Both the position numbers and the translations under genes were made by a program. A DNA stretch of 64,000 bases from Bacteroidota bacterium (lineage in GTDB: Bacteria > Bacteroidota > Bacteroidia > Cytophagales > Cyclobacteriaceae): positions 1 to 64,000 of the forward strand of contig VGMW01000007.1 of assembly GCA_016866235.1 (NCBI GenBank), read 5' to 3'. Below, in pieces: positions 1 to 64,000 of the stretch. The notes under the pieces are model-generated. The model ran no database searches. It was not told the origin of the DNA and saw only the letters and a program-made list of their open reading frames with translations. The first letter of the stretch is position 1. Each line of letters opens with the position of its first letter.

Positions 1-247
1 ACTCGTTGGAAGCATAAATATGCGCGATGGCTGAACTGTCGTAAACCACATTCACCTTATCCCGAAGGCCGGTAATCTCCAACGCTCCTTCTTTATTAAC
101 CTCAAAGCTGTTGGCCCAAAATCCGGTAAAAGGATTTAGGAATTTGCCTAGTGGTGGTATTGGGTTTGAAAGCGGTAGTCGAATGTTCAGTGCAACCAGC
201 AATGAAATACTCAATGTTGCGGTGATCAGGAAACGGATAAGTTTCAT
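1..247 (-). CDS. Penicillin acylase family protein, N-terminal fragment
   Basis: This reading frame starts at ATG 247 and runs off the left edge, so only about 82 residues are visible. It opens with a hydrophobic export segment (about residues 4-21), then an LPLSNP stretch. It ends with a segment reading ITGLRDKVNVVYD followed by AIAHIYASNE. That block matches the N-terminus of the penicillin acylase (S45, Ntn-hydrolase) family, in which the sequence after the signal is typically V-x-x-D-x-x-G-I-P-H-I-x-A. These enzymes are exported, self-cleaving amidohydrolases. The catalytic Ser lies outside the window, so substrate and activity cannot be judged. It diverges from kdsC across a short spacer of 83 bases. 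Confidence 0.75.
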   Translation of the reverse strand, partial: MKLIRFLITATLSISLLVALNIRLPLSNPIPPLGKFLNPFTGFWANSFEVNKEGALEITGLRDKVNVVYDSSAIAHIYASNE

Positions 248-330
248 CAGGACAGGGGTTGTGGAGACTAAATTTGACTAAAAACCCGCAAAGATTTCCT
301 AATTTTCAGGCTATTTATCCGTAAAAGGCA

Positions 331-870
331 TTGAAAACTCCCCAGAAGCGTGTTGATAAATCCCTGTTACGCAAGGCAGCGGACATCAGAGCTCTCCTGT
401 TTGACGTGGATGGTGTGATGACCGACGGTAAAATCATTTATACCAGTTCCGGTGATGAAGTAAAAGAGTTTAATGTCAGGGATGGTATCATCATTTCTAG
501 TCTGAAAAAGTCTGGCTTTATCGTAGGAATTATTTCAGGCCGCGAGTCTGGGGCGGTAACCCGCCGGGCAACCGAATTGAAATTGGATTTTTGTCACCAG
601 GGCATTGAAGATAAAGCCTGGGCTTGTGGGCAGATCATGAAACACCACCAGCTTAAGGAAAAGGAAATCGCCTACATCGGCGATGACATCAACGACCTTC
701 CTGTTTTTGCGCTGGCAGGTTTTAAAGCTTGTCCAGCCGATGCCTGTGAGGAGGTTCTTGACATTGCAGATATGGTGACCCGTGCAAAAGGAGGAAGGGG
801 AGTGGTTAGGGAGGTAGCTGACTTTCTTCTCGCACAAAAGAAAAAACCTAAGTTTGAAAAACGTAAATGA
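331..870 (+). CDS. kdsC: 3-deoxy-D-manno-octulosonate 8-phosphate phosphatase (KdsC)
   Basis: This is a cytoplasmic HAD-superfamily phosphatase that removes phosphate from Kdo-8-phosphate, giving Kdo for lipopolysaccharide core synthesis. The HAD motif I nucleophile/acid pair is Asp25 and Asp27 in LLFDVDGVMTDG. The Mg-binding motif GDDINDLP lies near residue 117. The size, 179 residues without a cap domain, is normal for the tetrameric KdsC family. No ATG precedes motif I, so the start is read as TTG at 331, preceded by an A/G-rich AAAAGG. kdsA follows immediately and makes the substrate, so the two form one unit. Confidence in function is high; the exact start is less certain. Confidence 0.92.
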   Translation: MKTPQKRVDKSLLRKAADIRALLFDVDGVMTDGKIIYTSSGDEVKEFNVRDGIIISSLKKSGFIVGIISGRESGAVTRRATELKLDFCHQGIEDKAWACGQIMKHHQLKEKEIAYIGDDINDLPVFALAGFKACPADACEEVLDIADMVTRAKGGRGVVREVADFLLAQKKKPKFEKRK

Positions 871-889
871 TTCGGCTAATAATAGTCCT

Positions 890-1726
890 ATGAATTTTGA
901 AGTCAATCAAGCTCCCGTTAAAATAAATTCTGATGTAACCGTTGGGTTGGACAAGCCTGTTTTGTTTTCCGGACCTTGTGCTGCTGAGAGTATTGAAATT
1001 TGTATGGAGGTAGCAGAGGTCGTATCAAAAATCTGCGCTGAATTAGGAATCCTTTATGTCTTCAAAGCTTCCTTCGACAAAGCCAACCGTACTTCTGCTG
1101 GGTCTTATAGGGGACCGGACGATGGACTAAAAATTCTGGAGAAGGTTAGGGCACAATTTAAGGTTCCGGTGGTTACCGATGTGCATGAGTCCCATCAGTG
1201 TGCTGAAGCAGCTTCCGTGGTGGATGTTCTGCAGATCCCGGCATTTCTCTGTAGGCAGACTGACTTATTGAAAGCGGCAGCGAAAACTGGTAAGACGGTA
1301 AAAATCAAGAAAGGTCAATTCATGGCCCCTGAAGACATGCGATTTGCGGCTGAAAAAGTTTGGGAGGAAAACAATCAAAAGGTTTTGCTCACGGAGCGGG
1401 GTACAACTTTCGGCTACAACAACCTGGTGGTGGATATGCGTTCTCTGCCGATCATGAGGCAGTTTGCGCCAGTCATCTTTGATGTCACGCATAGTGTTCA
1501 GCGCCCGGGTGGCCTTGGTGGTAAGTCCGGTGGCAATCGTGAGTTTGCGCCTTATCTTGCCAAAGCAGCTGCTGCTGCAGGGGTCGACGGATTTTTTATT
1601 GAAACACACCCTGATCCATCCAAAGCGCTCAGCGACGGTCCGAACATGATACCGCTTTCAGAGATGAGATCGTTTTTGAAATCAGTGATGGCCATTTGGA
1701 GCGCATCACGATCTGATTTGAAATAG
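890..1726 (+). CDS. kdsA: 3-deoxy-8-phosphooctulonate synthase (KdsA)
   Basis: KdsA condenses phosphoenolpyruvate with arabinose-5-phosphate to give Kdo-8-phosphate, the step before KdsC. Family blocks seen are FSGPCAAES near the N-terminus, YVFKASFDKANRTS (PEP and sugar-phosphate binding) and VIFDVTHSVQRPGG toward the C-terminus. I chose ATG 890, which gives 278 residues and leaves a 19-base gap after kdsC. A TTG at 854 in the same frame would add 12 residues and overlap kdsC by 17 bases. The E. coli protein begins only a few residues before the conserved block, which favours the later start. It lies in the kdsC-kdsA unit, just upstream of cysC. Confidence 0.93.
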   Translation: MNFEVNQAPVKINSDVTVGLDKPVLFSGPCAAESIEICMEVAEVVSKICAELGILYVFKASFDKANRTSAGSYRGPDDGLKILEKVRAQFKVPVVTDVHESHQCAEAASVVDVLQIPAFLCRQTDLLKAAAKTGKTVKIKKGQFMAPEDMRFAAEKVWEENNQKVLLTERGTTFGYNNLVVDMRSLPIMRQFAPVIFDVTHSVQRPGGLGGKSGGNREFAPYLAKAAAAAGVDGFFIETHPDPSKALSDGPNMIPLSEMRSFLKSVMAIWSASRSDLK

Positions 1727-1738
1727 TTTCTGTTTGCC

Positions 1739-2329
1739 ATGAGTATTGATACTGATCGTCGACCTGCGCCAGATGAGAAGGCTCGTGTCATGGGTCAACA
1801 ACCCCTCGTGGTTTGGTTTACCGGATTGTCTGGTTCAGGTAAAACCACCCTCGCATCAGGTTTGGAAAAAATTTTATTTGAACGGGGTGTCAAGACATTT
1901 TTATTGGATGGCGATCGACTGCGCGCTGGGCTCAACCGGGATTTAGGATTTAGTCCGGAGGATAGGGAGGAGAACATAAGGCGTGCAGCTGAGATTGCCG
2001 CGATGATGTGTGATGCCGGCGTAGTGGTATTGGCATCCTTTATCTCACCCTATCAAAAAGATCGCGATCGTGCACGACAAATCATTGGCTCTGATCGGTT
2101 CATGGAGGTTTATTTGGATTGTACGGTTGATGTTTGCCGCCACCGAGATGTAAAAGGATTGTATAAAAAAGCTGATTCTGGGGAAATTGAGCAGTTTACG
2201 GGCCTTTCAGCGCCCTACGAAGCGCCAATCAATGCTGATCTTACTTTGGAAACCGCAAGTCAATCCATTGATCACTGCCTTTCAGTCCTACTCAATAAAG
2301 TTCTTCCGCGGATTGCCCACGCTTCTTGA
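1739..2329 (+). CDS. cysC: Adenylylsulfate kinase (CysC)
   Basis: CysC phosphorylates APS at the 3' position with ATP to make PAPS, the active sulfate donor. The P-loop GLSGSGKT is at residues 29-36, and the substrate segment DGDRLRAGLN plus LGFSPEDREENIRR follow as in the APS kinase family. The length of 196 residues is normal for a stand-alone enzyme without a sulfurylase fusion. It begins 12 bases after kdsA and is followed 7 bases later by cysQ, which recycles the PAP produced when PAPS is used. No sulfate adenylyltransferase (cysD/N) is nearby. The pairing with Kdo genes suggests a role in surface sulfation, but that is inference. Confidence 0.92.
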   Translation: MSIDTDRRPAPDEKARVMGQQPLVVWFTGLSGSGKTTLASGLEKILFERGVKTFLLDGDRLRAGLNRDLGFSPEDREENIRRAAEIAAMMCDAGVVVLASFISPYQKDRDRARQIIGSDRFMEVYLDCTVDVCRHRDVKGLYKKADSGEIEQFTGLSAPYEAPINADLTLETASQSIDHCLSVLLNKVLPRIAHAS

Positions 2330-2336
2330 AGGTTGA

Positions 2337-3164
2337 ATGAATAACGGGGACCAAAATCTTCTTGATCTCGCCATTGCATCAGCCAAAAAGGCCGCTGAGG
2401 TTATTTTAAATGTTTATCAATCGGGTGATTTTCAGACCGAGACAAAACAGGATCATTCCCCTTTGACCATCGCGGATCGGGAGAGTCATAATATAATTTC
2501 ATCGATTTTGGCACCGGCTGGATTACCGTTGCTGAGTGAAGAGGGTAAATCCATTGACTTTAATACCCGAACAGGTTGGGGCAGATTTTGGCTCGTTGAT
2601 CCCTTAGACGGCACTAAAGAATTTTTGAAGAGGAATGGAGACTTCACCGTCAATATAGCGCTGATTGAAAATGGTTGCCCGGTTTTGGGAGTTGTTTGTA
2701 TTCCGGTGACTGGTGAGGTTTACTATGCAGCAAAAGGTTCAGGATCTTTTAAAATCGACGCAGCTTCCATGGTTGTTAAATTACCCATTCGTTCAGGCAT
2801 AGCTGTAGAGGACCATGGATTGCGGGTGGTTGCTTCAAGGTCGCATCTTGATGTGCGAACGGAGCGCTTTATTGCCACGCTGAAGGAACCGGTAACCGTG
2901 AGCAGGGGCAGTAGTTTAAAATTTCTTCTGCTGGCAGAAGGCCGTGCTGATGTCTACCCGCGTTTTGCACCAACGATGGAATGGGATACTGCTGCCGCTC
3001 AAATTATTCTTGAGGAGGCTGGCATATCAGTGATAAATGTTGATGATGGCATGCCGCTGCAGTATAATAAACCTGATCTTCTCAATCCTTTTTTTCTGGC
3101 GGTGCCCGGTCAACCTCAACGGCTTGGTGATTGGATGGGAAAATGCATAACGCTTAAGGATTGA
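2337..3164 (+). CDS. cysQ: 3'(2'),5'-bisphosphate nucleotidase (CysQ)
   Basis: CysQ is a Mg-dependent, Li-sensitive phosphatase of the inositol monophosphatase fold that hydrolyses PAP to AMP and so removes the by-product of PAPS-dependent reactions. The metal-binding motif DPLDGTKEF is at residues 88-96, and a second motif WDTAAAQIILEEAG is near the C-terminus. Length (275 residues) is normal. It follows cysC closely and is presumably co-transcribed. Its last 49 bases overlap the 3' end of the opposite-strand lipid kinase, a tail-to-tail coding overlap. The neighbouring cysC supports the PAP-phosphatase call over a plain inositol monophosphatase. Confidence 0.92.
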   Translation: MNNGDQNLLDLAIASAKKAAEVILNVYQSGDFQTETKQDHSPLTIADRESHNIISSILAPAGLPLLSEEGKSIDFNTRTGWGRFWLVDPLDGTKEFLKRNGDFTVNIALIENGCPVLGVVCIPVTGEVYYAAKGSGSFKIDAASMVVKLPIRSGIAVEDHGLRVVASRSHLDVRTERFIATLKEPVTVSRGSSLKFLLLAEGRADVYPRFAPTMEWDTAAAQIILEEAGISVINVDDGMPLQYNKPDLLNPFFLAVPGQPQRLGDWMGKCITLKD

Positions 3165-4021
3165 GGTTTAATCCGTATGCTGAAATTCATTTCTTGTCCA
3201 ATCGGTTCCCCATCAATGTGGTAAGGCTGCATTGCTGAAAGTTTCAGGCTAACCTCCTTTTGGTTCGGCATCCCTTTCACCAGATGGCTCCCCATTAATT
3301 TTTTCCTGAACGAGCGATAAATCAGCTTAGCAGCATCGAGGACACCGTTGCATGAAATACCAATCAATTCAAATTTCCCATCACCAACATCAGATGCCGG
3401 ATCCAGGTATGCATTGTTTCCATACTGGCTTCCGTTTGAAATGACAACAATGGTTGCTTTAGAATTGTGCCTGACCTCCGATGCTTCGCATTCATATTCA
3501 AATTCCTTAAGTCTTGATAGGGCGCCGATGGTTGTTGTGATGTAACCGGATAATCCGCGTTTTCCGCTGCGCCCAAATTCGGCGGCGATGTACCCATCAA
3601 ACCCGATACCCACAACGTTCAAACAAATTTTTCCATTGACCTCAAGTGTATCCATGCTTAACACGGACGCCTTGCTCAGTTGCTGTAATGCATGTATCGG
3701 ATTGGAAGGATAATTCAGTTGTCGTGCAAGCCCATTTCCGCTTCCGCAAGGTAAAATGCCAAGGGTGCACTTTGAATTCACCAATGCACTGCCTACTTCA
3801 CTAACGGTTCCATCGCCACCCACGGCCACAACGGTTGAGAAATCCGTGAACTTTTTCGAAACCATTTCGCGGGCATTTCCAACACCTGTGGTTTTGATGA
3901 TCTCCGCCTCTATATTGTTGGCTTCAATCCATTGACGTATGGATGGCTCCAGTTTTCCGGCAACCCCATTTCCGGAATTAGGGTTGATAACGAAAAGCCA
4001 TGGACCTTCGGGGAAGGACAT
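3116..4021 (-). CDS. Diacylglycerol/lipid kinase family protein (YegS/BmrU-like)
   Basis: This is a cytoplasmic lipid kinase of the DAGK-catalytic superfamily. The start has FVINPNSGNG (nucleotide-binding loop). The hallmark GGDGTVSEV is at residues 68-76 and PCGSGNGLAR follows, both near-invariant in this family. Such enzymes phosphorylate diacylglycerol or related lipids with ATP. The exact lipid cannot be read from sequence. At 301 residues it is full length. It sits 10 bases downstream of the acyl carrier protein gene and probably shares its transcript. The 3' end overlaps cysQ by 49 bases on the other strand. Confidence 0.87.
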   Translation of the reverse strand: MSFPEGPWLFVINPNSGNGVAGKLEPSIRQWIEANNIEAEIIKTTGVGNAREMVSKKFTDFSTVVAVGGDGTVSEVGSALVNSKCTLGILPCGSGNGLARQLNYPSNPIHALQQLSKASVLSMDTLEVNGKICLNVVGIGFDGYIAAEFGRSGKRGLSGYITTTIGALSRLKEFEYECEASEVRHNSKATIVVISNGSQYGNNAYLDPASDVGDGKFELIGISCNGVLDAAKLIYRSFRKKLMGSHLVKGMPNQKEVSLKLSAMQPYHIDGEPIGQEMNFSIRIKPQSLSVMHFPIQSPSR

Positions 4022-4031
4022 GGTAAGAAAT

Positions 4032-4274
4032 TTAGGCTTTTTGCTTTTTAGTTCTGATGTACTCGACGGCCGAGCCTATGGTTGAAAGCTTTTCAGCGTC
4101 ATCGTCGGGTATCTTAATATCGAAGGTTTGTTCAAACTCCATCACAAGTTCTGCATAGTCAAGGGAGTCGATACCCAAGTCTTTTACAAAGTTTGCATCA
4201 GGCGTTACCTCAGAGTCGGGAATACCTAATTTTTCGGTGATGATGTGTGCAACCTTTTGTTCGATTTCGTCCAT
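4032..4274 (-). CDS. acpP: Acyl carrier protein
   Basis: This small acidic protein of 80 residues carries growing acyl chains on a 4'-phosphopantetheine arm. The attachment site is Ser37 in the motif DLGIDSLDYAEL. The three-helix pattern and acidic helix II (VMEFEQTFDIKIPDDDAEKL) are typical of ACPs. I chose ATG 4274, giving the usual start MDEIEQKV. A longer frame from 4313 only adds an atypical hydrophobic tail. It is followed by a lipid kinase rather than the usual fabF, so it may be a specialised ACP, but the sequence looks like a standard fatty-acid-synthesis AcpP. Confidence 0.9.
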   Translation of the reverse strand: MDEIEQKVAHIITEKLGIPDSEVTPDANFVKDLGIDSLDYAELVMEFEQTFDIKIPDDDAEKLSTIGSAVEYIRTKKQKA

Positions 4275-4437
4275 ACTTATTTTGATCGGCGCAAAACTAG
4301 CCAAAAGCCTCAAAGTGTTGTCCAGCGCACGGTTCGAATGCCTTGTTTTAAGGTTTTATTGACTATTTTTGACTAACTGCGGGTTTTCGGTATGATTTTA
4401 GAACGGCCAGTACCGACCTCGTTTAACTTAAAAGGAT

Positions 4438-5151
4438 ATGGCAAAGAAAAGTGATTCCTCTGCGCCGGACGATGACAACTTCGGCTTACCGGACCTGGAC
4501 CTCACGCCCCTGCCTGAGCAGCCACCTGTTGATTCAGGCTCTCCAATGTCTTCGGTGCCGCCAATGGCTGAAGCGCCAACATCGGAAGAACCAGTGAAGC
4601 CAGAGGATCCGCCAACACCAAAGGTGGCTGTAAAGCCTCCGGTTTCGCCATACCGTAAACAAGAAGAGGATACTAAGACCAGGACCATCCTTTTGATCGT
4701 AATCCCTGTGGTATTGGTCATTGGTGCATTCCTGGGTTATCATTTTTTAATTGAGGTGCCTGCAGAAGAGAATAAAAAGAAGCAGCAAATCGAACGCGAG
4801 CAGGCAGAAAAAAGAGCCAAGGAAGAGGCTGATCGTAAAGCTGCCGAGGCAGCTGCAGCAGCGGCTAAAGCTGCTCCAAAAGAAATCATTGCAGGAACAA
4901 CCGAAATACTATCCGGCCCCACAGCACGTTATTACGTTGTGGTTTCCAGTTCATTGGATATCGACCTGATTATGGATTACTGTAAAAAGCTTAATGCCCA
5001 AGGGGTGACTTGTAAAATTATTCCGCCTTTTGGTCAATGGAAGCTGTACCGATTGACCGTTGAAAATTTTGACTCCTTTGCAAAATCTCAATCGCGCGCG
5101 GACCAATTGAAGTCAGTTTATGGTCAAGGCGTCTGGGCCATGCGGTACTAA
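4438..5151 (+). CDS. Single-pass membrane protein with periplasmic SPOR-like domain
   Basis: The function is not established. The protein has a Pro/acidic-rich cytoplasmic segment (1-80), one membrane helix (about 83-104), a Lys/Glu/Ala-rich coiled stretch (109-148) and a C-terminal domain (about 163-237). The last domain begins YYVVVSSS and has the beta-alpha-beta spacing of SPOR peptidoglycan-binding domains. This is the layout of FtsN-like proteins in Bacteroidota. It precedes exbB by 26 bases and is probably in the same operon as the ExbB-ExbD-TonB genes, which suggests a wall-anchored partner of an energised envelope complex. The SPOR call rests on pattern rather than on a profile match. 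Confidence 0.7.
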   Translation: MAKKSDSSAPDDDNFGLPDLDLTPLPEQPPVDSGSPMSSVPPMAEAPTSEEPVKPEDPPTPKVAVKPPVSPYRKQEEDTKTRTILLIVIPVVLVIGAFLGYHFLIEVPAEENKKKQQIEREQAEKRAKEEADRKAAEAAAAAAKAAPKEIIAGTTEILSGPTARYYVVVSSSLDIDLIMDYCKKLNAQGVTCKIIPPFGQWKLYRLTVENFDSFAKSQSRADQLKSVYGQGVWAMRY

Positions 5152-5177
5152 TTATTTTCTTTGCATTTTTTTAACTC

Positions 5178-5840
5178 ATGATTGCTCAAATAACCACCAC
5201 TGCTGCTGAGGCGGCACCAACTTCTGTTTCTGCTCTTGATCTCGCCATGAAGGGCGGGCCCTTGATGATTCCGATTGCGATCTGTTCGGTTGTAGCCATT
5301 TACATTTTATTCGAACGGATTATGACGATCAATAAAGCCGGAAAAAGCCCTGATAGCTTTATGGATAAAATCAAGGACATGGTTGTCCGGGGTGATGTGA
5401 ATGGTGCAAGAGCCCTGTGCAGCCAATACGATACGCCCATTGCGCGCATGATTGAAAAGGGCCTTAGCCGAATTGGCAGCCCGTTGAAAAACATTGAGGC
5501 GTCCATCGAAAACATGGCCAAAATAGAGCTCTTTAAGCTTGAGAAAAATCTCTCTGTATTGGCAACCATTGCAGGAGCAGCACCTATGATGGGTTTTCTT
5601 GGCACTGTTTTGGGAATGGTGCAGGCATTTATATCGATAGCGCAGGAAGAGGGCACCATTAGCCCCAAACTGCTAAGCAATGGAATCTATGAAGCCATGA
5701 TTACTACAGTCGCCGGACTTATCGTAGGTATCATCGCCTACCTCAGTTATAATTTCCTCGTGACCAGGGTCTCGAAGCTGGTTCATAAAATGGAGTATTC
5801 ATCCATTGAATTCATGGAGTTGTTGCAAGAGCCCCGCTAA
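5178..5840 (+). CDS. exbB: MotA/TolQ/ExbB proton channel family protein
   Basis: This is the inner-membrane subunit of a proton-driven motor that powers TonB-dependent outer-membrane transport or Tol-type envelope work. Three hydrophobic segments are visible (about residues 29-48, 128-150 and 176-198). The conserved block ATIAGAAPMMGFLGTVLGM lies in the second, and a Thr-containing third helix follows. The length of 220 residues is normal. It is followed 3 bases later by an ExbD protein and then TonB, so the set makes a complete ExbBD-TonB complex. TolQ is an alternative name, but the adjacent TonB favours ExbB. Confidence 0.88.
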   Translation: MIAQITTTAAEAAPTSVSALDLAMKGGPLMIPIAICSVVAIYILFERIMTINKAGKSPDSFMDKIKDMVVRGDVNGARALCSQYDTPIARMIEKGLSRIGSPLKNIEASIENMAKIELFKLEKNLSVLATIAGAAPMMGFLGTVLGMVQAFISIAQEEGTISPKLLSNGIYEAMITTVAGLIVGIIAYLSYNFLVTRVSKLVHKMEYSSIEFMELLQEPR

Positions 5841-5843
5841 CCC

Positions 5844-6233
5844 ATGAATTTACAATCAAGAAATAAGGTAGATACGGCCTTCAGCATGGCCTCTATGACC
5901 GATTTGATCTTTCTGCTGTTGATTTTCTTTATGCTGACATCATCTTTTATTACGCCTTCTGGTTTACCGGTTAATTTACCAGCCAGTAAGGCTGCGGCCA
6001 TCGAAATGCAAAAAGTGTCGGTCACGGTCACTGCAGACCTGCGTTATTTTGTGAATGAAAAAAATGTCGGCCGTGATAGAATTGAACAGGCGTTGGGTCC
6101 ATTGCTCGGCGGTCAGGAGGGTGTGGTGGTGTTGCATATTGATGAATCTGTTCCTACCAGTGAGCTGGTTCATGTTGCAGGCATAGCAACCTCCCTAAAG
6201 GCCAAAGTAACCATTGCCACCAAGCCTAAATAA
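5844..6233 (+). CDS. exbD: ExbD/TolR family biopolymer transporter
   Basis: This partner of ExbB has one N-terminal membrane helix and a periplasmic domain. The helix (about residues 20-38) begins SMTDLIFLLLIFFMLTS and contains the essential proton-carrying Asp at position 19 of the mature alignment. The helix is followed by a roughly 85-residue periplasmic domain. At 129 residues it has the normal length. It is packed between exbB (3-base gap) and tonB (which starts on the next base), which indicates tight co-translation in a fixed stoichiometry. Confidence 0.88.
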   Translation: MNLQSRNKVDTAFSMASMTDLIFLLLIFFMLTSSFITPSGLPVNLPASKAAAIEMQKVSVTVTADLRYFVNEKNVGRDRIEQALGPLLGGQEGVVVLHIDESVPTSELVHVAGIATSLKAKVTIATKPK

Positions 6234-7079
6234 ATGAACAGCAATCATCAGGAGCGCCAAAGTGAACGGGCGGCAGCCCTGATATCCATCGGGATCCATG
6301 GATTGATCTTGCTGGTGCTCTTTTTATTGATTGCCTGGAAGCCTGCTGATCCTCCGTTGCCGGAGTATGGTATGGAACTGAGCCTTGGTTTTACCGACCA
6401 GGGAAGCGGCGAGCAGGTTGCGCAGCAGGAACCTCAGCCGGTGCAACCGGAACCAGAACCTGAGCCTGCAACCCCTCCCGTTGAGGCAGCCAAACCTCAG
6501 GCTAAAATTACACCGCTAGAAGACGAAGGGCCAGTTGTAGTCAAGGAGGAACCTAAAAAAAAGCCAGAGCCCAAAAAGGAAACGGTAAAGCAACCGGTCA
6601 CAGAAGAAACGGTAAAGCCTAAGGAGCCACCAAAGGAAAAACCCAAGGCCGTATATGAGCCTGCTAAACCAACTGAAAAAACAGGCGAGCAGGCCAGTAA
6701 TTCAAAAGGCGACGACGCTAATGCTACGGGTGAGAAGGGGAGACCTGAAGGTAAGGTGGATGCGAGGGCTTTGTATGGTTCACCCGGAGAGGGAGGAGGC
6801 GGAGGTGGTGGAACAGGATTGGAGTTGGCAGGTTGGCGATGGGATCGTGAGCCTCGTCCAAGGCTACCTGAAACCGAAAAAAATGGGAAAATAGTTTTTG
6901 AAATTGAAGTTGATGAAGAAGGTCAGATCACGAAACTGGTGACCATCGAACGCGGAGTGAGTCCCGCTGCCGAAAAAATCTGTAGGGAAGAGATCCTGAG
7001 TCTGAATTTTGTTCAGATTGGAAACCGTGCTCCGGAGCGATCCAAGGGCAGGGTAACCATCGTGGTTAAATCCCACTAG
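6234..7079 (+). CDS. Energy transducer TonB-like protein
   Basis: The protein has a short cytoplasmic N-terminus, one membrane helix (about 15-37) with the TonB-type sequence SIGIHGLILLVLFLLIAW, and a long periplasmic spacer rich in Pro, Glu and Lys (about 60-170). A Gly-rich linker then leads into a folded C-terminal domain (about 205-281). This is the TonB layout, in which the rigid spacer reaches outer-membrane receptors. The C-terminal domain reads IVFEIEVDEEGQITK, the usual TonB_C pattern. The first codon directly follows exbD. TolA-like is a possible alternative because the Tol and Ton systems are hard to separate here. Confidence 0.8.
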   Translation: MNSNHQERQSERAAALISIGIHGLILLVLFLLIAWKPADPPLPEYGMELSLGFTDQGSGEQVAQQEPQPVQPEPEPEPATPPVEAAKPQAKITPLEDEGPVVVKEEPKKKPEPKKETVKQPVTEETVKPKEPPKEKPKAVYEPAKPTEKTGEQASNSKGDDANATGEKGRPEGKVDARALYGSPGEGGGGGGGTGLELAGWRWDREPRPRLPETEKNGKIVFEIEVDEEGQITKLVTIERGVSPAAEKICREEILSLNFVQIGNRAPERSKGRVTIVVKSH

Positions 7080-7084
7080 GATAA

Positions 7085-8380
7085 TTATTCCTCTACCCTG
7101 ATCAGGAAATAGTTTTTCTTTCCTTTTTGTGCCAGGAGGTATTTACCGTGGAGAAGTTTTACTTCAGGTTTTGCGGTTGGGTCTGAAAGTTTCTGCTTGT
7201 TGACTGAAACGCCTCCTCCCTGAATCATTTTACGTGCTTCGCCCTTGGAAGGAAAAATCACTTTGTCAGTAACTTCCGAAAGCAAGTCCGTGTAATTCGT
7301 GCAATCCCTCAAGGCTGATTTGGAGATGGACGCTTGCGGAACACCATCCATGGCTGATACCAGGGTTTGTTCATCGACACTTTCCAGGTCTTCTGCGGAG
7401 GCATTTCCAAATAAAATTTCTGAAGCACGAATTGCCTTGTTTAACTCCTGCTCACCATGTACCCTGATGGTGATGTCCCGGGCCAGCTCCAGTTGAAGCT
7501 TCCTTTCGTGTGGACTCGCTTTGTGTTCGGCAATCCGCTCAGTGATTTCTTCTTTTTCTTTTGTTGTGAAAATTTTGATGAAGTTGGCTGCATCCTCGTC
7601 AGACGTATTGAGCCAATATTGATAAAAGCGGTAAGGTGAAGTTTTGGCCGGGTCAAGCCATATGTTGCCCTGTTCTGTTTTGCCAAATTTGGTACCATCT
7701 GCCTTGGTGATCAGGTTGCAGGTGATTCCGAAGGCATCACCACGGATCTTTTTTCGGATCAGGTCGGTTCCTGCAGTGATGTTGCCCCACTGATCTGATC
7801 CACCCATTTGAAGCTTGCAATCCTTGTGCTCAAACAGCCACAGAAAATCGTAGGCTTGCATGAGGATGTAATTGAATTCAGTGAAAGACAGCTCCTGCTC
7901 CTGAGCGAGTCTGTCTTTGATGAATCCCTTGCTCAGCAAATAGTTTACGGATAGATATTTTCCGGTATCCCGAAGAAATTCAATCATTTTAACCTCTGAA
8001 AACCAGGTGTAGTTGTTGACCAGCGTTGCCGGATTGGTTTTGGTATCGAAATCCAGAAATTTTTGCAATTGAGCTCTGATGCAGGTTTCGTTGTGTCTGA
8101 TTTGTTCAACGGACAATAATTTACGTTCTTCCTTTTTGCCTGAAGGATCGCCAATCATACCGGTTGCGCCTCCAACCAGTGCAATGGGAAAGTGACCACA
8201 TCGTTGGAAATGAACGAGGGTCATAATCTGAGCAAGGCTACCGATGTGCAGGGAGTCGGCTGTGGGGTCAAAGCCAATGTAGGCCCGGGTAGGTTCTTTT
8301 AAAAGTTGTTCTTCAGCTCCGGGCATCAGATTGCTGATCATGCCCCTCCACTTCAACTCTTCTACAAAATTTTTTTCCAT
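7085..8380 (-). CDS. tyrS: Tyrosyl-tRNA synthetase
   Basis: This enzyme charges tRNA-Tyr with tyrosine. The class I signature HIGS is at residues 45-48 and the second signature KFGKT at 231-235. Tyrosine-binding residues are present in YILMQAYDF and QMGGSDQWGN. A C-terminal S4-like RNA-binding domain (about 360-431) ends the protein. I chose ATG 8380, giving MEKNFVEEL, since the extra six residues of a longer frame are not typical. It is convergent with tonB, separated by only 5 bases, so no dedicated intergenic terminator fits between them. Confidence 0.95.
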   Translation of the reverse strand: MEKNFVEELKWRGMISNLMPGAEEQLLKEPTRAYIGFDPTADSLHIGSLAQIMTLVHFQRCGHFPIALVGGATGMIGDPSGKKEERKLLSVEQIRHNETCIRAQLQKFLDFDTKTNPATLVNNYTWFSEVKMIEFLRDTGKYLSVNYLLSKGFIKDRLAQEQELSFTEFNYILMQAYDFLWLFEHKDCKLQMGGSDQWGNITAGTDLIRKKIRGDAFGITCNLITKADGTKFGKTEQGNIWLDPAKTSPYRFYQYWLNTSDEDAANFIKIFTTKEKEEITERIAEHKASPHERKLQLELARDITIRVHGEQELNKAIRASEILFGNASAEDLESVDEQTLVSAMDGVPQASISKSALRDCTNYTDLLSEVTDKVIFPSKGEARKMIQGGGVSVNKQKLSDPTAKPEVKLLHGKYLLAQKGKKNYFLIRVEE

Positions 8381-8505
8381 GGTTTTGAACGGCTGCAAAT
8401 ATAATTGTTGCTTCTCAATTAGGTGCAGGATTGTTCAGGTCCGCCTTTGGCTGGTCGGTCTATTTTGAGTTTATTTGGGCAAACCACTAACGGTACTTTA
8501 TTCCC

Positions 8506-8973
8506 ATGAAACAACCTGAATCCCTAGCGCTGGTCGCTGAGTTCCACAAGACTTTTCGTCACCCGATTCAACCCAATCCGGTCATTCCTGATGAGAAGCG
8601 TTGCAAGCTTCGTGTAGAGTTGCTTTCGGAAGAATTGAAAGAGTTGGAAGAGGCAGTCCAGGCAAAGGATATTGTTGGCGTTGCCGATGCCTTGTGCGAT
8701 CTGCAGTATGTATTGTCTGGTGCCATATTGGAATTTGGTCTTGGTGGACACTTCAAAGCATTGTTTGAGGAAGTTCAGCGCTCCAACATGAGCAAGGCCT
8801 GTGTTACCGAAGAAGAAGCCAGAAAGACCGCTGAATATCAGCTCAGAGAAAAAAACACCGAATGCTATTATGAGCAGGCCGGCGACAAATGGTTGGTTTA
8901 CAGAAAGGCTGATAATAAAACCATAAAATCAGTAGGGTACAGCCCGGCTGATCTTCATTCCATTCTTAAATAG
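8506..8973 (+). CDS. MazG/HisE-like nucleoside triphosphate pyrophosphohydrolase family protein
   Basis: This is an all-alpha NTP pyrophosphohydrolase of the MazG/PRA-PH type. The metal-binding pattern is seen as ELLSEELKELEEA followed by VADALCDLQYVLSG, that is EExxE with a downstream DxxxD-type pair. After this about 110-residue core comes a roughly 45-residue tail (YYEQAGDKWLVYRKADNKTIKS) that looks like an added strand-rich segment. Members of this group hydrolyse non-canonical or excess NTPs. The actual substrate is unknown. It is a single gene with its own upstream region of 125 bases, divergent from tyrS. Confidence 0.75.
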   Translation: MKQPESLALVAEFHKTFRHPIQPNPVIPDEKRCKLRVELLSEELKELEEAVQAKDIVGVADALCDLQYVLSGAILEFGLGGHFKALFEEVQRSNMSKACVTEEEARKTAEYQLREKNTECYYEQAGDKWLVYRKADNKTIKSVGYSPADLHSILK

Positions 8974-9014
8974 TGTTGGTCATTCCCTCCACCCTTTAAG
9001 GGTCCGGGGTTTCT

Positions 9015-9161
9015 TCAATCTAAGGCTCTGGTGGTCACCCAGTAACGGTATGCAACGACGGCCTTATCCAGTTTGCTGAGTTTTGTCAAGTCCCTCTTGC
9101 CGTAACGGGGAAGAAATACCTTGTTTAAGGCGGCTAAAACACGGAATAATAATTTCTTCAA
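9015..9161 (-). CDS. Small conserved basic protein (48 residues)
   Basis: This short frame reads from TTG 9161 to a TGA ending at 9015, within a 253-base gap that otherwise looks empty. The protein is Lys/Arg/Leu-rich. It opens KKLLFRVLAALNKVFLP, continues with RYGKRDL and KLSKLDKAVVAYRYWVT, and ends TTRALD. I recognise this as a small protein widespread in Bacteroidota genomes, often labelled SsrA-binding protein, although it is far too short to be SmpB. The real function is unknown. An amphipathic N-terminal helix and a conserved YRY-W-T segment are the visible features. No ATG is available because a stop precedes the TTG by six codons. The call depends on memory of relatives, so confidence is moderate. 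Confidence 0.65.
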   Translation of the reverse strand: MKKLLFRVLAALNKVFLPRYGKRDLTKLSKLDKAVVAYRYWVTTRALD

Positions 9162-9226
9162 GGGATTTACGTTGTGTTAATTTGAGGTCCTGTTTCAGTA
9201 AGTTTAAGCCAATTTAGAAAAATATA

Positions 9227-10117
9227 ATGTCACCTTTTTTACAATATTTCTACCAGATCGTAATCCTTGTTTCGGCTATAGCTTCTGTGGCTGGTCTTGC
9301 TGTTTACATCTTTTTTCGTGCGCGGGTTTCTGGGATTGCCGGCTACAAGGAAAAGCACGACTTTTTGGCCAACAACTACTACCGTTATTTGAAGCTCACG
9401 TGGTTTTTTATTGGGCTTGCTGCCTGCTGTGCGGTTAATCTATATGAAATGAACAACCCGGCCCTTTCTTCTGTGGGGCTTTGGTTTTTTGTTCGAATTT
9501 TCTTCGGACTTGCTGCCGGCACATTAATTGTTTATGTGTCCTTCCTTGTGATCAACTATTATTCACCCGGAGTTTTAAACAGGGAGCTTAAAAAATGGCG
9601 CTTTATGCCCAGAATAAATCCTACCACCGGGAATACCATGCGGTTGTTGTCTGAAAATGAGGAGGATGTTCACCTCGACATGGGCATGATTTCAGAAGAA
9701 AATATTTTTTCAGTGGATTACGATGTGTGGATTGATCCGCAAAATGGAGAGGTGAAAATTGAAAAATATCCTGGTCATCTGCATGCAGTCAAATGCAACA
9801 ACTGTTCTTTCCATACCATGAAGGTGGTGAAGGAGGAAATTGTCGAGCGCGATGAATCCGGATCACCAAAGGAACTTTTAAAGCACTATCAGTGTTCTTT
9901 TTGTAAAAGTGTCCGTAAAACAATCTTTACTGTTTCTTCAAGAGAGGCAGACGATTACCGAAAAATGGAATTGAAGTTTTCGGGCATTTCAAGAACTGTT
10001 GAGTTGATTAAAATGGAAATTTATTCGGCCCTGGATGGCAAGAAAGCCTATGAATTTAAATCGCCGGCAGAGGCGACCAAATTTCTCAATGAGCTTGATA
10101 AATCCAGCAAGCTTTGA
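9227..10117 (+). CDS. Unknown membrane protein with C-terminal CxxC pairs
   Basis: I do not recognise this family. Three hydrophobic segments are visible at about residues 7-30, 55-72 and 84-110. A soluble region follows that contains two Cys pairs, C190-x2-C193 and C223-x2-C226. These would form one four-Cys zinc ribbon separated by a charged hairpin. The remainder (about 235-296) is charged and probably helical. The gene lies upstream of the tail-specific protease with a 36-base gap and may be co-transcribed. The topology suggests a membrane-anchored protein with a cytoplasmic zinc-stabilised domain, but no function can be assigned. Confidence 0.8.
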   Translation: MSPFLQYFYQIVILVSAIASVAGLAVYIFFRARVSGIAGYKEKHDFLANNYYRYLKLTWFFIGLAACCAVNLYEMNNPALSSVGLWFFVRIFFGLAAGTLIVYVSFLVINYYSPGVLNRELKKWRFMPRINPTTGNTMRLLSENEEDVHLDMGMISEENIFSVDYDVWIDPQNGEVKIEKYPGHLHAVKCNNCSFHTMKVVKEEIVERDESGSPKELLKHYQCSFCKSVRKTIFTVSSREADDYRKMELKFSGISRTVELIKMEIYSALDGKKAYEFKSPAEATKFLNELDKSSKL

Positions 10118-10153
10118 ACTGAATCTCTTTTATAGTAAACAACTCCCACTGCC

Positions 10154-12163
10154 TTGAAACTTCTGTTGCTGTTATATTTTTTTAATCAGGGAGGACTAAA
10201 AACCGATACCCTCCCGCTGTCGCCATCGGCCGTAAATGGCAAAGAAGCCAAGGTGGTTGTTTCGCTTCTGCAGCGGTTTCATTATCGAAAAACTGTCTTT
10301 TCCGATTCGCTTTCCTCCGTGTTTTTTGATGCCTACTTCAAAACACTCGATCCTTCCAAATCGTATTTTCTGGAGAGCGACATCAAGGCATTCGAAAGTT
10401 ACCGCTACCGTCTCGATAACCTGATACAACAGGAAGATGTGGGCATGGCCTACAGTGTATATAAGATTTTCCGTAAGCGCTTCATCACCCGAATGGATCA
10501 GATCCTTAATCAGCTGATCAATGAGAAGTATGATTATTCAAAAGATGAGTTTTATGATTCAGACCGTGAAAAGGCAAGCTGGGCAAAATCACCGGAGGAG
10601 CTGGACCGTTTATGGTATCAAATCGTTAAAAGTCAGGCCCTTTCGTTAAGGCTTTCCGGTAAAAAAGATGAAGAAATTGCATCAACCCTAAAGACACGTT
10701 TTGAGCGTTATCGTAGGAGTGTTGTTCAGTTTAATTCTGAGGATGTCTTTGCTTCCTACCTCAATTCATTAACCGAGAGTTTTGACCCACACACCAATTA
10801 TCTCTCGCCAAAAGCATCGGATCTTTTCAAGCAAAACATGAGTCTTTCCCTGGAGGGAATCGGCGCACGATTGCAAACCGATAACGATTACACGAAAGTC
10901 TTTGAAATTGTTCCTGGTGGGCCGGCTGATAAGAGTGGCAAAATGCATCCCAACGATCTGATCACAGCGGTTGGACAAGGGGATGAAGGTGAGTTGGTGG
11001 ACATCATCGGGTGGAGGGTTGATGATGTAGTCAAGCTCATCAAAGGTCCCAAAGGCACCATCGTCAGGTTGCAAATTATTCCTGCTGCCTCAGGCGTGAA
11101 TGGGCCAACGGAGATCATTAAGCTGGAAAGGGATAAAATCAAATTGGAAGATCAGGCTGCCAAAAAAGAAATTGTTCAGGTTGGACAAGGTAGTCAGGTT
11201 GCTAAGTTGGGTGTGATCAAACTCCCTGGTTTTTATATGGATTTTGATGCCTATAACCGTCGTGATCCCAATTACAGAAGCACGACACGAGATGTTCGTA
11301 AGCTCATTGATGAATGTAAAGTTGAGGGCGTAAGTGGATTGGTGATTGATCTCAGAAACAATGGAGGGGGCTCGTTAAATGAGGCGATAGACCTAACCGG
11401 GCTCTTTATTAAAGAAGGGCCTGTTGTTCAGGTGCGGAGCTCTGACAGCAGGGTTGAAACCGGTGTGGATGACGACCCCGGCGTAGCCTGGGAAGGGCCT
11501 TTGGTGGTACTAACCAATCGCTTCAGTGCATCAGCATCTGAAATTTTTGCCGGTGCCATTCAGGATTACAAACGTGGGATTGTGTTTGGGGAATCTACCT
11601 TCGGGAAAGGCACTGTTCAACAAGTCATTAACCTCCGACGTATGATCTCTTCGCCTGAGCCGGTCGGAGATCTGAAAGTAACCTTCCAGAAATTTTATCG
11701 CGTAAGTGGTAGTTCCACCCAGCATAAAGGTGTAACACCTGACATCCTGCTTAAAGGAGCCTATGATGCAGATAAATTTGGTGAGAGCGCCAACCAATCG
11801 GCATTGCCATGGGATCAGATTCCCTCTGCTGCGTATGACCTGACCAACGCTGTAAATGATAAACTTTTGGGACAGCTTCGGAAGTCATTTAATGAAAGGC
11901 TTAAAAGCGACCAGGCATTAAAACAATATCTTTCTGAAACCGATGAGTTGCGTGAGAACATCAATCAGACCAAGGCTTCACTCAATGAAGCGGAGCGAAA
12001 AAAGCAGGCAGACGAGACGGAGAAGAAAAAAGCTCAAAACAGTCTTGATACCCGAATTTCAGGGAAAGATGGTGCGCCTGATCCATTGAAAGATTTAAAA
12101 GATGAATTTCTGCGGGAAGGTCTACTCATTCTTTCAGAAATGCTCACACGGAAAATTGGTTAA
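10154..12163 (+). CDS. prc: Carboxy-terminal (tail-specific) processing protease, S41 family
   Basis: This is a periplasmic serine/lysine-dyad protease of the Prc/Tsp type. The N-terminus is hydrophobic (MKLLLLLYFFNQ), consistent with export. After an alpha-helical domain (about 30-220) comes a PDZ domain (about 225-325). The S41 catalytic core follows, with Ser460 in FSASASEIFAG and Lys485 in TFGKGTVQQ, the usual spacing of 25. A C-terminal helical region rich in Lys/Glu (about 580-669) matches the Prc accessory domain. No ATG precedes the helical domain, so the start is read as TTG 10154. Prc enzymes trim or degrade envelope proteins and affect peptidoglycan enzymes. Confidence 0.9.
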   Translation: MKLLLLLYFFNQGGLKTDTLPLSPSAVNGKEAKVVVSLLQRFHYRKTVFSDSLSSVFFDAYFKTLDPSKSYFLESDIKAFESYRYRLDNLIQQEDVGMAYSVYKIFRKRFITRMDQILNQLINEKYDYSKDEFYDSDREKASWAKSPEELDRLWYQIVKSQALSLRLSGKKDEEIASTLKTRFERYRRSVVQFNSEDVFASYLNSLTESFDPHTNYLSPKASDLFKQNMSLSLEGIGARLQTDNDYTKVFEIVPGGPADKSGKMHPNDLITAVGQGDEGELVDIIGWRVDDVVKLIKGPKGTIVRLQIIPAASGVNGPTEIIKLERDKIKLEDQAAKKEIVQVGQGSQVAKLGVIKLPGFYMDFDAYNRRDPNYRSTTRDVRKLIDECKVEGVSGLVIDLRNNGGGSLNEAIDLTGLFIKEGPVVQVRSSDSRVETGVDDDPGVAWEGPLVVLTNRFSASASEIFAGAIQDYKRGIVFGESTFGKGTVQQVINLRRMISSPEPVGDLKVTFQKFYRVSGSSTQHKGVTPDILLKGAYDADKFGESANQSALPWDQIPSAAYDLTNAVNDKLLGQLRKSFNERLKSDQALKQYLSETDELRENINQTKASLNEAERKKQADETEKKKAQNSLDTRISGKDGAPDPLKDLKDEFLREGLLILSEMLTRKIG

Positions 12164-12181
12164 CATTTTAAATAAACTTTT

Positions 12182-12601
12182 ATGAGAATTACCTTACTAC
12201 TTGTCCTGGTTGCGGTGTTTTCAGCCTGTCAAAAAAAGGATCTGGCTGAGCAAAACATGGGTACGGATATGCTGAATGCTTTTCACGACGTGATGGCTCA
12301 GTCTTACCATCCGGTCGCTGATTCCGGCAACCTGGAGCCGGCTAAGCTACGCGCTGCAGAACTCGCAGAAGTCTCAGCTCAATGGCAGGCAAAAACAGTT
12401 GCCGAGGCCGGTGATACCGCTGCGTTGTCTATTAAACTGACTACGCTCCGGGATTCCTGCGCTTCATTTGATCGGGCAGTTAAAGCGGGCACGCCCGATT
12501 CAACCCTTCGCAAGTCGCTTACCGACATCCACCACCTCTTTCATCAAATCCATGAATCCGCTCGGGGAGGACATCATGAAGAAGGTTCTGAGCATCATTA
12601 G
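12182..12601 (+). CDS. Small lipoprotein with His-rich C-terminus
   Basis: The signal peptide ends in the lipobox FSAC (Cys16), so the mature protein is a lipid-anchored periplasmic or outer-membrane protein of about 124 residues. The rest is helical and charged. The final 30 residues contain many His, ending HHEEGSEHH after HHLFHQIHE. A metal-binding role is possible but not shown. The family is not recognised; the helical-bundle pattern resembles periplasmic cytochrome-like or CpxP-like small proteins, yet no heme motif is present. The stop is the first of four TAG codons in a row. The START-domain gene follows 12 bases later in the same frame. Confidence 0.75.
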   Translation: MRITLLLVLVAVFSACQKKDLAEQNMGTDMLNAFHDVMAQSYHPVADSGNLEPAKLRAAELAEVSAQWQAKTVAEAGDTAALSIKLTTLRDSCASFDRAVKAGTPDSTLRKSLTDIHHLFHQIHESARGGHHEEGSEHH

Positions 12602-12610
12602 TAGTAGTAG
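12599..12610 (+). repeat. Four tandem TAG codons at the end of the lipoprotein gene
   Basis: Four TAG triplets stand in a row in the reading frame of the upstream lipoprotein, and the next gene starts at GTG 12614 in the same frame, one TAC codon later. Three of the stops are redundant. The run could be a short microsatellite grown by slippage. Changes in copy number would not shift the frame, so it would keep the two proteins separate. Confidence 0.85.
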
Positions 12611-12613
12611 TAC

Positions 12614-13219
12614 GTGTTGAAGTTTTCTGTTCTGTCTTCAGTCTTTATCCTCCTTGCTCTGGGTGCGTATGCACAGGAACGATGGGAATTAAGAAAAGAG
12701 GAGGACAGCATACGGGTTTACACCTCTTTTACGGAGGGCTCTAAGGTGAAAGCCATTCGGGCTGAATTTACCCTTCGGGCTTCAAGACAGGATCTTTTCA
12801 GGGAGTTGCTCCAAGCTGAACGGTACACCGAATGGCAGTACAACGCTGAGGTTTGCACTGTCCTTGATAAACCTTCACCGATGGAAGTAACCTACCATGC
12901 CTTGGTAAGCACGCCCTGGCCAGTGGCCACCCGCGATTTGGTTGTACACCTGAAAATCAATGATCGACCTGATCAGGATGAATTTACCATTGAAACCAGC
13001 GGTCGGCCGAATCTTTTGCCGGTAAAGCCAGGTATAGTTCGTGTTCCGCTCTCCAATGGTTTTTGGAAGGTGAAGCAGGTGGGTCCAAAAATGCTTCGAA
13101 TTATTTTCACCATGCACATCGATCCGGGTGGATTGGTGCCGGCCTGGCTAGTGAACTTTACGGTAGCTCAAGCCCCGCTGTTTACTTTTAAAAATCTTAA
13201 AGACAGATTGGAGCGCTGA
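12614..13219 (+). CDS. Exported START/SRPBCC-domain protein
   Basis: The signal peptide (about 1-20) ends GAYAQ. After it comes a single START-type helix-grip domain. Recognisable features are an N-terminal strand (WELRKEEDSIRVYT) and a typical middle segment ending WPVATRDLVVH. The C-terminus has a long amphipathic helix (AWLVNFTVAQAPLFTFKNL). START domains bind lipids or hydrophobic ligands in a cavity. Periplasmic members in Bacteroidota have no defined role. It may be co-transcribed with the lipoprotein. The start codon is GTG 12614; a TTG at 12617 is an alternative. It is convergent with the ROK kinase gene, separated by 4 bases. Confidence 0.8.
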   Translation: MLKFSVLSSVFILLALGAYAQERWELRKEEDSIRVYTSFTEGSKVKAIRAEFTLRASRQDLFRELLQAERYTEWQYNAEVCTVLDKPSPMEVTYHALVSTPWPVATRDLVVHLKINDRPDQDEFTIETSGRPNLLPVKPGIVRVPLSNGFWKVKQVGPKMLRIIFTMHIDPGGLVPAWLVNFTVAQAPLFTFKNLKDRLER

Positions 13220-13223
13220 TTGG

Positions 13224-14183
13224 TCAGCGGCTAAGGTGGTCCCAGATTAGGCTGCTCGCACCTAGAATGGGCGCCGCTTGATTCTGTAAACCGGAGGGAA
13301 GCACCTTTACTTTATTTCTGAATAAAGGCATTAAGTTTTCCTCCATGCTTCTGATGGTAGGGGTGAAGATCAATTCACCAGCTTGGGCCAATCCGCCGAA
13401 AAGAAAGATGGCTTCAGGATCGGTATGAACGACTGCATCGGCAAGTTTCATACCTAGAATTCGTCCTGTGTACTCAAAACATTGTTTAGCGACGATGTCA
13501 CCTCTCAATGCCGCGTCGGTGATCATCTTTGTATTGAGGTCTTCGAAGCTTATTCCTCTGAGTTCGCTTGGTTCTAAATGGTCTGCGAGCAGTTTATACA
13601 CGGTTCTGCGTATTCCGGTTGCTGAAACATAAGTTTCCAGACAGCCTCTTTTTCCGCAGTTGCAGTATCGTCCGTTAATGTTCACGGTGGTGTGCCCCAG
13701 TTCACCTGCGATTCCATGGTGTCCGTTTAGCAGCTGACCGTTGCAGACAAATCCACTACCCAATCCGGTGCCAAGGGTGATCATCAAAAAATCCTTCATG
13801 CCTTTGGCATTGCCATAGATCATTTCACCAAGTGCTGCAGCATTGGCGTCGTTGGTAATCAGGCATGGTTTGTTGAATGATTTTTGGAACATCTCGGCCA
13901 GAGGGATGGTTCCTTTCCAGCGAAGGTTGGTGCTTCGATCGATTGTTCCGGTATAATAGTTTCCATTCGCCGCACCAACGCCAACGCCGTTTAAAACAGC
14001 GTCTGAGCCCAGATCGGACATGAGGTCTTTAATGGCTTTGGCCATAGCGGCAAAGTAATCATCGACTTCCAGGTAAGCAGTGGTCTCGATGCTGGTATGC
14101 TTGAGAAGTTTACCTTCTCGGTTCACCAATCCTATTTTTGTGTTGGTGCCTCCAATATCGATACCGGCTGCGACTTGTGTCAT
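13224..14183 (-). CDS. glk: ROK-family sugar kinase, probable glucokinase
   Basis: The protein has the ROK-family ATP-binding start GIDIGGTNTKIGLV, the sugar-binding/catalytic segment TNDANAAALGE, LGTGLGSGF, and an intact zinc site. The zinc ligands are H164 in GELGHTTV and C174-x-C176-x4-C181. Length (319 residues) is normal. It follows pfkA by 2 bases and lies downstream of pgi, so glucose phosphorylation and the two next steps of glycolysis are encoded in one unit. That context supports glucokinase over other ROK hexokinases, though substrate cannot be proven from sequence. Transcription is leftward and ends against the START-domain gene. Confidence 0.88.
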   Translation of the reverse strand: MTQVAAGIDIGGTNTKIGLVNREGKLLKHTSIETTAYLEVDDYFAAMAKAIKDLMSDLGSDAVLNGVGVGAANGNYYTGTIDRSTNLRWKGTIPLAEMFQKSFNKPCLITNDANAAALGEMIYGNAKGMKDFLMITLGTGLGSGFVCNGQLLNGHHGIAGELGHTTVNINGRYCNCGKRGCLETYVSATGIRRTVYKLLADHLEPSELRGISFEDLNTKMITDAALRGDIVAKQCFEYTGRILGMKLADAVVHTDPEAIFLFGGLAQAGELIFTPTIRSMEENLMPLFRNKVKVLPSGLQNQAAPILGASSLIWDHLSR

Positions 14184-14185
14184 GA

Positions 14186-15169
14186 TTAGATCGACATGAT
14201 TTTAGAAATCCGAAGCAGCTCCTGGTCTATTGGGTGACTGCCCGTCATGATTTCGTTGAATGAATTAAAAACAATTTGATTGCTTCTAATACCGACCATG
14301 CAATCTTTTTGTCCATTAAGGATGCCTTCAATTGCAGCGAGTCCCATTCGGCTGGCCAATACCCGATCAAAATAGGAGGGCGCTCCACCGCGTTGCAGGT
14401 GTCCGAGGATGGTTACTTTAATATCGAAGTAGTTGTTCCGCTCAGAAAATTTAGCGGCCAGGTCCATTGCGCCCCCAATCTTGCTTCCTTCAGCTACAAC
14501 AATGAGGCTTGACTTTTTATTGGTTTTACCTCCTTCATCAAGTTTGGTGAAGAGATCTTCGATGGTTGTATTTTCTTCTGGTATGATGATTCCGACGGCA
14601 CCGCCCGCAACACCGGCGTTTAACGCGATGTATCCTGAATGGCGGCCCATGACTTCAACAAAAAAAAGTCTGTTGTGCGACAATGCCGTATCACGGATGC
14701 GATCAATGGCTTCAACGGCGGTATTGGTAGCCGTATCAAAACCAATGGTATAATCGGTTCCAGGTATGTCGTTGTCTATGGTGCCCGGTAAGCAAATACT
14801 GGGGATGCCAAACTCCTCATAAAATTTATGAAGACCAGTGAAAGTTCCATCACCACCGATGGCAACCAATGCATCAATTCCATTCTTTTTTATTTGCTCA
14901 AAGGCTTTCTTTCTTCCTTCGGGTTCACGGAAGGCGGCACTTCTTGCTGATTTTAAGATGGTACCACCCCGCTGAATGATGTTTCCTACTGAGCGGGCTC
15001 CAAGTTTAACAAAGTCACCCTCGATCATACCTTCATAGCCGCGGGTTATACCGTAAATCTCCCTATCGTAAAATATGGCAGAGCGAACGACGGCTCTGAT
15101 GGCTGCATTCATTCCCGGTGCATCGCCGCCAGATGTGAATATGCCAAGTTTCTTAATGGAATCGTTCAT
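14186..15169 (-). CDS. pfkA: ATP-dependent 6-phosphofructokinase
   Basis: This enzyme converts fructose-6-phosphate to fructose-1,6-bisphosphate. The family blocks seen are TSGGDAPGMNAAIRA at the start, GGDGTFTG (ATP-type; pyrophosphate-dependent enzymes have GGDDT instead), PGTIDNDI with the catalytic Asp, and MGRHSG for substrate binding. At 327 residues it is a standard bacterial PfkA. It lies between pgi (76-base gap) and the ROK kinase (2-base gap), all on the reverse strand. Its position directly after the isomerase supports its role in the same pathway. Confidence 0.95.
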   Translation of the reverse strand: MNDSIKKLGIFTSGGDAPGMNAAIRAVVRSAIFYDREIYGITRGYEGMIEGDFVKLGARSVGNIIQRGGTILKSARSAAFREPEGRKKAFEQIKKNGIDALVAIGGDGTFTGLHKFYEEFGIPSICLPGTIDNDIPGTDYTIGFDTATNTAVEAIDRIRDTALSHNRLFFVEVMGRHSGYIALNAGVAGGAVGIIIPEENTTIEDLFTKLDEGGKTNKKSSLIVVAEGSKIGGAMDLAAKFSERNNYFDIKVTILGHLQRGGAPSYFDRVLASRMGLAAIEGILNGQKDCMVGIRSNQIVFNSFNEIMTGSHPIDQELLRISKIMSI

Positions 15170-15245
15170 CCATTCGTGGTTGGTTCAATGATTTAGCCCA
15201 ATTGGGCCTAAAAAGCGCCCAAAAATACACCCTACAGCGGATTAA

Positions 15246-16904
15246 TCAAGCCAATGATTGGCTCAATCGTTTCCAGTAATTGATGAGCCCTCGGGTAGAG
15301 CTGTCGTGGGCTGTTATGGGTTCAGATTGGCTGAGTTCAGGCAAGATCCTGTTGGCGAGTACTTTACCCAGTTCAACGCCCCATTGATCGAAGCTGAAAA
15401 TATTCCAAATGATGCCCTGCGCAAAGATTTTATGCTCATAGAAAGCTATCAGTGCACCAAGCGTTTCAGGATCCAGCTTTTTAAATAAAATGGAGTTAGA
15501 AGGTTTATTCCCGGTAAAAACCCTGAAGGGCAAGTGAAAGGAAATTTGTTCTTCATCCATTCCTTTTTGTTTGAGGTCGGCTCTGACTTCCTCCTCTGTT
15601 TTGCCTTTCATCAGCGCTTCTGTTTGTGCAAAGAAGTTGGACATCAGAAGTCTGTGGTGATCGCCAATCGGATTTTGACTGATGGCGGGTGCAATAAAAT
15701 CACACGGCACCATCCTGGTACCCTGATGAATCAACTGATAGAAAGCATGTTGTCCATTGGTGCCGGGCTCACCCCACACAATGGGGCCTGTCTGGTACAA
15801 TACCGGATTGCCGGTGCGGTCGACAGACTTTCCATTGCTTTCCATATTTGCCTGTTGCAGATAGGCAGCGAACCGATGCAGGTATTGGTCGTACGGTAAG
15901 ATGGCCTCTGAGGAGGCCTCAAAAAAATTCAGATACCAAATTCCGATCAGGGCAAACACCACCGGAATATTTTCTTCGAGCGGTGCAGTTCTGAAATGTT
16001 TATCCATGTCGCTGGCGCCCTTCAATAGTGCGTGGAAATTCTCATATCCGATCGTACAACAAATGGAAAGTCCAATGGCAGACCAGAGGGAATATCTGCC
16101 GCCAACCCAGTCCCAAAAAACAAACATATTCTCAGGGGCAATTCCAAAATCCTTCACAGCGGCTTCATTGGTGGAGACGGCAACAAAATGAAGTGCTACA
16201 TTTCCTTTTCCTTCAGTCCTTTCTAAAAACCATTCCCGTGCCGATTGGGCATTGGCCATGGTTTCCTGGGTAGTAAACGTTTTAGAAGCGATGATGAAAA
16301 GGGTGGTTTCCGGGTTTACCTTTTTCAAGGTTTCTGCCAGGTGAGTTCCATCTACATTGCTAACAAAGTGCGGCGTAATTCCCTGGTGGTAAGGACGCAG
16401 CGCCTCACAAACCATGACGGGTCCAAGGTCAGATCCTCCAATACCGATATTCACTAGGTCTGTTATTTTTTTACCGGTGTAACCTTGATGGTCTCCGCGC
16501 AAAAGTTTATGGCTGAAGACCTTCATTTTTTCAAGGACTTCAAAAATCTCGGGCATTACATTTTTACCTGAGACAAACACAGGTGTTCCGTCCAGATTTC
16601 TTAACGCTGTATGCAACACTGATCTTCCCTCGGTGCCATTGATTGGCGAACCGGTAAACATCTGTTCGATGGCTTCAGGAAGTTTCATTTCCTTGGCCAG
16701 ATCGGTCAGTAGGAATTGTGTTTCCTTGGTCAGGATGTTTTTAGAGAAATCAAACAAAATATCCTTAAAACGCAGACTAAATTGATCAAATCGATCAGGG
16801 TCCTCGTCGAAAAGTTCGCGCATGTGCACGGCCTGCATGTCGAGGTGGTGAAGGGTAAGTTTTCTCCAGCTGATTGTTTCGGCTGGATTCGTTCCGTAGT
16901 TCAT
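15246..16904 (-). CDS. pgi: Glucose-6-phosphate isomerase
   Basis: This enzyme interconverts glucose-6-phosphate and fructose-6-phosphate. The conserved segment [13 protein letters not shown] and the C-terminal family signature with [12 protein letters not shown] are clear. The catalytic-loop glutamate is in the segment [19 protein letters not shown]. At 552 residues it is a long-type enzyme of the E. coli/eukaryotic class. It heads the pgi-pfkA-glk sequence on the reverse strand and starts at ATG 16904, 20 bases after the zinc-ribbon protein that precedes it. Confidence 0.96.
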
Positions 16905-16924
16905 AGTCTAAATACTTCTTGTAA

Positions 16925-17560
16925 TTAATTGGTGGAGGATTTCAATTGACCTTTAAGCAGCAGGTTGTACTGTTCACAGGTCAAAAATCCATGTACGTCG
17001 CAGTGTGGACATTTAGTGAATTTCTCTGACAGGTAATCTCTTTTTACAATGACTGTTTTTCCGCTGCACACAGGGCAAATGACTTTGCCGGTTGGCCCGC
17101 AGTCGATGTCAAAATCTTTAGAGAGAATTTCACCTGCTTCTGCTCGTTGCTGACGCACCTCAGACGACAAGGCTTCTTCTGCACGTCTTAGATATAGTGC
17201 GGCTTGAGTTGAAAATTCACCCGTGGTCCCCTTCAGTTGAATATACTTGGTCAGCCAGTCAATGCTTTGCCGGTATTTCGCCAAATGGAATGAGTTTTCG
17301 CCGATCAGGTAGGTCAACTCTGATGAAACTGCTTTAACAGATTTCAAAACCTGGTTCAAGACCTTTTCTGTTTCAAGATATTTGGATGCCGACAGGAGGG
17401 CTACAGCTGAATCCATCAATTGTTTTACTTCCTGTTGTTTTCGTGCCTGGTTCAGTTGTTCAAGCTCTTTGATTTTATCCTGTTCCGACCGTTGTGCCTG
17501 TATGGACGAACAGATAAACATCAAACCAAGCAAAACGAAAACAATGCGGCAGGATTTCAT
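16925..17560 (-). CDS. Exported TPR-like protein with zinc-ribbon Cys pairs
   Basis: The protein has a signal peptide (about 1-23, ending SIQAQ), a helical region with a coiled-coil start (24-50) and two or three TPR-like helix pairs (about 50-140). The C-terminal part has Cys pairs at C162/C165 (CPVC) and C184/C187 (CPHC), with further Cys at 154 and 195, which looks like a small zinc-ribbon or DnaJ-type Cys repeat. I chose ATG 17560 because it gives a clean signal peptide. It lies 7 bases after the amidohydrolase stop. Function is unknown. A cysteine-rich zinc fold outside the cytoplasm would be unusual, since periplasmic Cys pairs are often disulfides. Confidence 0.75.
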   Translation of the reverse strand: MKSCRIVFVLLGLMFICSSIQAQRSEQDKIKELEQLNQARKQQEVKQLMDSAVALLSASKYLETEKVLNQVLKSVKAVSSELTYLIGENSFHLAKYRQSIDWLTKYIQLKGTTGEFSTQAALYLRRAEEALSSEVRQQRAEAGEILSKDFDIDCGPTGKVICPVCSGKTVIVKRDYLSEKFTKCPHCDVHGFLTCEQYNLLLKGQLKSSTN

Positions 17561-17567
17561 CCGTGGA

Positions 17568-18572
17568 TTAAATGGAATTTTGATCCATGCCGAGCCATTC
17601 CAGGGCTGAACGAAGGAAAATATCTTCTTTTTCCGATTCACTGATGCTCATTTGGTCGACAAAGCTACCGATTTCAAGGTCACCGAGTGGAAAGGGATAG
17701 TCGGAACCCAAGGTTATTCTTTTTGATCCTTGTTTTGGAAGGATGTATGACAGGAAATCAGGATCGTGTGTAATGCAATCCACCCAAAATTTCCCGATAT
17801 AATCGGCGGGATCAATTTTATTGTCAATGGCAACCAAATCGGGGCGGCTTTGAAATCCATGTGAAATTCTTCCAACAGTAGCAAAAAAGGACCCGCCGGC
17901 ATGGGAGAAGTTCACCCTTAGTTTCGGTAGTCGTTCCAACACCCCTCCAAAAATCATGGAGCAAACGGCGCGTGTGGTTTCTGCTGGCATACCAACCAAC
18001 CAGGGCAACCAATAGCGTTGCATTTCTTTTTCGCCCATCATATTCCAGGGATGGATGAGGATGGCCATGCCCAACCGCTCACAGGCTTCAAAAACACTGA
18101 AAAATTTAGGATCACTCAGATTTTCTCCGTTGATGTTGCTTCCGATTTCGATGCCACGAAGTCCTATGGATTTACAACGTTCAATTTCGGTGATGGCCAA
18201 CGAGGGATCCTGCATGGGCACGGTTCCCAGTCCGATGTAGTTTTTAGGATATCGAACTGAAAGCTCAGCGATATGGTCGTTCAAGAATTTTGAAATCTCT
18301 AATGCATCATGTGCTTTTGCCCAATAGGAAAACAGAACAGGGATGGTGGAAACAACTTGAACATCTGTTTTAAATCTGGCATACTCATCAATCCTAAGGT
18401 TGGCATCCCAGCAATTCCGATGGATTTCCCTGAAGAACCTGCTTCCCATCATCATGTTGGCGTGATCCTTTCTTGAGGGCTCCAACCTTATGAAGTCGCC
18501 ATAACCGAATTTTCTTGACCAGTCTGGTAATTTTTCAGGCAGAATATGTGTGTGGCAGTCAATCCTTTTCAT
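17568..18572 (-). CDS. ACMSD-like amidohydrolase family protein
   Basis: The protein resembles 2-amino-3-carboxymuconate-6-semialdehyde decarboxylase, a zinc enzyme of the amidohydrolase superfamily in the kynurenine pathway. Visible features are the metal-binding start RIDCHTHILPEK, the segment ILIHPWNMMG, WLVGMPAET, FSHAGGSF and the metal-site Asp in LGSDYPFPLG. The start at ATG 18572 (MKRIDCHTHI) is preferred over an upstream TTG at 18581. No other kynurenine genes are in view, so the reaction may differ. It follows the second amidohydrolase by 12 bases in what looks like one transcript. Confidence 0.82.
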   Translation of the reverse strand: MKRIDCHTHILPEKLPDWSRKFGYGDFIRLEPSRKDHANMMMGSRFFREIHRNCWDANLRIDEYARFKTDVQVVSTIPVLFSYWAKAHDALEISKFLNDHIAELSVRYPKNYIGLGTVPMQDPSLAITEIERCKSIGLRGIEIGSNINGENLSDPKFFSVFEACERLGMAILIHPWNMMGEKEMQRYWLPWLVGMPAETTRAVCSMIFGGVLERLPKLRVNFSHAGGSFFATVGRISHGFQSRPDLVAIDNKIDPADYIGKFWVDCITHDPDFLSYILPKQGSKRITLGSDYPFPLGDLEIGSFVDQMSISESEKEDIFLRSALEWLGMDQNSI

Positions 18573-18584
18573 TTCGTTCAAACG

Positions 18585-19790
18585 CTATTTTCCAAAAGGG
18601 ATTCGCTGCAGCGCAATTTTTCCGTTGCTGATGACCATCAAAATATCCTGAAGATTGCGAATCTCCTCTAAAGGATTACCGGGTAGGAGAATCAGGTCTG
18701 CTTCAAATCCAGGTTGAATTTTCCCGGTTTTGGCCTCAAGGCCAAGCAATTCGGCTGAGAGGGTGGTAGCAGACTGAATGGCCTGGTATGGCCTCATGCC
18801 CATCCTCACAAAATGCTCGCACTCAAGGGAGATTCGTGAGGTGCTTTTATCTGAGTAATCACTGTCGGCGCCTGTAGCAATTTTAACGCCCAGTTCAATA
18901 GCGGTCTTGAAAACCTTCTCAGCAGCTAGCATCATAAACTTTCCACGCAGTTCAAGGGTAGGGCCCTGGTAATCTCCTCCTGGTTTTGTAAGATCTTCCA
19001 GTGTAATGAAGGTTGGAACTAAAAATGTTCCCTTGGATTTCATCAGCTCTAGGGTTTCTTTTGATAAAAAAGTTCCATGTTCAATACTTCTGGCACCTGC
19101 TTTAACCGCCGCGTTGGCGCCTTCATCACCGTGCGCATGAACCATTACCGGGATGCCAGACTTGGAGGCTTCATCCACAACGGCACGAAGTTGTTGTTCG
19201 GTATAAACTTGTTTTCTCGGGTCGGTCTCTGGTAATCCTGCACGCTCGGTTCCTCTTGTCTTGATTACTTTGGCTCCGCGGTCAATGTTGATTCTAACCA
19301 TTTTCCGAAGTGACTCTTCTGATTCGACACCGGTGATGAAATCACCAAGTCGTGGGTCTGCCAGGATTGTTTCACCTGGATTGGGTGTGACGTAAACACC
19401 GGCGGCAATGACATCTGGTCCGGATATTTTCCCTGATGCACTTAGCGCGGCAAGCGATACATCCTGGTAGGCATCGACGCCAGCGGTACGAACGGTGGTA
19501 ACACCGGAATAGAGTGCTCGTTGTGCCGCGCCCATGTTATCGATATGGGTATGGCAGTCAATCAGTCCTGGAAACAGGAAGTAACCCCTCCCATCAATAA
19601 TCTCATAACCATCCGGGGTGCGATTTCCTGATGGCAGTATTTTTTCAATCCATCGGCCGTTGATCAGAATGATGGAATTTTTGACCACCGATTGCTGTCC
19701 GTCGTAATGACTGACGTTGGTGATGGCAATTTTCTGAGCAAAACCCTGGATGGAACAGAGTAGAATGAACTTCAGCAATAAGCGTGTCAT
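18585..19790 (-). CDS. Exported amidohydrolase (imidazolonepropionase-like)
   Basis: The signal peptide is short (MTRLLLKFILLCSIQGFAQ) and the mature protein is a metal-dependent amidohydrolase. The first metal motif is FPGLIDCHTHID, the second region is VMVHAHGDEGANAAVKAG followed by SIEHGTF, and the final Asp is in ATGADSDYS. The C-terminus has the usual composite beta-sandwich strand (GFEADLILLPGNPLEEI). Relatives act as prolidases or cyclic imidate hydrolases and are often exported in Bacteroidota. I chose ATG 19790 because it gives the signal peptide. The next gene downstream is the ACMSD-like protein, so the pair may act on related substrates. Confidence 0.83.
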   Translation of the reverse strand: MTRLLLKFILLCSIQGFAQKIAITNVSHYDGQQSVVKNSIILINGRWIEKILPSGNRTPDGYEIIDGRGYFLFPGLIDCHTHIDNMGAAQRALYSGVTTVRTAGVDAYQDVSLAALSASGKISGPDVIAAGVYVTPNPGETILADPRLGDFITGVESEESLRKMVRINIDRGAKVIKTRGTERAGLPETDPRKQVYTEQQLRAVVDEASKSGIPVMVHAHGDEGANAAVKAGARSIEHGTFLSKETLELMKSKGTFLVPTFITLEDLTKPGGDYQGPTLELRGKFMMLAAEKVFKTAIELGVKIATGADSDYSDKSTSRISLECEHFVRMGMRPYQAIQSATTLSAELLGLEAKTGKIQPGFEADLILLPGNPLEEIRNLQDILMVISNGKIALQRIPFGK

Positions 19791-19800
19791 CGAATGAAGG

Positions 19801-20208
19801 TCAGGCAGATGCCTTTTTGGTGATGATGTCTCTGACTTGCTGGTTGGATACAGGCTTTTCGATAAAGCCTGTGACAATGGGGTAGGTTTTTGCTTTTAGT
19901 CTGTCACTTTCAAATAGGGAAGAGGTCACAATGTAGATTTCGATGGGCTTCGGGAAGGTGGGGGCAAGTTGTTGCAATTGGGTTAGCAATTCAAAACCAT
20001 TCATTTCGGGCATATTAATGTCAATGAACAGGATGTCGGGAAAGTTTTCTTTTGATGAAGCGTTGTTTTGAATGACCTCCAATGCTTCAGAGCTGGAGCG
20101 CACCTCATTTATTTCAGCAAACTCATCGGTGAGTCTGATAATTTGAGAATGAATGAAGTTGAAGACTTCTTCATCGTCAATCAGAAGATACTTAAGCTTT
20201 TTAGTCAT
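19801..20208 (-). CDS. Single-domain response regulator (CheY-like)
   Basis: This 135-residue protein is a receiver domain with no output domain. The acidic pair is in LLIDDEEV, the phospho-acceptor Asp is in LFIDINMPEMNG, a Thr/Ser switch is in VTSS and the Lys is in FIEKPVS. The gene overlaps the end of the histidine kinase gene by 8 bases, so the two are translationally coupled and form a two-component pair. As there is no DNA-binding domain, the output is likely protein-protein interaction. The start is ATG at 20208. Confidence 0.9.
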   Translation of the reverse strand: MTKKLKYLLIDDEEVFNFIHSQIIRLTDEFAEINEVRSSSEALEVIQNNASSKENFPDILFIDINMPEMNGFELLTQLQQLAPTFPKPIEIYIVTSSLFESDRLKAKTYPIVTGFIEKPVSNQQVRDIITKKASA

Positions 20209-21523
20209 GGTGGATTGGTATCTTGATGGTTACTTGGGTTCCTTTTCCTGGTTCTGACTGCAAACTTATTTTACCGCCGAGCTTAGTCATGATTTCCCGG
20301 CAAATGTAAAGACCTAAGCCGGTTCCTTCACCGGTTTTTGTGCCTCTATAAAACATATCGAAAACTTTTGACTGATTGGCTTCCGATATTCCTTCGCCAT
20401 TATCTTCCACGTCGATCTGATAAAATCGATTCGTTTCAATTACCCTCACCTCTATAAATGGATCGTTAATGTCGGTTCTTCTGTACTTAACAGCATTTCC
20501 AAGGATGTTTCTTAAGACTGTATTGATTCTATAGGAGTCTGATACAATTTCCTCCTTACACCTGAAATTAATTTGAAATGAGAATCTTGAATCTACCAGA
20601 TGCCTGAGATCGTTGTAATTGTTTTCAATTAAGGTCCTAAGGTTAAAAGGTTCCAGTTTAATGGCCAGTCTGGAGTTTCTGGAGTATTCCAAAATTTCCT
20701 TAATGGTATTATCCAGTCTGTCTATGCTGTGGTCGGCCATTTTGAGGTACTCCTCTACACTTGCGGGTAAATTTTCCTCCCTATGGGCGAGGCTTAAAAG
20801 TCCCTTGACCGAGAGTAGGGGCGAGCGCAGGTCGTGGGAAACGCGATAAACAAAATTGTCGAGTTCTGAATTCGCCTTCGACAATTCTTCATTTTTGTTG
20901 AACAAGACCACTGAATTTTCCATCAGTTTTCTCTGAATTTTATCGCTCAACAGCATAATGAATGTAAGCTCTAATAAGGTGGCTGTTGCGGCGCCAACAA
21001 AATTAAGGATCCACTCTTGTCGTAGGCCCTCCTCAGTAAACAATCTTGGCGAAATCCGGATATCGGTCGTTACCAAAAACGTGATGATAATTATTAACAC
21101 GGCTGTGAGGTAATAACCGTATTTAATTTCTTTCCCCTGGAAGGCAATGAGTGTTCCGACAATGATGGGGAAGAAAAATGCCAGAATTCCTGAGGCAGGT
21201 GAAGATACTAGGGTTAGGAGGGAGATAATTCCGGTGATGTAAGAGAGGTTCCAGAATTTCGAGGCTTTGACATAACCTATTTTATAAAGGGTATAAGCGA
21301 TAATAGAACACGGAACGCCGCTAAAGGATATTAAAGCCTCTATTCCACTGTCATTCAGATAGTTTAAAACTGAGAAAACAGCTGAATAAATTGCTATGGT
21401 AAAGATCAGCAGTTCATGCAGTTGATTGCCTTTCTCTACCAGTATGCTTTCCGACTTGCCACCTGGCCCTCCCGAAGGAACCTCAAAGTCGAGGGTGAGC
21501 AACCGTTTAAGTTTTCGTAGCAT
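20201..21523 (-). CDS. Membrane sensor histidine kinase
   Basis: The N-terminal third has about five or six hydrophobic segments (about residues 38-195), a membrane-integral sensor without a large periplasmic loop. A coiled segment follows, then the HisKA dimerisation helix with the phospho-accepting His230 in RVSHDLRSP. The ATPase domain shows an N box (NILGNAVKY), a G1 box (VEDNGEGI), an F box (MFYRGTKTGEG) and a G2 box (GTGLGLYI). The kinase is complete. It pairs with the adjacent CheY-like regulator. The signal it senses cannot be read from sequence. It diverges from the DUF5916 gene. Confidence 0.92.
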   Translation of the reverse strand: MLRKLKRLLTLDFEVPSGGPGGKSESILVEKGNQLHELLIFTIAIYSAVFSVLNYLNDSGIEALISFSGVPCSIIAYTLYKIGYVKASKFWNLSYITGIISLLTLVSSPASGILAFFFPIIVGTLIAFQGKEIKYGYYLTAVLIIIITFLVTTDIRISPRLFTEEGLRQEWILNFVGAATATLLELTFIMLLSDKIQRKLMENSVVLFNKNEELSKANSELDNFVYRVSHDLRSPLLSVKGLLSLAHREENLPASVEEYLKMADHSIDRLDNTIKEILEYSRNSRLAIKLEPFNLRTLIENNYNDLRHLVDSRFSFQINFRCKEEIVSDSYRINTVLRNILGNAVKYRRTDINDPFIEVRVIETNRFYQIDVEDNGEGISEANQSKVFDMFYRGTKTGEGTGLGLYICREIMTKLGGKISLQSEPGKGTQVTIKIPIHHD

Positions 21524-21649
21524 TTATTTGGACACCAATTTTAAAAATAACCAAAGTTTGGAATAACCGAAGGCAATTCGGGTCTTTCAATTACACGAGA
21601 GGTGCGCTCATTTCAATTGCTTTCGATATTTTACGGAATTGCTGTTTTA

Positions 21650-23854
21650 ATGCATCTCAGACGCATCATCTTTCTTATCTGTTGGCTGTTTGCCGCTGCC
21701 TTAACCCATGCGCAGGAGCGTAAAAATTCGGATTGGAAATTAACCATTAAAAAGACGTCTGGGATGTTGGTGATTGATGGTATACGCTCCGAGACGGATT
21801 GGGAACGCGCAGCGGTCGCCAGCAATTTTGCCATGGTGCTTCCAATGGATACAAGTGCAGCAACGCTTCGAACCGATGTTCGCATGGCCTTTGATGAAAA
21901 TAACCTTTATATCATAGCCGAGTGTTACCACGGTGGTTGGCCATACATGGTTGAATCCCTGCGTCGCGACTGGAATTTTGGACGCAACGACAATTTTATT
22001 TTTTTCCTCGACACGTTCGATGATAAAACGAATGGTTTCAGTTTTGGTGCCAATGCTGCCGGCGCACAATGGGACGGTATGATGTCCGATGGAAGTAGAA
22101 TAGACCTAAGTTGGGACAACAAGTGGGTGTCTGCCTCTAAAGCGTACGATGACCACTGGACATTTGAAGCAGCTATTCCTTTTAAATCAATCCGATACAA
22201 AAAAGGAATCCGGCAATGGGGTGTTAACTTCAGTAGAAATGATTTAACGACAACAGAAAAATCTGCATGGGCGCCGGTTCCGCGTCAGTTTCCTACCGCA
22301 TCGCTTGCCTTTACCGGTATCCTGCAGTGGGAAGAATCGCCGCCTGATCCGGGAACCAATATTTCCCTAATTCCGTATCTGCTCGTGGGTACTTCGCGCG
22401 ATTTTCAAAACAACGGCAAATCGAAGTGGCGTGATGACATCGGTGGTGATGCAAAGATCGCCCTCAACTCATCGCTTAACCTTGACCTTACAGTTAACCC
22501 TGATTTCTCACAGGTGGATGTCGACCGACAGGTGACCAACCTGGATCGTTTTGAATTATTTTTCCCCGAACGCAGACAATTTTTTCTTGAGAATGGAGAT
22601 TTGTTTGCCAACGTTGGTTACGGATCACTGCGTCCATTTTTCTCCAGGCGGATTGGATTGGGTGTTCCTATTCAATATGGAGCGCGCCTGAGTGGAAAAA
22701 TAAATCGAAACTGGCGGGTAGGGGCTATGGACATGGTGACCCGCGAAGTTGAAGAAAAAGGATTACCGCGTCAGAACTTTGCAACACTTGCTGTTCAACG
22801 AAGGGTTTTTACCCTCTCGTATGTTACTGCAATGTTGGTCAGTAAAAATTCCATCGACTATACACCACCCGTTGGATCTGACTTGCCAACCTACGCTGCC
22901 TACAACCAGAATGCGGGACTTGAATACAATATACAATCAGCAGATAACCGTTGGACCGGAAAGATGTTGTACTTCAAATCATTCTCACCCGGTGTTTCGG
23001 GGAAGGATGCTGTACAGGCCGGTAACCTTCAATACTCAGATCGAAATTGGCAGGTGGGTGGACAGTATGAATTTGTTGGTATAAACTACAATCCTGAAGT
23101 CGGTTATGTGCCCAGGAGAGGTTATTTGAAAGTCAATCCGATGGCGCAGCGACTTTTTTTTCCGAAAGGAACCCGGATATTGACCCATGGCCCTTCATTT
23201 GGATCAACACGTTTTTATGATCCGGCAGCCTTGGAATCTGGTAGCTCCAAGCCAATGAACATGGACAATGAGACCTATCTCGCCTATAATTTTACCATGA
23301 GAACCAGGAGTGTTTTTACGGGTTGGGTAGCGAGGAATTTTGTCAGGTTGTATCAGCCATTTGATCCCACCAACAGTGGGAAGGAGCCAATTGAGACAGG
23401 CACGGAGCATTACTGGCGTGCTTTTGGAATGGAGTATGCCTCCAAGCCACAGCGACTGTTTACGTGGAGTGCTTCAACCCGCTATGGCGGTTACTATGCC
23501 GGAGGGACAAGATTCAATCTGGCGGGAGAATTTGCTTACCGGATTCAGCCCTATGCAGTATTGGCAATTGCGGCCAATTACAACCGTATTGCATTGCCCG
23601 AGCCATGGAGCAATGTTCGTTTTCTGCTGATCAGTCCCAGGGTGGATGTTACGATGACCAACAAGTTGTACATCACCGGTTTTGCGCAGTATAATGAGCA
23701 AACAAAAAATGTGAATCTTAACACCCGAATTCAATGGCGATATAAACCTGCATCCGATTTTTTCCTGGTCTATACTGACAATTATCTTCCGGAAAATTTT
23801 TCAGTCAAAAACAGAGCACTGGTTGTTAAGTGGACTTATTGGTGGAACATCTGA
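21650..23854 (+). CDS. DUF5916 outer-membrane protein with CBM9-like domain, copy 1
   Basis: The protein has a signal peptide (ending LTHAQ, from ATG 21650), an N-terminal carbohydrate-binding family 9-like domain (about 25-230) and a long C-terminal region that is probably a beta-barrel. The shared block NPDFSQV followed by QVTNL and FFPERRQFFLEN is the signature of the DUF5916 family. The C-terminal part ends with alternating aromatic strands, as expected of an outer-membrane barrel. The function of the family is unknown; carbohydrate binding or uptake is often suggested. A GTG at 21602 would extend the frame but spoil the signal peptide. A paralogue lies 0.3 kb downstream. Confidence 0.85.
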   Translation: MHLRRIIFLICWLFAAALTHAQERKNSDWKLTIKKTSGMLVIDGIRSETDWERAAVASNFAMVLPMDTSAATLRTDVRMAFDENNLYIIAECYHGGWPYMVESLRRDWNFGRNDNFIFFLDTFDDKTNGFSFGANAAGAQWDGMMSDGSRIDLSWDNKWVSASKAYDDHWTFEAAIPFKSIRYKKGIRQWGVNFSRNDLTTTEKSAWAPVPRQFPTASLAFTGILQWEESPPDPGTNISLIPYLLVGTSRDFQNNGKSKWRDDIGGDAKIALNSSLNLDLTVNPDFSQVDVDRQVTNLDRFELFFPERRQFFLENGDLFANVGYGSLRPFFSRRIGLGVPIQYGARLSGKINRNWRVGAMDMVTREVEEKGLPRQNFATLAVQRRVFTLSYVTAMLVSKNSIDYTPPVGSDLPTYAAYNQNAGLEYNIQSADNRWTGKMLYFKSFSPGVSGKDAVQAGNLQYSDRNWQVGGQYEFVGINYNPEVGYVPRRGYLKVNPMAQRLFFPKGTRILTHGPSFGSTRFYDPAALESGSSKPMNMDNETYLAYNFTMRTRSVFTGWVARNFVRLYQPFDPTNSGKEPIETGTEHYWRAFGMEYASKPQRLFTWSASTRYGGYYAGGTRFNLAGEFAYRIQPYAVLAIAANYNRIALPEPWSNVRFLLISPRVDVTMTNKLYITGFAQYNEQTKNVNLNTRIQWRYKPASDFFLVYTDNYLPENFSVKNRALVVKWTYWWNI

Positions 23855-23876
23855 TGCTTTTCTGTAAATCATTGCT

Positions 23877-24131
23877 ATGAAAAAGGGGTGTCCTTCCGGG
23901 AAGAAATTATTTGAATCTGAATCGTTAGCGCTAGAGGCATTGTACGATGTGTGGTCTCGTACCGAATTTCAGAAAGGTGAAGGGCCGATATCTGTTTATA
24001 CGTGTGAAGATTGCGGTCACTTTCATTTTACATCGAAAGGAACCTTTCATCCAAAGCTTGAGGAATTCTTAAAGGAAAACAACTTGCGCATTAGCCGTGA
24101 AGCCGAGCGTTGGATTAGGAAAATGCGCTGA
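23877..24131 (+). CDS. Small protein with CxxCxHxH motif
   Basis: This 84-residue protein is unrecognised. The middle holds C43-x2-C46-x-H48-x-H50 in YTCEDCGHFHF, which could bind zinc, followed by a Lys/Glu-rich helical end. It lies 22 bases after the first DUF5916 gene and 41 bases before the second, all on the same strand, so it is probably co-transcribed with them. It has no signal peptide and so should be cytoplasmic, unlike its neighbours. The reading frame starts with an ATG and shows ordinary codon use, which supports a real gene. Confidence 0.75.
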   Translation: MKKGCPSGKKLFESESLALEALYDVWSRTEFQKGEGPISVYTCEDCGHFHFTSKGTFHPKLEEFLKENNLRISREAERWIRKMR

Positions 24132-24172
24132 TGGCTATGATTGCCCCAATTCAATTGCCTTTATTCTAAAAA

Positions 24173-26410
24173 ATGTTCGCCAGAGTTTTAATGTTGGTTG
24201 TGCTCATCACAGTAAACTGGCTTGAATCGCTTGGGCAGATTGTTCCCTCTTTCACCATTCACAAGGCATCCGGAGCGATAAAGTTGGATGGCGTCGTGGA
24301 CGAGGACTCGTGGTCCAAGGCGGAGGTAGTCTCAGACCTCATTCAACAATTTCCATACGACACCTCCAGATCTTTGCTTCGTACTGAGTTCAGGGCTACC
24401 TACGATGAGGATTTTATTTTCTTCTCAGTGGTGGCGTATGACAACCGTCCGGGTAACTATGTGGTTTCTTCCCTTCGAAGAGATTTCAGGGGACCAGGGT
24501 TGGATGGTGTTTCGGTCATTTTAGATCCATTTCAGGATGTTACCAATGCATTTTTTTTCGGATTAAGTCCTGCAGGCGTTCAGCGGGAGGGTCTGATTTC
24601 AAACGGATATCTTAATCGTGAGGATCTTGACTTGTCGTGGGACAACAAATGGTACAGTTCCACAAAAGTGTATGACGATCATTGGATCGCTGAATTTGCA
24701 ATTCCATTTAAGACTTTACGATATCGTTCGGGACAAAAGCGTTGGAATGTTAAATACTATCGTCAGGACAGCAAGGAGAATGAGCGGGCACTTTGGCCGA
24801 TGACGCCCCGGTTTTTTGAACCAGGTAACCTCAATTATCACGGAGAGATGATTTGGGATAAGGAAACCAGTCAGCCGGGTGCAAATGTTTCATTGATTCC
24901 ATATGTCGCCGGGCTTTCATCAAAGGATTTTACTTCTGGTGAGAAGGCCACGGGTTCGTTGCAGGCCGGAGGGGACGCTAAAATTGCGGTTACGCCTTCC
25001 TTAAACCTTGATCTGACCGCCAATCCAGATTTTTCTCAGGTTGAAGTGGATCAGCAGGTCACCAACCTGGAGCGGTTTGAGATATTCTTTCCAGAACGGC
25101 GGCAGTTTTTTCTGGAGAATGCAGATTTGTTTTCGTCGTATGGTCACATCAATGCCCGGCCATTTTTTTCCAGAAGGATTGGTGTTTCGCGGGATGCGTT
25201 AACGGGGCAGAATGTTCAGAACCGAATAATTTTTGGTGCTCGATTAAGTGGGAATCTGAATAAATATTATCGCCTTGGGTTTTTGAACATGCAAACCACC
25301 CGGCAGGATAAAAATGGTATACCGTCCTACAATTTTACGGTGGCGACTTTGCAAAGAAGACTTGGCCGCAACTCAAACCTCCGAGGAATTTTTGTGAATC
25401 GTCAGGAGTTTACACAGGATGGCAGAAAGGATATCAGGCTTACAGGTTTCAACTATAACCGCGTTGCTGGTGTGGATTACAATTATCGTTTTGCGGGTAA
25501 TCGTTGGACGGGCAATGCCTTTCTACACAAACTGATCACGCCTCAGTCCTCTGCAGGGCAGGCAGCTGGTGGTTACAGTTTGGTTTACAGTACACAAGCG
25601 GCGGTATTCCAATGGTACCATCAGCGGATTGGAAAGGGATTTGATCCGGCTGTTGGATTTGTTCCGCGCAACGGCTACAACCGAATTTCTCCGTCGGGTA
25701 GTCTTTTCTTTTATCCAAAATCCTCTTCGGTGAACAACCATGGACCAATGTTGAACATCTCCTACATCAAGGACGATCAGTTTGGTCTGACCGATTATGA
25801 GTACAGGAGCACCTACACCGTTCGAATGCAGAGCCAGGCCGAATTTTTTGTAGGCTATCGGCATACCTATACCTTTTTATTCAGGGATTTTGATCCAACC
25901 AATTCTCCTGCTGCCCTGGCTGTGACCAGGCTCCCCAAGGGGTCAGATTATCTGAACAAGATATTTTCGGCAGGCTGGATTACCGATCCAAAAAAGTTGT
26001 TTACCGCGGAGTTTACTGCCACCACGGGTAAATACTTTAAAGGTGATATCAGTGGTGTGCGGGCGGTATTCAATTATCGATGGCAGCCTTATGGCGTTTT
26101 CAGTCTGAACGCTAATTTTAATCGTATACGGCAAGCAGATCCATATCCGTCGGCCAATATTATATTGGTGGGTCCCAGAATTGATTTGACGTTAACCAAA
26201 ACCGTATTTTTTACCACGTTCATTCAATACAACAGTCAGTATACCAATTTGAACATCAACACCAGATTTCAGTGGCGGTTCAGGCCTGTATCCGATTTGT
26301 TTGTGGTGTATACGGACAACTATTTCTACTCTTTTGAAGATCCGGAGTTGAATTTTACGCCGAGGATCAGGGCGTTGGTGGTGAAGTTAAGTTATTGGAT
26401 TAACCCTTAG
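24173..26410 (+). CDS. DUF5916 outer-membrane protein with CBM9-like domain, copy 2
   Basis: This is a paralogue of the protein at 21650. It has a signal peptide (ending SLGQ), a CBM9-like N-terminal domain, the same NPDFSQV...QVTNL...FFPERRQFFLEN block and a C-terminal beta-barrel-like region of about 350 residues. At 745 residues it is similar in size to the first copy, but the sequences have diverged well beyond a recent duplication. The best conserved part is the signature block and the last strands. It ends 37 bases before the convergent START-like gene. Function unknown; a role in surface glycan interaction is inferred from the CBM9-like domain only. Confidence 0.85.
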   Translation: MFARVLMLVVLITVNWLESLGQIVPSFTIHKASGAIKLDGVVDEDSWSKAEVVSDLIQQFPYDTSRSLLRTEFRATYDEDFIFFSVVAYDNRPGNYVVSSLRRDFRGPGLDGVSVILDPFQDVTNAFFFGLSPAGVQREGLISNGYLNREDLDLSWDNKWYSSTKVYDDHWIAEFAIPFKTLRYRSGQKRWNVKYYRQDSKENERALWPMTPRFFEPGNLNYHGEMIWDKETSQPGANVSLIPYVAGLSSKDFTSGEKATGSLQAGGDAKIAVTPSLNLDLTANPDFSQVEVDQQVTNLERFEIFFPERRQFFLENADLFSSYGHINARPFFSRRIGVSRDALTGQNVQNRIIFGARLSGNLNKYYRLGFLNMQTTRQDKNGIPSYNFTVATLQRRLGRNSNLRGIFVNRQEFTQDGRKDIRLTGFNYNRVAGVDYNYRFAGNRWTGNAFLHKLITPQSSAGQAAGGYSLVYSTQAAVFQWYHQRIGKGFDPAVGFVPRNGYNRISPSGSLFFYPKSSSVNNHGPMLNISYIKDDQFGLTDYEYRSTYTVRMQSQAEFFVGYRHTYTFLFRDFDPTNSPAALAVTRLPKGSDYLNKIFSAGWITDPKKLFTAEFTATTGKYFKGDISGVRAVFNYRWQPYGVFSLNANFNRIRQADPYPSANIILVGPRIDLTLTKTVFFTTFIQYNSQYTNLNINTRFQWRFRPVSDLFVVYTDNYFYSFEDPELNFTPRIRALVVKLSYWINP

Positions 26411-26447
26411 AATGATGTCGGGTTCAGGTCAATGAATGGGCGCTGGG

Positions 26448-26846
26448 TTATCCTCCAACGATCGACTTTAGTTTGCTGATTTGATCGTCCCATAATTCTT
26501 CGAGTTCTTCTTCATCGCCGAAGTCTGAGTAGTCGGTAATTTTCAGGTAGGTGAGTTGGGTGAGGTCGTCGGTTTCCAGTCTGAGTTCGAGGTAGTCAGG
26601 ATCCTGTTTGGTTTTTCCATTTTCATCGGTGAATTGAAAACGGACATAGTGGTTTATCCGAAACGACTCCATGATGGCTTTTTTCTGATCGGTACCCCAG
26701 ATAAAGGTGTGAATTTTTTCAGGGTTGATGCGTACGTCATCGGCAAACCATTCGGAGAGACCTGAGGCGGTTTGAAGATAGGGGTAGAGCAGTTTTGCTG
26801 AGGCATGCATTTCATACTCAGCATTAAATTTTTTCTTTTCGCTCAT
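26448..26846 (-). CDS. START-like domain protein (cytoplasmic)
   Basis: The protein of 132 residues has no signal peptide and a helix-grip pattern: a leading strand with EYEMHASAKLLYPYL, the segment GLSEWFADDV, several beta strands and a long C-terminal helix (ELWDDQISKLKSIVGG). This fits the START-like/SRPBCC family seen in Bacteroidota. Its ligand is unknown. The C-terminal acidic loop (DFGDEEELEEL) is a conspicuous feature. It is convergent with the second DUF5916 gene and divergent from the tRNA-Met gene, with about 160 bases between. Confidence 0.8.
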   Translation of the reverse strand: MSEKKKFNAEYEMHASAKLLYPYLQTASGLSEWFADDVRINPEKIHTFIWGTDQKKAIMESFRINHYVRFQFTDENGKTKQDPDYLELRLETDDLTQLTYLKITDYSDFGDEEELEELWDDQISKLKSIVGG

Positions 26847-26966
26847 GGCGTTGGAAGTAGTTCAAGGTACGCTAAAAAGCAGATAAGTGCTATGATTAAT
26901 AAATTATGGTGCTATGACCTTAATGGTTGGTTGGAAAAGTCAATTTGAGCGCTATGTGCTATTTTT

Positions 26967-26995
26967 TTGGCATTTAGACCGATTTGGTATCTTCG
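26967..26995 (+). promoter_or_regulatory. Promoter of tRNA-Met (TTG / TAnnTTTG type)
   Basis: A TTG at 26967-26969 and TATCTTCG at 26988-26995 are separated by 18 bases. The -7 element differs from the Bacteroidota consensus TAnnTTTG at one position. The expected start is about 27001-27003, a few bases before the tRNA at 27008. The fit is good but short motifs can occur by chance. Confidence 0.55.
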
Positions 26996-27007
26996 CACCT
27001 CAAAAAT

Positions 27008-27081
27008 GGCGAGGTAGCTCAGATGGTTAGAGCGCAGGATTCATAACCCTGAGGTCAGGGGTTCAACTCCCCTTCTCGCTA
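27008..27081 (+). tRNA. tRNA-Met (CAT)
   Basis: A normal 74-nt cloverleaf is present with anticodon CAT at 27042-27044. The acceptor stem pairs 27008-27014 with 27074-27080, with two G-U wobbles. The D arm has GCTC/GAGC, and the T arm has AGGGG/CCCCT closing TTCAACT. The CCA end is not encoded, as expected in Bacteroidota. The anticodon stem has an A-C mismatch next to the loop. The initiator GGG/CCC signature is absent, so it should be the elongator, although a lysidine-modified Ile tRNA cannot be fully excluded. Confidence 0.92.
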
Positions 27082-27082
27082 C

Positions 27083-27107
27083 AAAGGTCTCTTAGGAGAC
27101 CTTTTTT
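27083..27107 (+). terminator. Intrinsic terminator after tRNA-Met
   Basis: A 9-bp stem (AAAGGTCTC at 27083-27091 with GAGACCTTT at 27096-27104) closes a TTAG loop and is followed directly by a T run. It begins one base after the tRNA and ends its transcript. Confidence 0.85.
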
Positions 27108-27309
27108 ATTTGATTGTGTCTAAGGTTTGGATTTTGAAGATCCTGGCAACCAGGTAGCAGTTACTTAATACACTGCTGGAAAAAATGATCTAATGATTTG
27201 ATTCCCTGGTCAAAAGTTAAAACGATTTTTATGTGGTTTTTTTATTCGTGAAATTAATTAGGTGGTAAATGAAATTTGAAAAATCATAACCTAAGAAGGC
27301 TACTTAATG
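27108..27309. other. Intergenic stretch with two adjacent small hairpins
   Basis: No gene is seen in this AT-rich stretch. Two adjacent inverted repeats stand at about 27140-27183: CCTGG with CCAGG around a CAA loop, then AGCAGT with ACTGCT around a 10-base loop. They are followed directly by nothing T-rich, so they are not clear terminators. The rest leads into the tandem array at 27310. Confidence 0.4.
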
Positions 27310-27501
27310 TCGTACGAAAACTAGCTTATTCTGTCGTACGAAAACTAGCTTATTCTGTTGTATGAAAACTAGCTTATTCTGTTGTATGAAAACTAGCTTA
27401 TTCTGTTGTATGAAAACTAGCTTATTCTGTTGTATGAAAACTAGCTTATTCTGTTGTATGAAAACTAGCTTATTCTGTCGTACGAAAACTAGCTTATTCT
27501 G
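27310..27501. repeat. Minisatellite: eight 24-bp direct repeats
   Basis: Eight units of exactly 24 bases follow one another with no spacers. Units 1, 2 and 8 begin TCGTACG. Units 3 to 7 begin TTGTATG. The remaining 17 bases (GAAAACTAGCTTATTCTG after the variable part) are identical in all units. The two variable bases change together, always C to T at CpG sites. Because 24 is a multiple of three, one reverse frame stays open through the array and would read an eight-residue repeat, but it has no ATG or clear gene context. The array lies between the tRNA-Met terminator and the aconitase gene. Confidence 0.95.
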
Positions 27502-27543
27502 CAATTTATGATGGAGCTGGTCACAGAAGTCTTCAATAACAAT

Positions 27544-27569
27544 AAAAAAAGGCCATTTTTTAAATGGCC
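27544..27569 (-). terminator. Intrinsic terminator of the aconitase transcript
   Basis: An 8-bp GGCCATTT/AAATGGCC stem with a three-base loop at 27551-27569 is followed, reading leftward, by seven T on the reverse strand (27544-27550 on the plus strand are A). It lies 56 bases past the aconitase stop codon. Confidence 0.8.
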
Positions 27570-27624
27570 CTTAAGGGAAATCAGTGTGATGATTTTTAAT
27601 TAAAAACCATCCATTGGTAGAAGT

Positions 27625-29883
27625 TTACTTTTTGCCCATAAGGTTCAGTGCTGATCCGGCTTTGAACCATTCAATCTGATTGCTGTTGTAGCTATGGTTC
27701 ACCTGAATGGTGTCGCTTGATCCATCCTTATGGTTTAACACGAGGGAAAGCGGCTTGTCAGGCTGAAAGGAGGTTAGTCCCACAAGATCCAACACATCAT
27801 CTTCCTGAATCTTGTTGTAGTCTTCCTTGTTGGCAAAGGTAAGTGCGAGCATGCCTTGCTTTTTAAGGTTGGTTTCATGGATTCGAGCGAAGGACTTCAC
27901 CAGTATGATGCGAACACCAAGATGCCTTGGTTCCATCGCGGCATGTTCCCTTGACGAACCTTCACCATAGTTTTCGTCACCCACAACGATCGATCCAATG
28001 CCCTTTGCCTTGTAGGCTCGCTGAACCTTTGGAACTTCATCGTAGTCGCCTGTAAGCGAATTTTTTACCGAATTGATCTTCTCGTTAAAGAAGTTGGTGG
28101 CTCCAATCAACAGGTTGTTCGAAATGTTGTCGAGATGGCCGCGGTATTTCAACCATTTTCCAGCCATTGAAATATGATCGGTGGTACATTTACCCTTTGC
28201 CTTGATCAACAATCTTAGTCCTTTCAAATCGGTTCCTTCCCAGGGTTTGAATGGCTCCAGCAATTGCAGTCTATCCGATTTTGGATCCACTTTCACATCT
28301 ACCTTGCTTCCATCGGCGGCTGGCGCCTGATAGCCCGGATCTTTCACATCAAATCCCTTTGAAGGAAGCTCATCACCAACCGGAGGATCAAGTTTTACTT
28401 TCTCTCCTTTTTCATTCACCAATGAATCGGTCAATGGATTGAAGGTGAGGTCACCTGCGATGGCCAGTGCAGTCACCAGTTCAGGTGAGCCAACGAAAGC
28501 ATAGGTATTGGGATTGCCATCGTTGCGGGATTGGAAATTCCTGTTGAAGGAGTGAACGATGGTGTTTTTCTCCTTTTTATCGGCACCCATTCTGTTCCAC
28601 ATTCCGATGCAGGGTCCGCAGGCATTTGCAAAAACCTTAGCACCTATTTGGTCGAAGGTATTGATGAACCCATCCCTTTCTATGGTATACCTGACCTGCT
28701 CTGAGCCAGGTGTGATGGTGAATTCAGCTTTGGTCTTTAGTCCTTTTGAAGCCACCTGCCTCGCAAGGCTGGCAGCACGTGAGATGTCTTCGTAAGATGA
28801 ATTGGTACAAGAACCAATCAGGCCAACCTCCACTTTTGTTGGCCACCCATTTTTTGCAGCTTCCTCTTTCATCTTTGAAATAGGGGTAGCGAGGTCCGGA
28901 GAGAAAGGTCCGTTCAGATGGGGTTCGAGTTCACTGAGATTTATTTCAATGACCTGGTCGAAATATTTTTCAGGCTGTGCATAAACTTCCGGATCGCCGG
29001 TGAGGTGCGCCCGAATGCCATTGGCAAGTTCAGCGACTTGTGCTCTTCCGGTGGTTCTCAGGTAACGCTCCATAGAATCGTCGTAACCGAACGTAGAGGT
29101 TGTTGCGCCAATTTCTGCGCCCATGTTGGCGATCGTACCTTTTCCGGTACAACTCATGTTGGTAACACCCTCGCCGAAATATTCAACTATGCAGCCTGTT
29201 CCCCCTTTTACTGTGAGGATTCCGGCAACTTTCAGAATAACATCCTTCGCAGAAGTCCAGCCGTTTAGTTTGCCGGTTAATTTAATGCCAATGAGTTTGG
29301 GGAATTTTAATTCCCACGCCATTCCAGCCATAACATCCACTGCATCGGCACCGCCAACGCCTATGGCGATCATGCCGAGACCACCAGCGTTTACCGTGTG
29401 TGAATCAGTGCCGATCATCATACCACCCGGGAAGGCATAATTTTCTAAAACCACCTGATGAATAATACCAGCCCCCGGCTTCCAGAATCCAATTCCATAT
29501 TTATTGGAAACAGAGGAAAGAAAATCAAATACTTCCTTGCTTTCCTGATTGGCTAGCTCCAAGTCGGTTTGCGCGCCTGTTTTAGCAACAATCAGGTGAT
29601 CGCAGTGTACTGAAGAAGGGACTGCAACCTTAGGTTTCCCGGCCGACATAAACTGAAGGAGTGCCATTTGTGCTGTAGCATCCTGCATGGCGACACGATC
29701 CGGAGCGAAATCGACATAAGACTTTCCCCTGCCAAAAGCTTCCACTTTCTGGTCGCTGTGAAGATGGGAATAGAGGATTTTTTCAGATAGGGTAAGCGGT
29801 TTTCCAAGAACTTTTCTTGCCGCTTCAATTTTTCCGGGCATGCCTGCATAGACAGCCTTAATCATTTCCAGATCGAATACCAT
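27625..29883 (-). CDS. acnA: Aconitate hydratase (mitochondrial-type)
   Basis: Aconitase isomerises citrate to isocitrate in the TCA cycle and holds a [4Fe-4S] cluster. The cluster ligands are Cys359 in [10 protein letters not shown] and Cys422/Cys425 in ACGPCIGMW. The substrate segments [13 protein letters not shown] and [15 protein letters not shown] with the catalytic Ser are also clear. At 752 residues it matches the mitochondrial/AcnX-like short form typical of Bacteroidota rather than the longer E. coli AcnA or AcnB. It is the last gene of a reverse-strand series and lies next to a MarR regulator. The SUF genes that make its cluster lie 3 kb upstream. Confidence 0.95.
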
Positions 29884-29940
29884 ACGGTTGATTTTGATGG
29901 TTGCAAAACTATCAAAAAACCGCGAATGGCCGGCCCGTTT

Positions 29941-30390
29941 TCAGGAACGGATCTTGTCCAGAATCTCGTTTAACAGTTTGATTTCCGATGCGGAAAGTGA
30001 TGCGAAAATACTTTCCACAGAGGCTATAGAGGGCTCGATTTTATCCAGTAGCTCAAGTCCTTTATCAGTTATGGTCACGTCTACCGCACGCTTGTCGTTT
30101 TCGCAACTTGATTTTCTAATCAGTTTTTTCTGAAAAAGGCGGTCAACCAGCCGGGAAGAATCGGACATTTTATCGATCATCCGCTCTTTTATCAGGTTTA
30201 TGGATGCAGAGCCTGGATGCTGGCCACGCAGTATCCTTAGAACGTTGTACTGCTGCCGGGTGATGTTGTATTCCTGAGTCACCTCATTGATGAGGTTCAG
30301 AACATAGGAGGAGGTATAAAGAAGGTTTACGATGCCCTTGTGGGCGTCTGATCTGAATTCCTTTTGTTTTATGGCATCCTCCAGTTTCAT
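29941..30390 (-). CDS. MarR family transcriptional regulator
   Basis: This is a 149-residue winged-helix DNA-binding protein. The middle has the helix-turn-helix pattern of MarR (NVLRILRGQHPGSASINLIKERM), followed by a wing with RSSCENDKRAVDVTITDKG. The two ends form the dimer helices. It has no Cys typical of redox-sensing OhrR. It lies 17 bases downstream of folE and 57 bases upstream of aconitase, so it may be in the folE transcript. The regulated genes are unknown; nearby fatty-acid or stress genes are possible targets. Confidence 0.88.
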   Translation of the reverse strand: MKLEDAIKQKEFRSDAHKGIVNLLYTSSYVLNLINEVTQEYNITRQQYNVLRILRGQHPGSASINLIKERMIDKMSDSSRLVDRLFQKKLIRKSSCENDKRAVDVTITDKGLELLDKIEPSIASVESIFASLSASEIKLLNEILDKIRS

Positions 30391-30407
30391 CGGATGGGAC
30401 GCCAGCT

Positions 30408-31097
30408 TTATCGGGCGTTGATGTAGTTCAGGAACTCTCTCTTATAGGTTTCTTCACGGAACTTTCCGGAGAAATAAGCTGTACCGGTTTTGCTGTTGGT
30501 ATCTCCAACACCTCTGGAGGCTACACACATGTGGTTGGCATCGACCACCACAGCGACGTTCATGGTACGGAGAACTTTTTCCATTTCCTTGCCGATTTGA
30601 ACGGTTAAACGTTCCTGAACCTGGGGTCGCTTGGCAAAAAACTGAACAATGCGATTGATTTTTGAAAGTCCAATTACCTTGCCTGAAGAGAAGTAACCAA
30701 CATGGATTTTCCCGTAAATCGGAACAAAGTGGTGCTCACAATGGGAGAAAAAGGTAATGTCTTTTTCTACCAGCATTTGATCGTAGTTGTATTTGTTTTC
30801 GAATAACCTCGGATGTGGCCGGTTGGCCGGATTCAATCCGCTGAACGCTTCCTTAACAAACATCTTGGCTACGCGTTGGGGAGTCCCCTGCAGACTATCG
30901 TCTGTCAAATCCAATCCAAGCGTTTCCATGATAGAACGGAAATGTCCTTCAATGCGCCTTATTTTTTCTTCATCCGATAATTCAAATGCATCGGAACGCA
31001 TCGGGGTATCCCAATTGGTTAATGCATGGTCATCATCGGCGTCATCGAGATCTGGTCTGTTAGGCAGGATACTCAACGCAATTTCTTTCTGTTTCAT
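30408..31097 (-). CDS. folE: GTP cyclohydrolase I
   Basis: FolE converts GTP to 7,8-dihydroneopterin triphosphate, the entry to folate and queuosine synthesis. The zinc ligands are Cys120 and His123 in FSHCEHHFVP and Cys191 in NHMCVASRG. The family helix VIGLSKINRIVQFFAKRPQVQERL is intact. An N-terminal extension of about 40 residues (residues 1-40) is typical of Cytophagales-type enzymes, so I keep ATG 31097 even though it overlaps queD by 38 bases. The overlap couples it to queD, the next enzyme acting on its product. Confidence 0.94.
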   Translation of the reverse strand: MKQKEIALSILPNRPDLDDADDDHALTNWDTPMRSDAFELSDEEKIRRIEGHFRSIMETLGLDLTDDSLQGTPQRVAKMFVKEAFSGLNPANRPHPRLFENKYNYDQMLVEKDITFFSHCEHHFVPIYGKIHVGYFSSGKVIGLSKINRIVQFFAKRPQVQERLTVQIGKEMEKVLRTMNVAVVVDANHMCVASRGVGDTNSKTGTAYFSGKFREETYKREFLNYINAR

Positions 31098-31488
31098 AGA
31101 GTCTGATTTTAAGTTCCAATTCCGGTTCGATCTTTTCCCTGAGGATTTCCCAGATGATTCTGGCGATGTTCTCGGCGGTCGGAATCAGATCCTTGAAATA
31201 CGGAGTATCCAAATTTAAGTTTTTGTGGTCGAAGACACCGATGACATGTTCTTTTATGAGATCACTCAGCACTTTCATGTCGTAGACATACCCGGTTTGG
31301 GAGTCAACCGTACCGGTTAGGGTCACGATTAGCTGGTAATTGTGTCCGTGGAAGTTCGGATTGTTACATTTTCCAAAAACCGCGTCATTCTTTTCATCCG
31401 ACCACTCCGGCACATAAAGCCTGTGGGCCGAATTAAAATTTTCGGTTCTGGAGACAGATGTTTTATGCTGACTGACCGAATTCAGCAT
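31060..31488 (-). CDS. queD: 6-carboxy-5,6,7,8-tetrahydropterin synthase (QueD/PTPS)
   Basis: QueD acts on the dihydroneopterin triphosphate made by FolE in the queuosine pathway. The zinc His ligands are His22 (FNSAHR) and His47/His49 (HGHNY), and the catalytic Cys41 stands in GKCNNPNFHGH. The length of 142 residues is normal. It overlaps folE by 38 bases, and shares its last codon base with the bacilliredoxin gene upstream, so all three are read from one transcript. A PTPS-III folate role is an alternative name for the same fold. Confidence 0.9.
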   Translation of the reverse strand: MLNSVSQHKTSVSRTENFNSAHRLYVPEWSDEKNDAVFGKCNNPNFHGHNYQLIVTLTGTVDSQTGYVYDMKVLSDLIKEHVIGVFDHKNLNLDTPYFKDLIPTAENIARIIWEILREKIEPELELKIRLYETERNCVEYPA

Positions 31489-31913
31489 TAACAGTATTCC
31501 TTAAAGACCTCGACCAGATGCTGGCCAATCATTTGGGCATTCCTGCCTTCGATATGATGGCGTTCAATGAAGTGAATCAGTTGACCATCTTTGAACAAAG
31601 CAATCGAAGGTGATGAAGGGGGATAAGGAAGGGTGTACTGTCGTGCACGTGCCACTGCATCGGTATCCACGCCTGCAAAAACAGTTGTGAGTTTGGAAGG
31701 TTTCTTATCCGATTGCTGAAGTGCCCACTTAATTCCTGGTCGTGCAGCGCCTGCAGCACAACCGCAGACTGAATTGATGACCAGCAAATTGGTTCCACCC
31801 ACATCGTCTTTAAGTTGTTGGTCGACTTCGGCAGAAGTTTTTAATTCTTTAAAGCCGGCTGAAACCAAATCCTGCCTCATGGGTGCAACCAGATGTTCCG
31901 GATACATGCTCAT
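31488..31913 (-). CDS. Bacilliredoxin (BrxA/BrxB family)
   Basis: This is a thioredoxin-fold protein that removes bacillithiol from protein disulfides. The active-site motif CGC is at residues 50-52, in INSVCGCAAGAARPGI, which is the hallmark of the BrxA/B (YphP/YqiW) family. The C-terminal part keeps the family block HFIERHHIEGR. At 141 residues it is full length. It lies 27 bases downstream of the DUF59 gene and 1 base upstream of queD, in the SUF transcript. bshB1 at the far end of the window supports bacillithiol use in this organism. Confidence 0.92.
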   Translation of the reverse strand: MSMYPEHLVAPMRQDLVSAGFKELKTSAEVDQQLKDDVGGTNLLVINSVCGCAAGAARPGIKWALQQSDKKPSKLTTVFAGVDTDAVARARQYTLPYPPSSPSIALFKDGQLIHFIERHHIEGRNAQMIGQHLVEVFKEYC

Positions 31914-31940
31914 AGTTTTCTAAAGTTTATGGTTAATCAA

Positions 31941-32315
31941 TTATAAAAATCCTAATTCAAGTTTTGCTGCCTCGCTCATCATATCCTGAGAATACGGTGG
32001 ATCCCAGGTGATCTCTACATTAACGTCCCGTACACCTTCGATCGCCTCTATTCTCTGTTTTACCTCCGATGGGATGGATTCAGCGGAAGGGCAGGAGGGT
32101 GAAGTCAATGTCATCAGGATGTGTACGTTGTTTACCGGGAAAAGATTGATTTCATAAATCAGTCCCAATTCAAAAATGTCCACTGGAATTTCCGGATCGT
32201 AAACGCTCTTGATGGCGGCCATGACTTTTTCCCTGAGGTCAGGGATTTCCGTGGCGCCATTCGATTCCGGGTTAACCGATGGATTTTTGATTTCCTGGTC
32301 GATGTTATTGTCCAT
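31941..32315 (-). CDS. SUF-associated DUF59/MIP18-type Fe-S assembly protein
   Basis: This small protein (124 residues) has the MIP18/PaaD-type core. A disordered, charged start is followed by VMAAIKSVYDPEIPVDIFELGLIYEI and TLTSPSCPSAESIPSEV, with the conserved Cys in the second block. Such proteins help mature Fe-S proteins and are often next to sufE/sufS in Bacteroidota. It overlaps the sufE gene by 11 bases. Calling it SufT is reasonable but not certain, since true SufT proteins are often fused or longer. The overlap and order indicate a role in the SUF system. Confidence 0.87.
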   Translation of the reverse strand: MDNNIDQEIKNPSVNPESNGATEIPDLREKVMAAIKSVYDPEIPVDIFELGLIYEINLFPVNNVHILMTLTSPSCPSAESIPSEVKQRIEAIEGVRDVNVEITWDPPYSQDMMSEAAKLELGFL

Positions 32316-32745
32316 TGCCTTCTTTGATCAAACTGTACGCCAGTGCATATCGACGGATTTGCTGGATCATCGATGCAAATCCATTGGATCGTTGCGTTCC
32401 GATAAATCTGTCCATTCCAATTTTTGATGGAAAGAAAAATTCAGTCTTTAAGATTTCCTCCGGTGACAGGCCCTGACACACCCTCAGCAACAGTCCAACC
32501 AAGCCCTTCGTAATGGTGGTGTTGCTGTCGGCCTGAAAATAAATTTTTCCGTCATCCAGATTGGCAACCAGCCATACCTTCGACTGACAGCCTTTCACGA
32601 TATTTTCTTCTGTTCGCTCACCTTCAGGAAAAGCAGGCAATTGCTGGCCAAGTTCCATAAGGTATTGGAGGGTTAGCTCGAGGTTTCCATCGAGCATCGA
32701 AAACTCTTTGATGATTTCGTCCTGTCTGTCTGCAGCGGTCGTCAT
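32305..32745 (-). CDS. sufE: SufE sulfur-acceptor protein
   Basis: SufE takes persulfide sulfur from SufS and passes it to the SufBCD scaffold. The active Cys is in the segment IVKGCQSKVWL, the usual position for this family. At 146 residues it is full length. It overlaps sufS by 4 bases and the DUF59 gene by 11, so translation is coupled. It completes the sulfur-transfer branch of the pathway. Confidence 0.92.
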   Translation of the reverse strand: MTTAADRQDEIIKEFSMLDGNLELTLQYLMELGQQLPAFPEGERTEENIVKGCQSKVWLVANLDDGKIYFQADSNTTITKGLVGLLLRVCQGLSPEEILKTEFFFPSKIGMDRFIGTQRSNGFASMIQQIRRYALAYSLIKEGNGQ

Positions 32746-33980
32746 CTGGAAAGTCCTCCCGTGATTTTGCCCAACGCATCAATAAATACATCAACTTCTT
32801 CTTCTGTGTTGTAAACAGCGAAGGATGCTCTCACCGTTCCCTCCAGTCCAAATCTTTTCATCAGTGGCTGTGTGCAATGGTGACCGGTACGAACTGCAAT
32901 TCCCTTAGCGTCCAGCATCTGGCCAACATCGAAGTGATGCATGTTTTCAACATGAAAGGAAAGGATGCCCACCTTTTCTACGGCATTTCCGATGATCCGG
33001 ACTCCATCCAATCCCCTGATTTTATCGCTTGCATGCCTGAGCAGTTGATGCTCATGGTTTGCCATCGCTTCCCGGGTGTTCTCTTTAATAAATTGGATGG
33101 CGGGCGCAAGTGCAATGATGTCGGCAATATTTGGTGTGCCTGCCTCAAACTTATATGGAAGTTCATTGTAGGTTGTCTTTTCGAACGTAACCTCTTTTAT
33201 CATTTCACCGCCACCCTGGTAAGGCGGCATTTTATCCAACCACTCCCGTTTGCCATACAGAAATCCGGTGCCGGTTGGACCATACATCTTATGGCCGGAG
33301 GCTACATAAAAATCACAGTCAATGGCCTGAACATTTACAGGTAGGTGTGCAAGGCCCTGCGCACCATCGATGAGTACAACCGCGCCATGCTGATGGGCCA
33401 GAGAACAAATTTTAACGATGGGGTTAACAGTACCCAGACTGTTGGACGCGTGGTTTACCGCTACCAGCTTAACTTTTTCAGATGACAGTAGTTTTCTGAA
33501 GGCATCGAGGTCAAGGGTGCCATCTTCATGAACAGGAATTACCCTTAGTTTGGCTCCGCGCTCTTCACACATCAACTGCCAGGGAACAATGTTGCTGTGG
33601 TGCTCCAATCCGGAGACAATAATCTCATCTCCTGGTTTTACAAATGCTTTTCCAAAGGAGTTGGCAACGAGGTTGACGCCATCGGTTACGCCTTTTGTGA
33701 AAATGATTTCTTCAGAAGAGGGCGCATGAATAAAATCGGCTATGGCCTTTCGGGTGGCTTCGAAGTCACGGGTAGCACGCTCGGCGAGCGTATGGATGCC
33801 CCGGTGGATGTTGGCATTATCGAAGCGGTAGTAATGGTCTAGTTTGTCTAAGACGCTCTGAGGCTTTTGGGTGGTCGCGGCATTGTCAAGATAAATCAGT
33901 TGCTTCCCATTGACCTGTTGGTTCAGAACAGGAAACTGAGCTCTGATTTTTCTGATGTCGATGGCCTCAACTTTACTCAT
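32742..33980 (-). CDS. sufS: Cysteine desulfurase SufS
   Basis: SufS is a PLP enzyme that takes sulfur from cysteine. The PLP Lys is in VASGHKMYGPTG and the catalytic Cys in VRTGHHCTQPLMKR, the group II sequence typical of SufS. I chose ATG 33980, giving the start MSKVEAIDIRKIRAQFPVL. A 14-residue upstream extension has no support. The start shares an ATGA overlap with the sufD stop. It acts with SufE to feed SufBCD. Confidence 0.95.
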   Translation of the reverse strand: MSKVEAIDIRKIRAQFPVLNQQVNGKQLIYLDNAATTQKPQSVLDKLDHYYRFDNANIHRGIHTLAERATRDFEATRKAIADFIHAPSSEEIIFTKGVTDGVNLVANSFGKAFVKPGDEIIVSGLEHHSNIVPWQLMCEERGAKLRVIPVHEDGTLDLDAFRKLLSSEKVKLVAVNHASNSLGTVNPIVKICSLAHQHGAVVLIDGAQGLAHLPVNVQAIDCDFYVASGHKMYGPTGTGFLYGKREWLDKMPPYQGGGEMIKEVTFEKTTYNELPYKFEAGTPNIADIIALAPAIQFIKENTREAMANHEHQLLRHASDKIRGLDGVRIIGNAVEKVGILSFHVENMHHFDVGQMLDAKGIAVRTGHHCTQPLMKRFGLEGTVRASFAVYNTEEEVDVFIDALGKITGGLSR

Positions 33981-35188
33981 CCCAAAATTGAAATTTTTTC
34001 TGCCACCTTTTTGGAGGCCCATTCTCTGATAAAGGGGTGGTTGATTCTTTCCACCACCTCTACGGCAAATGCATTGAGCAGCATGGCTTGCGCCGATTTT
34101 CGATCAATGCCTCTGCTTCGCAGATAAAACATTGCATTGTCGTCGAGCTGACCGGTAGTGCATCCGTGGGAACATTTGACATCATCGGCCCAGATTTCAA
34201 GCTGAGGTTTGGTGTTGACCGTTGCCTTATCGGAAAGTAAGATGTTCCGGTTCGATTGAAAGGCATTGGTTTTCTGAGCATCCTGACGAACAAATATTTT
34301 TCCATTGAAAATCCCTCGCGACTGGTCAGCCATGATTCCTTTGAAAAGTTCGTTGCTGTTGGCGTTGGGAACCAGATGATCGACCACTGTATGATTGTCC
34401 GCAAGTGTTTTTCCTCCGATCAGGTACAGCCCAAATACATTGGCTTCAGCAGATTCGCCATCGACCAGGTACTTAAAGTTGTTTCTAACAATCCCACCAT
34501 CGGTGGTAAGTGTAAATGTTTCTGTGCGGCTGTCTGAGGCCTGTCGTATTGAAGCGTTGTAGACAACATTTAAGGTAGAGGCAGTGGATTGCTGAACGGC
34601 AAAATTCAGCGATGCGCTCTCCTGGACTTCAGCACTCAGCGACAGGTTGCAGAAATCAGAACCATTCGTGGGTAGTGTCTCGATGATGGAAAGTGATGAA
34701 TCTTTTAGGACCACAATTTTTATGGATCCAGCGAAGGATACAGAGCAGGGGAGGTGATCGAGATGGATCACCTGGTCAATAGGTTTTGAGGCCTTGATCA
34801 CCAGCGTTGATTTTCGCATGGCACCGTTCAACAAAGCAAAGGGGTCCTCTAGGTTCACGGACCAATCATGGTTATCGGTATAAATGGAGAGCCCTTCTGG
34901 CAATTGCGTTGGGATGTTCAGTGGTACACCGCCGAGCAGCGCGATAGGTATGGTGCCGGGAATTGGTTCTGGTTGTCCGGTTTGGGACGCTTGTTTGGTC
35001 AGATCGTTGATCCAATCCGTGGATTTACTCAGCGACTGTCCAATGGGCGTGAATTTGTACTCTTCGTTTTTGTTGTTGGGTAATCCATGTTGGATAAAAC
35101 GGTCCAGAAGATTTGATCTGGAGGATCCATCGGATAATCCAAGGACAATTTTCTGCAGGCTGCTGTTGATGTCTTCTGATTTAAGCAT
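33977..35188 (-). CDS. sufD: Fe-S assembly protein SufD
   Basis: SufD is the non-catalytic partner of SufB in the SufBC2D scaffold. The right-handed beta-helix domain is seen in the middle to C-terminal part, with the SufBD family end DDNAMFYLRSRGID and LLNAFAVEVVERI. At 403 residues it is normal. It overlaps sufS by 4 bases and follows sufC by 6 bases, so the order is sufB-sufC-sufD-sufS-sufE. Confidence 0.93.
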   Translation of the reverse strand: MLKSEDINSSLQKIVLGLSDGSSRSNLLDRFIQHGLPNNKNEEYKFTPIGQSLSKSTDWINDLTKQASQTGQPEPIPGTIPIALLGGVPLNIPTQLPEGLSIYTDNHDWSVNLEDPFALLNGAMRKSTLVIKASKPIDQVIHLDHLPCSVSFAGSIKIVVLKDSSLSIIETLPTNGSDFCNLSLSAEVQESASLNFAVQQSTASTLNVVYNASIRQASDSRTETFTLTTDGGIVRNNFKYLVDGESAEANVFGLYLIGGKTLADNHTVVDHLVPNANSNELFKGIMADQSRGIFNGKIFVRQDAQKTNAFQSNRNILLSDKATVNTKPQLEIWADDVKCSHGCTTGQLDDNAMFYLRSRGIDRKSAQAMLLNAFAVEVVERINHPFIREWASKKVAEKISILG

Positions 35189-35194
35189 ACCGGT

Positions 35195-35962
35195 TTAAGC
35201 TGTGATTCCTTCCTTAACCCAATCGTAACCCTTGGCCTCCAGTTCGAGTGCCAGGTTCTTATCGCCGCTCAGGACTATTTTACCTTTGTATAAAACATGC
35301 ACAAAGTCGGGCACGATAAAATCCAGCAAGCGTTGGTAATGCGTTACTACGATGGTGCCGTTATCGGCGTTTTTCAGCTTGTTCACACCTGAGGCGACAA
35401 TTCTCAGCGCATCGATGTCCAGTCCTGAATCGGTCTCATCCAAAACCGAGAGTTTTGGTTCAAGCATGGCCATCTGAAAGATCTCATTTCTTTTCTTTTC
35501 GCCACCGGAGAAACCTTCATTGAGCGAGCGGCTGAGCAGGGACTGGTCAATTTCCACCAGTTTCATTTTTTCTTTCATGTGGGCCAGGAAGCTTACCGCA
35601 TCGAGCGGAGACTGTCCTCGGTGTTCTCTGACCTTATTTACTGCGGTCTTCATGAAATTGACTGTGCTTACGCCTGGAATTTCAACCGGGTACTGAAAGG
35701 CAAGAAAGATACCTTCGCGAGCTCTTTCGTCGGCCTCCATGGAAAGAAGGTCCTTTCCAAGAAATTCAACGGAACCGTCTGTTACTTCAAAGTCTTCTCT
35801 TCCTGCCAGTACGGAGGCCAGTGTGCTTTTGCCGGAACCATTTGGGCCCATAATGGCATGTACTTCGCCGGGATTAACGGTGAGGTTGATGCCGTTTAGG
35901 ATTTGCTTGTCACCTATTTTGGCGTGAAGGTTTTCAATTTTTATCAGAGGCTTTTTCTCCAT
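35195..35962 (-). CDS. sufC: SUF ATPase SufC
   Basis: SufC is the ABC-type ATPase of the SUF scaffold. The Walker A loop is GPNGSGKST, the signature is FSGGEKKRNEI and the Walker B region ends LDETDSGLD. The Q-loop region (FLAFQYPVEIPGVS) is typical for SufC. At 255 residues it is full length. It follows sufB by 32 bases and precedes sufD by 6. Confidence 0.95.
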   Translation of the reverse strand: MEKKPLIKIENLHAKIGDKQILNGINLTVNPGEVHAIMGPNGSGKSTLASVLAGREDFEVTDGSVEFLGKDLLSMEADERAREGIFLAFQYPVEIPGVSTVNFMKTAVNKVREHRGQSPLDAVSFLAHMKEKMKLVEIDQSLLSRSLNEGFSGGEKKRNEIFQMAMLEPKLSVLDETDSGLDIDALRIVASGVNKLKNADNGTIVVTHYQRLLDFIVPDFVHVLYKGKIVLSGDKNLALELEAKGYDWVKEGITA

Positions 35963-35994
35963 TGAAATATTCTTTGAGGTGTGTTGTATGGTTG

Positions 35995-37440
35995 TTATCC
36001 GACGCTTCCTTCGAGGGTTAAGGCGAGAAGTTTCTGGGCTTCAACGGCAAATTCCATTGGAAGTTGATTGAGTACTTCTTTGGCATAGCCGTTAACGATC
36101 AGCGCGACGGCTGATTCTTCATCAATGCCGCGTTGAAGGCAATAAAAAATCTGATCTTCTCCGATTTTAGAGGTGGTCGCTTCGTGTTCGACTCTTGCGG
36201 TTGGGTTTTCAACGTCGATGTAAGGAAAGGTATGTGCGCCGCAGCGGTCGCCCATCAGAAGTGAATCACACTGAGAAAAGTTTCTGGCGTTTTCTGCTCT
36301 CCGCATGATGTGGACCTGGCCTCGGTAGCTGTTCTGTGATTTGCCGGCAGAAATTCCTTTTGAGACGATTCTTGATCGTGTGTTTTTGCCGATGTGAATC
36401 ATTTTAGTTCCGGTGTCTGCCTGTTGCAGGTTGTTGGTTACGGCAACGGAGTAAAATTCCCCAACTGAGTGATCGCCTTTGAGAATGCAGGAGGGATATT
36501 TCCAAGTGATGGCTGAACCAGTTTCAACCTGAGTCCAGGAGATCTTGGCGTGATTGCCTGCGCAGAGTCCGCGCTTGGTTACGAAATTGTAAATGCCGCC
36601 TTTGCCCTCCTTGTTGCCGGGGTACCAGTTCTGCACGGTAGAATATTTCACTTCGGCGTTCGCCATGGCATAGATTTCTACCACAGCAGCATGCAATTGA
36701 TTTTCATCGCGCATAGGGGCTGTGCATCCCTCCAGGTAGCTAACGTAGCTGCCTTCATCTGCCACGATTAACGTCCGCTCGAACTGACCGGTGTTGGCGG
36801 CATTGATTCTAAAGTAGGTGGAGAGCTCCATCGGGCAACGAACACCTTTTGGAATGTAGCAGAACGATCCATCCGAGAATACGGCAGAGTTCAACGCTGC
36901 GAAGTAATTGTCAGATGCAGGCACTACCGATCCCAGGTATTTTTTGATGAGGTCCGGGTGTTCGCGAACCGCTTCGCTGAAGGAGCAGAAGATGATTCCC
37001 ATTTCACCTAGTTTCTCTTTGAACGTGGTGGCCACGGATACGCTGTCGAGGACGGCATCTACGGCAATGCCGGTGAGTCTTTTTTGTTCGGTGAGGCTGA
37101 TGCCAAGCTTTTCAAAAGTCTTCAGCAGTTCAGGATCTACTTCTTCGAGTGAAGAGGGGGTGGATTTCTTTTTCGGTGCTGAGTAGTAAATGATGTCTTG
37201 ATAATTGATGGCGGGGTAGTTAACGTTTGGCCAGCGCGGTTCCTCCATGGTTTGCCAATGGCGGAACGATTTCAGTCTCCATTCCAGCAACCATTCAGGC
37301 TCCTGTTTTTTGGCTGAAATAAAGCGGACGATGTCCTCATTAAGACCTTTGGGCGCGGACTCGGCCTCTATGTTTGAGACCCAGCCGAATTCATAGTCTT
37401 TTGAGGTTACTTCCTCCAGAATGGGGTTTTCCTTGGCCAT
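35995..37440 (-). CDS. sufB: Fe-S scaffold protein SufB
   Basis: SufB is the main scaffold on which the cluster is built. The family blocks seen are [17 protein letters not shown], the segment [18 protein letters not shown] and a C-terminal beta-helix. At 481 residues it is normal length. It is the first gene of the SUF operon and starts 29 bases after the candidate promoter. A Lrp-type regulator gene is the next gene upstream on the same strand. Confidence 0.95.
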
Positions 37441-37469
37441 ACTTTATTTAGACTAATTTTAAATACCCG

Positions 37470-37477
37470 CAAAAGTA
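37470..37477 (-). promoter_or_regulatory. Candidate -7 element of the suf operon
   Basis: On the reverse strand this reads TACTTTTG, a perfect match to the Bacteroidota -7 element TAnnTTTG, 29 bases before sufB. The best TTG upstream is at 37493-37495, only 15 bases away, so the -33 fit is weak. It is the only clear -7 element in the spacer. Confidence 0.6.
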
Positions 37478-37508
37478 AGCAAAAGAAGCCCACAAAAAGG
37501 GCCTTAAA

Positions 37509-37523
37509 GGGGCATTATGCCCC
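37509..37523. promoter_or_regulatory. 15-base perfect palindrome upstream of suf
   Basis: The palindrome GGGGCATTATGCCCC stands between the Lrp gene end and the suf promoter, 32 bases upstream of the candidate -7 element. It could be an operator for a dimeric regulator or part of the Lrp gene terminator. A T run right after it is missing, which favours an operator. Confidence 0.45.
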
Positions 37524-37579
37524 AATGGCCAATCCAAAGGGTTGAATGGAAATACCTGAAAAGGGAGTGGGATTTGACC

Positions 37580-38056
37580 TCAATTCGCCAGTTCAGCGAG
37601 CGCCAGGTTTCGATCCAGGCTTTCTTCCAGCGAAATCATGGTTTCAGTCCGTTCGATGCCTTCTACCTGCTGAATTTTCTCGTGTAAAACAGCCTTCAGG
37701 TGGTTGGTGTCCCGGCAATGGATTTTGGCGAACATCGAGTAGTTGCCCGTGGTATAATGGATACTGGTGATCTCTTGAATATCTTTAAGTTTTGCTAGAA
37801 CTTTATCATATAAAGCACTCTTTTCCAGGTATATACCGATAAATGCAGTGATGTCAAATCCGAGCTTGGCATAGTTTACACGCAGGGTTGTTTTCTCTAC
37901 AATCCCGGCCGCCTCCATCTTACCCATCCGAACATGGATGGTTCCTTGTGAAACAAATACCTTTTTAGCTACCTCCGTGTAAGGCTTGCTGGCATCCTGC
38001 ATTAAAACCTCAAGAATCTTGAAGTCTGTTTTATCAAGCTCCAAATTTTTAGCCAT
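37580..38056 (-). CDS. Lrp/AsnC family transcriptional regulator
   Basis: This 158-residue protein has an N-terminal helix-turn-helix (LDKTDFKILEVLMQDASKPYTEVAKK) and a C-terminal RAM domain that binds amino acids (IHYTTGNYSMFAKIHCRDTN). Lrp-type proteins often regulate amino-acid metabolism. It lies upstream of sufB on the same strand, 139 bases away, and might regulate that operon, though this is inference. The start at ATG 38056 gives the usual MAKNLELDKTDFKIL. The region upstream is AT-rich and shared with the divergent RNA gene. Confidence 0.9.
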   Translation of the reverse strand: MAKNLELDKTDFKILEVLMQDASKPYTEVAKKVFVSQGTIHVRMGKMEAAGIVEKTTLRVNYAKLGFDITAFIGIYLEKSALYDKVLAKLKDIQEITSIHYTTGNYSMFAKIHCRDTNHLKAVLHEKIQQVEGIERTETMISLEESLDRNLALAELAN

Positions 38057-38134
38057 TGAACTGGGTTTAGGGTGGGCGAATTTGTAAAAAAATCGATTAT
38101 TATTATAAAAAAAATGAAATATTTATTCATTGTA

Positions 38135-38165
38135 TTGACAAAAAACCTACTTAAGACAAAATTTG
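38135..38165 (+). promoter_or_regulatory. Promoter of the tRNA-like RNA gene (TTG-N20-AAAATTTG)
   Basis: TTG at 38135-38137 and AAAATTTG at 38158-38165 are 20 bases apart, the preferred spacing of this phylum. The -7 element matches TAnnTTTG at five of six fixed positions. The expected start is near 38171-38173, about 18 bases before the tRNA-like fold. It points away from the Lrp gene and so must serve the RNA. Confidence 0.55.
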
Positions 38166-38188
38166 TTGCGTATTCAACAAATAACACA

Positions 38189-38336
38189 CTGTAGGGTGTT
38201 GGAATTTGGCAGACATGCCCTCCTGTCTCGGGGGTGAGGAAAAAGGGACAAACGCAGGATAAAGGGTTGACCACTAAAGTTTTCTTTCTGTCCTGTATCT
38301 AACCGCCTCGTGGAGGTTCGAACCCTCCCTCTACAG
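38189..38336 (+). ncRNA. tRNA-like RNA with class II cloverleaf and very long variable region
   Basis: The RNA folds as a tRNA. The acceptor stem pairs 38190-38196 with 38329-38335 (7 bp, one G-U), extended by C38189-G38336. The D arm carries the Leu-type sequence GGAATTTGGCAGAC, though its short stem has a T-T mismatch. An anticodon-type stem pairs 38218-38222 with 38230-38234 around loop CTGTCTC, giving GTC at 38225-38227. A perfect T arm pairs 38312-38316 with 38324-38328 around TTCGAAC. The variable region is 77 bases (38235-38311) instead of the usual 10-24. It can form a 5-bp stem (38235-38239 with 38306-38310) and a 6-bp stem (38245-38250 with 38289-38294). The anticodon loop has pyrimidines at 37 and 38, so ordinary decoding is doubtful. 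The gene has its own promoter and terminator. Confidence 0.6.
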
Positions 38337-38369
38337 CACGTTGTATTAAGGTTTGGTAAACGTCCTTTG

Positions 38370-38400
38370 AAAGCCCGGTTTCAGCCGGGCTTTTTCTTTT
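38370..38400 (+). terminator. Intrinsic terminator of the tRNA-like RNA gene
   Basis: A GC-rich stem (AAAGCCCGG with CCGGGCTTT) around a 6-base loop is followed by a long T-rich run. It lies 34 bases after the tRNA-like fold and 66 bases before fadD, on the plus strand, so it can only end a transcript that starts between the Lrp gene and here. Confidence 0.85.
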
Positions 38401-38466
38401 GGGTTTTGCCCATTAACCACCCGTCGCATAGTTTTAGCATCCGCAAAACCTCCAACGCCCCGCGAT

Positions 38467-40137
38467 ATGGCCAACCAATTCCCATGGATCAGTAAATACC
38501 CCAAAGGGGTGAATGCTGAAATCAGTGAACCATCTTTTCAAAACATGAGCGAATTGTTCAGCCATGCTTCTGACAAGTTCGCGGATCGCACCGCTTATGA
38601 AAACATGGGCGTCAGGCTTTCCTTCCGTGAAACCGAACGGCTGGCCACTGCCTTCGCCGCTTACCTGCAGAAAAAACTGGGTCTGAAAAAAGGTGAACGC
38701 ATCGCCATCCAAATGCCAAACCTGTTACAGTTCCCGGTGGCCTTCATTGGTGCACTTAAAGCAGGTCTCATTGTCGTGAACACCAATCCGCTCTACACAC
38801 CGCGCGAAATGGAGCACCAGTTTCGTGATGCCGGAATATCTGCCATTCTCATTGTTGAAAATTTTGCTTTCAATCTTCAGTCCATTCGTGATAAAGTTCC
38901 AGCACGCCACATCATCGTTACTTCCATGGGTGACCTGATGGGAATAAAAGGGCACCTGGTCAATTTTGTTGTCAGGAAAATCAAAAAATTAATTCCTGCC
39001 TATAGTTTGCCCGGATCCATTGCTTTCAAAGAGGTCATTCGGGAAGGTCTTAAGCTTACGCTCGATTCACCGGCGGTAAGCCGAGAGGATGTGGCGGTGT
39101 TGCAATACACCGGAGGAACTACTGGCATTTCAAAAGGTGCACAATTGTCGCACCGCAATCTTCTTTCGCACAATGAAATGATCAGGCAATGGTTTACGCC
39201 CTACCTCGCGAAAGGACGAAAGGATATTATGATCACCGCTTTGCCGATGTACCACATTTTTGCACTCACCGTAAATGGTGTTCTGATGTACCACAGCGGT
39301 GTAAAAAATGTACTCATCACCAATCCAAGAGATATCCCGGGATTTGTTAAGGAACTGAAAAAGCACACCTTCACCATCATGACGGGTGTGAACACTTTAT
39401 TCAATGCGCTACTGAACAACCCCGATTTTCTAAAACTGGATTTCTCATCGCTGCATGGGGCCATTGGTGGTGGAATGGCGGTACAGGATGCCGTTGCTGT
39501 TCGGTGGCAGGAGGTGACCGGCACTCCGCTGGTAGAGGGTTACGGGCTGAGCGAGACTTCGCCGGTGCTTTGCTGCAATCCACTGGATGGTCAACACAAA
39601 AGGGGCTCGATCGGTATCCCCGTGCCATCCACCGAGGTGGCTATTTTTGATGATGACGGAAATCAACTCCCTCAAGGTTCTTCCGGAGAAATTTGTGCCC
39701 GTGGCCCACAGGTGATGCGTGGCTATTGGGAAAAAGACAACACCGGAGTATTTTTTGGTGAGTGGTTCCGTACTGGTGACATTGGCATTATGGATCCTGA
39801 CGGGTTCTTCCGGATTGTCGATCGCAAAAAGGATATGATTAAGGTCTCCGGTTTCAATGTCTATCCCAATGAAATTGAAAATGTTCTGGCTGGAAATCCC
39901 AAAGTATTAGAGGTTGCCGCCATCGGTATCCCGGATGAAAAATCAGGTGAAGCCATTAAAGTTTTTATAGTGAAGAAGGATGATTCACTAAGTGAGCAGG
40001 AGGTCAAAGATTTTTGTCACCTCAACCTTACCAATTATAAAGTTCCTAAGTTTGTCGCCTTCCGGAAAGATCTTCCCAAAACCAATGTGGGTAAGATTCT
40101 AAGAAGGGAATTAAAAGAAGCTGAAAAAAAATCATGA
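38467..40137 (+). CDS. fadD: Long-chain-fatty-acid-CoA ligase
   Basis: This AMP-binding enzyme activates fatty acids to acyl-CoA. The P-loop-like motif YTGGTTGISKGA, the adenylate-binding segment VEGYGLSETSPV and the catalytic Lys region TNVGKILRREL are all intact. At 556 residues it is normal for a FadD-type ligase. The next gene overlaps its stop codon by 4 bases. The substrate chain length cannot be read from sequence, but the overall fit is to long-chain ligases. Confidence 0.92.
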   Translation: MANQFPWISKYPKGVNAEISEPSFQNMSELFSHASDKFADRTAYENMGVRLSFRETERLATAFAAYLQKKLGLKKGERIAIQMPNLLQFPVAFIGALKAGLIVVNTNPLYTPREMEHQFRDAGISAILIVENFAFNLQSIRDKVPARHIIVTSMGDLMGIKGHLVNFVVRKIKKLIPAYSLPGSIAFKEVIREGLKLTLDSPAVSREDVAVLQYTGGTTGISKGAQLSHRNLLSHNEMIRQWFTPYLAKGRKDIMITALPMYHIFALTVNGVLMYHSGVKNVLITNPRDIPGFVKELKKHTFTIMTGVNTLFNALLNNPDFLKLDFSSLHGAIGGGMAVQDAVAVRWQEVTGTPLVEGYGLSETSPVLCCNPLDGQHKRGSIGIPVPSTEVAIFDDDGNQLPQGSSGEICARGPQVMRGYWEKDNTGVFFGEWFRTGDIGIMDPDGFFRIVDRKKDMIKVSGFNVYPNEIENVLAGNPKVLEVAAIGIPDEKSGEAIKVFIVKKDDSLSEQEVKDFCHLNLTNYKVPKFVAFRKDLPKTNVGKILRRELKEAEKKS

Positions 40138-41210
40138 TCCGAACTGCCCTCATTATCCATTCGATGGTGCTCTTACTAGCGGGTGCTGCTGCTCAACAAT
40201 CTTCAGAGCCCGTTCTACAGTACCCTCAGGAAAAGCACTTTAAAAATGTTCGTCAACTTACCTTCGGCGGCGATAATGCCGAGGCATACTGGAGTTTTGA
40301 TGGCTCCATGGTAAGTTTTCAGTCCAACAACAAAGCGTGGGGACTGCAATGCGACCAGATTTTTTTCACAAAAATTGAAGGGCAGGACCTTAAAAATCAG
40401 CGTCCTGTTATGGTGAGTACAGGAAAGGGTAGAACCACCTGCGCATACTTTATGCCCGGTGATAAAGAAATCTTATTTGGCTCCACCCATTTGGGTGGCG
40501 ATGCCTGTCCGCCGGAACCTGAACGCCGACCAGGAGGAAAATATCTGTGGCCTATCTATGATTCGTACGACATTTTTGTTTCTGATCTGAACGGAAAATC
40601 CATCCGTCAGCTTACTGCAGTCCCGGGCTACGATGCGGAGGCGACCTTGTCTCCGAAGGGAGATAAAATTGTTTTCACTTCAACCCGCAATGGTGATTTG
40701 GATTTGTACGTCATGGACGTAAAGGGCAAAAAGGTAAAGCAGATTACCAATACGGTTGGTTATGATGGTGGTGCATTTTTTTCACCCGATGGAAAGAAAA
40801 TTGTCTTCCGTGCCTCCAGACCGGATACGGAAGAAAAGAAGAAGGAGTATTTAGACAATCTGAAAGTAGGACTGGTGGCCCCAACCGAAATGGAGATTTT
40901 CGTTTGTAATGCCGACGGCAGTGATTTGCGACAGGTCACCAGATTGGGCAAAGCCAATTGGGCTCCTTTCTATCACCCGTCAGGAAAGAAAATTATTTTC
41001 AGCTCTAATCATAAAGGAGCCCGTGGATTTGAATTCAATCTGTTTATGATCAATGAGGACGGTACCGGTTTGGAACAAATTACCTATGACAAGGTTTTTG
41101 ATTCTTTTCCCATGTTTTCTCCGGACGGCAAAAAGATCATCTTCTCCAGCAACCGCAACAACAACGGTACGCGTGACACCAATTTGTTTGTTGCCGATTG
41201 GGTGGACTGA
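40134..41210 (+). CDS. Exported TolB-like (PD40) beta-propeller protein
   Basis: The signal peptide (ending LAGAAAQ) is followed by a six-bladed WD40-like PD40 propeller. Each blade shows FSPDGKKIVF or a similar repeat and a strand with D-G-x-x-x-R-Q-L/I-T. The propeller shape and site resemble TolB and peptidase propellers but there is no catalytic domain. It is likely a periplasmic protein-binding or ligand-binding module. It overlaps fadD by 4 bases (ATGA) and so is translated with it, an unusual pairing of a cytoplasmic ligase and an exported propeller. Confidence 0.82.
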   Translation: MIRTALIIHSMVLLLAGAAAQQSSEPVLQYPQEKHFKNVRQLTFGGDNAEAYWSFDGSMVSFQSNNKAWGLQCDQIFFTKIEGQDLKNQRPVMVSTGKGRTTCAYFMPGDKEILFGSTHLGGDACPPEPERRPGGKYLWPIYDSYDIFVSDLNGKSIRQLTAVPGYDAEATLSPKGDKIVFTSTRNGDLDLYVMDVKGKKVKQITNTVGYDGGAFFSPDGKKIVFRASRPDTEEKKKEYLDNLKVGLVAPTEMEIFVCNADGSDLRQVTRLGKANWAPFYHPSGKKIIFSSNHKGARGFEFNLFMINEDGTGLEQITYDKVFDSFPMFSPDGKKIIFSSNRNNNGTRDTNLFVADWVD

Positions 41211-41221
41211 GCTGAAAAGTC

Positions 41222-41962
41222 TCAGCGACCTTCAACAATAAGCCAGCGGGTTTTTTTTCTGATGACGTAAAGCACCAGCGTCACCAGCGTGGTAATGCCC
41301 AACACCAGCAGCCATGGATCGGAAGGATCAAAGCCCTTTCCGGCTTTTACAGACGCCATAAGGCTGAACAAATAGAAAACCAGAAAGAGGTTAAAGATTC
41401 CAACACTCTCTCTTTTCAAAAGGTTAAGCAGGCTGAATTGGTTTGGACTTGGTTTCCAGTTTTTAAACGAAGGAATAAATGCAGGAACCCTGGAAGCCCA
41501 TTCGGTATAGGCGCTTCCAAATGTTTTGGTCAGGAATTGTTCTTCGGCGTACATGATGCGCTCATAGAAAATCCAGAAAATCAGAATAAAAATAAAGGTG
41601 AAGGCCAGGCTTTCTGAAATCATGGCCACACCAAGCCACATAAAAAAGTTCCCCAGGTACAAAGGGTGCCGAACAGCGGAATAAATCCCCGTTTGGTTCA
41701 CCACCTCGGCCACCTGCTGTTTGGTATTTCGACCGGAGGTGTTGCGCGGTGTATATCCGATAACCGCAAATCGGATCAACTGACCAAGGATGCTCACCCC
41801 CAAACAGATCAACATCCACTGGTGGTTGATTTCGTTGTTCAGAAGATGGTCTCTTCGGTAGTAATCATAAATCAGTTGGACCACCAGCAATAAGACTGGA
41901 AGCTGTCCGCGGTATTTGAACAGCCAGTTTCCCTGTGTTTCGAATTCTTTTACAAGTGCCAT
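41222..41962 (-). CDS. ICMT/PEMT-like membrane methyltransferase
   Basis: This protein of 246 residues has about six or seven hydrophobic segments and the conserved segment GIYSAVRHPLYLGNF of the isoprenylcysteine carboxyl methyltransferase-like family, followed by the acidic pair in ERIMYAEEQFL. Bacterial relatives methylate lipids or small molecules with S-adenosylmethionine. The substrate is unknown. It is convergent with the propeller gene and divergent from the SDR gene. Confidence 0.8.
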   Translation of the reverse strand: MALVKEFETQGNWLFKYRGQLPVLLLVVQLIYDYYRRDHLLNNEINHQWMLICLGVSILGQLIRFAVIGYTPRNTSGRNTKQQVAEVVNQTGIYSAVRHPLYLGNFFMWLGVAMISESLAFTFIFILIFWIFYERIMYAEEQFLTKTFGSAYTEWASRVPAFIPSFKNWKPSPNQFSLLNLLKRESVGIFNLFLVFYLFSLMASVKAGKGFDPSDPWLLVLGITTLVTLVLYVIRKKTRWLIVEGR

Positions 41963-42051
41963 AGCGCAGAAGGCGCAAAAGTAGGCAAGTCCATTCAGGC
42001 TTCGTACTACCGATTCTTTTATTATCGCCGGGAATGCCTTTATTTTAAATC

Positions 42052-42819
42052 ATGGCTGAATTGTTATCGGGAAAGTCCATAGTAGTAATCGGTGGCACCA
42101 CCGGTCTTGGGTGGTCTGCAGTCCAGGCCATCGTTGCATCGGGTGCCAGCGTGGTGGCTCTTGGTTTATATCCCGACAATTTCAATCCGCCAAATTCAGA
42201 AAGGCTGGTTTTCCTGCAAGATGATGCCATCAGGGAAGGCGCCGCAGAGGAGGCAGTTTCTCTGGCAGTAAGCCGTTATGGGAAGGTGGATGGACTCTAC
42301 CACGTGGCCGGCGGCAGTGGAAGGAAGTTTGGTGATGGTCCGGCCCATGAACTTTCCTTGGAAGGATGGAACAAAACCCTGGAATTGAACCTCACCTCGG
42401 TGATGCTTTCCAACCGCGCAGCGATCCGAATTTTTTTAAAGCAGGGTAGTGGTGGGGCGGTCTTAAACCTCAGCTCTGTTCTGGCTTTCTCGCCTTCACC
42501 GGAACATTTTACCACGCATGCCTACGCAGCATCCAAAGCAGCGGTAATTGGCTTTAGCAAATCACTCGCCGCAACCTATGCAAAGCACCGCATCAGGGTA
42601 AATGTCCTTGCACCGGGCCTCATCGATACGCCGATGGCCAACAGAGCCAAATCGGACCAACAGGTCATGGACTACATTGCCCACAAGCAACCATTGGATG
42701 GCGGTCGCATTGGTCGTCCGGGCGATCTGGATGGAATGGTCTGCCAATTACTTTCTGATCAATCTGCATTTATTACCGGGCAAACCATCGCCGTGGATGG
42801 CGGATGGTCAATGGCCTGA
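42052..42819 (+). CDS. SDR family oxidoreductase
   Basis: The Rossmann start has the motif GGTTGLG, the catalytic YxxxK is in HAYAASKAAV, and the late block PGLIDTPMAN is normal for classical SDRs. At 255 residues it is full length. It is followed 21 bases later by a ROK protein on the same strand, so both may act on one sugar or sugar acid. The NAD(P) preference and substrate are not known. Confidence 0.88.
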   Translation: MAELLSGKSIVVIGGTTGLGWSAVQAIVASGASVVALGLYPDNFNPPNSERLVFLQDDAIREGAAEEAVSLAVSRYGKVDGLYHVAGGSGRKFGDGPAHELSLEGWNKTLELNLTSVMLSNRAAIRIFLKQGSGGAVLNLSSVLAFSPSPEHFTTHAYAASKAAVIGFSKSLAATYAKHRIRVNVLAPGLIDTPMANRAKSDQQVMDYIAHKQPLDGGRIGRPGDLDGMVCQLLSDQSAFITGQTIAVDGGWSMA

Positions 42820-42840
42820 AACTGAAATTGTACATCTGCT

Positions 42841-43716
42841 ATGGAACAAACTGCAATTGGTATTGACCTGGGGGGAACCAGAATAAAAGGACTGATTCTG
42901 AAAGACGGTGTGGTTACCGACTGGCTCTATTTTCCAACCGGAGAAGGGAATGAATTTATTTCTTCGGTCAAAGAGGCGGCCGGTCAATTGATTCAAAAAG
43001 CTGGCGGCGGAAATTATTCAGTGGGGATTGCAGCACCGGGAATTGCCTCACCAGACCATTCGTCCATTGCCTATATGCCGGGCAGGCTGCCGGGTTTGGA
43101 AAATTTTAATTGGTCATCGTACCTCGGATTGAAAACGGTGGTGTTGAACGATGCTGTTTGTGCGTTGATGGCCGAGTCGAGGCTTGGTGTTGCCACCGGG
43201 CTTAGCGATGTGGTTTTGTTGACGTTGGGTACGGGTGTGGGTGGTGCAATAATGATAGGCGGAAAGCCTCACCTTGGATCTATCCAAAAGGCAGGGCATT
43301 GGGGTCACACCACGGTAGCCTCAGAAGGATTTGCTGATGTAACCGGCATGCCGGGAAGTATTGAGGAGGCCATCGGAAACGTATCGATCGAGCGACGTTC
43401 TCACGGGCAGTTTAATTCAACGCAGGCACTGCTGGACGCGGCGGCAGAAAATGATCCATTCGCCCAATGGTTGTGGCTGAATTCAGTGCAAAAGTTGGCG
43501 GTTCATATCGCGGGCATCAGCAATGCATTATCACCCGAAGCGATTGTGGTAGGGGGTGGAATTGCGCAGGCAGGGGAAATTCTTTTTACGCCGTTGAATC
43601 GGTTCCTTCAATTATACGAGTGGAGACCTGGAGGGAAATCAGTGCCGGTCTTAAAGGCTAAGTTTTCTGATTTGGCTGGTGCAGCCGGTGCAGCGGTATT
43701 TGCTTTGGAACACTAA
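42841..43716 (+). CDS. ROK-family protein lacking the zinc motif
   Basis: The protein has the ROK ATP-binding start GIDLGGTRIKGLIL, LNDAVCALMAE and LGTGVGGAIM. After the conserved GHTTV (155-159), where normal ROK proteins have CxCGxxGCxE, it has a segment without Cys ending GMPGSIEEAIG. Only one Cys (107) is present in the entire protein. The catalytic Asp in LNDA is kept, so kinase activity is possible. It lies downstream of the SDR gene and convergent with ftsE, sharing 4 bases of 3' end. The substrate is unknown. Confidence 0.87.
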   Translation: MEQTAIGIDLGGTRIKGLILKDGVVTDWLYFPTGEGNEFISSVKEAAGQLIQKAGGGNYSVGIAAPGIASPDHSSIAYMPGRLPGLENFNWSSYLGLKTVVLNDAVCALMAESRLGVATGLSDVVLLTLGTGVGGAIMIGGKPHLGSIQKAGHWGHTTVASEGFADVTGMPGSIEEAIGNVSIERRSHGQFNSTQALLDAAAENDPFAQWLWLNSVQKLAVHIAGISNALSPEAIVVGGGIAQAGEILFTPLNRFLQLYEWRPGGKSVPVLKAKFSDLAGAAGAAVFALEH

Positions 43717-44429
43717 AGTTCTTCCTCTGCTATAAGCTCAATTTGTTCAAGATTGGAATCCTGAAGTTTGCCGTTGAGGCATCTTAAAATTCTTGCTGGA
43801 TTTTTCCGGATCAGTCCGTAGCTGTGTGTGGCCATCAGCACGGCGGTGCCGTCTTTGTTGATTTGTTGAAAAAGTTTCAGGATTTCGGATGCAACGCCCG
43901 GATCGAGGTTTCCGGTAGGTTCATCGGCAATCAGAATTAAAGGCTGGTTGATGAGTGCGCGTGCAATGGCAGCACGTTGCTGTTCGCCGCCCGATAACTG
44001 ATGGGGTAGTTTTTTATCTGAACTGCCCAAACCCACCTGCATGAGTACTTCGGCCACCCGGGTTTTCATTTTCATGCCGTCTTCCCAGCCGGTGGCCTTC
44101 ATCACAAACATCATGTTCTCTGAAATGGAGCGATCGGGAAAAAGCTGAAAATCCTGAAAGACGATTCCTACTTTTCTGCGCAGGTGTGGGATTTCAGCAC
44201 GACGGATTTTTTCAAGCCGATAGCCGGCAACACGTATTTCACCTGAGTCCGGCTGGTGGTCTGCATACAATGTCTTCAGCAGCGATGATTTTCCGGATCC
44301 GGTTCTTCCGACAAGAAATACAAATTCACCACCGGCGATATCAAACGATACATCGGTGAGGACTGTGTTTCCGTCGTGGCTAACGGAAGTGTTCTTTACG
44401 GAAACTACCGGTTCGCCAGTTTCGGTCAT
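43713..44429 (-). CDS. ftsE: FtsE-like ABC transporter ATP-binding protein
   Basis: This ATPase has Walker [10 protein letters not shown], signature [11 protein letters not shown] and Walker [14 protein letters not shown]. The Q-loop context [16 protein letters not shown] is typical of FtsE, which with FtsX regulates cell-wall hydrolysis during division. No ftsX is next to it, as often in Bacteroidota. It overlaps the transaldolase gene by 4 bases and may be translated with it. Another MacB-type ATPase is a possible alternative. Confidence 0.85.
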
Positions 44430-45082
44430 CCGTTGGCTTTTTTATGGTCGGCCAGGAATTTCTCCAGTCCGGAGTCGGTGAGGGGATGTTTCAACAGGCT
44501 GGTGATGACACTCAGCGGACAGGTGACTACATCGGCTCCGATTTCAGCACATTTGATCAGGTGCATGGTGTGCCGAATGCTTGCTGCAAGGATTTCCGTT
44601 TCAAAATTGAAATTGTTGTAGATCAGTCTCATCTGGGCGATCAGCTCCAAACCGTCCTGTGCAATGTCGTCGAGACGTCCGATAAACGGTGACACGTAGG
44701 ATGCGCCGGCTTTGGCGGCCAGAATGGCCTGTCCCGGTGAGAACACGAGTGTACAGTTGGTTCGGATTCCTTCAGCGCTGAATTTTTTGATGGCTTTTAC
44801 ACCGTCTTTGATCATGGGGACCTTCACCACAATTTTATCATCGATTTTAGCCAGCTCTTTTCCTTCTTTAAGGATTCCTTCCAGGTCGGTGGCAATTACC
44901 TCTGCGCTCACTTTGTCGTCGACGAGGTTACAGATGGCTTTGTAATGATTGAGGATGTTTTCCTTTCCTGAGATACCCTCTTTGGCCATCAGGGAAGGGT
45001 TGGTGGTTACCCCATCAAGGATTCCCAGATCGTAGGCTTCTTTGATTTCTTTCAGGTTGGCGGTATCAATGAAAAACTGCAT
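44426..45082 (-). CDS. fsa: Small transaldolase / fructose-6-phosphate aldolase
   Basis: This short TIM-barrel enzyme (218 residues) belongs to the TalC/FSA group. The motifs [20 protein letters not shown] with the Schiff-base Lys, and the segment [10 protein letters not shown] are all present. Most full-length transaldolases have over 300 residues, so this is the small class. Either transaldolase or fructose-6-phosphate aldolase activity is possible. It starts 66 bases before the SRP RNA 3' end and is transcribed in the same direction. Confidence 0.9.
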
Positions 45083-45148
45083 GGGATTAATTTTGGGTTC
45101 AATTTATGGCTGAAGGATGTTTGATCATCGCTTTGAGTCAAAAAAAAT

Positions 45149-45240
45149 GGCAAACCGAACATCGCACCGCTACAACCGCCTACCCTTGCTGTCTTCCGAC
45201 CCTGGGGGAGTTCAGCAGGAGCTGGTCGTGCCGATTTGCC
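45149..45240 (-). ncRNA. ffs: Signal recognition particle RNA (4.5S type)
   Basis: On the reverse strand this is a 92-nt hairpin RNA. The two ends pair over 9 bases (45232-45240 with 45149-45157). The conserved Ffh-binding tip has the GGAA tetraloop at 45194-45197, closed by GTC/GAC, with flanking asymmetric loops CAGG and CAGCAAGG. Eight T (45140-45147, A on the plus strand) follow the 3' end and end transcription. The upstream -7 element fits the predicted 5' end exactly. Confidence 0.9.
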
Positions 45241-45244
45241 GCCG

Positions 45245-45252
45245 CAAAGATA
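45245..45252 (-). promoter_or_regulatory. -7 promoter element of the SRP RNA gene
   Basis: Reading leftward, TATCTTTG matches the TAnnTTTG element perfectly, and transcription would start near 45240, where the SRP fold begins. No clear TTG is seen at -33. Confidence 0.65.
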
Positions 45253-45365
45253 AACGCTTCCGGGGTCGTTGGAGGAAAAGAGCCTAAAATTTTGACCTTG
45301 GCCATGACGGGTAAACTTGGGTATCTGACCGGTCAGCGCTTTCTTTGTATGATTTTGAAGCGCTG

Positions 45366-46871
45366 ATGAAATTATTCGAACGTTTTCCTGTTACCGTTTC
45401 CAATTCCCTTGGTGGACAAAAAGAAACATTCAAGCCGTTAATTGAAGGATTTGTAGGCATGTATGTGTGTGGACCAACGGTTTACAACCATGTGCATCTG
45501 GGCAATGTTCGCACCTTTCTGACTTTTGACATCATCAGCCGCTACCTCCGACACCTTGGTTTTAAGGTTCGTTATGTGCGCAACATCACCGATGTTGGTC
45601 ACCTGGAAAACGACGCCGATGACGGTGAAGACAAAATTGCCAAGAAGGCAAAGCTTGAAAGGCTTGAGCCAATGGAGGTGGTTAAAAACTATACCGAAGG
45701 ATTTCATGAGGTGATGCGGCAGTTCAACATTTTGCCTCCCAGCATAGAGCCAACGGCTACCGGTCACATTCTGGAGCAAATTGAGATTTGCAAAAAGCTT
45801 CTGGATGCTGGTATCGCCTATGAGTCCAACGGGTCGATTTATTTCAGCGTGCGCACTTACAACCAATTGCAGCCGTATGGAATTTTATCCGGTCGCAACA
45901 TCGAAGAGTTGATGGAAAGCGGTCGCGATTTGGATGCACAGGACGAAAAGCGAGAGAAGATTGACTTTGCCTTGTGGAAAAAGGCATCACCTTCGCACAT
46001 CATGCGTTGGAATTCGCCATGGGGACCTGGTTTCCCTGGATGGCACATCGAGTGTACGGTGATGAGCACCAAATATCTTGGTGAGACTTTTGATATTCAT
46101 GGTGGTGGCATGGACTTGAAATTTCCGCACCACGAATGCGAAATCGCGCAAGCATCTGCTGCCAATGGCAAGCCACCAGTTCGTTACTGGATTCACTCCA
46201 ACATGCTCACCGTTAATGGCCAGAAGATGAGTAAATCGTTGGGCAACTCATTTTTACCTGCAGAACTTTTCAGCGGCAACCACCCGTTGCTAAGCCGCGG
46301 ATTTTCTCCCATGACGGTTCGGTTTTTCATGTTGCAATCGCATTACTCCTCCACGCTTGATTTTTCCAATGAAGCACTGCAGGCAGCTGAAAAGGGATAC
46401 CGCAGGTTGTTTAATGCACTGCTCGCCCTTAAAGCATTAAAGGCTACAGGATTTGCTGAAACTTCCAGCGCCACCGGGGCCGGTCTGGCATCGCTCGCCG
46501 ATGATTGCTATAAAAACATGAGCGACGATTTTAATACGGCCACAACGCTTGCTGTACTTTTTGAAATGTCATCACGGATCAATGATCTGCATGCCGGAGT
46601 TTTAAAAACTTCTGAAATCACGGAAAGTGATTTTAAAAAGTTTGCCGATACCTACATCATGATGATGGAGGATGTACTTGGTTTCCTGCCCGAGCAACAG
46701 GAGGGAAGCGCCCATCTGAAAGGTGCTATGGATGTGTTGATTTCCCTGAGAAAAAAGGCAAAAGCCGACAGGAACTTTCAGCTTTCAGATAAAATCAGGG
46801 ATGATTTAAAATCTGCCGGCATTCAGCTTAAAGATGGAAAAGACGGGACCATGTCCTGGGAAGCAGAGTGA
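45366..46871 (+). CDS. cysS: Cysteinyl-tRNA synthetase
   Basis: This class I enzyme charges tRNA-Cys. The HIGH-type motif is HLGN (residues 44-47) and KMSKS is in [11 protein letters not shown]. The zinc site uses Cys35 (YVCGPTVYN), the Cys in GWHIECTVM and the pair in [11 protein letters not shown] chose ATG 45366 (MKLFERF), not the TTG at 45345. The yidD gene begins at its stop codon (TGATG). Confidence 0.95.
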
Positions 46872-47110
46872 TGTTCAGAAAGCTTTTTATTCTGCCCATT
46901 CGGATTTACCAACTCACCCTTTCACCGCTGCTGGGTGCGCACTGCAGGCATCATCCTTCTTGTTCACACTATGCCATAGAAGCCATTGAAGAGTGGGGAC
47001 CGATAAAAGGCATGTGGCTTGGATTTCGAAGAATTCTTCGCTGCAATCCCTGGGGAACCAGTGGATACGATCCGGTTCCGAAAAAAAATTCAGGTACGCC
47101 GAATGCCTAA
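46871..47110 (+). CDS. yidD: Membrane protein insertion efficiency factor YidD
   Basis: This small, basic protein of 79 residues is tied to the YidC membrane insertion pathway. The family signature is [35 protein letters not shown] and [13 protein letters not shown], including the conserved Cys residues. The start at ATG 46871 overlaps the cysS stop by one base. Confidence 0.92.
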
Positions 47111-47148
47111 GCCTAAGCCTAAGCTTAAAATTAAACTTAAGATTTAGG
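47105..47148. repeat. Three GCCTAA repeats and an imperfect palindrome
   Basis: Three GCCTAA units (47105-47122) run on into an imperfect inverted repeat: CCTAA/TTAGG and CTTAA/TTAAG around a short AT-rich loop. It lies between the two convergent stops of yidD and the aminotransferase, and may serve as a weak terminator for both. The T tracts are poor. Confidence 0.5.
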
Positions 47149-48420
47149 GTTCTCGGTGCTGAGTTTATTGACGAGCGCTATCGCCTTGTCTATTTCCTTT
47201 TCCGAATTAAAAATGTGGGTGCAATGTCTCAATCCGTATTCCGGTCCTTGGGAGCGCGGTCTCATTTTCTCCCGGTTCCAGAATTCGTCCTGCATGGCGG
47301 CCCCGGACCAACCGTCGATCTTGTAAACGGTTATCCCGGCGCACATGGCTTCGTCGACGGGGGAGAAGATTTTAACTTGTTGGTTGCTTCGAAGTCCATC
47401 CCTGAGTCGGTTTCCAAGGAACTTGATTCGATTGTAAACTTTTTCCGGTCCGATGTTAAAATGGAAATCCAAGGCTGCTTCAAGTCCTTTCAGCAACGAG
47501 AAACTTCCGGTGCCGCGTTGGGTAAAACGGAAGCCTTCATCCCGGTGGTCTTCCCATCTGCCGCTCGCGACGGTGGTCCAGACCCGGGGCGATAAATCCT
47601 TTTGCAGGTACATGAATCCAGTGCCGCAAGGTGCACCGATCCACTTGTGAAAGCAACCGAGGTAAGCATCACACCCGATGTCCTTGACATCAATTTTTAT
47701 CTGGCCGATGGTTTGTGCTCCATCCAGAATAACCAAAATCCCTTTTTTCCTCGCCTCAGCGCAAATTTCTTTCATAGGTAGAATGGCGCCACTACCGGTT
47801 ATCATGTGGCTAAGCATCAGCACCTTCGTTTTAGGAGTAAAGGCGGAGACCACTTGATTATAAACCTCATCTGCGCTCCGGATGGGTTTGCCGATTTCAA
47901 TTTCACGATAAACAATGCCATTCCGTTTTGCTCTGAGTTTCCAGGATGAATTTCCTCCGGAATGTTCCTGATTGGAGGTCAGCACTTCATCACCTTCCTT
48001 CAGGTCCAACCCGTTGGCGATGTAACTCATTCCGTTCGTGACGTTGTCTGTCATGGCAATCTCATCGGCAGTTGCATTGATGAGTTGGGCGACCTTGGTG
48101 CGAATCGGCAGCAGGTTGTTGTAACCACTAATGAACTGTTCTTTGTTGTCGTCTTTGTAGGCCCATTGAGCCACACTGGTGGCCAAGTATTGAAGGTGTT
48201 CTGTGGTTTTTTCAAATACCACCCGCGGCATTACACCAACCGTTCCTGGATTGAAGAAAATACTGTTTCGGTCGAGCATAAACTGATCCCTGACCTCATC
48301 CCATGATTTAAACTCTGCAGGTGGACTGGGGTTTTTGGAGGTTGAAAATCCACCACCCAATGCCGGCAAAGCAAACGTTGCGAGCCCCGCTGTTTTCAGC
48401 ATTTGTCTTCTTGATGTCAT
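47137..48420 (-). CDS. Tat-exported class V aminotransferase-fold PLP protein
   Basis: The protein begins MTSRRQMLKTAG, a twin-arginine signal followed by a hydrophobic stretch, so it should leave the cytoplasm folded. The body is a class V aminotransferase fold, related to isopenicillin-N epimerase and cysteine desulfurases. The PLP Lys is in GCFHKWIGAP, and the segments FNPGTVGVMP and SNQEHSGGN are typical. The substrate is unknown. I chose ATG 48420, since the longer frame hides the Tat motif. Confidence 0.85.
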   Translation of the reverse strand: MTSRRQMLKTAGLATFALPALGGGFSTSKNPSPPAEFKSWDEVRDQFMLDRNSIFFNPGTVGVMPRVVFEKTTEHLQYLATSVAQWAYKDDNKEQFISGYNNLLPIRTKVAQLINATADEIAMTDNVTNGMSYIANGLDLKEGDEVLTSNQEHSGGNSSWKLRAKRNGIVYREIEIGKPIRSADEVYNQVVSAFTPKTKVLMLSHMITGSGAILPMKEICAEARKKGILVILDGAQTIGQIKIDVKDIGCDAYLGCFHKWIGAPCGTGFMYLQKDLSPRVWTTVASGRWEDHRDEGFRFTQRGTGSFSLLKGLEAALDFHFNIGPEKVYNRIKFLGNRLRDGLRSNQQVKIFSPVDEAMCAGITVYKIDGWSGAAMQDEFWNREKMRPRSQGPEYGLRHCTHIFNSEKEIDKAIALVNKLSTENPKS

Positions 48421-48470
48421 GATTATGGGATTAACAGAATGAAAGCTAGCAAATGTGACTTTTGTAAAAA

Positions 48471-48500
48471 AGAAAAGGGCCGGAAATCTCCGGCCCCTTT
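48471..48500 (-). terminator. Intrinsic terminator of the lipoprotein gene
   Basis: A GC-rich stem (GGGCCGG with CCGGCCC) around a 6-base loop is followed leftward by a T-rich run. It lies 24 bases past the stop of the lipoprotein gene. Confidence 0.8.
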
Positions 48501-48523
48501 CATTCAACCACCTACCCTAAACC

Positions 48524-49618
48524 TTATCTTATTGTCTTGGTGCTAACCACACCGTTAATGGTAATGGTAACAGTTTTATTCTCACAGCTGCCATCACCAT
48601 AATTTACTTTGACGTTGTCTGCGCGGTACTGGGTTTCCATTTCACCTGAAACCGGTCCACGACGTCTGACGGCGCGACATTCAATTTTTTCTACCAGTGG
48701 TTGATTGGTGCGGTGCAGGTACACGACGCTGCCATCAGACTTCGCAATTTTGGTATCGACTGTAGTAGTAATGGTGCCTGAAACCGGCTTCTTGCTTTCT
48801 TGTCCAAATTTGAAGACAAAGACCTTCTTCTTTTCAGAAGTCCAGGTGGTTACGGTTCCATCTTTTAAAGTGATTTTTCCATCGGTAACCTTCGTGTTGG
48901 ATTCTCCATTGCCTGTAGTGGCATCGAAAGTGCTCGTGCGCGTTTTGGTGCCTTCGATTTTAAAGTCATTCACGCTGTAGTCGATGTAGGTCACCACTTC
49001 AGTTTTCACAGATTGCGTTACGTTACGGTTGATTCTGATCATGCCTTTTCTGGTTATGGAAACGGTATCCCTGGTAAAGGTTACACCGGCTCCAAAATCA
49101 ATTTCAGTTTTTACGATCAATGAAAGCAATGAATCCAATTCAGGATTGTCTTTTCCGCTAAAGCTGTGGCCGTGTGGGCCATCTTCGGGTAAAGGAAGTA
49201 CGACGATTTTTCCATTGGCATCGTAATGGGTGATTTTGGCACCACCAATTTTGCTCATCCTCATGCCGCGCAGATCACCCGCTGATTCCGCTTCGACCAT
49301 CGCCAGCAACTCATCCGTAGGAGCCAACAGGCTGAACCCATCCAGAATTCCATTGTGCCGGTCGTGTTTATTTCCAGCCGGTCCACCGCCATGGGCAGAA
49401 CGTCCCCCAATACCTGAAAGGCCCGCGAATTCAGTGCTGCTGCCTCCAAAGTTAAAGGTGAGTCCGCTAGCCAACTGACCAGAGGCTTGAGCAACGTCAA
49501 TGGTGTTGACGTTGGGATTGTTGTCATTTGGACGCATGTCCAACGATTCACAGCCTGCGATGGCAACGGCCAGGCCAAGGGCCATCCAGGAGAAGCGAGA
49601 GCGATTTGCAGTTTTCAT
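48524..49618 (-). CDS. Unknown secreted lipoprotein
   Basis: The lipobox IAGC (Cys23) marks a lipid-anchored protein. The mature part (about 340 residues) has a Gly/Ser/His-rich start (FNFGGSS and SAHGGGPAGNKHDRHN), then many Thr/Lys-rich beta strands (FTRDTVSITRKG, VTDGKITLKDG). The strands look like a repeated beta-rich fold. I do not recognise a family. A surface role is possible. A clear terminator follows and a 105-base gap with no visible gene separates it from the his operon, so it is transcribed alone. Confidence 0.8.
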   Translation of the reverse strand: MKTANRSRFSWMALGLAVAIAGCESLDMRPNDNNPNVNTIDVAQASGQLASGLTFNFGGSSTEFAGLSGIGGRSAHGGGPAGNKHDRHNGILDGFSLLAPTDELLAMVEAESAGDLRGMRMSKIGGAKITHYDANGKIVVLPLPEDGPHGHSFSGKDNPELDSLLSLIVKTEIDFGAGVTFTRDTVSITRKGMIRINRNVTQSVKTEVVTYIDYSVNDFKIEGTKTRTSTFDATTGNGESNTKVTDGKITLKDGTVTTWTSEKKKVFVFKFGQESKKPVSGTITTTVDTKIAKSDGSVVYLHRTNQPLVEKIECRAVRRRGPVSGEMETQYRADNVKVNYGDGSCENKTVTITINGVVSTKTIR

Positions 49619-49723
49619 TGTTTAGCAAAATTATGATCCTAAGACTGCCGATGGGTATGGTGGTTTAATTGGGAATCAAAAAAATTTAGAAAAAGCGGAT
49701 ATCATTCAAAAAAACCACATTTT

Positions 49724-50329
49724 TCATTTCATTCTTTCCTTTAAAACCTGCTCCACTTCCTCGAGCTTATGATCTTTAGACGCCAACAAAACGAGAAAAT
49801 GATACATAAGGTCTGCTGCCTCACCCAAAAATTTTTGTTTGTCGTTTCCACCAGCTTCAATCACCAACTCGACAGCCTCTTCGCCGACTTTTTGCGCCAC
49901 CCGCTTAACGCCTTCCTGTATTAAGGATGCGGTGTAAGAGCCTGAGTCCGGATTGCTTTTTCTTCGCTGAATGGTTTCTTCCAGAACATCCAAAACCCTG
50001 GTGTTTTTGGAATGATTGAAGCAAGTCCATTGTCCCGTATGACAAACCGGACCGGATGGTTTCGCCTGAATTAATAAAGTGTCGTTGTCGCAATCCTTAC
50101 GGATCTCGGTCCATTCAAGGTAATTGCCGCTGGTCTCGCCTTTGGTCCAAAGCGTGTTCCTCGACCGACTGAAAAAGGTCACATGTTTACCCGACAAGGT
50201 TGAATCCAATGCTGCCTTGTTCATGTATCCAAGCATCAGAACAGTTTGACTTTTTGCATCCTGTACAATACATGGGACCAACGATGTGTTGTCTGCCTGA
50301 AAAACTTCGTTTGAGTTGCTGATGATCAT
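49724..50329 (-). CDS. hisIE: Bifunctional phosphoribosyl-AMP cyclohydrolase/phosphoribosyl-ATP pyrophosphatase
   Basis: HisI (N-terminal, about 1-115) opens the purine ring; HisE (about 120-201) removes pyrophosphate from PR-ATP. HisI zinc/metal residues are in [11 protein letters not shown] and CHTGQWTCF. The HisE part has the [10 protein letters not shown] helix and [15 protein letters not shown]. The gene is last in the his operon and overlaps hisF by 4 bases. Confidence 0.95.
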
Positions 50330-51099
50330 ATTGAATTATTTTGCGCCGGGCGAACCGGTATACCATTATTTTTTAAAAACAATTTTAAATCGGGGATGCT
50401 CACTACACCGAAATGAAAAAGGCTGGCCGCCAACGCTGCATCGCTGCCCGCCAGTCTGAAAACCCTTAAAAAATCTTCAGGATGTCCCGCGCCACCACTG
50501 GCGATAACCGGAATGGTCAGCAGTCGGTTAAGTTTTTCAAGGGCATCGATTGCAAAGCCCGACTTGGTTCCGTCGTGGTCCATGCTGGTGAAAAGAATTT
50601 CGCCGGCGCCTCGTTCCTGAGCTTCAAGGCTCCAGGAAAAAAGCTTCCGATTCACCGGAATTTTACCCCCCTGGATGTGCACCACCCAATCGTTGAGGAT
50701 CTTCCTTGCATCAATGGCCACCACAATGCATTGGCTGCCAAAAGCCTGACTCAATTCATTGATGAGTTCAGGATTTTTTACCGCTGCAGAATTTATGCTG
50801 ATTTTGTCAGCGCCTGCTTCCAGCAGTTCCCGGACATCTTGCGTGCTGACAATTCCACCACCTACCGTAAAGGGTATGTTCACCTCCCTCGCAACTTTCT
50901 CAACCAGTGAAAGAAGTGTTTTCCTTCTTTCCTCGGTGGCTGAAATATCCAGGAAGACCAACTCATCTGCACCTTGCGCTGCATACTGTTTGGCCAATGC
51001 CACAGGATCGCCAGCATCACGCAGCGCTACAAACCTGGTGCCCTTTACCGTTCTACCATCTTTAACGTCGAGGCACGGAATAATTCTTTTGGTTACCAT
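50326..51099 (-). CDS. hisF: Imidazole glycerol phosphate synthase cyclase subunit HisF
   Basis: HisF with HisH makes imidazole glycerol phosphate and AICAR. The TIM barrel carries the catalytic Asp residues in [10 protein letters not shown] and [10 protein letters not shown], and the phosphate loops VGGGI and ASGGAG. Length (257 residues) is normal. It overlaps hisIE by 4 bases and hisA by 7. Confidence 0.96.
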
Positions 51100-51818
51100 A
51101 ACAATGACAGTTCTTTAAGTTCATCGGCATTGATTTGCCCTTCCAGCAATGCCTTTCCGGTTACAGCGCCGTACAACCCGCCGGCACGGAGTCCGATCAG
51201 ATCTTCTGCCGACCGGATGCCACCGCTCGCAATAAGTTTCAGGCCATCAAATTCAGCCAACAGCGCTCGGTACCAATCCATGGCCGGGCCTGTCAACATC
51301 CCATCCCGACCAATGTCGGTGCAGGTAACGTATTGAAGTCCGTAAGGCAGAAATTTTTTGATGAGCTCCGAAATGGTCATCGCTGTGCTTTCGGTCCAAC
51401 CGCTTACAGCCACTTTATTGTTCTTTGCGTCGGCACTCAGCATAATTTTATCCGGACCAAATCGTTGCAGCCACCCGATTACTGTTTCCGGTTCTTTCAC
51501 CGCAATGCTTCCGCAGTTGATCTGATTTACCCCGGCGTCCAGCAGCCATTCAACATCGGCATCACTTCGAATCCCTCCGCCAAAATCAACCATGAGCTTG
51601 GTTTCCTTTGTGATTTTCTTCACCAGATCCCCGTGTATGATTTTGCCCTCCCTCGCACCACTCAGGTCAACCAAATGCAGATGTCTGAAACCCTGGTGCT
51701 CAAGTTTATTGGCAAGCTCAAGCGGATCATCACCATAAACGGAAGATTTGGTATAGTCTCCCTGTTTGAGGCGGACCACCTTTCCATCCAATAAATCAAT
51801 AGCGGGAACAACAATCAT
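51093..51818 (-). CDS. hisA: ProFAR isomerase HisA
   Basis: HisA is a TIM-barrel isomerase. The catalytic Asp is in [13 protein letters not shown], the second Asp in [11 protein letters not shown] and the phosphate loop in IASGGIRS. At 241 residues it is normal. It lies between hisH and hisF with short overlaps. Confidence 0.95.
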
Positions 51819-52399
51819 AAGTCAAGAAAAGTTTTTAGGACCACCAAACCCTGATCACCTGATTTTTCAGGATGAAATTGAACAGCATAAAAATTATCCT
51901 TCCTCAACGCAGCACTGATGGGGGTTCCGTGGTTGACCGATGCGCTGGTATACACGCCTGCAGGCACATAATAACTGTGCACAAAATAGAAATACGCATC
52001 TTTTAATCGCTTCGGTATCCAGTCACTTGTTTCGGTAAGCCGATTCCACCCCATGTGGGGCACTTTAATTCCCTCTCTTTGAGGAATCCTTTTAACCTCA
52101 CAATCGAAAATCCCAAGACAATCAGTGTTGTTCTCTTCAGAACTCCTGCACATCAGTTGCATCCCGAGACAAATTCCAAGGACAGGTTGATTTAAATTTT
52201 TGATGACCTGGTCCAGTTGCTTGCCCTTTAAAAAATTCATGGTTGAACTGGCCTCGCCAACACCAGGGAAAATTACTTTGTCGGCCGACTGGATTTCATC
52301 GATGCGATCGGTAATGGTGTAGGGAACCGACATCTTTTCCAGTGCAAAACACAGCGATCGGATGTTGCCTGCGTTGTAACGTATCACAGCTGTTTTCAT
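51815..52399 (-). CDS. hisH: Imidazole glycerol phosphate synthase glutaminase subunit HisH
   Basis: HisH releases ammonia from glutamine for HisF. The class I amidotransferase Cys is in LGICLGMQLM, and the His/Glu pair in AVQFHPEKSG. At 194 residues it is complete. It shares its start base with the hisB stop and overlaps hisA by 4 bases. Confidence 0.95.
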   Translation of the reverse strand: MKTAVIRYNAGNIRSLCFALEKMSVPYTITDRIDEIQSADKVIFPGVGEASSTMNFLKGKQLDQVIKNLNQPVLGICLGMQLMCRSSEENNTDCLGIFDCEVKRIPQREGIKVPHMGWNRLTETSDWIPKRLKDAYFYFVHSYYVPAGVYTSASVNHGTPISAALRKDNFYAVQFHPEKSGDQGLVVLKTFLDL

Positions 52400-53511
52400 C
52401 AGAGTACGCCTTTGGTGGTGGGCAACTGATTGCCTTCCTGCTTCACTGCCATTTTAATGCTTCGCGCGAGGGCTTTGAAGATGGATTCAATTTTATGGTG
52501 TTCATTGTTGCCCTCTGCTTTAATGTTAAGGTTGCATCTGGATGCATCGCTGAAAGACTTAAAAAAGTGCATAAACATTTCGGTGGGCACATCGCCGATT
52601 TTTTCTCTGGTGAAGGAGGTCTCCCAAACCAGCCACGGTCTTCCGCCAAAATCCAATGCCACCTGTGCCAGACAATCGTCCATCGGCAGGGTAAAACCAT
52701 AGCGTCCGATTCCTTTTTTATCACCCAGTGCCTTAAGCATTGCTTCGCCGAGGGTCAGGGCGGTATCTTCTATGGTGTGATGTTCATCGATGTGAAGGTC
52801 GCCCCGGGCAACTATTTTCAAATCGAGGTTACCGTGTTTTGCGAGCTGCTCGAGCATGTGGTCAAAAAACTTCAGTCCGGTTGAAATGTCTGATTGGCCA
52901 TTACCGTCCAGATTGACTTCCACTTCAATTTCTGTTTCAGAAGTCATTCTGGTGACGCTGGCCCTCCTTTCCTTTTTGGTGAGTAAATCCGCCAGGTCTG
53001 ACCAACGGTTGGTGCGCAAGGCAAGAGTATTTTCCAAATCACTAAAAGTTTCTGGAGTGCTGTCAGAGGCAATGACCAGCGCTCTGCATCCTAAATTTTT
53101 GGCCAGTTGAACATCGGTCAAACGGTCGCCGATTACATAGCTTGATTCTTGATCAAATCCGCTCGCCAAATAGGCGGTGAGCATCCCCGTCCCTGGTTTA
53201 CGGTTGGGCGAGTTTTGTTCCGGCAAGGATGGATCGATGTGTACCGCAGAAAAAATGACGCCCTCATTTTTAAATGCCTCCAGTACCTTTTGTTGAACCG
53301 GAAGAAAGTTTTCTTCAGGAAAGGAAGCAGTTCCCAGGCCATCCTGATTGCTGACCATGACCAGTTCGTATTCCTGTGTTTTAGCAATCCGGTAAAGCGC
53401 ATTGAATACCCCCGGCACGAAGGATAATTTTTCCAGACTGTCGATCTGCTTGTCTGGCGGCTCGTGAATCAGGGTGCCGTCGCGGTCGATGAATAAAATT
53501 TTTCGCTTCAT
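52399..53511 (-). CDS. hisB: Bifunctional histidinol-phosphatase/imidazoleglycerol-phosphate dehydratase HisB
   Basis: The N-terminal part (about 1-170) is a HAD phosphatase with [10 protein letters not shown]. The C-terminal part (about 175-370) is the IGP dehydratase with the metal-binding motif [16 protein letters not shown]. The fused form is the E. coli-like type and needs no separate hisN. It lies between hisC (11-base gap) and hisH. Confidence 0.95.
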
Positions 53512-53522
53512 AAATGCGGTGG

Positions 53523-54557
53523 TTACAGATTAAAAATTTTTTCAATGGAATTCATTAACAGGTCGTTTTCCGCTGGTGTGCCGATGGTTATCCGAAGACA
53601 TCCTTCGCAACCGGCCTCAGCCGAGCGGTCGCGGACCACAATCCCATCTTCCAGCAATTGCCGGTAAGCCAAAGAAGGATTCGGAAACTGTACCAGCAGA
53701 AAATTGGCATCGCTTGGATATGCTTTCAATCCATTTTCTTTCAGGAATTCAGCAACGCGTAATCTTTGCTCGACAATGACTGCTGTATTTTTTTTAGTAG
53801 AGCACTCCTTAAGTTGGGTGAGCGCAATTTCCTGTGCCGCACTGCTGATGTTGTAGGGTGGTTTCACTTGATTCAACAAAGTGACCACCGGTTTCGCGGC
53901 CATGCATAAACCCAACCTCAGTCCGGCAAGTCCAAAGGCCTTGGATAAAGTTTGAAGGATTAAAAGGTTTTCATACTTCAGAAGGTCTCCAACAAAAGAT
54001 TTATCCGGACAGAAATCAATATAAGCCTCATCGATAACCACCAGGCCCTTGAAGTTTTCAATCAGCATGGTTACCCTTTCACGATCAAAGGCGTTACCGG
54101 TGGGATTATTCGGTGAACACAAAAAGAGAATCTTCGAATGTTGGTCGGCTGATTTCAAAAATTCCGAATGCACTGGTTGGAAGTTGTGGTCAAGCCGGAT
54201 TTTTCTGGCTTCGATGTTGTTCACTGCAGCTGAAACCTGATACATCCCATAACTGGGATCAGGAATCAATATGTTATCGCGGCCGGGCTCACAAAAAATC
54301 CGGATCAGCAAATCGATGGGTTCATCGCTGCCATTTCCGATGAAGATATTTTCCGGATCGACGTTGCGGATTTGTCCAATGCATTTTTTTAATTCCGATT
54401 GAAAAGGATCCGGATATCGATTGTAGCCGGAAGGAAAAGGAGATTCATTGGCATCCAGATAAACTGCAGCCTTTCCGGAGTATTCGTGCCTTGCGGAAGA
54501 ATACGGTTTTAGGTTCTTCAGATGTTTGCGGGCAAGTGACAGGATGTCCATGGTCAA
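53523..54557 (-). CDS. hisC: Histidinol-phosphate aminotransferase
   Basis: This is a fold-type I PLP aminotransferase. The PLP Lys is in [14 protein letters not shown], and the conserved blocks [10 protein letters not shown] and CSPNNPTGN are present. At 344 residues it is normal. It overlaps hisD by 4 bases and lies before hisB. Confidence 0.94.
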
Positions 54558-55840
54558 TTTTTTAATTTTTGAAGTCGGACCGTTACTGCATTGCGATGGG
54601 CCTCCAGCGCTTCTGCCGATGCGAGCGTTTCAATGACCGGTCCGAGGTTTTGGATTCCCTGCTGGCTGATCTCTTGCACGGTGATGAACCGAAGAAAGCT
54701 ATCTAGGCTTACGCCTGAATAGGCGCGCGCATTTCCTGCCGTAGGCAACGTGTGGTTGGTGCCCGACGCATAGTCTCCGGCGGCCTCAGGCGTAAAATGC
54801 CCAAGGAAAATCGAACCTGCATGCCGTATCCCTCCGAGCAATTCGGCCGGGTTTGCTGTTTGGATGATCAGGTGCTCTGGTGCATAGGCATTCGAAAATT
54901 CAATGCACGCCTCAAGGGAATTCAAAACAACACAGAAGCTATTGTCCAGCGCCAATGAAGCGGTCTGTTTCCGCGGAAGCAATTCAAGTTGATTGTTTAA
55001 TTCCATCCTGACTTTATCCGGAAGTGCTTCATCGGTGGTAAGCAGCACCACCTGACTGTCGCTGCCGTGCTCGGCTTGTGAAAGCAAGTCGGCCGCCACG
55101 AAGACAGGATCCGCGGAGTTGTCGGCGATGACCAGAACCTCTGAAGGTCCTGCGGGCATATCAATGGCCACACCTTCTGCCTGTGCCATCATTTTTGCGG
55201 TGGTAACATATTGATTTCCGGGACCAAAAATTTTATCTGCTTTTGGAATGGATGCAGTTCCGTAAGCCATGGCGGCAATGGCTTGCGCCCCACCAACCTT
55301 GAAAACGTTTTTGATGCCAGCGGTAGTGGCCGCAAAAAGAATGGCGGGATGTATGGAACCGTCCGCCTGCGGTGGCGTGCAGAGGAACGGCTCGCTGCAA
55401 CCTGCAAGCGTGGCGGGAATGCCGAGCATCAGAACCGTTGAGAACAATGGAGCGGTGCCGCCCGGTATGTACAATCCAGGCCGTTCTACCGGTCTTGAAA
55501 TTCTCGAGCATTTAACGCCAGCGGTGGTTTCAACGGTAAGGTCTTCCCGCTTTTGCAGACTGTGGAATTTCCGAATGTTGTCCGCAGCCGTTTCAATGGC
55601 TGTCCGGAGATTTTCAGGAATCAATTTGGAAGCCTGGATAAATTCCTCCTCACCAACTTTTAGGTTTGAAATGCGACACTGTTCGAATCTCAGGTTATAC
55701 TCCAGCAATGCAGCGTCGCCCCGTGTTTGGACTGCATATAAAATATCCTTCACCACCGAAGTCAGTGATTGGGTGTCTATCCGGGGCCGGGCAGTAATTT
55801 TGTTCCAGCTTTCCTTGTTGGGTTGAACAAATATTTTCAT
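54554..55840 (-). CDS. hisD: Histidinol dehydrogenase
   Basis: HisD catalyses the last two oxidations of histidinol to histidine and needs zinc. The segments FGPGNQYVTTAKMMAQ, DMPAGPSEVLVIAD and SQAEHGSDSQ (with the zinc His) are present, along with YAPEHLII near the C-terminus. At 428 residues it is normal. It is followed by hisC with a 4-base overlap and preceded by hisG by 2 bases. Confidence 0.95.
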   Translation of the reverse strand: MKIFVQPNKESWNKITARPRIDTQSLTSVVKDILYAVQTRGDAALLEYNLRFEQCRISNLKVGEEEFIQASKLIPENLRTAIETAADNIRKFHSLQKREDLTVETTAGVKCSRISRPVERPGLYIPGGTAPLFSTVLMLGIPATLAGCSEPFLCTPPQADGSIHPAILFAATTAGIKNVFKVGGAQAIAAMAYGTASIPKADKIFGPGNQYVTTAKMMAQAEGVAIDMPAGPSEVLVIADNSADPVFVAADLLSQAEHGSDSQVVLLTTDEALPDKVRMELNNQLELLPRKQTASLALDNSFCVVLNSLEACIEFSNAYAPEHLIIQTANPAELLGGIRHAGSIFLGHFTPEAAGDYASGTNHTLPTAGNARAYSGVSLDSFLRFITVQEISQQGIQNLGPVIETLASAEALEAHRNAVTVRLQKLKN

Positions 55841-55842
55841 GA

Positions 55843-56709
55843 TCAGGGAATCATTTTTTCAATGGGCAACACCAAGATGCCTTCTGCACCAAATGATTTT
55901 AGCCGGTCAATTTTTTCCCAGAAATCATTTTCTTCTACAACGGCGTGCAGCGAGAACCAACCTGCGCGGTTAAGCGACATAATGGTTGGACTGTTCATCC
56001 CCGGAACGAGTCGCGTAATGGATTCGATGGCTCCGTCGGGTACATTCATAAGGATGTACTTTTTATTCCGTGCCGACCGGACTGCACTGAATCGGAAGGT
56101 GAGCTGCTGAAGGATCGTTTCTTTTTCTTTTGAAAGGCTGTTGTTTGCAATGAGCACTGCTTCTGACTTCAGCACGGTTTCAACCTCGCGCAACCCATTG
56201 CTAAGTAAGGTGCTTCCGCTGCTCACCAGATCACAGATCGCATCGGCAAGTCCAATGCCCGGGGCGATTTCCACCGATCCGCTGATTTCATGGATGGACG
56301 CATCGATCCCATGTCGGGTCAGAAAGGCTGCTGTCGTGGTAGGGTAGGAGGTTGCAATGCTTTTGCCATTGAGCCAGCTTAAACCTGTGTAGTTTTCAAT
56401 TTTGGGTACGGCGATGGAAAGCCTGCATCGCGCAAAATCAAGTCGCTGCACAATCTCTGCCTGTAAACCTTTTTCCGAGACCAGGTTCTCGCCAACAATT
56501 CCTGCGTCGGCCACCTTGTCTGCCACATATTCAGGGATGTCATCGTCGCGCAGGAACAACAATTCAACCGGAAAGTTTCCAACGCGAAGTCTTAGCTGAT
56601 CTCTTCCATTGGAAATCTCAAGTCCGCTTTCGCGCAGCAACTGCACCGAGCCATCGTGGAGCCGTCCTGATTTTTGTACTGCAATTCTTAATACTTCGTT
56701 TGTGTTCAT
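55843..56709 (-). CDS. hisG: ATP phosphoribosyltransferase (long form)
   Basis: HisG is the first and feedback-controlled enzyme of histidine synthesis. The start at ATG 56709 gives RIAVQKSGRL. The PRPP-binding block is in ISGSVEIAPGIGLADAICDLVSSGSTL. A C-terminal regulatory domain (about 210-288) makes it the long form that needs no HisZ. It is the first structural gene of the operon and lies just behind the attenuator. Confidence 0.94.
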   Translation of the reverse strand: MNTNEVLRIAVQKSGRLHDGSVQLLRESGLEISNGRDQLRLRVGNFPVELLFLRDDDIPEYVADKVADAGIVGENLVSEKGLQAEIVQRLDFARCRLSIAVPKIENYTGLSWLNGKSIATSYPTTTAAFLTRHGIDASIHEISGSVEIAPGIGLADAICDLVSSGSTLLSNGLREVETVLKSEAVLIANNSLSKEKETILQQLTFRFSAVRSARNKKYILMNVPDGAIESITRLVPGMNSPTIMSLNRAGWFSLHAVVEENDFWEKIDRLKSFGAEGILVLPIEKMIP

Positions 56710-56722
56710 GTTTGACTGGATT

Positions 56723-56759
56723 AAAAAAACGAAAGGCCTGCCAGTGGGTGGCAAGCCTT
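56723..56759 (-). terminator. Attenuator terminator of the his operon
   Basis: Reading leftward, an 11-bp stem (AAGGCTTGCCA with TGGCAGGCCTT, one G-U) at 56733-56759 is followed by TTTCG and seven T. It lies between the leader peptide gene and hisG, 14 bases before the hisG start. Its left arm includes TGCCACC (56747-56753), which can pair instead with GGTGGCA in the leader gene (56804-56810), so the terminator can be broken. Confidence 0.85.
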
Positions 56760-56783
56760 CGATAGTTTAGGTTTAAGAAAAAT

Positions 56784-56861
56784 CTATTGAATACTCATAG
56801 CGCTGCCACCTCCGGAAATCCGGCAATGATGATGGTGATGATGGCGATGAGCTCTGTTCAT
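56784..56861 (-). CDS. hisL: Histidine operon leader peptide
   Basis: This 25-residue reading frame starts at ATG 56861 and ends at TAG 56784-56786. Seven of residues 5-12 are His (His5, then Arg6, then His7-His12), so the ribosome will stall here when charged tRNA-His is low. Downstream Gly/Ser codons contain the GGTGGCA that can pair with the terminator arm. The layout is that of the enterobacterial his leader, but the sequence is different and independent. Confidence 0.9.
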   Translation of the reverse strand: MNRAHRHHHHHHCRISGGGSAMSIQ

Positions 56862-56873
56862 AATTTGATGGGA

Positions 56874-56903
56874 CAAATAAAGCCGGTGCATGGCAGAAAT
56901 CAA
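56874..56903 (-). promoter_or_regulatory. Promoter of the his operon (TTG-N19-TTTATTTG)
   Basis: Reading leftward, TTG (56901-56903) and TTTATTTG (56874-56881) are 19 bases apart. The -7 element differs from TAnnTTTG at one fixed position. The start would be about 56868, only some 7 bases before the leader peptide start. Confidence 0.6.
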
Positions 56904-56991
56904 AAAATTAGTCTGCGATGTTTACAATTCACCAAACCTTAAGCGAACAGGCATTCGGGTTTTGGCCCGATTTTCGCACCTTGCATGCGAC

Positions 56992-58608
56992 ATGAAGAAG
57001 CTGGACAAACTGGTGTTAGGTTCATTCCTTGGTCCATTTGTGATGACCTTCCTGGTGGTGGTGTTTATTCTCCTCACCCAGCACATGCTCAAGTATTTCG
57101 ATGACATAATTGGAAAAGATCTGGGTTGGGTGGTGCTGGGTAGCTTGCTTTTTTATTTTGCCGTCTGTATGATTCCTGTGGCGCTGCCGCTGGCCATCCT
57201 GCTCTCTTCCCTCATCACTTTTGGAAACCTCGGCGAACATTTTGAGTTAACAGCCATAAAAAGTCTGGGCATCAGCCTGGTTCGGGCACTGGCTCCGATT
57301 TTTGTAACGGTTCTTTTCCTCACCGGCATTGCATTTTTGTCCAACAACTACCTCGTACCCAAGGCAGCGCTCGAAGCCTATTCGCTGTTGTACGACATCA
57401 AACAAAAAAAACCTTCGCTAGATCTGAAGGAAGGTGCTTTTTACGGAGCCATTCCGGAGGTGAGCATCAAGGTTGCAAAAAAATATCCCGACGGGGCAAC
57501 GCTCGAGGGTGTCGTGATCTACGACCACAGAGGTCGCTCCGGAAACAAAGAAGTAATCATCGCCGATAGTGGAAGGATGTACACCATCCTCAACGACAAT
57601 TACCTGAAACTGGAACTGTACCGCGGCTACAACTATAGCCAGGGCACCGGAACAGAGCAACAAATGACCGGTCAGCCTTCCAACACCAATACCTACTCCA
57701 AAACCAAATTCGATCAGACCTACATGGTGTTTGATTTGTCGGCCTTCAATCTGAACCGAACCGACAAAAGATGGTTTCAGGGAAACCGCATCATGAGAAA
57801 CCTGGGTGAACTCACCTTCGATATGGACTCTGTTGATCTGGAGCGCAACAAAACCAGACTCACGGTGTACGACAATGCAGGGTCTATGTTTAGTTATTTC
57901 ACCCGAACGGTTCGCGTGGATGTGCCCGAGAATCTATCGGAGGCGCAGCGCGTACGCGACAGTGCAGAGATCGCAGCTTCAACGGTGCCGGAGATGGCCC
58001 GTGAAATTCAAAAGAGCCGGATCACGGGCAACTTCGGGTTAACAGAAGTCCAGTTGGACTCTGCACTGCGTCAAAGAAGAATTGCCTACCGGCAGTGGAA
58101 TGAACGATCACGTGAAAAAGTCGACAGCCTGCTGGCGGCTGGACCAACCGCCTCGGAGATTTCAGCTGCACTCATGAATGCGCGGAGTGTGAAGACCTAT
58201 CTGCTGCAAACCATGGAGAGCCTGAAATCGCAGGGCTATGAATTCCGGATTTTTCAGATCCAATGGCATAAGATTTTTGCCAATTCTGCCTCCTGCCTGA
58301 TTATGTTTCTGATTGGCGCTCCGCTCGGGGCGATCATCAAAAAAGGAGGCCTCGGGTTTCCGGTGCTCGCTTCCATCATTTTCTTCATCATCTTTTATGT
58401 GTTGAGCATCATAGGAGAAAAGTGGGCCAAACAGGAGATGGTCACCGTACCGGTTGGCATGTGGGCACCGAACGCCATTCTGCTGGTGGTTGGCGCACTC
58501 TTCCTCATCCAGGCCAGAAAAGACGCCCGTTTCTTCGAATCTGACTTCTATAAAGTGGTTTTTGAGCGCCTTTTGAGGCGTTTTCGATCTCAGAAACAGG
58601 GAATCTGA
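56992..58608 (+). CDS. LptF/LptG family LPS export permease
   Basis: LptF/G-type permeases move lipopolysaccharide from the inner membrane to the Lpt bridge. The protein has about six membrane helices, three at each end (about residues 15-125 and 440-520), and a periplasmic beta-jellyroll domain between. A long charged helical insertion (about 320-400) near the C-terminal half is typical of Bacteroidota forms. I chose ATG 56992 (MKKLDKLVLGSF), because the ATG at 56890 lies inside the his promoter on the other strand. LptF and LptG cannot be separated here. Confidence 0.88.
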   Translation: MKKLDKLVLGSFLGPFVMTFLVVVFILLTQHMLKYFDDIIGKDLGWVVLGSLLFYFAVCMIPVALPLAILLSSLITFGNLGEHFELTAIKSLGISLVRALAPIFVTVLFLTGIAFLSNNYLVPKAALEAYSLLYDIKQKKPSLDLKEGAFYGAIPEVSIKVAKKYPDGATLEGVVIYDHRGRSGNKEVIIADSGRMYTILNDNYLKLELYRGYNYSQGTGTEQQMTGQPSNTNTYSKTKFDQTYMVFDLSAFNLNRTDKRWFQGNRIMRNLGELTFDMDSVDLERNKTRLTVYDNAGSMFSYFTRTVRVDVPENLSEAQRVRDSAEIAASTVPEMAREIQKSRITGNFGLTEVQLDSALRQRRIAYRQWNERSREKVDSLLAAGPTASEISAALMNARSVKTYLLQTMESLKSQGYEFRIFQIQWHKIFANSASCLIMFLIGAPLGAIIKKGGLGFPVLASIIFFIIFYVLSIIGEKWAKQEMVTVPVGMWAPNAILLVVGALFLIQARKDARFFESDFYKVVFERLLRRFRSQKQGI

Positions 58609-58615
58609 ACAGATT

Positions 58616-58646
58616 TTGGCGATTTGTGCCGTTTCTCCTACTTTTG
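58616..58646 (+). promoter_or_regulatory. Promoter of rpsO (TTG-N20-TACTTTTG)
   Basis: TTG at 58616-58618 and TACTTTTG at 58639-58646 are exactly 20 bases apart and match the Bacteroidota consensus fully. It is the best promoter match in the window. Transcription would start near 58652, 27 bases before the rpsO start. Confidence 0.8.
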
Positions 58647-58678
58647 CGCCCGAAATAAAAAGTTAAAAAGCAAGAAGA

Positions 58679-58951
58679 ATGGAAATGCCATCTGCTAAAA
58701 AAGAGCTGTTTACAAAATTCGGCCACGGGAAGACCGCAAAAGATACCGGATCTCCCGAATCTCAGATCTCTTTGTTCACCCAAAGAATCAATCACCTCAC
58801 CGGGCACCTTAAATCCAATAAAAAGGATTACTCCACTCAGCAAGGTCTGTTAAAGCTGGTTGGAAAGCGCAAGAAGCTCCTGAACTACCTTCAGGAGAAC
58901 AACATCAGCCGCTATAGGGCCATCGTTGCCGAGCTGGAATTGAGAAAATAA
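58679..58951 (+). CDS. rpsO: Ribosomal protein S15
   Basis: S15 binds 16S rRNA early in 30S assembly. The conserved segments GSPESQISLFTQRINHLTGHLK and LVGKRKKLLNYL are present. At 90 residues it is normal. The gene has its own promoter and terminator, and pnp follows, the usual bacterial order. Confidence 0.97.
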   Translation: MEMPSAKKELFTKFGHGKTAKDTGSPESQISLFTQRINHLTGHLKSNKKDYSTQQGLLKLVGKRKKLLNYLQENNISRYRAIVAELELRK

Positions 58952-58957
58952 TCACAC

Positions 58958-58986
58958 AAGGGAGCCTCTGGTTCCCTTATTTTTTA
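58958..58986 (+). terminator. Terminator between rpsO and pnp
   Basis: A 6-bp stem (AAGGGA with TCCCTT) with a 9-base loop is followed by a run of T. It may allow some readthrough into pnp, as in other bacteria. Confidence 0.65.
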
Positions 58987-59062
58987 ACCGCAGCCGCTAC
59001 AGGTGTATCCTGTCGCGTGCTCACTTTTAATCAAACATACCGGTGTATTCCGGCATAAAACA

Positions 59063-61216
59063 ATGAAACCAAATAGTGTAGTCATGAAGTGTTCTTTGCC
59101 CGATGGCAGAGAAATTTCGATTGAAACCGGAAAGCTTGCCAGACAGGCCGACGGTTCCGTAGTGCTGACCATGGGCAATACCATGATCCTGGCAACCGTA
59201 GTGTCCAACCACGATCCGGTCGAAGGCGCAGACTTTCTTCCGCTCTCTGTAGACTATCAGGAAAAATTCGCTTCCACAGGACGAATTCCCGGTGGATTCC
59301 TCAAGCGTGAAGGTAAACTCTCTGATTATGAAGTGCTGATCAGCCGTCTGGTAGACCGCGCCATCCGCCCGCTATTCCCCGACGATTACCATGCTGAAAC
59401 ACAAGTCAACCTCCAGCTGATTTCCGGAGACCACGATGCACTGCCCGACGGCCTCGCAGCTTTCGCAGCATCCTCTGCCATCGCCGTATCCGATATTCCA
59501 TTCAACGGTCCGATCTCTGAAGTACGTGTCGCCCGTTGCGCAGGTAAGTTCATCATCAACCCAACCAACACCCAGCGCGAGCAGGCCGACATCGACCTGA
59601 TTGTCGGTGCATCCATCGACAACATCCTGATGGTGGAAGGTGAGTGTAAAGAGGTCTCAGAAGACGATATGATCGAAGCCATCCGGGTGGCCCATGAGGC
59701 CGTTAAGATCCAGTGTCAGCTTCAGATTGATCTGTCCAAGAAGCTTGGAAAAACGGAGAAGCGGGTTTACAACCATGAGGACAAAGACGAAAACCTTCGT
59801 CAGGAACTCCACAAGCTGCTCTATGATAAGGTCTATGCAGTGGCGAAAGAACAAATTGCCAACAAGCAGATTCGTTCCGAGAAGTTTAAGGCTATTCTGG
59901 AGGAATATAAAAATTCACTCCCTGCCGACACTACGGTGAATAAAGATCTTGTAAAGAAGTACTATAAGGAAATTCAGAAAGCCGCATGCCGGAACCTCGT
60001 GTTGAACGAAGGCAAGCGTCTCGATGGAAGAAAGACCACCGAGATTCGTCCGATCTGGACGGAGGTGAACTACCTTCCCGGTGCACACGGTTCATCCATT
60101 TTTACCCGTGGTGAAACACAATCACTTACATCGGTTACACTTGGCACCAAGCTCGATGAACAGCTCATCGACGGAGCCATGTTTGCCGGAAGCAGCAAAT
60201 TCATTCTCCATTATAACTTCCCTGGATTCTCTACCGGTGAGGTGAAACCTAACCGGGGACCAGGCAGAAGAGAAGTTGGTCACGGTAACCTTGCGTGGCG
60301 CTCCTTGAAGCAGGTGATGCCCTCCGCTGAAAACAACCCTTATACGGTACGGGTCGTGTCCGATATCCTGGAATCAAACGGTTCCTCTTCAATGGCTACG
60401 GTTTGTGCCGGTTCCATGGCATTGATGGATGCCGGTGTTCCCATCTCCGGTGCAGTCTCCGGAATTGCGATGGGCATGATCTCAGACAGCTCCACCGGTA
60501 AGTATGCGATCCTTTCTGACATCCTCGGCGATGAAGATCACCTGGGTGACATGGACTTTAAAGTAACCGGAACACAGAAAGGCATCACCGCGTGTCAGAT
60601 GGACCTCAAGGTCGATGGCCTAACATTCGCCGTGATGAAAGAAGCTTTGTTGCAGGCTAAGGAAGGCAGGATGCACATCCTCGGCGAAATGAATAAAACC
60701 ATTCAGTCGCCAAATGCCGACCTCAAATCACATGCACCAAGAGCGTACACACTCCACATTGAAAAAGATCAGATCGGTGCCGTTATCGGACCCGGTGGAA
60801 AAGTGGTGCAGGACATCCAGAAAACCAGCGGCGCAACAGTGGTTATCGAGGAAGTTGACAATAAAGGAAAGGTCAGCGTCTTTGCAACCAACAAAGAATC
60901 CATGGACATGGCGCTCAACCGCATCCGTGGCATCGTTGCCGTTCCTGAAGTGGGCACCGTATACGACGGTAAGGTGAAAAACATTATGCCATTCGGCGCA
61001 TTTGTTGAATTCCTGCCAGGCAAAGACGGATTGCTCCACATTTCTGAAATCAAATGGGAGCGACTCGAAACCATGGAAGGCGTGCTTCAGGTAGGAGAGG
61101 AAGTGAAGGTTAAACTTGTTGAGGTTGATAAAAAGACCGGCAAATACAGACTTTCAAGAAAAGTGCTGATCCCTCGCCCGCCCAAACCGGAAGCACCTCC
61201 GGCTGAACAGGCCTGA
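59063..61216 (+). CDS. pnp: Polyribonucleotide nucleotidyltransferase (PNPase)
   Basis: PNPase degrades RNA from the 3' end with phosphate. It has two RNase PH-like domains (about 1-220 and 310-540), a linking helical domain, a KH domain ([15 protein letters not shown]) and an S1 domain ([16 protein letters not shown]). I chose ATG 59063 ([13 protein letters not shown]), since an upstream GTG start at 59003 gives no conserved residues. At about 717 residues it is normal. Confidence 0.95.
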
Positions 61217-61236
61217 TCCCTTTAAGGCATATATCC

Positions 61237-61275
61237 AAACGGATTCTTTCTACCAAGAGAGAATCCGTTTTTTTT
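61237..61275 (+). terminator. Terminator after pnp
   Basis: A strong stem (AAACGGATTC with GAATCCGTTT) around an AT-rich loop is followed by eight T. Confidence 0.85.
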
Positions 61276-61346
61276 GGTGTTGCTTCATGTGAATCTTTTT
61301 TTTTGATTTACCGCATTAATAATCCAGGCGCCGGGAGTCACAGTGC

Positions 61347-62210
61347 ATGAGACAGCTTAAGATCAGCAAGCAGATCACCAACAGGGAAAGTCAGTCACTC
61401 GACAAATACCTGCAGGAAATCGGAAAGGTAGATCTGATTACGGCGGAAGTAGAAGTTGAACTTGCCAAACGTATTAAGGCCGGTGATCAGGTTGCATTGG
61501 AGAAACTCACCAAAGCCAACCTTCGGTTCGTGGTGTCGGTGGCCAAACAATATCAGAACCAGGGACTCACCTTAGGCGATCTGATCAACGAAGGAAACCT
61601 CGGCCTGATCAAGGCAGCACAGCGCTTCGATGAAACCCGTGGATTCAAATTCATATCCTATGCAGTGTGGTGGATCCGTCAGTCCATCCTTCAGGCGCTT
61701 GCCGAACAATCCAGAATTGTACGCCTGCCGTTGAACCGCGTAGGATCACTCAATAAAATTTCAAGAACGTTTTCAGAACTGGAGCAGAAGTATGAAAGAG
61801 AGCCATCTCCGGAAGAGTTGGCGGAAGTACTGGAGATCTCCGCGGCAGAGGTGATCGATACCCTGAAAGTGTCTGGTCGACATGTTTCCATGGATGCCCC
61901 ATTCGCACAGGGAGAAGAAAACAGCCTGCTGGACGTTCTCGAAAACGAAGACGAAGAAAAGCCGGATCAGAACCTGATCTCCGACTCCCTGCGCAAAGAG
62001 GTACAACGTGCGTTGAGTACCCTCACCCAGCGCGAAGCAGAGGTCGTATCATTTTATTTTGGTCTGAATGGTGAGCAGGCTCTCACACTGGAAGAAATCG
62101 GTGCAAAATTTGGTCTTACACGCGAGCGTGTGCGGCAGATAAAGGAGAAGGCGATTCGCAGACTTCGTCATACCTCCAGAAGCAAATCGTTAAAGCCTTA
62201 TCTGGGCTAA
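61347..62210 (+). CDS. rpoD: Primary sigma factor RpoD (short Bacteroidota form)
   Basis: This sigma-70 factor of 287 residues lacks region 1.1, as usual in Bacteroidota. Region 1.2 is [16 protein letters not shown]. Region 2 has [23 protein letters not shown] and [11 protein letters not shown]. Region 4 has the helix-turn-helix [23 protein letters not shown]. It should read the TTG/TAnnTTTG promoters seen in this window. It lies alone after the pnp terminator. Confidence 0.93.
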
Positions 62211-62246
62211 GTAGTCTGTCTGTTCAAACGTCTAAACGCCAAAAAA

Positions 62247-63176
62247 TTGGAAGAGCATTTAAAAGTCTTGATTATTGGTTCCGGTCCTGCAGGTTATACA
62301 GCAGCCATTTATGCGGCGCGCGCAGGATTGCAACCCGTACTATACACCGGCGGACAGCCAGGCGGACAACTCACCATCACCGGTGAAGTGGAAAACTTCC
62401 CGGGTTATCCGGCCGGTATCGGTGGACCGGAGATGATGACAGAACTCCAGCAACAGGCCGAACGCTTCGGTACCCAGGTGCGCTATGGAATGATCACCTC
62501 CGTAGACTTTTCAGCCCGCCCTTTTACCGCGATGGCTGACGAGAAAATCACCATTAAAGCAGAGTCCATTATCGTGGCCACCGGTGCCTCGGCGCGTTAC
62601 CTCGGCCTGCCATCGGAGCAGAAGCTCATGAACAAAGGCGTTTCAGCATGTGCTGTGTGTGATGGATTTTTCTTCCGTGGGATGGATGTCGCCGTGGTTG
62701 GTGCCGGTGATTCTGCAGCGGAGGAAGCGACCTATCTGACCAAACTTTGTCCGAAAGTCTATCTGATCGTTCGCCGTGAAGAAATGCGCGCCTCCAGAAT
62801 CATGCAGGAGCGCGTTAAAAACAATCCGAAAATTGAAATTCTCTGGAACACCGAAACAGAAGAAGTTTTGGGTGAAGAGGAGGTAAGTGGAATCCGGGTG
62901 CGCAACAACAAAACAGGAGAAAAGCGCGAGATTGCGCTCAAAGGATTTTTTGTCGCCATCGGTCACCAACCCAACACCGACATATTTAAAGGAAAGCTCG
63001 ATCTCGATGAAACCGGCTACATCAAGGTAGTGCCAGGTTCCACCCGAACCAGCGTGCCAGGCGTGTTTGCAGTGGGCGACGCAGCCGACAAAGTTTACCG
63101 CCAGGCCGTGACCGCTGCGGGCACCGGTTGTATGGGCGCCTTAGATGCAGAGCGGTTTCTCGCAGAACATGAGTAG
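62247..63176 (+). CDS. trxB: Thioredoxin reductase
   Basis: TrxB is an FAD enzyme that reduces thioredoxin with NADPH. The FAD loop GSGPAGYTAAIYAARAG is near the start. The redox pair is Cys135 and Cys138 in ACAVCDG, and the NADPH site is VVGAGDSAAEEA. The start is TTG 62247, as no ATG lies near. At 309 residues it is normal. It is followed by bshB1 in 33 bases. A bacillithiol-disulfide reductase role is possible but the sequence is typical TrxB. Confidence 0.92.
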   Translation: MEEHLKVLIIGSGPAGYTAAIYAARAGLQPVLYTGGQPGGQLTITGEVENFPGYPAGIGGPEMMTELQQQAERFGTQVRYGMITSVDFSARPFTAMADEKITIKAESIIVATGASARYLGLPSEQKLMNKGVSACAVCDGFFFRGMDVAVVGAGDSAAEEATYLTKLCPKVYLIVRREEMRASRIMQERVKNNPKIEILWNTETEEVLGEEEVSGIRVRNNKTGEKREIALKGFFVAIGHQPNTDIFKGKLDLDETGYIKVVPGSTRTSVPGVFAVGDAADKVYRQAVTAAGTGCMGALDAERFLAEHE

Positions 63177-63209
63177 GTTTGTTGCTTCGAAAGCCTTAAC
63201 CCAATCAAC

Positions 63210-63926
63210 TTGAAACTTGACCTATTGGTACTGGCAGCCCACCCAGACGACGCCGAGCTGGGATGTTCAGGCACCGTTGTCCGGGCCATCCGCGATGGTA
63301 AAAAGGTCGGCATCATCGATTTAACCAGAGGGGAATTGGGAACCCGCGGTACCGCGGAAATACGCGCTTCGGAAACAGCAGAAGCAACCAGAATTTTAGG
63401 CTTGCATGTCCGGGAAAACCTTGGTCTGGCCGACGGTATGTTCCTGAATACACCGGAGCAACGTTTGCCCGTGATCAGGGCGATCAGAAAATACAAACCT
63501 GAACTGGTCATCACCAACGCACCACAAGACCGTCACCCCGATCATGGAAGAGCAGCAGCGCTGGTTTCCGAGGCTTGTTTTTATGCTGGCCTTAGCAAAA
63601 TCGAAACGCTTGAAAATGGAAGTCCGCAGACGGCGTGGCGGCCTCGCTCTCTTTTCCATTTTGTTCAGAGTGTGTCGTTGGCCGTGGATTTTGTTGTCGA
63701 TATTTCTGAAGTGTGGGACGTGAAGCTGGCTTCGATCAAAGCATATAAATCACAGTTCTGGGATCCTCAAAGCAAGGAGCCTGAAACATTTATCTCCTCT
63801 CAAAATTTCCTTAGGCTGGTCGAAGCCCGTGCCGTTGAACACGGAACGATGGTTGGTGCTGCCTATGGCGAAGGATTTATCCGAAGCCGCGTGCACGGCG
63901 TAAAATCCCTGTTTGATTTAATCTGA
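63210..63926 (+). CDS. bshB1: Bacillithiol biosynthesis deacetylase BshB1
   Basis: BshB1 removes the acetyl group from GlcNAc-malate in bacillithiol synthesis. It is a zinc enzyme with HPDDAE at residues 11-16 and the His pair in DRHPDHGRAA. At 238 residues it is normal for this LmbE-like family. The start is TTG 63210 (MKLDLLVLAAHPDD). It is the only bacillithiol synthesis gene in view. It lies downstream of trxB and convergent with pdxH. Confidence 0.93.
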   Translation: MKLDLLVLAAHPDDAELGCSGTVVRAIRDGKKVGIIDLTRGELGTRGTAEIRASETAEATRILGLHVRENLGLADGMFLNTPEQRLPVIRAIRKYKPELVITNAPQDRHPDHGRAAALVSEACFYAGLSKIETLENGSPQTAWRPRSLFHFVQSVSLAVDFVVDISEVWDVKLASIKAYKSQFWDPQSKEPETFISSQNFLRLVEARAVEHGTMVGAAYGEGFIRSRVHGVKSLFDLI

Positions 63927-63929
63927 GTG

Positions 63930-64000
63930 TTAAGGAGCCAACCGATGGATCTTCCATCCGGTTTCTTCGCGATGGTATTCTATGCGGTCGTGAAGTCTGC
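63930..64000 (-). CDS. pdxH: Pyridoxamine 5'-phosphate oxidase, C-terminal fragment
   Basis: The last 22 residues read RLHDRIEYHRE followed by WKIHRLAP and a stop, which is the very characteristic C-terminus of PdxH. The rest lies beyond the right edge. PdxH makes pyridoxal phosphate. It is convergent with bshB1, three bases apart. Confidence 0.8.
   Translation of the reverse strand, partial: RLHDRIEYHREETGWKIHRLAP

Follow-up and report, generated by a model that had tools for sequence, protein, structure and literature searches.

An RNA gene in the 64,000-nucleotide stretch of Bacteroidota DNA analysed here (“the window”) almost certainly belongs to a real, conserved RNA family of bacteria and phages, and this holds for the family and for its structure. 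The family is apparently undescribed: its RNA is shaped like a leucine tRNA, bears the recognition marks of an aspartate tRNA and has a huge extra arm, and no earlier description was found in the literature searched (most subscription journals lay outside its scope). Conservation in many related bacteria and phages points to a tRNA-like molecule working outside ordinary protein decoding. The reading we favour, nearly as likely to be right as wrong, is a re-specified, Leu-bodied RNA which would be processed like a tRNA, bound and charged by AspRS, and used in trans for a function outside standard decoding. The analysis shows the family, its structure and 3' end, the identity pattern, the linkage and the phage copies; we infer processing, charging, non-decoding role and partner.

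Architecture and conservation of the RNA

The gene and its surroundings comprise the following features, given in window coordinates.

37580..38056, − strand: Lrp/AsnC-family regulator gene, the divergent upstream neighbour (PF01037 and PF13404 over cut-off)
38135..38165, + strand: promoter-like element TTG ... AAAATTTG; the motif is enriched upstream of first copies
38190..38337, + strand: tRNA-like RNA body, position 1 to G73-C74 (covariance model R1 match, 135.1 bits, E 1e-39; the model's alignment contains this copy)
38190..38196, + strand: acceptor stem, 5' strand, TGTAGGG; 4/7 pairs changed on both sides
38199..38216, + strand: D arm of Leu type with a 3-bp stem; best match tRNA-Leu(cag) and tRNA-Leu(gag), ratio 0.92
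38218..38234, + strand: anticodon arm CCCTC-CTGTCTC-GGGGG (G34 U35 C36 U37 C38) with a 5-bp stem; consensus closest to tRNA-Asp, 13/18
38235..38311, + strand: variable region of 77 nt, containing the V1, V2 and V3 helices and an internal loop
38236-38239/38306-38309, + strand: V1 helix of the variable region
38245-38246/38303-38304, + strand: V2 helix of the variable region
38247-38252 / 38299-38302, + strand: internal loop of the variable region, GACAAA / CTAA
38254-38261/38289-38296, + strand: V3 helix of the variable region
38264..38273, + strand: apical motif of the variable arm, GGGTTGACCA; present in 75/173 host copies and 47/62 distinct viral copies
38312..38328, + strand: T arm GGAGG-TTCGAAC-CCTCC, from the sequence and the relatives' alignment
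38329..38337, + strand: acceptor stem, 3' strand, CTCTACA (38329-38335), then G73-C74; GC in 170/170 family units
38369..38394, + strand: intrinsic terminator (11-pair hairpin), then a T-rich tail; the hairpin is enriched after last copies

Downstream, the neighbouring gene encodes an AMP-binding enzyme. Elsewhere in the window (45144-45248, − strand) lies a small SRP RNA of the Bacteroidales type (74.6 bits).

The original prediction had described an acceptor stem, a Leu-type D arm, an anticodon-type stem and a T arm with TTCGAAC, with a 77-base variable region able to form stacked helices. Each element is present where it was placed, and the variable-region helices covary in relatives. A TTG promoter on the 5' side and an intrinsic terminator on the 3' side had also been proposed and are both there, with the weight coming only from comparison of many copies: in the window stretch alone, a generic scan gives one promoter-like and one terminator-like site, where shuffles average 0.7 and 0.8. 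The window copy's single-sequence folding energy is likewise no better than that of shuffles (z -0.38).

A nucleotide search found matches in 39 of 58 genomes, several with two or three (the 39 include the genome itself and one, G010, whose match spans the terminator region only). From 110 loci we obtained 107 distinct units, and 42 diverse units were aligned. All five helices hold across this alignment, with 98.9% of cells paired. Ten of the 25 modelled pairs are changed on both sides, the compensating changes that had been proposed as a check, and none of 500 shuffles reaches this number or the 98.9% pairing; sliding the alignment by 1-3 columns lowers pairing to 52-63%. The outer pair of the D stem is UA, AU, GC or GU in 32/42 relatives and unpaired in 10/42, and the window copy has a T-T mismatch there. 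What had been called “tRNA-like” thus stands as structure, since covariation is far above chance, and falls as a loose resemblance, since the RNA belongs to a conserved family.

The variable arm has a conserved core. Of 173 units, 152 fit the V2 motif (the other 21 were left out of both V2 counts), and in these the helix covaries: the inner, middle and outer pairs are formed in 150, 143 and 131 units, respectively, taking the first candidate partner, where an earlier count had used the best-pairing candidate and so leaned towards pairing. The outer pair is A-U in 55, C-G in 52 and U-A in 18 of the 152. One side of the internal loop is GAUAAA-like (GAUAAA 86, GACAAA 22, AAUAAA 17) and the other side is CUAA in 145/152. 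The apex carries GGGUUGA or a close variant in 75/173 host units.

Standard annotation passes over this widespread RNA. There is no ARAGORN call and no Rfam RF00005 match over it in the window, no Rfam 15 family reaches its gathering score there, and a relaxed scan of the surroundings gave only matches far below gathering scores. ARAGORN run on 32 host loci called only one copy, the short-arm L177, and on the phage loci only the short-arm L293 was called among family copies. The tRNA finder and the RNA library used miss the family because such an arm is not expected by them.

Several variant copies were seen. Short-arm versions with a near-normal variable loop, which ARAGORN calls tRNA-Asp, occur at L177:1501-1577 (genome G047) and in the phage locus L293:3825-3909, so loss of the arm is compatible with keeping G73-C74 and much of the loop. 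The copy at L196:2001-2147 (G167) has its anticodon loop shrunk to TC with the remainder largely kept, and is possibly a decaying copy. At L021, L053, L061, L075 and L167, palindromes like TCCCGATAGCTATCGGGA lie in the D loop or variable arm of copies or adjoining remnants, as if a small repeat element targeted the family gene.

Distribution, genomic setting and phage copies

A covariance-model search of relatives, another check proposed at the outset, gave matches in 95 of the 117 genomes of the order at an E value no higher than 1e-18. At least seven of the 22 without a match belong to family f21 (G056, G475, G487, G499, G521, G529 and G537) and have genomes of 0.7-1.2 Mb; the RNA seems dispensable in these reduced genomes. 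Across the class, 55 of 296 genomes have a best E below 1e-18, counting the genome itself and the short-arm form of G047, and the next-best matches are about 85 nt long and stay under 60 bits, like ordinary tRNA-Leu. In a draw of 148 genomes of the phylum, none of the matches listed from other classes exceeds 62.7 bits, the tRNA-Leu level: two read in detail (L178 and L179) are tRNA-Leu, and the others were judged by score and length. One match in the phylum draw (G355) is 183 nt long at 52.9 bits. The class and phylum searches ran with stricter filters that can lose weak matches, and many genomes and contigs are closely related, so the counts are not of independent events. Carriers reached via the neighbouring gene include Ohtaekwangia, Chryseolinea, Fulvivirga, Arcicella and Pedobacter arcticus; among cultured, harmless species, Ohtaekwangia koreensis has the RNA at L054, Arcicella rosea at L102 and Pedobacter arcticus at L107. 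Plasmids gave no match to the window copy at E 1e-5.

The divergent regulator is a frequent neighbour. It lies beside the RNA at 29 of 30 loci picked without the regulator as an anchor (the window's own included), and the exception ends at a contig edge. Among 50 more distant genomes it is present in 32, divergent every time, and absent in 18, one of which (G137) is cut by a contig end with 185 bases upstream, while the others were inspected over 1.5-2 kb of flank. We take this pattern to mean that the linkage is old but breakable and that the RNA acts in trans.

Copies also occur in tandem arrays, with neighbours 20-160 nt apart. The strict motif TTG-N18-22-T[AT]NNTTTG, which we take to be of the Bacteroidetes -33/-7 type, lies upstream of 51/142 first copies (shuffle mean 0.6) and of 0/35 later tandem copies. 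A terminator-like hairpin follows 58/143 last copies, compared with 1/143 when each was shuffled once. The family array looks like a tRNA operon cut into pieces.

The 3' end supports this likeness. An earlier pattern, used for the 107 units, demanded GC after the acceptor stem, so its count of 173/173 GC was partly built in. A repeat extraction not requiring GC agreed, giving 170 units with GC, two with AC, which are the ordinary tRNA-Leu genes L178 and L179, and one false inner match in L052; all 170 family units thus end in G73-C74. Model matches end in GC in 72/73 cases, the exception being a weak 27-bit match. The genome's 36 ordinary tRNAs all have an N73-C74 end, most of them without a full CCA, so the family RNA carries this genome's signature of tRNA maturation.

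Viruses carry the RNA too. A pattern scan of IMG/VR returned 62 contigs, 61 of which score 80 bits or more with the model; the remaining one (L274) is truncated by a contig end and scores 60 bits. This pattern fixes GTCTCG, so the loop of those 62 contigs is no evidence. A second pattern, which leaves the anticodon arm free and fixes parts of the acceptor and D arm, returned 36 contigs, 21 of them new and all 21 at 86 bits or more. Its units have the loop [CU][UG]GUCUC in 24/24, on 11 different fully paired anticodon stems (L309, whose loop on direct reading is TTGTCTC, is counted apart from these 11). The viral total is 83 contigs with 62 distinct full units, and the longest contig measures 326 kb. 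Contig ends truncate two of the copies, and all 81 others end in GC.

Many viral copies sit among tRNA genes, e.g., with 22 other tRNAs in L285, where a tRNA-Ser precedes the copy and a tRNA-Leu follows it, each at a distance of 4 nt, and with 25 plus a tmRNA in L243. A tmRNA gene is found at the same locus in eight cases, some near-identical to each other. Seven of ten neighbouring proteins match PHROGs families, with portal and terminase beside L298 and portal beside L293. The phage record LR756504.1 (636 kb) has a full copy, scoring 119.8 bits, in a 16-kb stretch where ARAGORN calls nine tRNAs; it was matched in INPHARED by the L273 and L239 copies as queries, and the window and L285 copies gave no INPHARED match. 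One report describes a curated phage of 636 kb and huge phages with as many as 67 tRNAs each (PMC7162821), and our guess is that LR756504.1 is that genome. The arm is reduced in some viral copies, being near-normal in L293 and a single hairpin in L307 and L308, so the giant arm is not universally required.

A second odd set was seen in nine viral loci (L237, L239, L240, L278, L279, L282, L283, L284 and L309). It has near-constant tRNA-Leu-like ends, AGTCAGGTGGCGGAATTGGTAGACGC ... ATACAGGTTCGAATCCTGTCCTGACTAC, a long varying stretch between them and no clear anticodon arm, and some phages have several, as in L237 (5129-5276, 6142-6262, 6477-6616 and 7682-7830, − strand).

That phages keep the RNA next to tRNAs, and at times next to tmRNA, suggests a function linked with the host's tRNA or translation economy. 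Its place in phage tRNA arrays is also relevant to the question of why tRNAs and tmRNA occur in phages in the first place. Phage carriage and the tRNA-like loop would also suit a tRNA decoy sacrificed to anticodon nucleases or other defences that cleave tRNA; the RNA's broad presence in host genomes argues against this reading, which is very unlikely. The first interpretation had also allowed a decaying tRNA-Leu with an insertion, for which the Leu-like D arm is the point in favour. We reject it as vanishingly improbable: the helices carry compensatory changes, and this is not a decaying gene because it is conserved across many families and carried by phages. The other option offered, a tRNA mimic or a tRNA that has diverged and taken on another job, gains support from family conservation, the covarying helices and the common promoter motif. 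That first interpretation holds in part, and lacked the Asp identity pattern, the tRNA-like G73-C74 end, the tandem arrays, the Lrp/AsnC linkage and the phage copies.

Aspartate identity and function

An Asp-reading loop in a Leu-type body had been predicted, and the comparison bears this out: the D arm is closest to the genome's own tRNA-Leu, and the family's anticodon-arm consensus is identical to the genome's tRNA-Asp at 13/18 positions (next best tRNA, 10). C38, which had been called unusual, is instead the tRNA-Asp norm, since among the genome's 36 ordinary tRNAs only tRNA-Asp has it.

Decoding tRNAs are expected to have U33 and a purine at position 37, both positions being tied to decoding, and tRNA-Leu is marked by A73. 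The family differs on all counts. Position 33 is U in 116, G in 55 and C in 2 of 173 distinct host copies, and position 37 is U in 158, C in 7 and G in 8 (i.e., pyrimidine in 165, purine in 8 and never A), with three copies left out of the 173: the weak match L201:1679-1792, L177 (short arm, loop CTATCTC) and L196 (anticodon loop mostly lost). Position 73 is G in 170/170 units, and the anticodon is nearly always GUC.

The neighbouring loop positions behave differently: in the same 173 copies, 34 is G in 168 (A, T or C in five), 35 is U and 36 is C in all 173, and 38 is C in 171 (A in two). According to PMC9976931, G73, G34, U35, C36 and C38 are the five strong aspartate determinants, and bacterial tRNA-Asp also uses the pairs G1-C72 and G2-C71. 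The five are thus kept in nearly all copies, together with G2-C71 (42/42 aligned copies), and the bacterial pair 1-72 is not kept, being U-A in 42/42 where bacterial tRNA-Asp has G1-C72 (PMC9976931), which counts against Asp charging. As an evolutionary signal, the aspartate identity is strong. Loop conservation separates positions that contact the synthetase (kept) from those that serve decoding (free), which allows a precise test of whether an Asp-RNA is set aside for use outside the genetic code, and for which use.

With G frequent at position 33 and a pyrimidine at 37 in almost every copy, the RNA should be poor at ordinary decoding. An extra, slow tRNA-Asp with a class II body, decoding GAU/GAC, would explain the near-constant anticodon (G34 in 168/173, U35-C36 in 173/173) and the place of the RNA within phage tRNA arrays. 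We nonetheless consider it distinctly improbable, given G33 in 55/173 copies and a pyrimidine at 37 in 165/173, an ordinary tRNA-Asp in the RNA's own genome and at several of the phage loci (L240, L243, L249, L265, L285, L286, L287 and L288), and no family RNA found in the seven reduced f21 genomes listed above.

Asp determinants kept without decoding features would also be expected of an AspRS-binding decoy or sensor, bound but uncharged, which tunes the supply of Asp-tRNA or the amount of AspRS. U1-A72 could hinder charging in such an RNA, but a pure decoy would not need the tRNA end G73-C74 seen in 170/170 units, and this reading is quite unlikely.

Unlikely as well is a base-pairing regulatory RNA, with the tRNA body lending stability and processing and the apical loop GGGUNGACCAC pairing with target RNAs. 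The apical motif recurs in many families and in 47/62 distinct phage copies, and the divergent Lrp/AsnC gene suggests regulated expression. However, only 75/173 host copies have the motif, and a mere scaffold would not need the near-universal conservation of G73 and the anticodon loop.

Kept synthetase contacts, free decoding contacts and a kept tRNA 3' end fit a processed, probably Asp-charged, non-decoding RNA, our preferred reading. Such an RNA would have arisen on a tRNA-Leu body and then been re-specified, with the leucine A73 replaced by G73 and the loop keeping the G34, U35, C36 and C38 which AspRS reads. Its own promoter would drive transcription, which in some genomes covers tandem copies, and the RNA would be excised from the transcript like a tRNA, as array position and the G73-C74 end suggest. 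AspRS most likely binds and charges it, and the Asp-RNA may then work outside standard decoding. In most copies a partner would dock on the variable arm, which contains the V2/internal-loop module and, in many cases, GGGUNGACCAC at its apex, and phages would carry their own copy among their tRNAs, keeping the function running during infection.

Some observations speak against this reading: the exceptions at G34 and C38, the L196 copy without most of its anticodon loop, and the short-arm viral copies. Class II synthetases approach tRNA from the variable-loop side, so the giant arm might clash with AspRS.

The survey of partner enzymes counts against it as well. AspRS/AsnRS/LysRS-type genes are alike in 12 genomes with the RNA and 12 without it. 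A dedicated extra AspRS was rejected as a candidate, none being seen: there are three PF00152 matches in 20 of the 24 genomes, and the remaining four have one more, which in two of them comes from a gene found in two pieces. A dedicated tRNA-dependent transferase of the PF09924 type gained no support, occurring in 1/12 genomes with the RNA versus 4/12 without.

Relation to known systems

With class II tRNA-Leu the family shares the D arm (ratio 0.92 to cag and gag), the 3-bp D stem, and an order of base 44, then the V stem, then two bases before the T stem. It differs in having G73 rather than A73, an Asp-type anticodon arm and, in the window copy, a 77-nt variable region. With tRNA-Asp it shares G34, U35, C36 and C38 in nearly all copies, G73, and 13/18 of the anticodon-arm consensus, whereas its class II body, U37 in place of A37, G33 in a third of host copies and U1-A72 set it apart.

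The pseudo-tRNAs of peptidoglycan synthesis have, to our knowledge, no giant arm. They are similar in that a tRNA is used outside translation, as described in the available part of PMC3399842. The same part reports tRNAOther of Bacillus cereus as a tRNA-like RNA with a non-translational, regulatory role, which is the shared feature; tRNAOther is reported only from the B. cereus group, has a Trp anticodon and is poorly aminoacylated, and, unlike for the family RNA, no giant arm or phage copies are mentioned in that part (PMC3399842).

Like the family RNA, tmRNA is tRNA-like, and it is processed by RNase P, but two reports (PMC3985003, PMC3929946) describe it as the upper half of a cloverleaf plus a coding part, whereas the family RNA is a full cloverleaf, and ARAGORN makes no tmRNA call in the window. 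Beside tRNA and tmRNA, the family could be a third kind of tRNA-derived housekeeping RNA, namely an adaptor that has a Leu-type body, is charged with Asp, does not decode and binds protein through its giant arm, kept by many bacteria of the class and their phages. This is possible, though we would sooner expect it to be wrong; if true, the RNA is important enough that large phages pack their own copy beside their tRNAs and sometimes their tmRNA.
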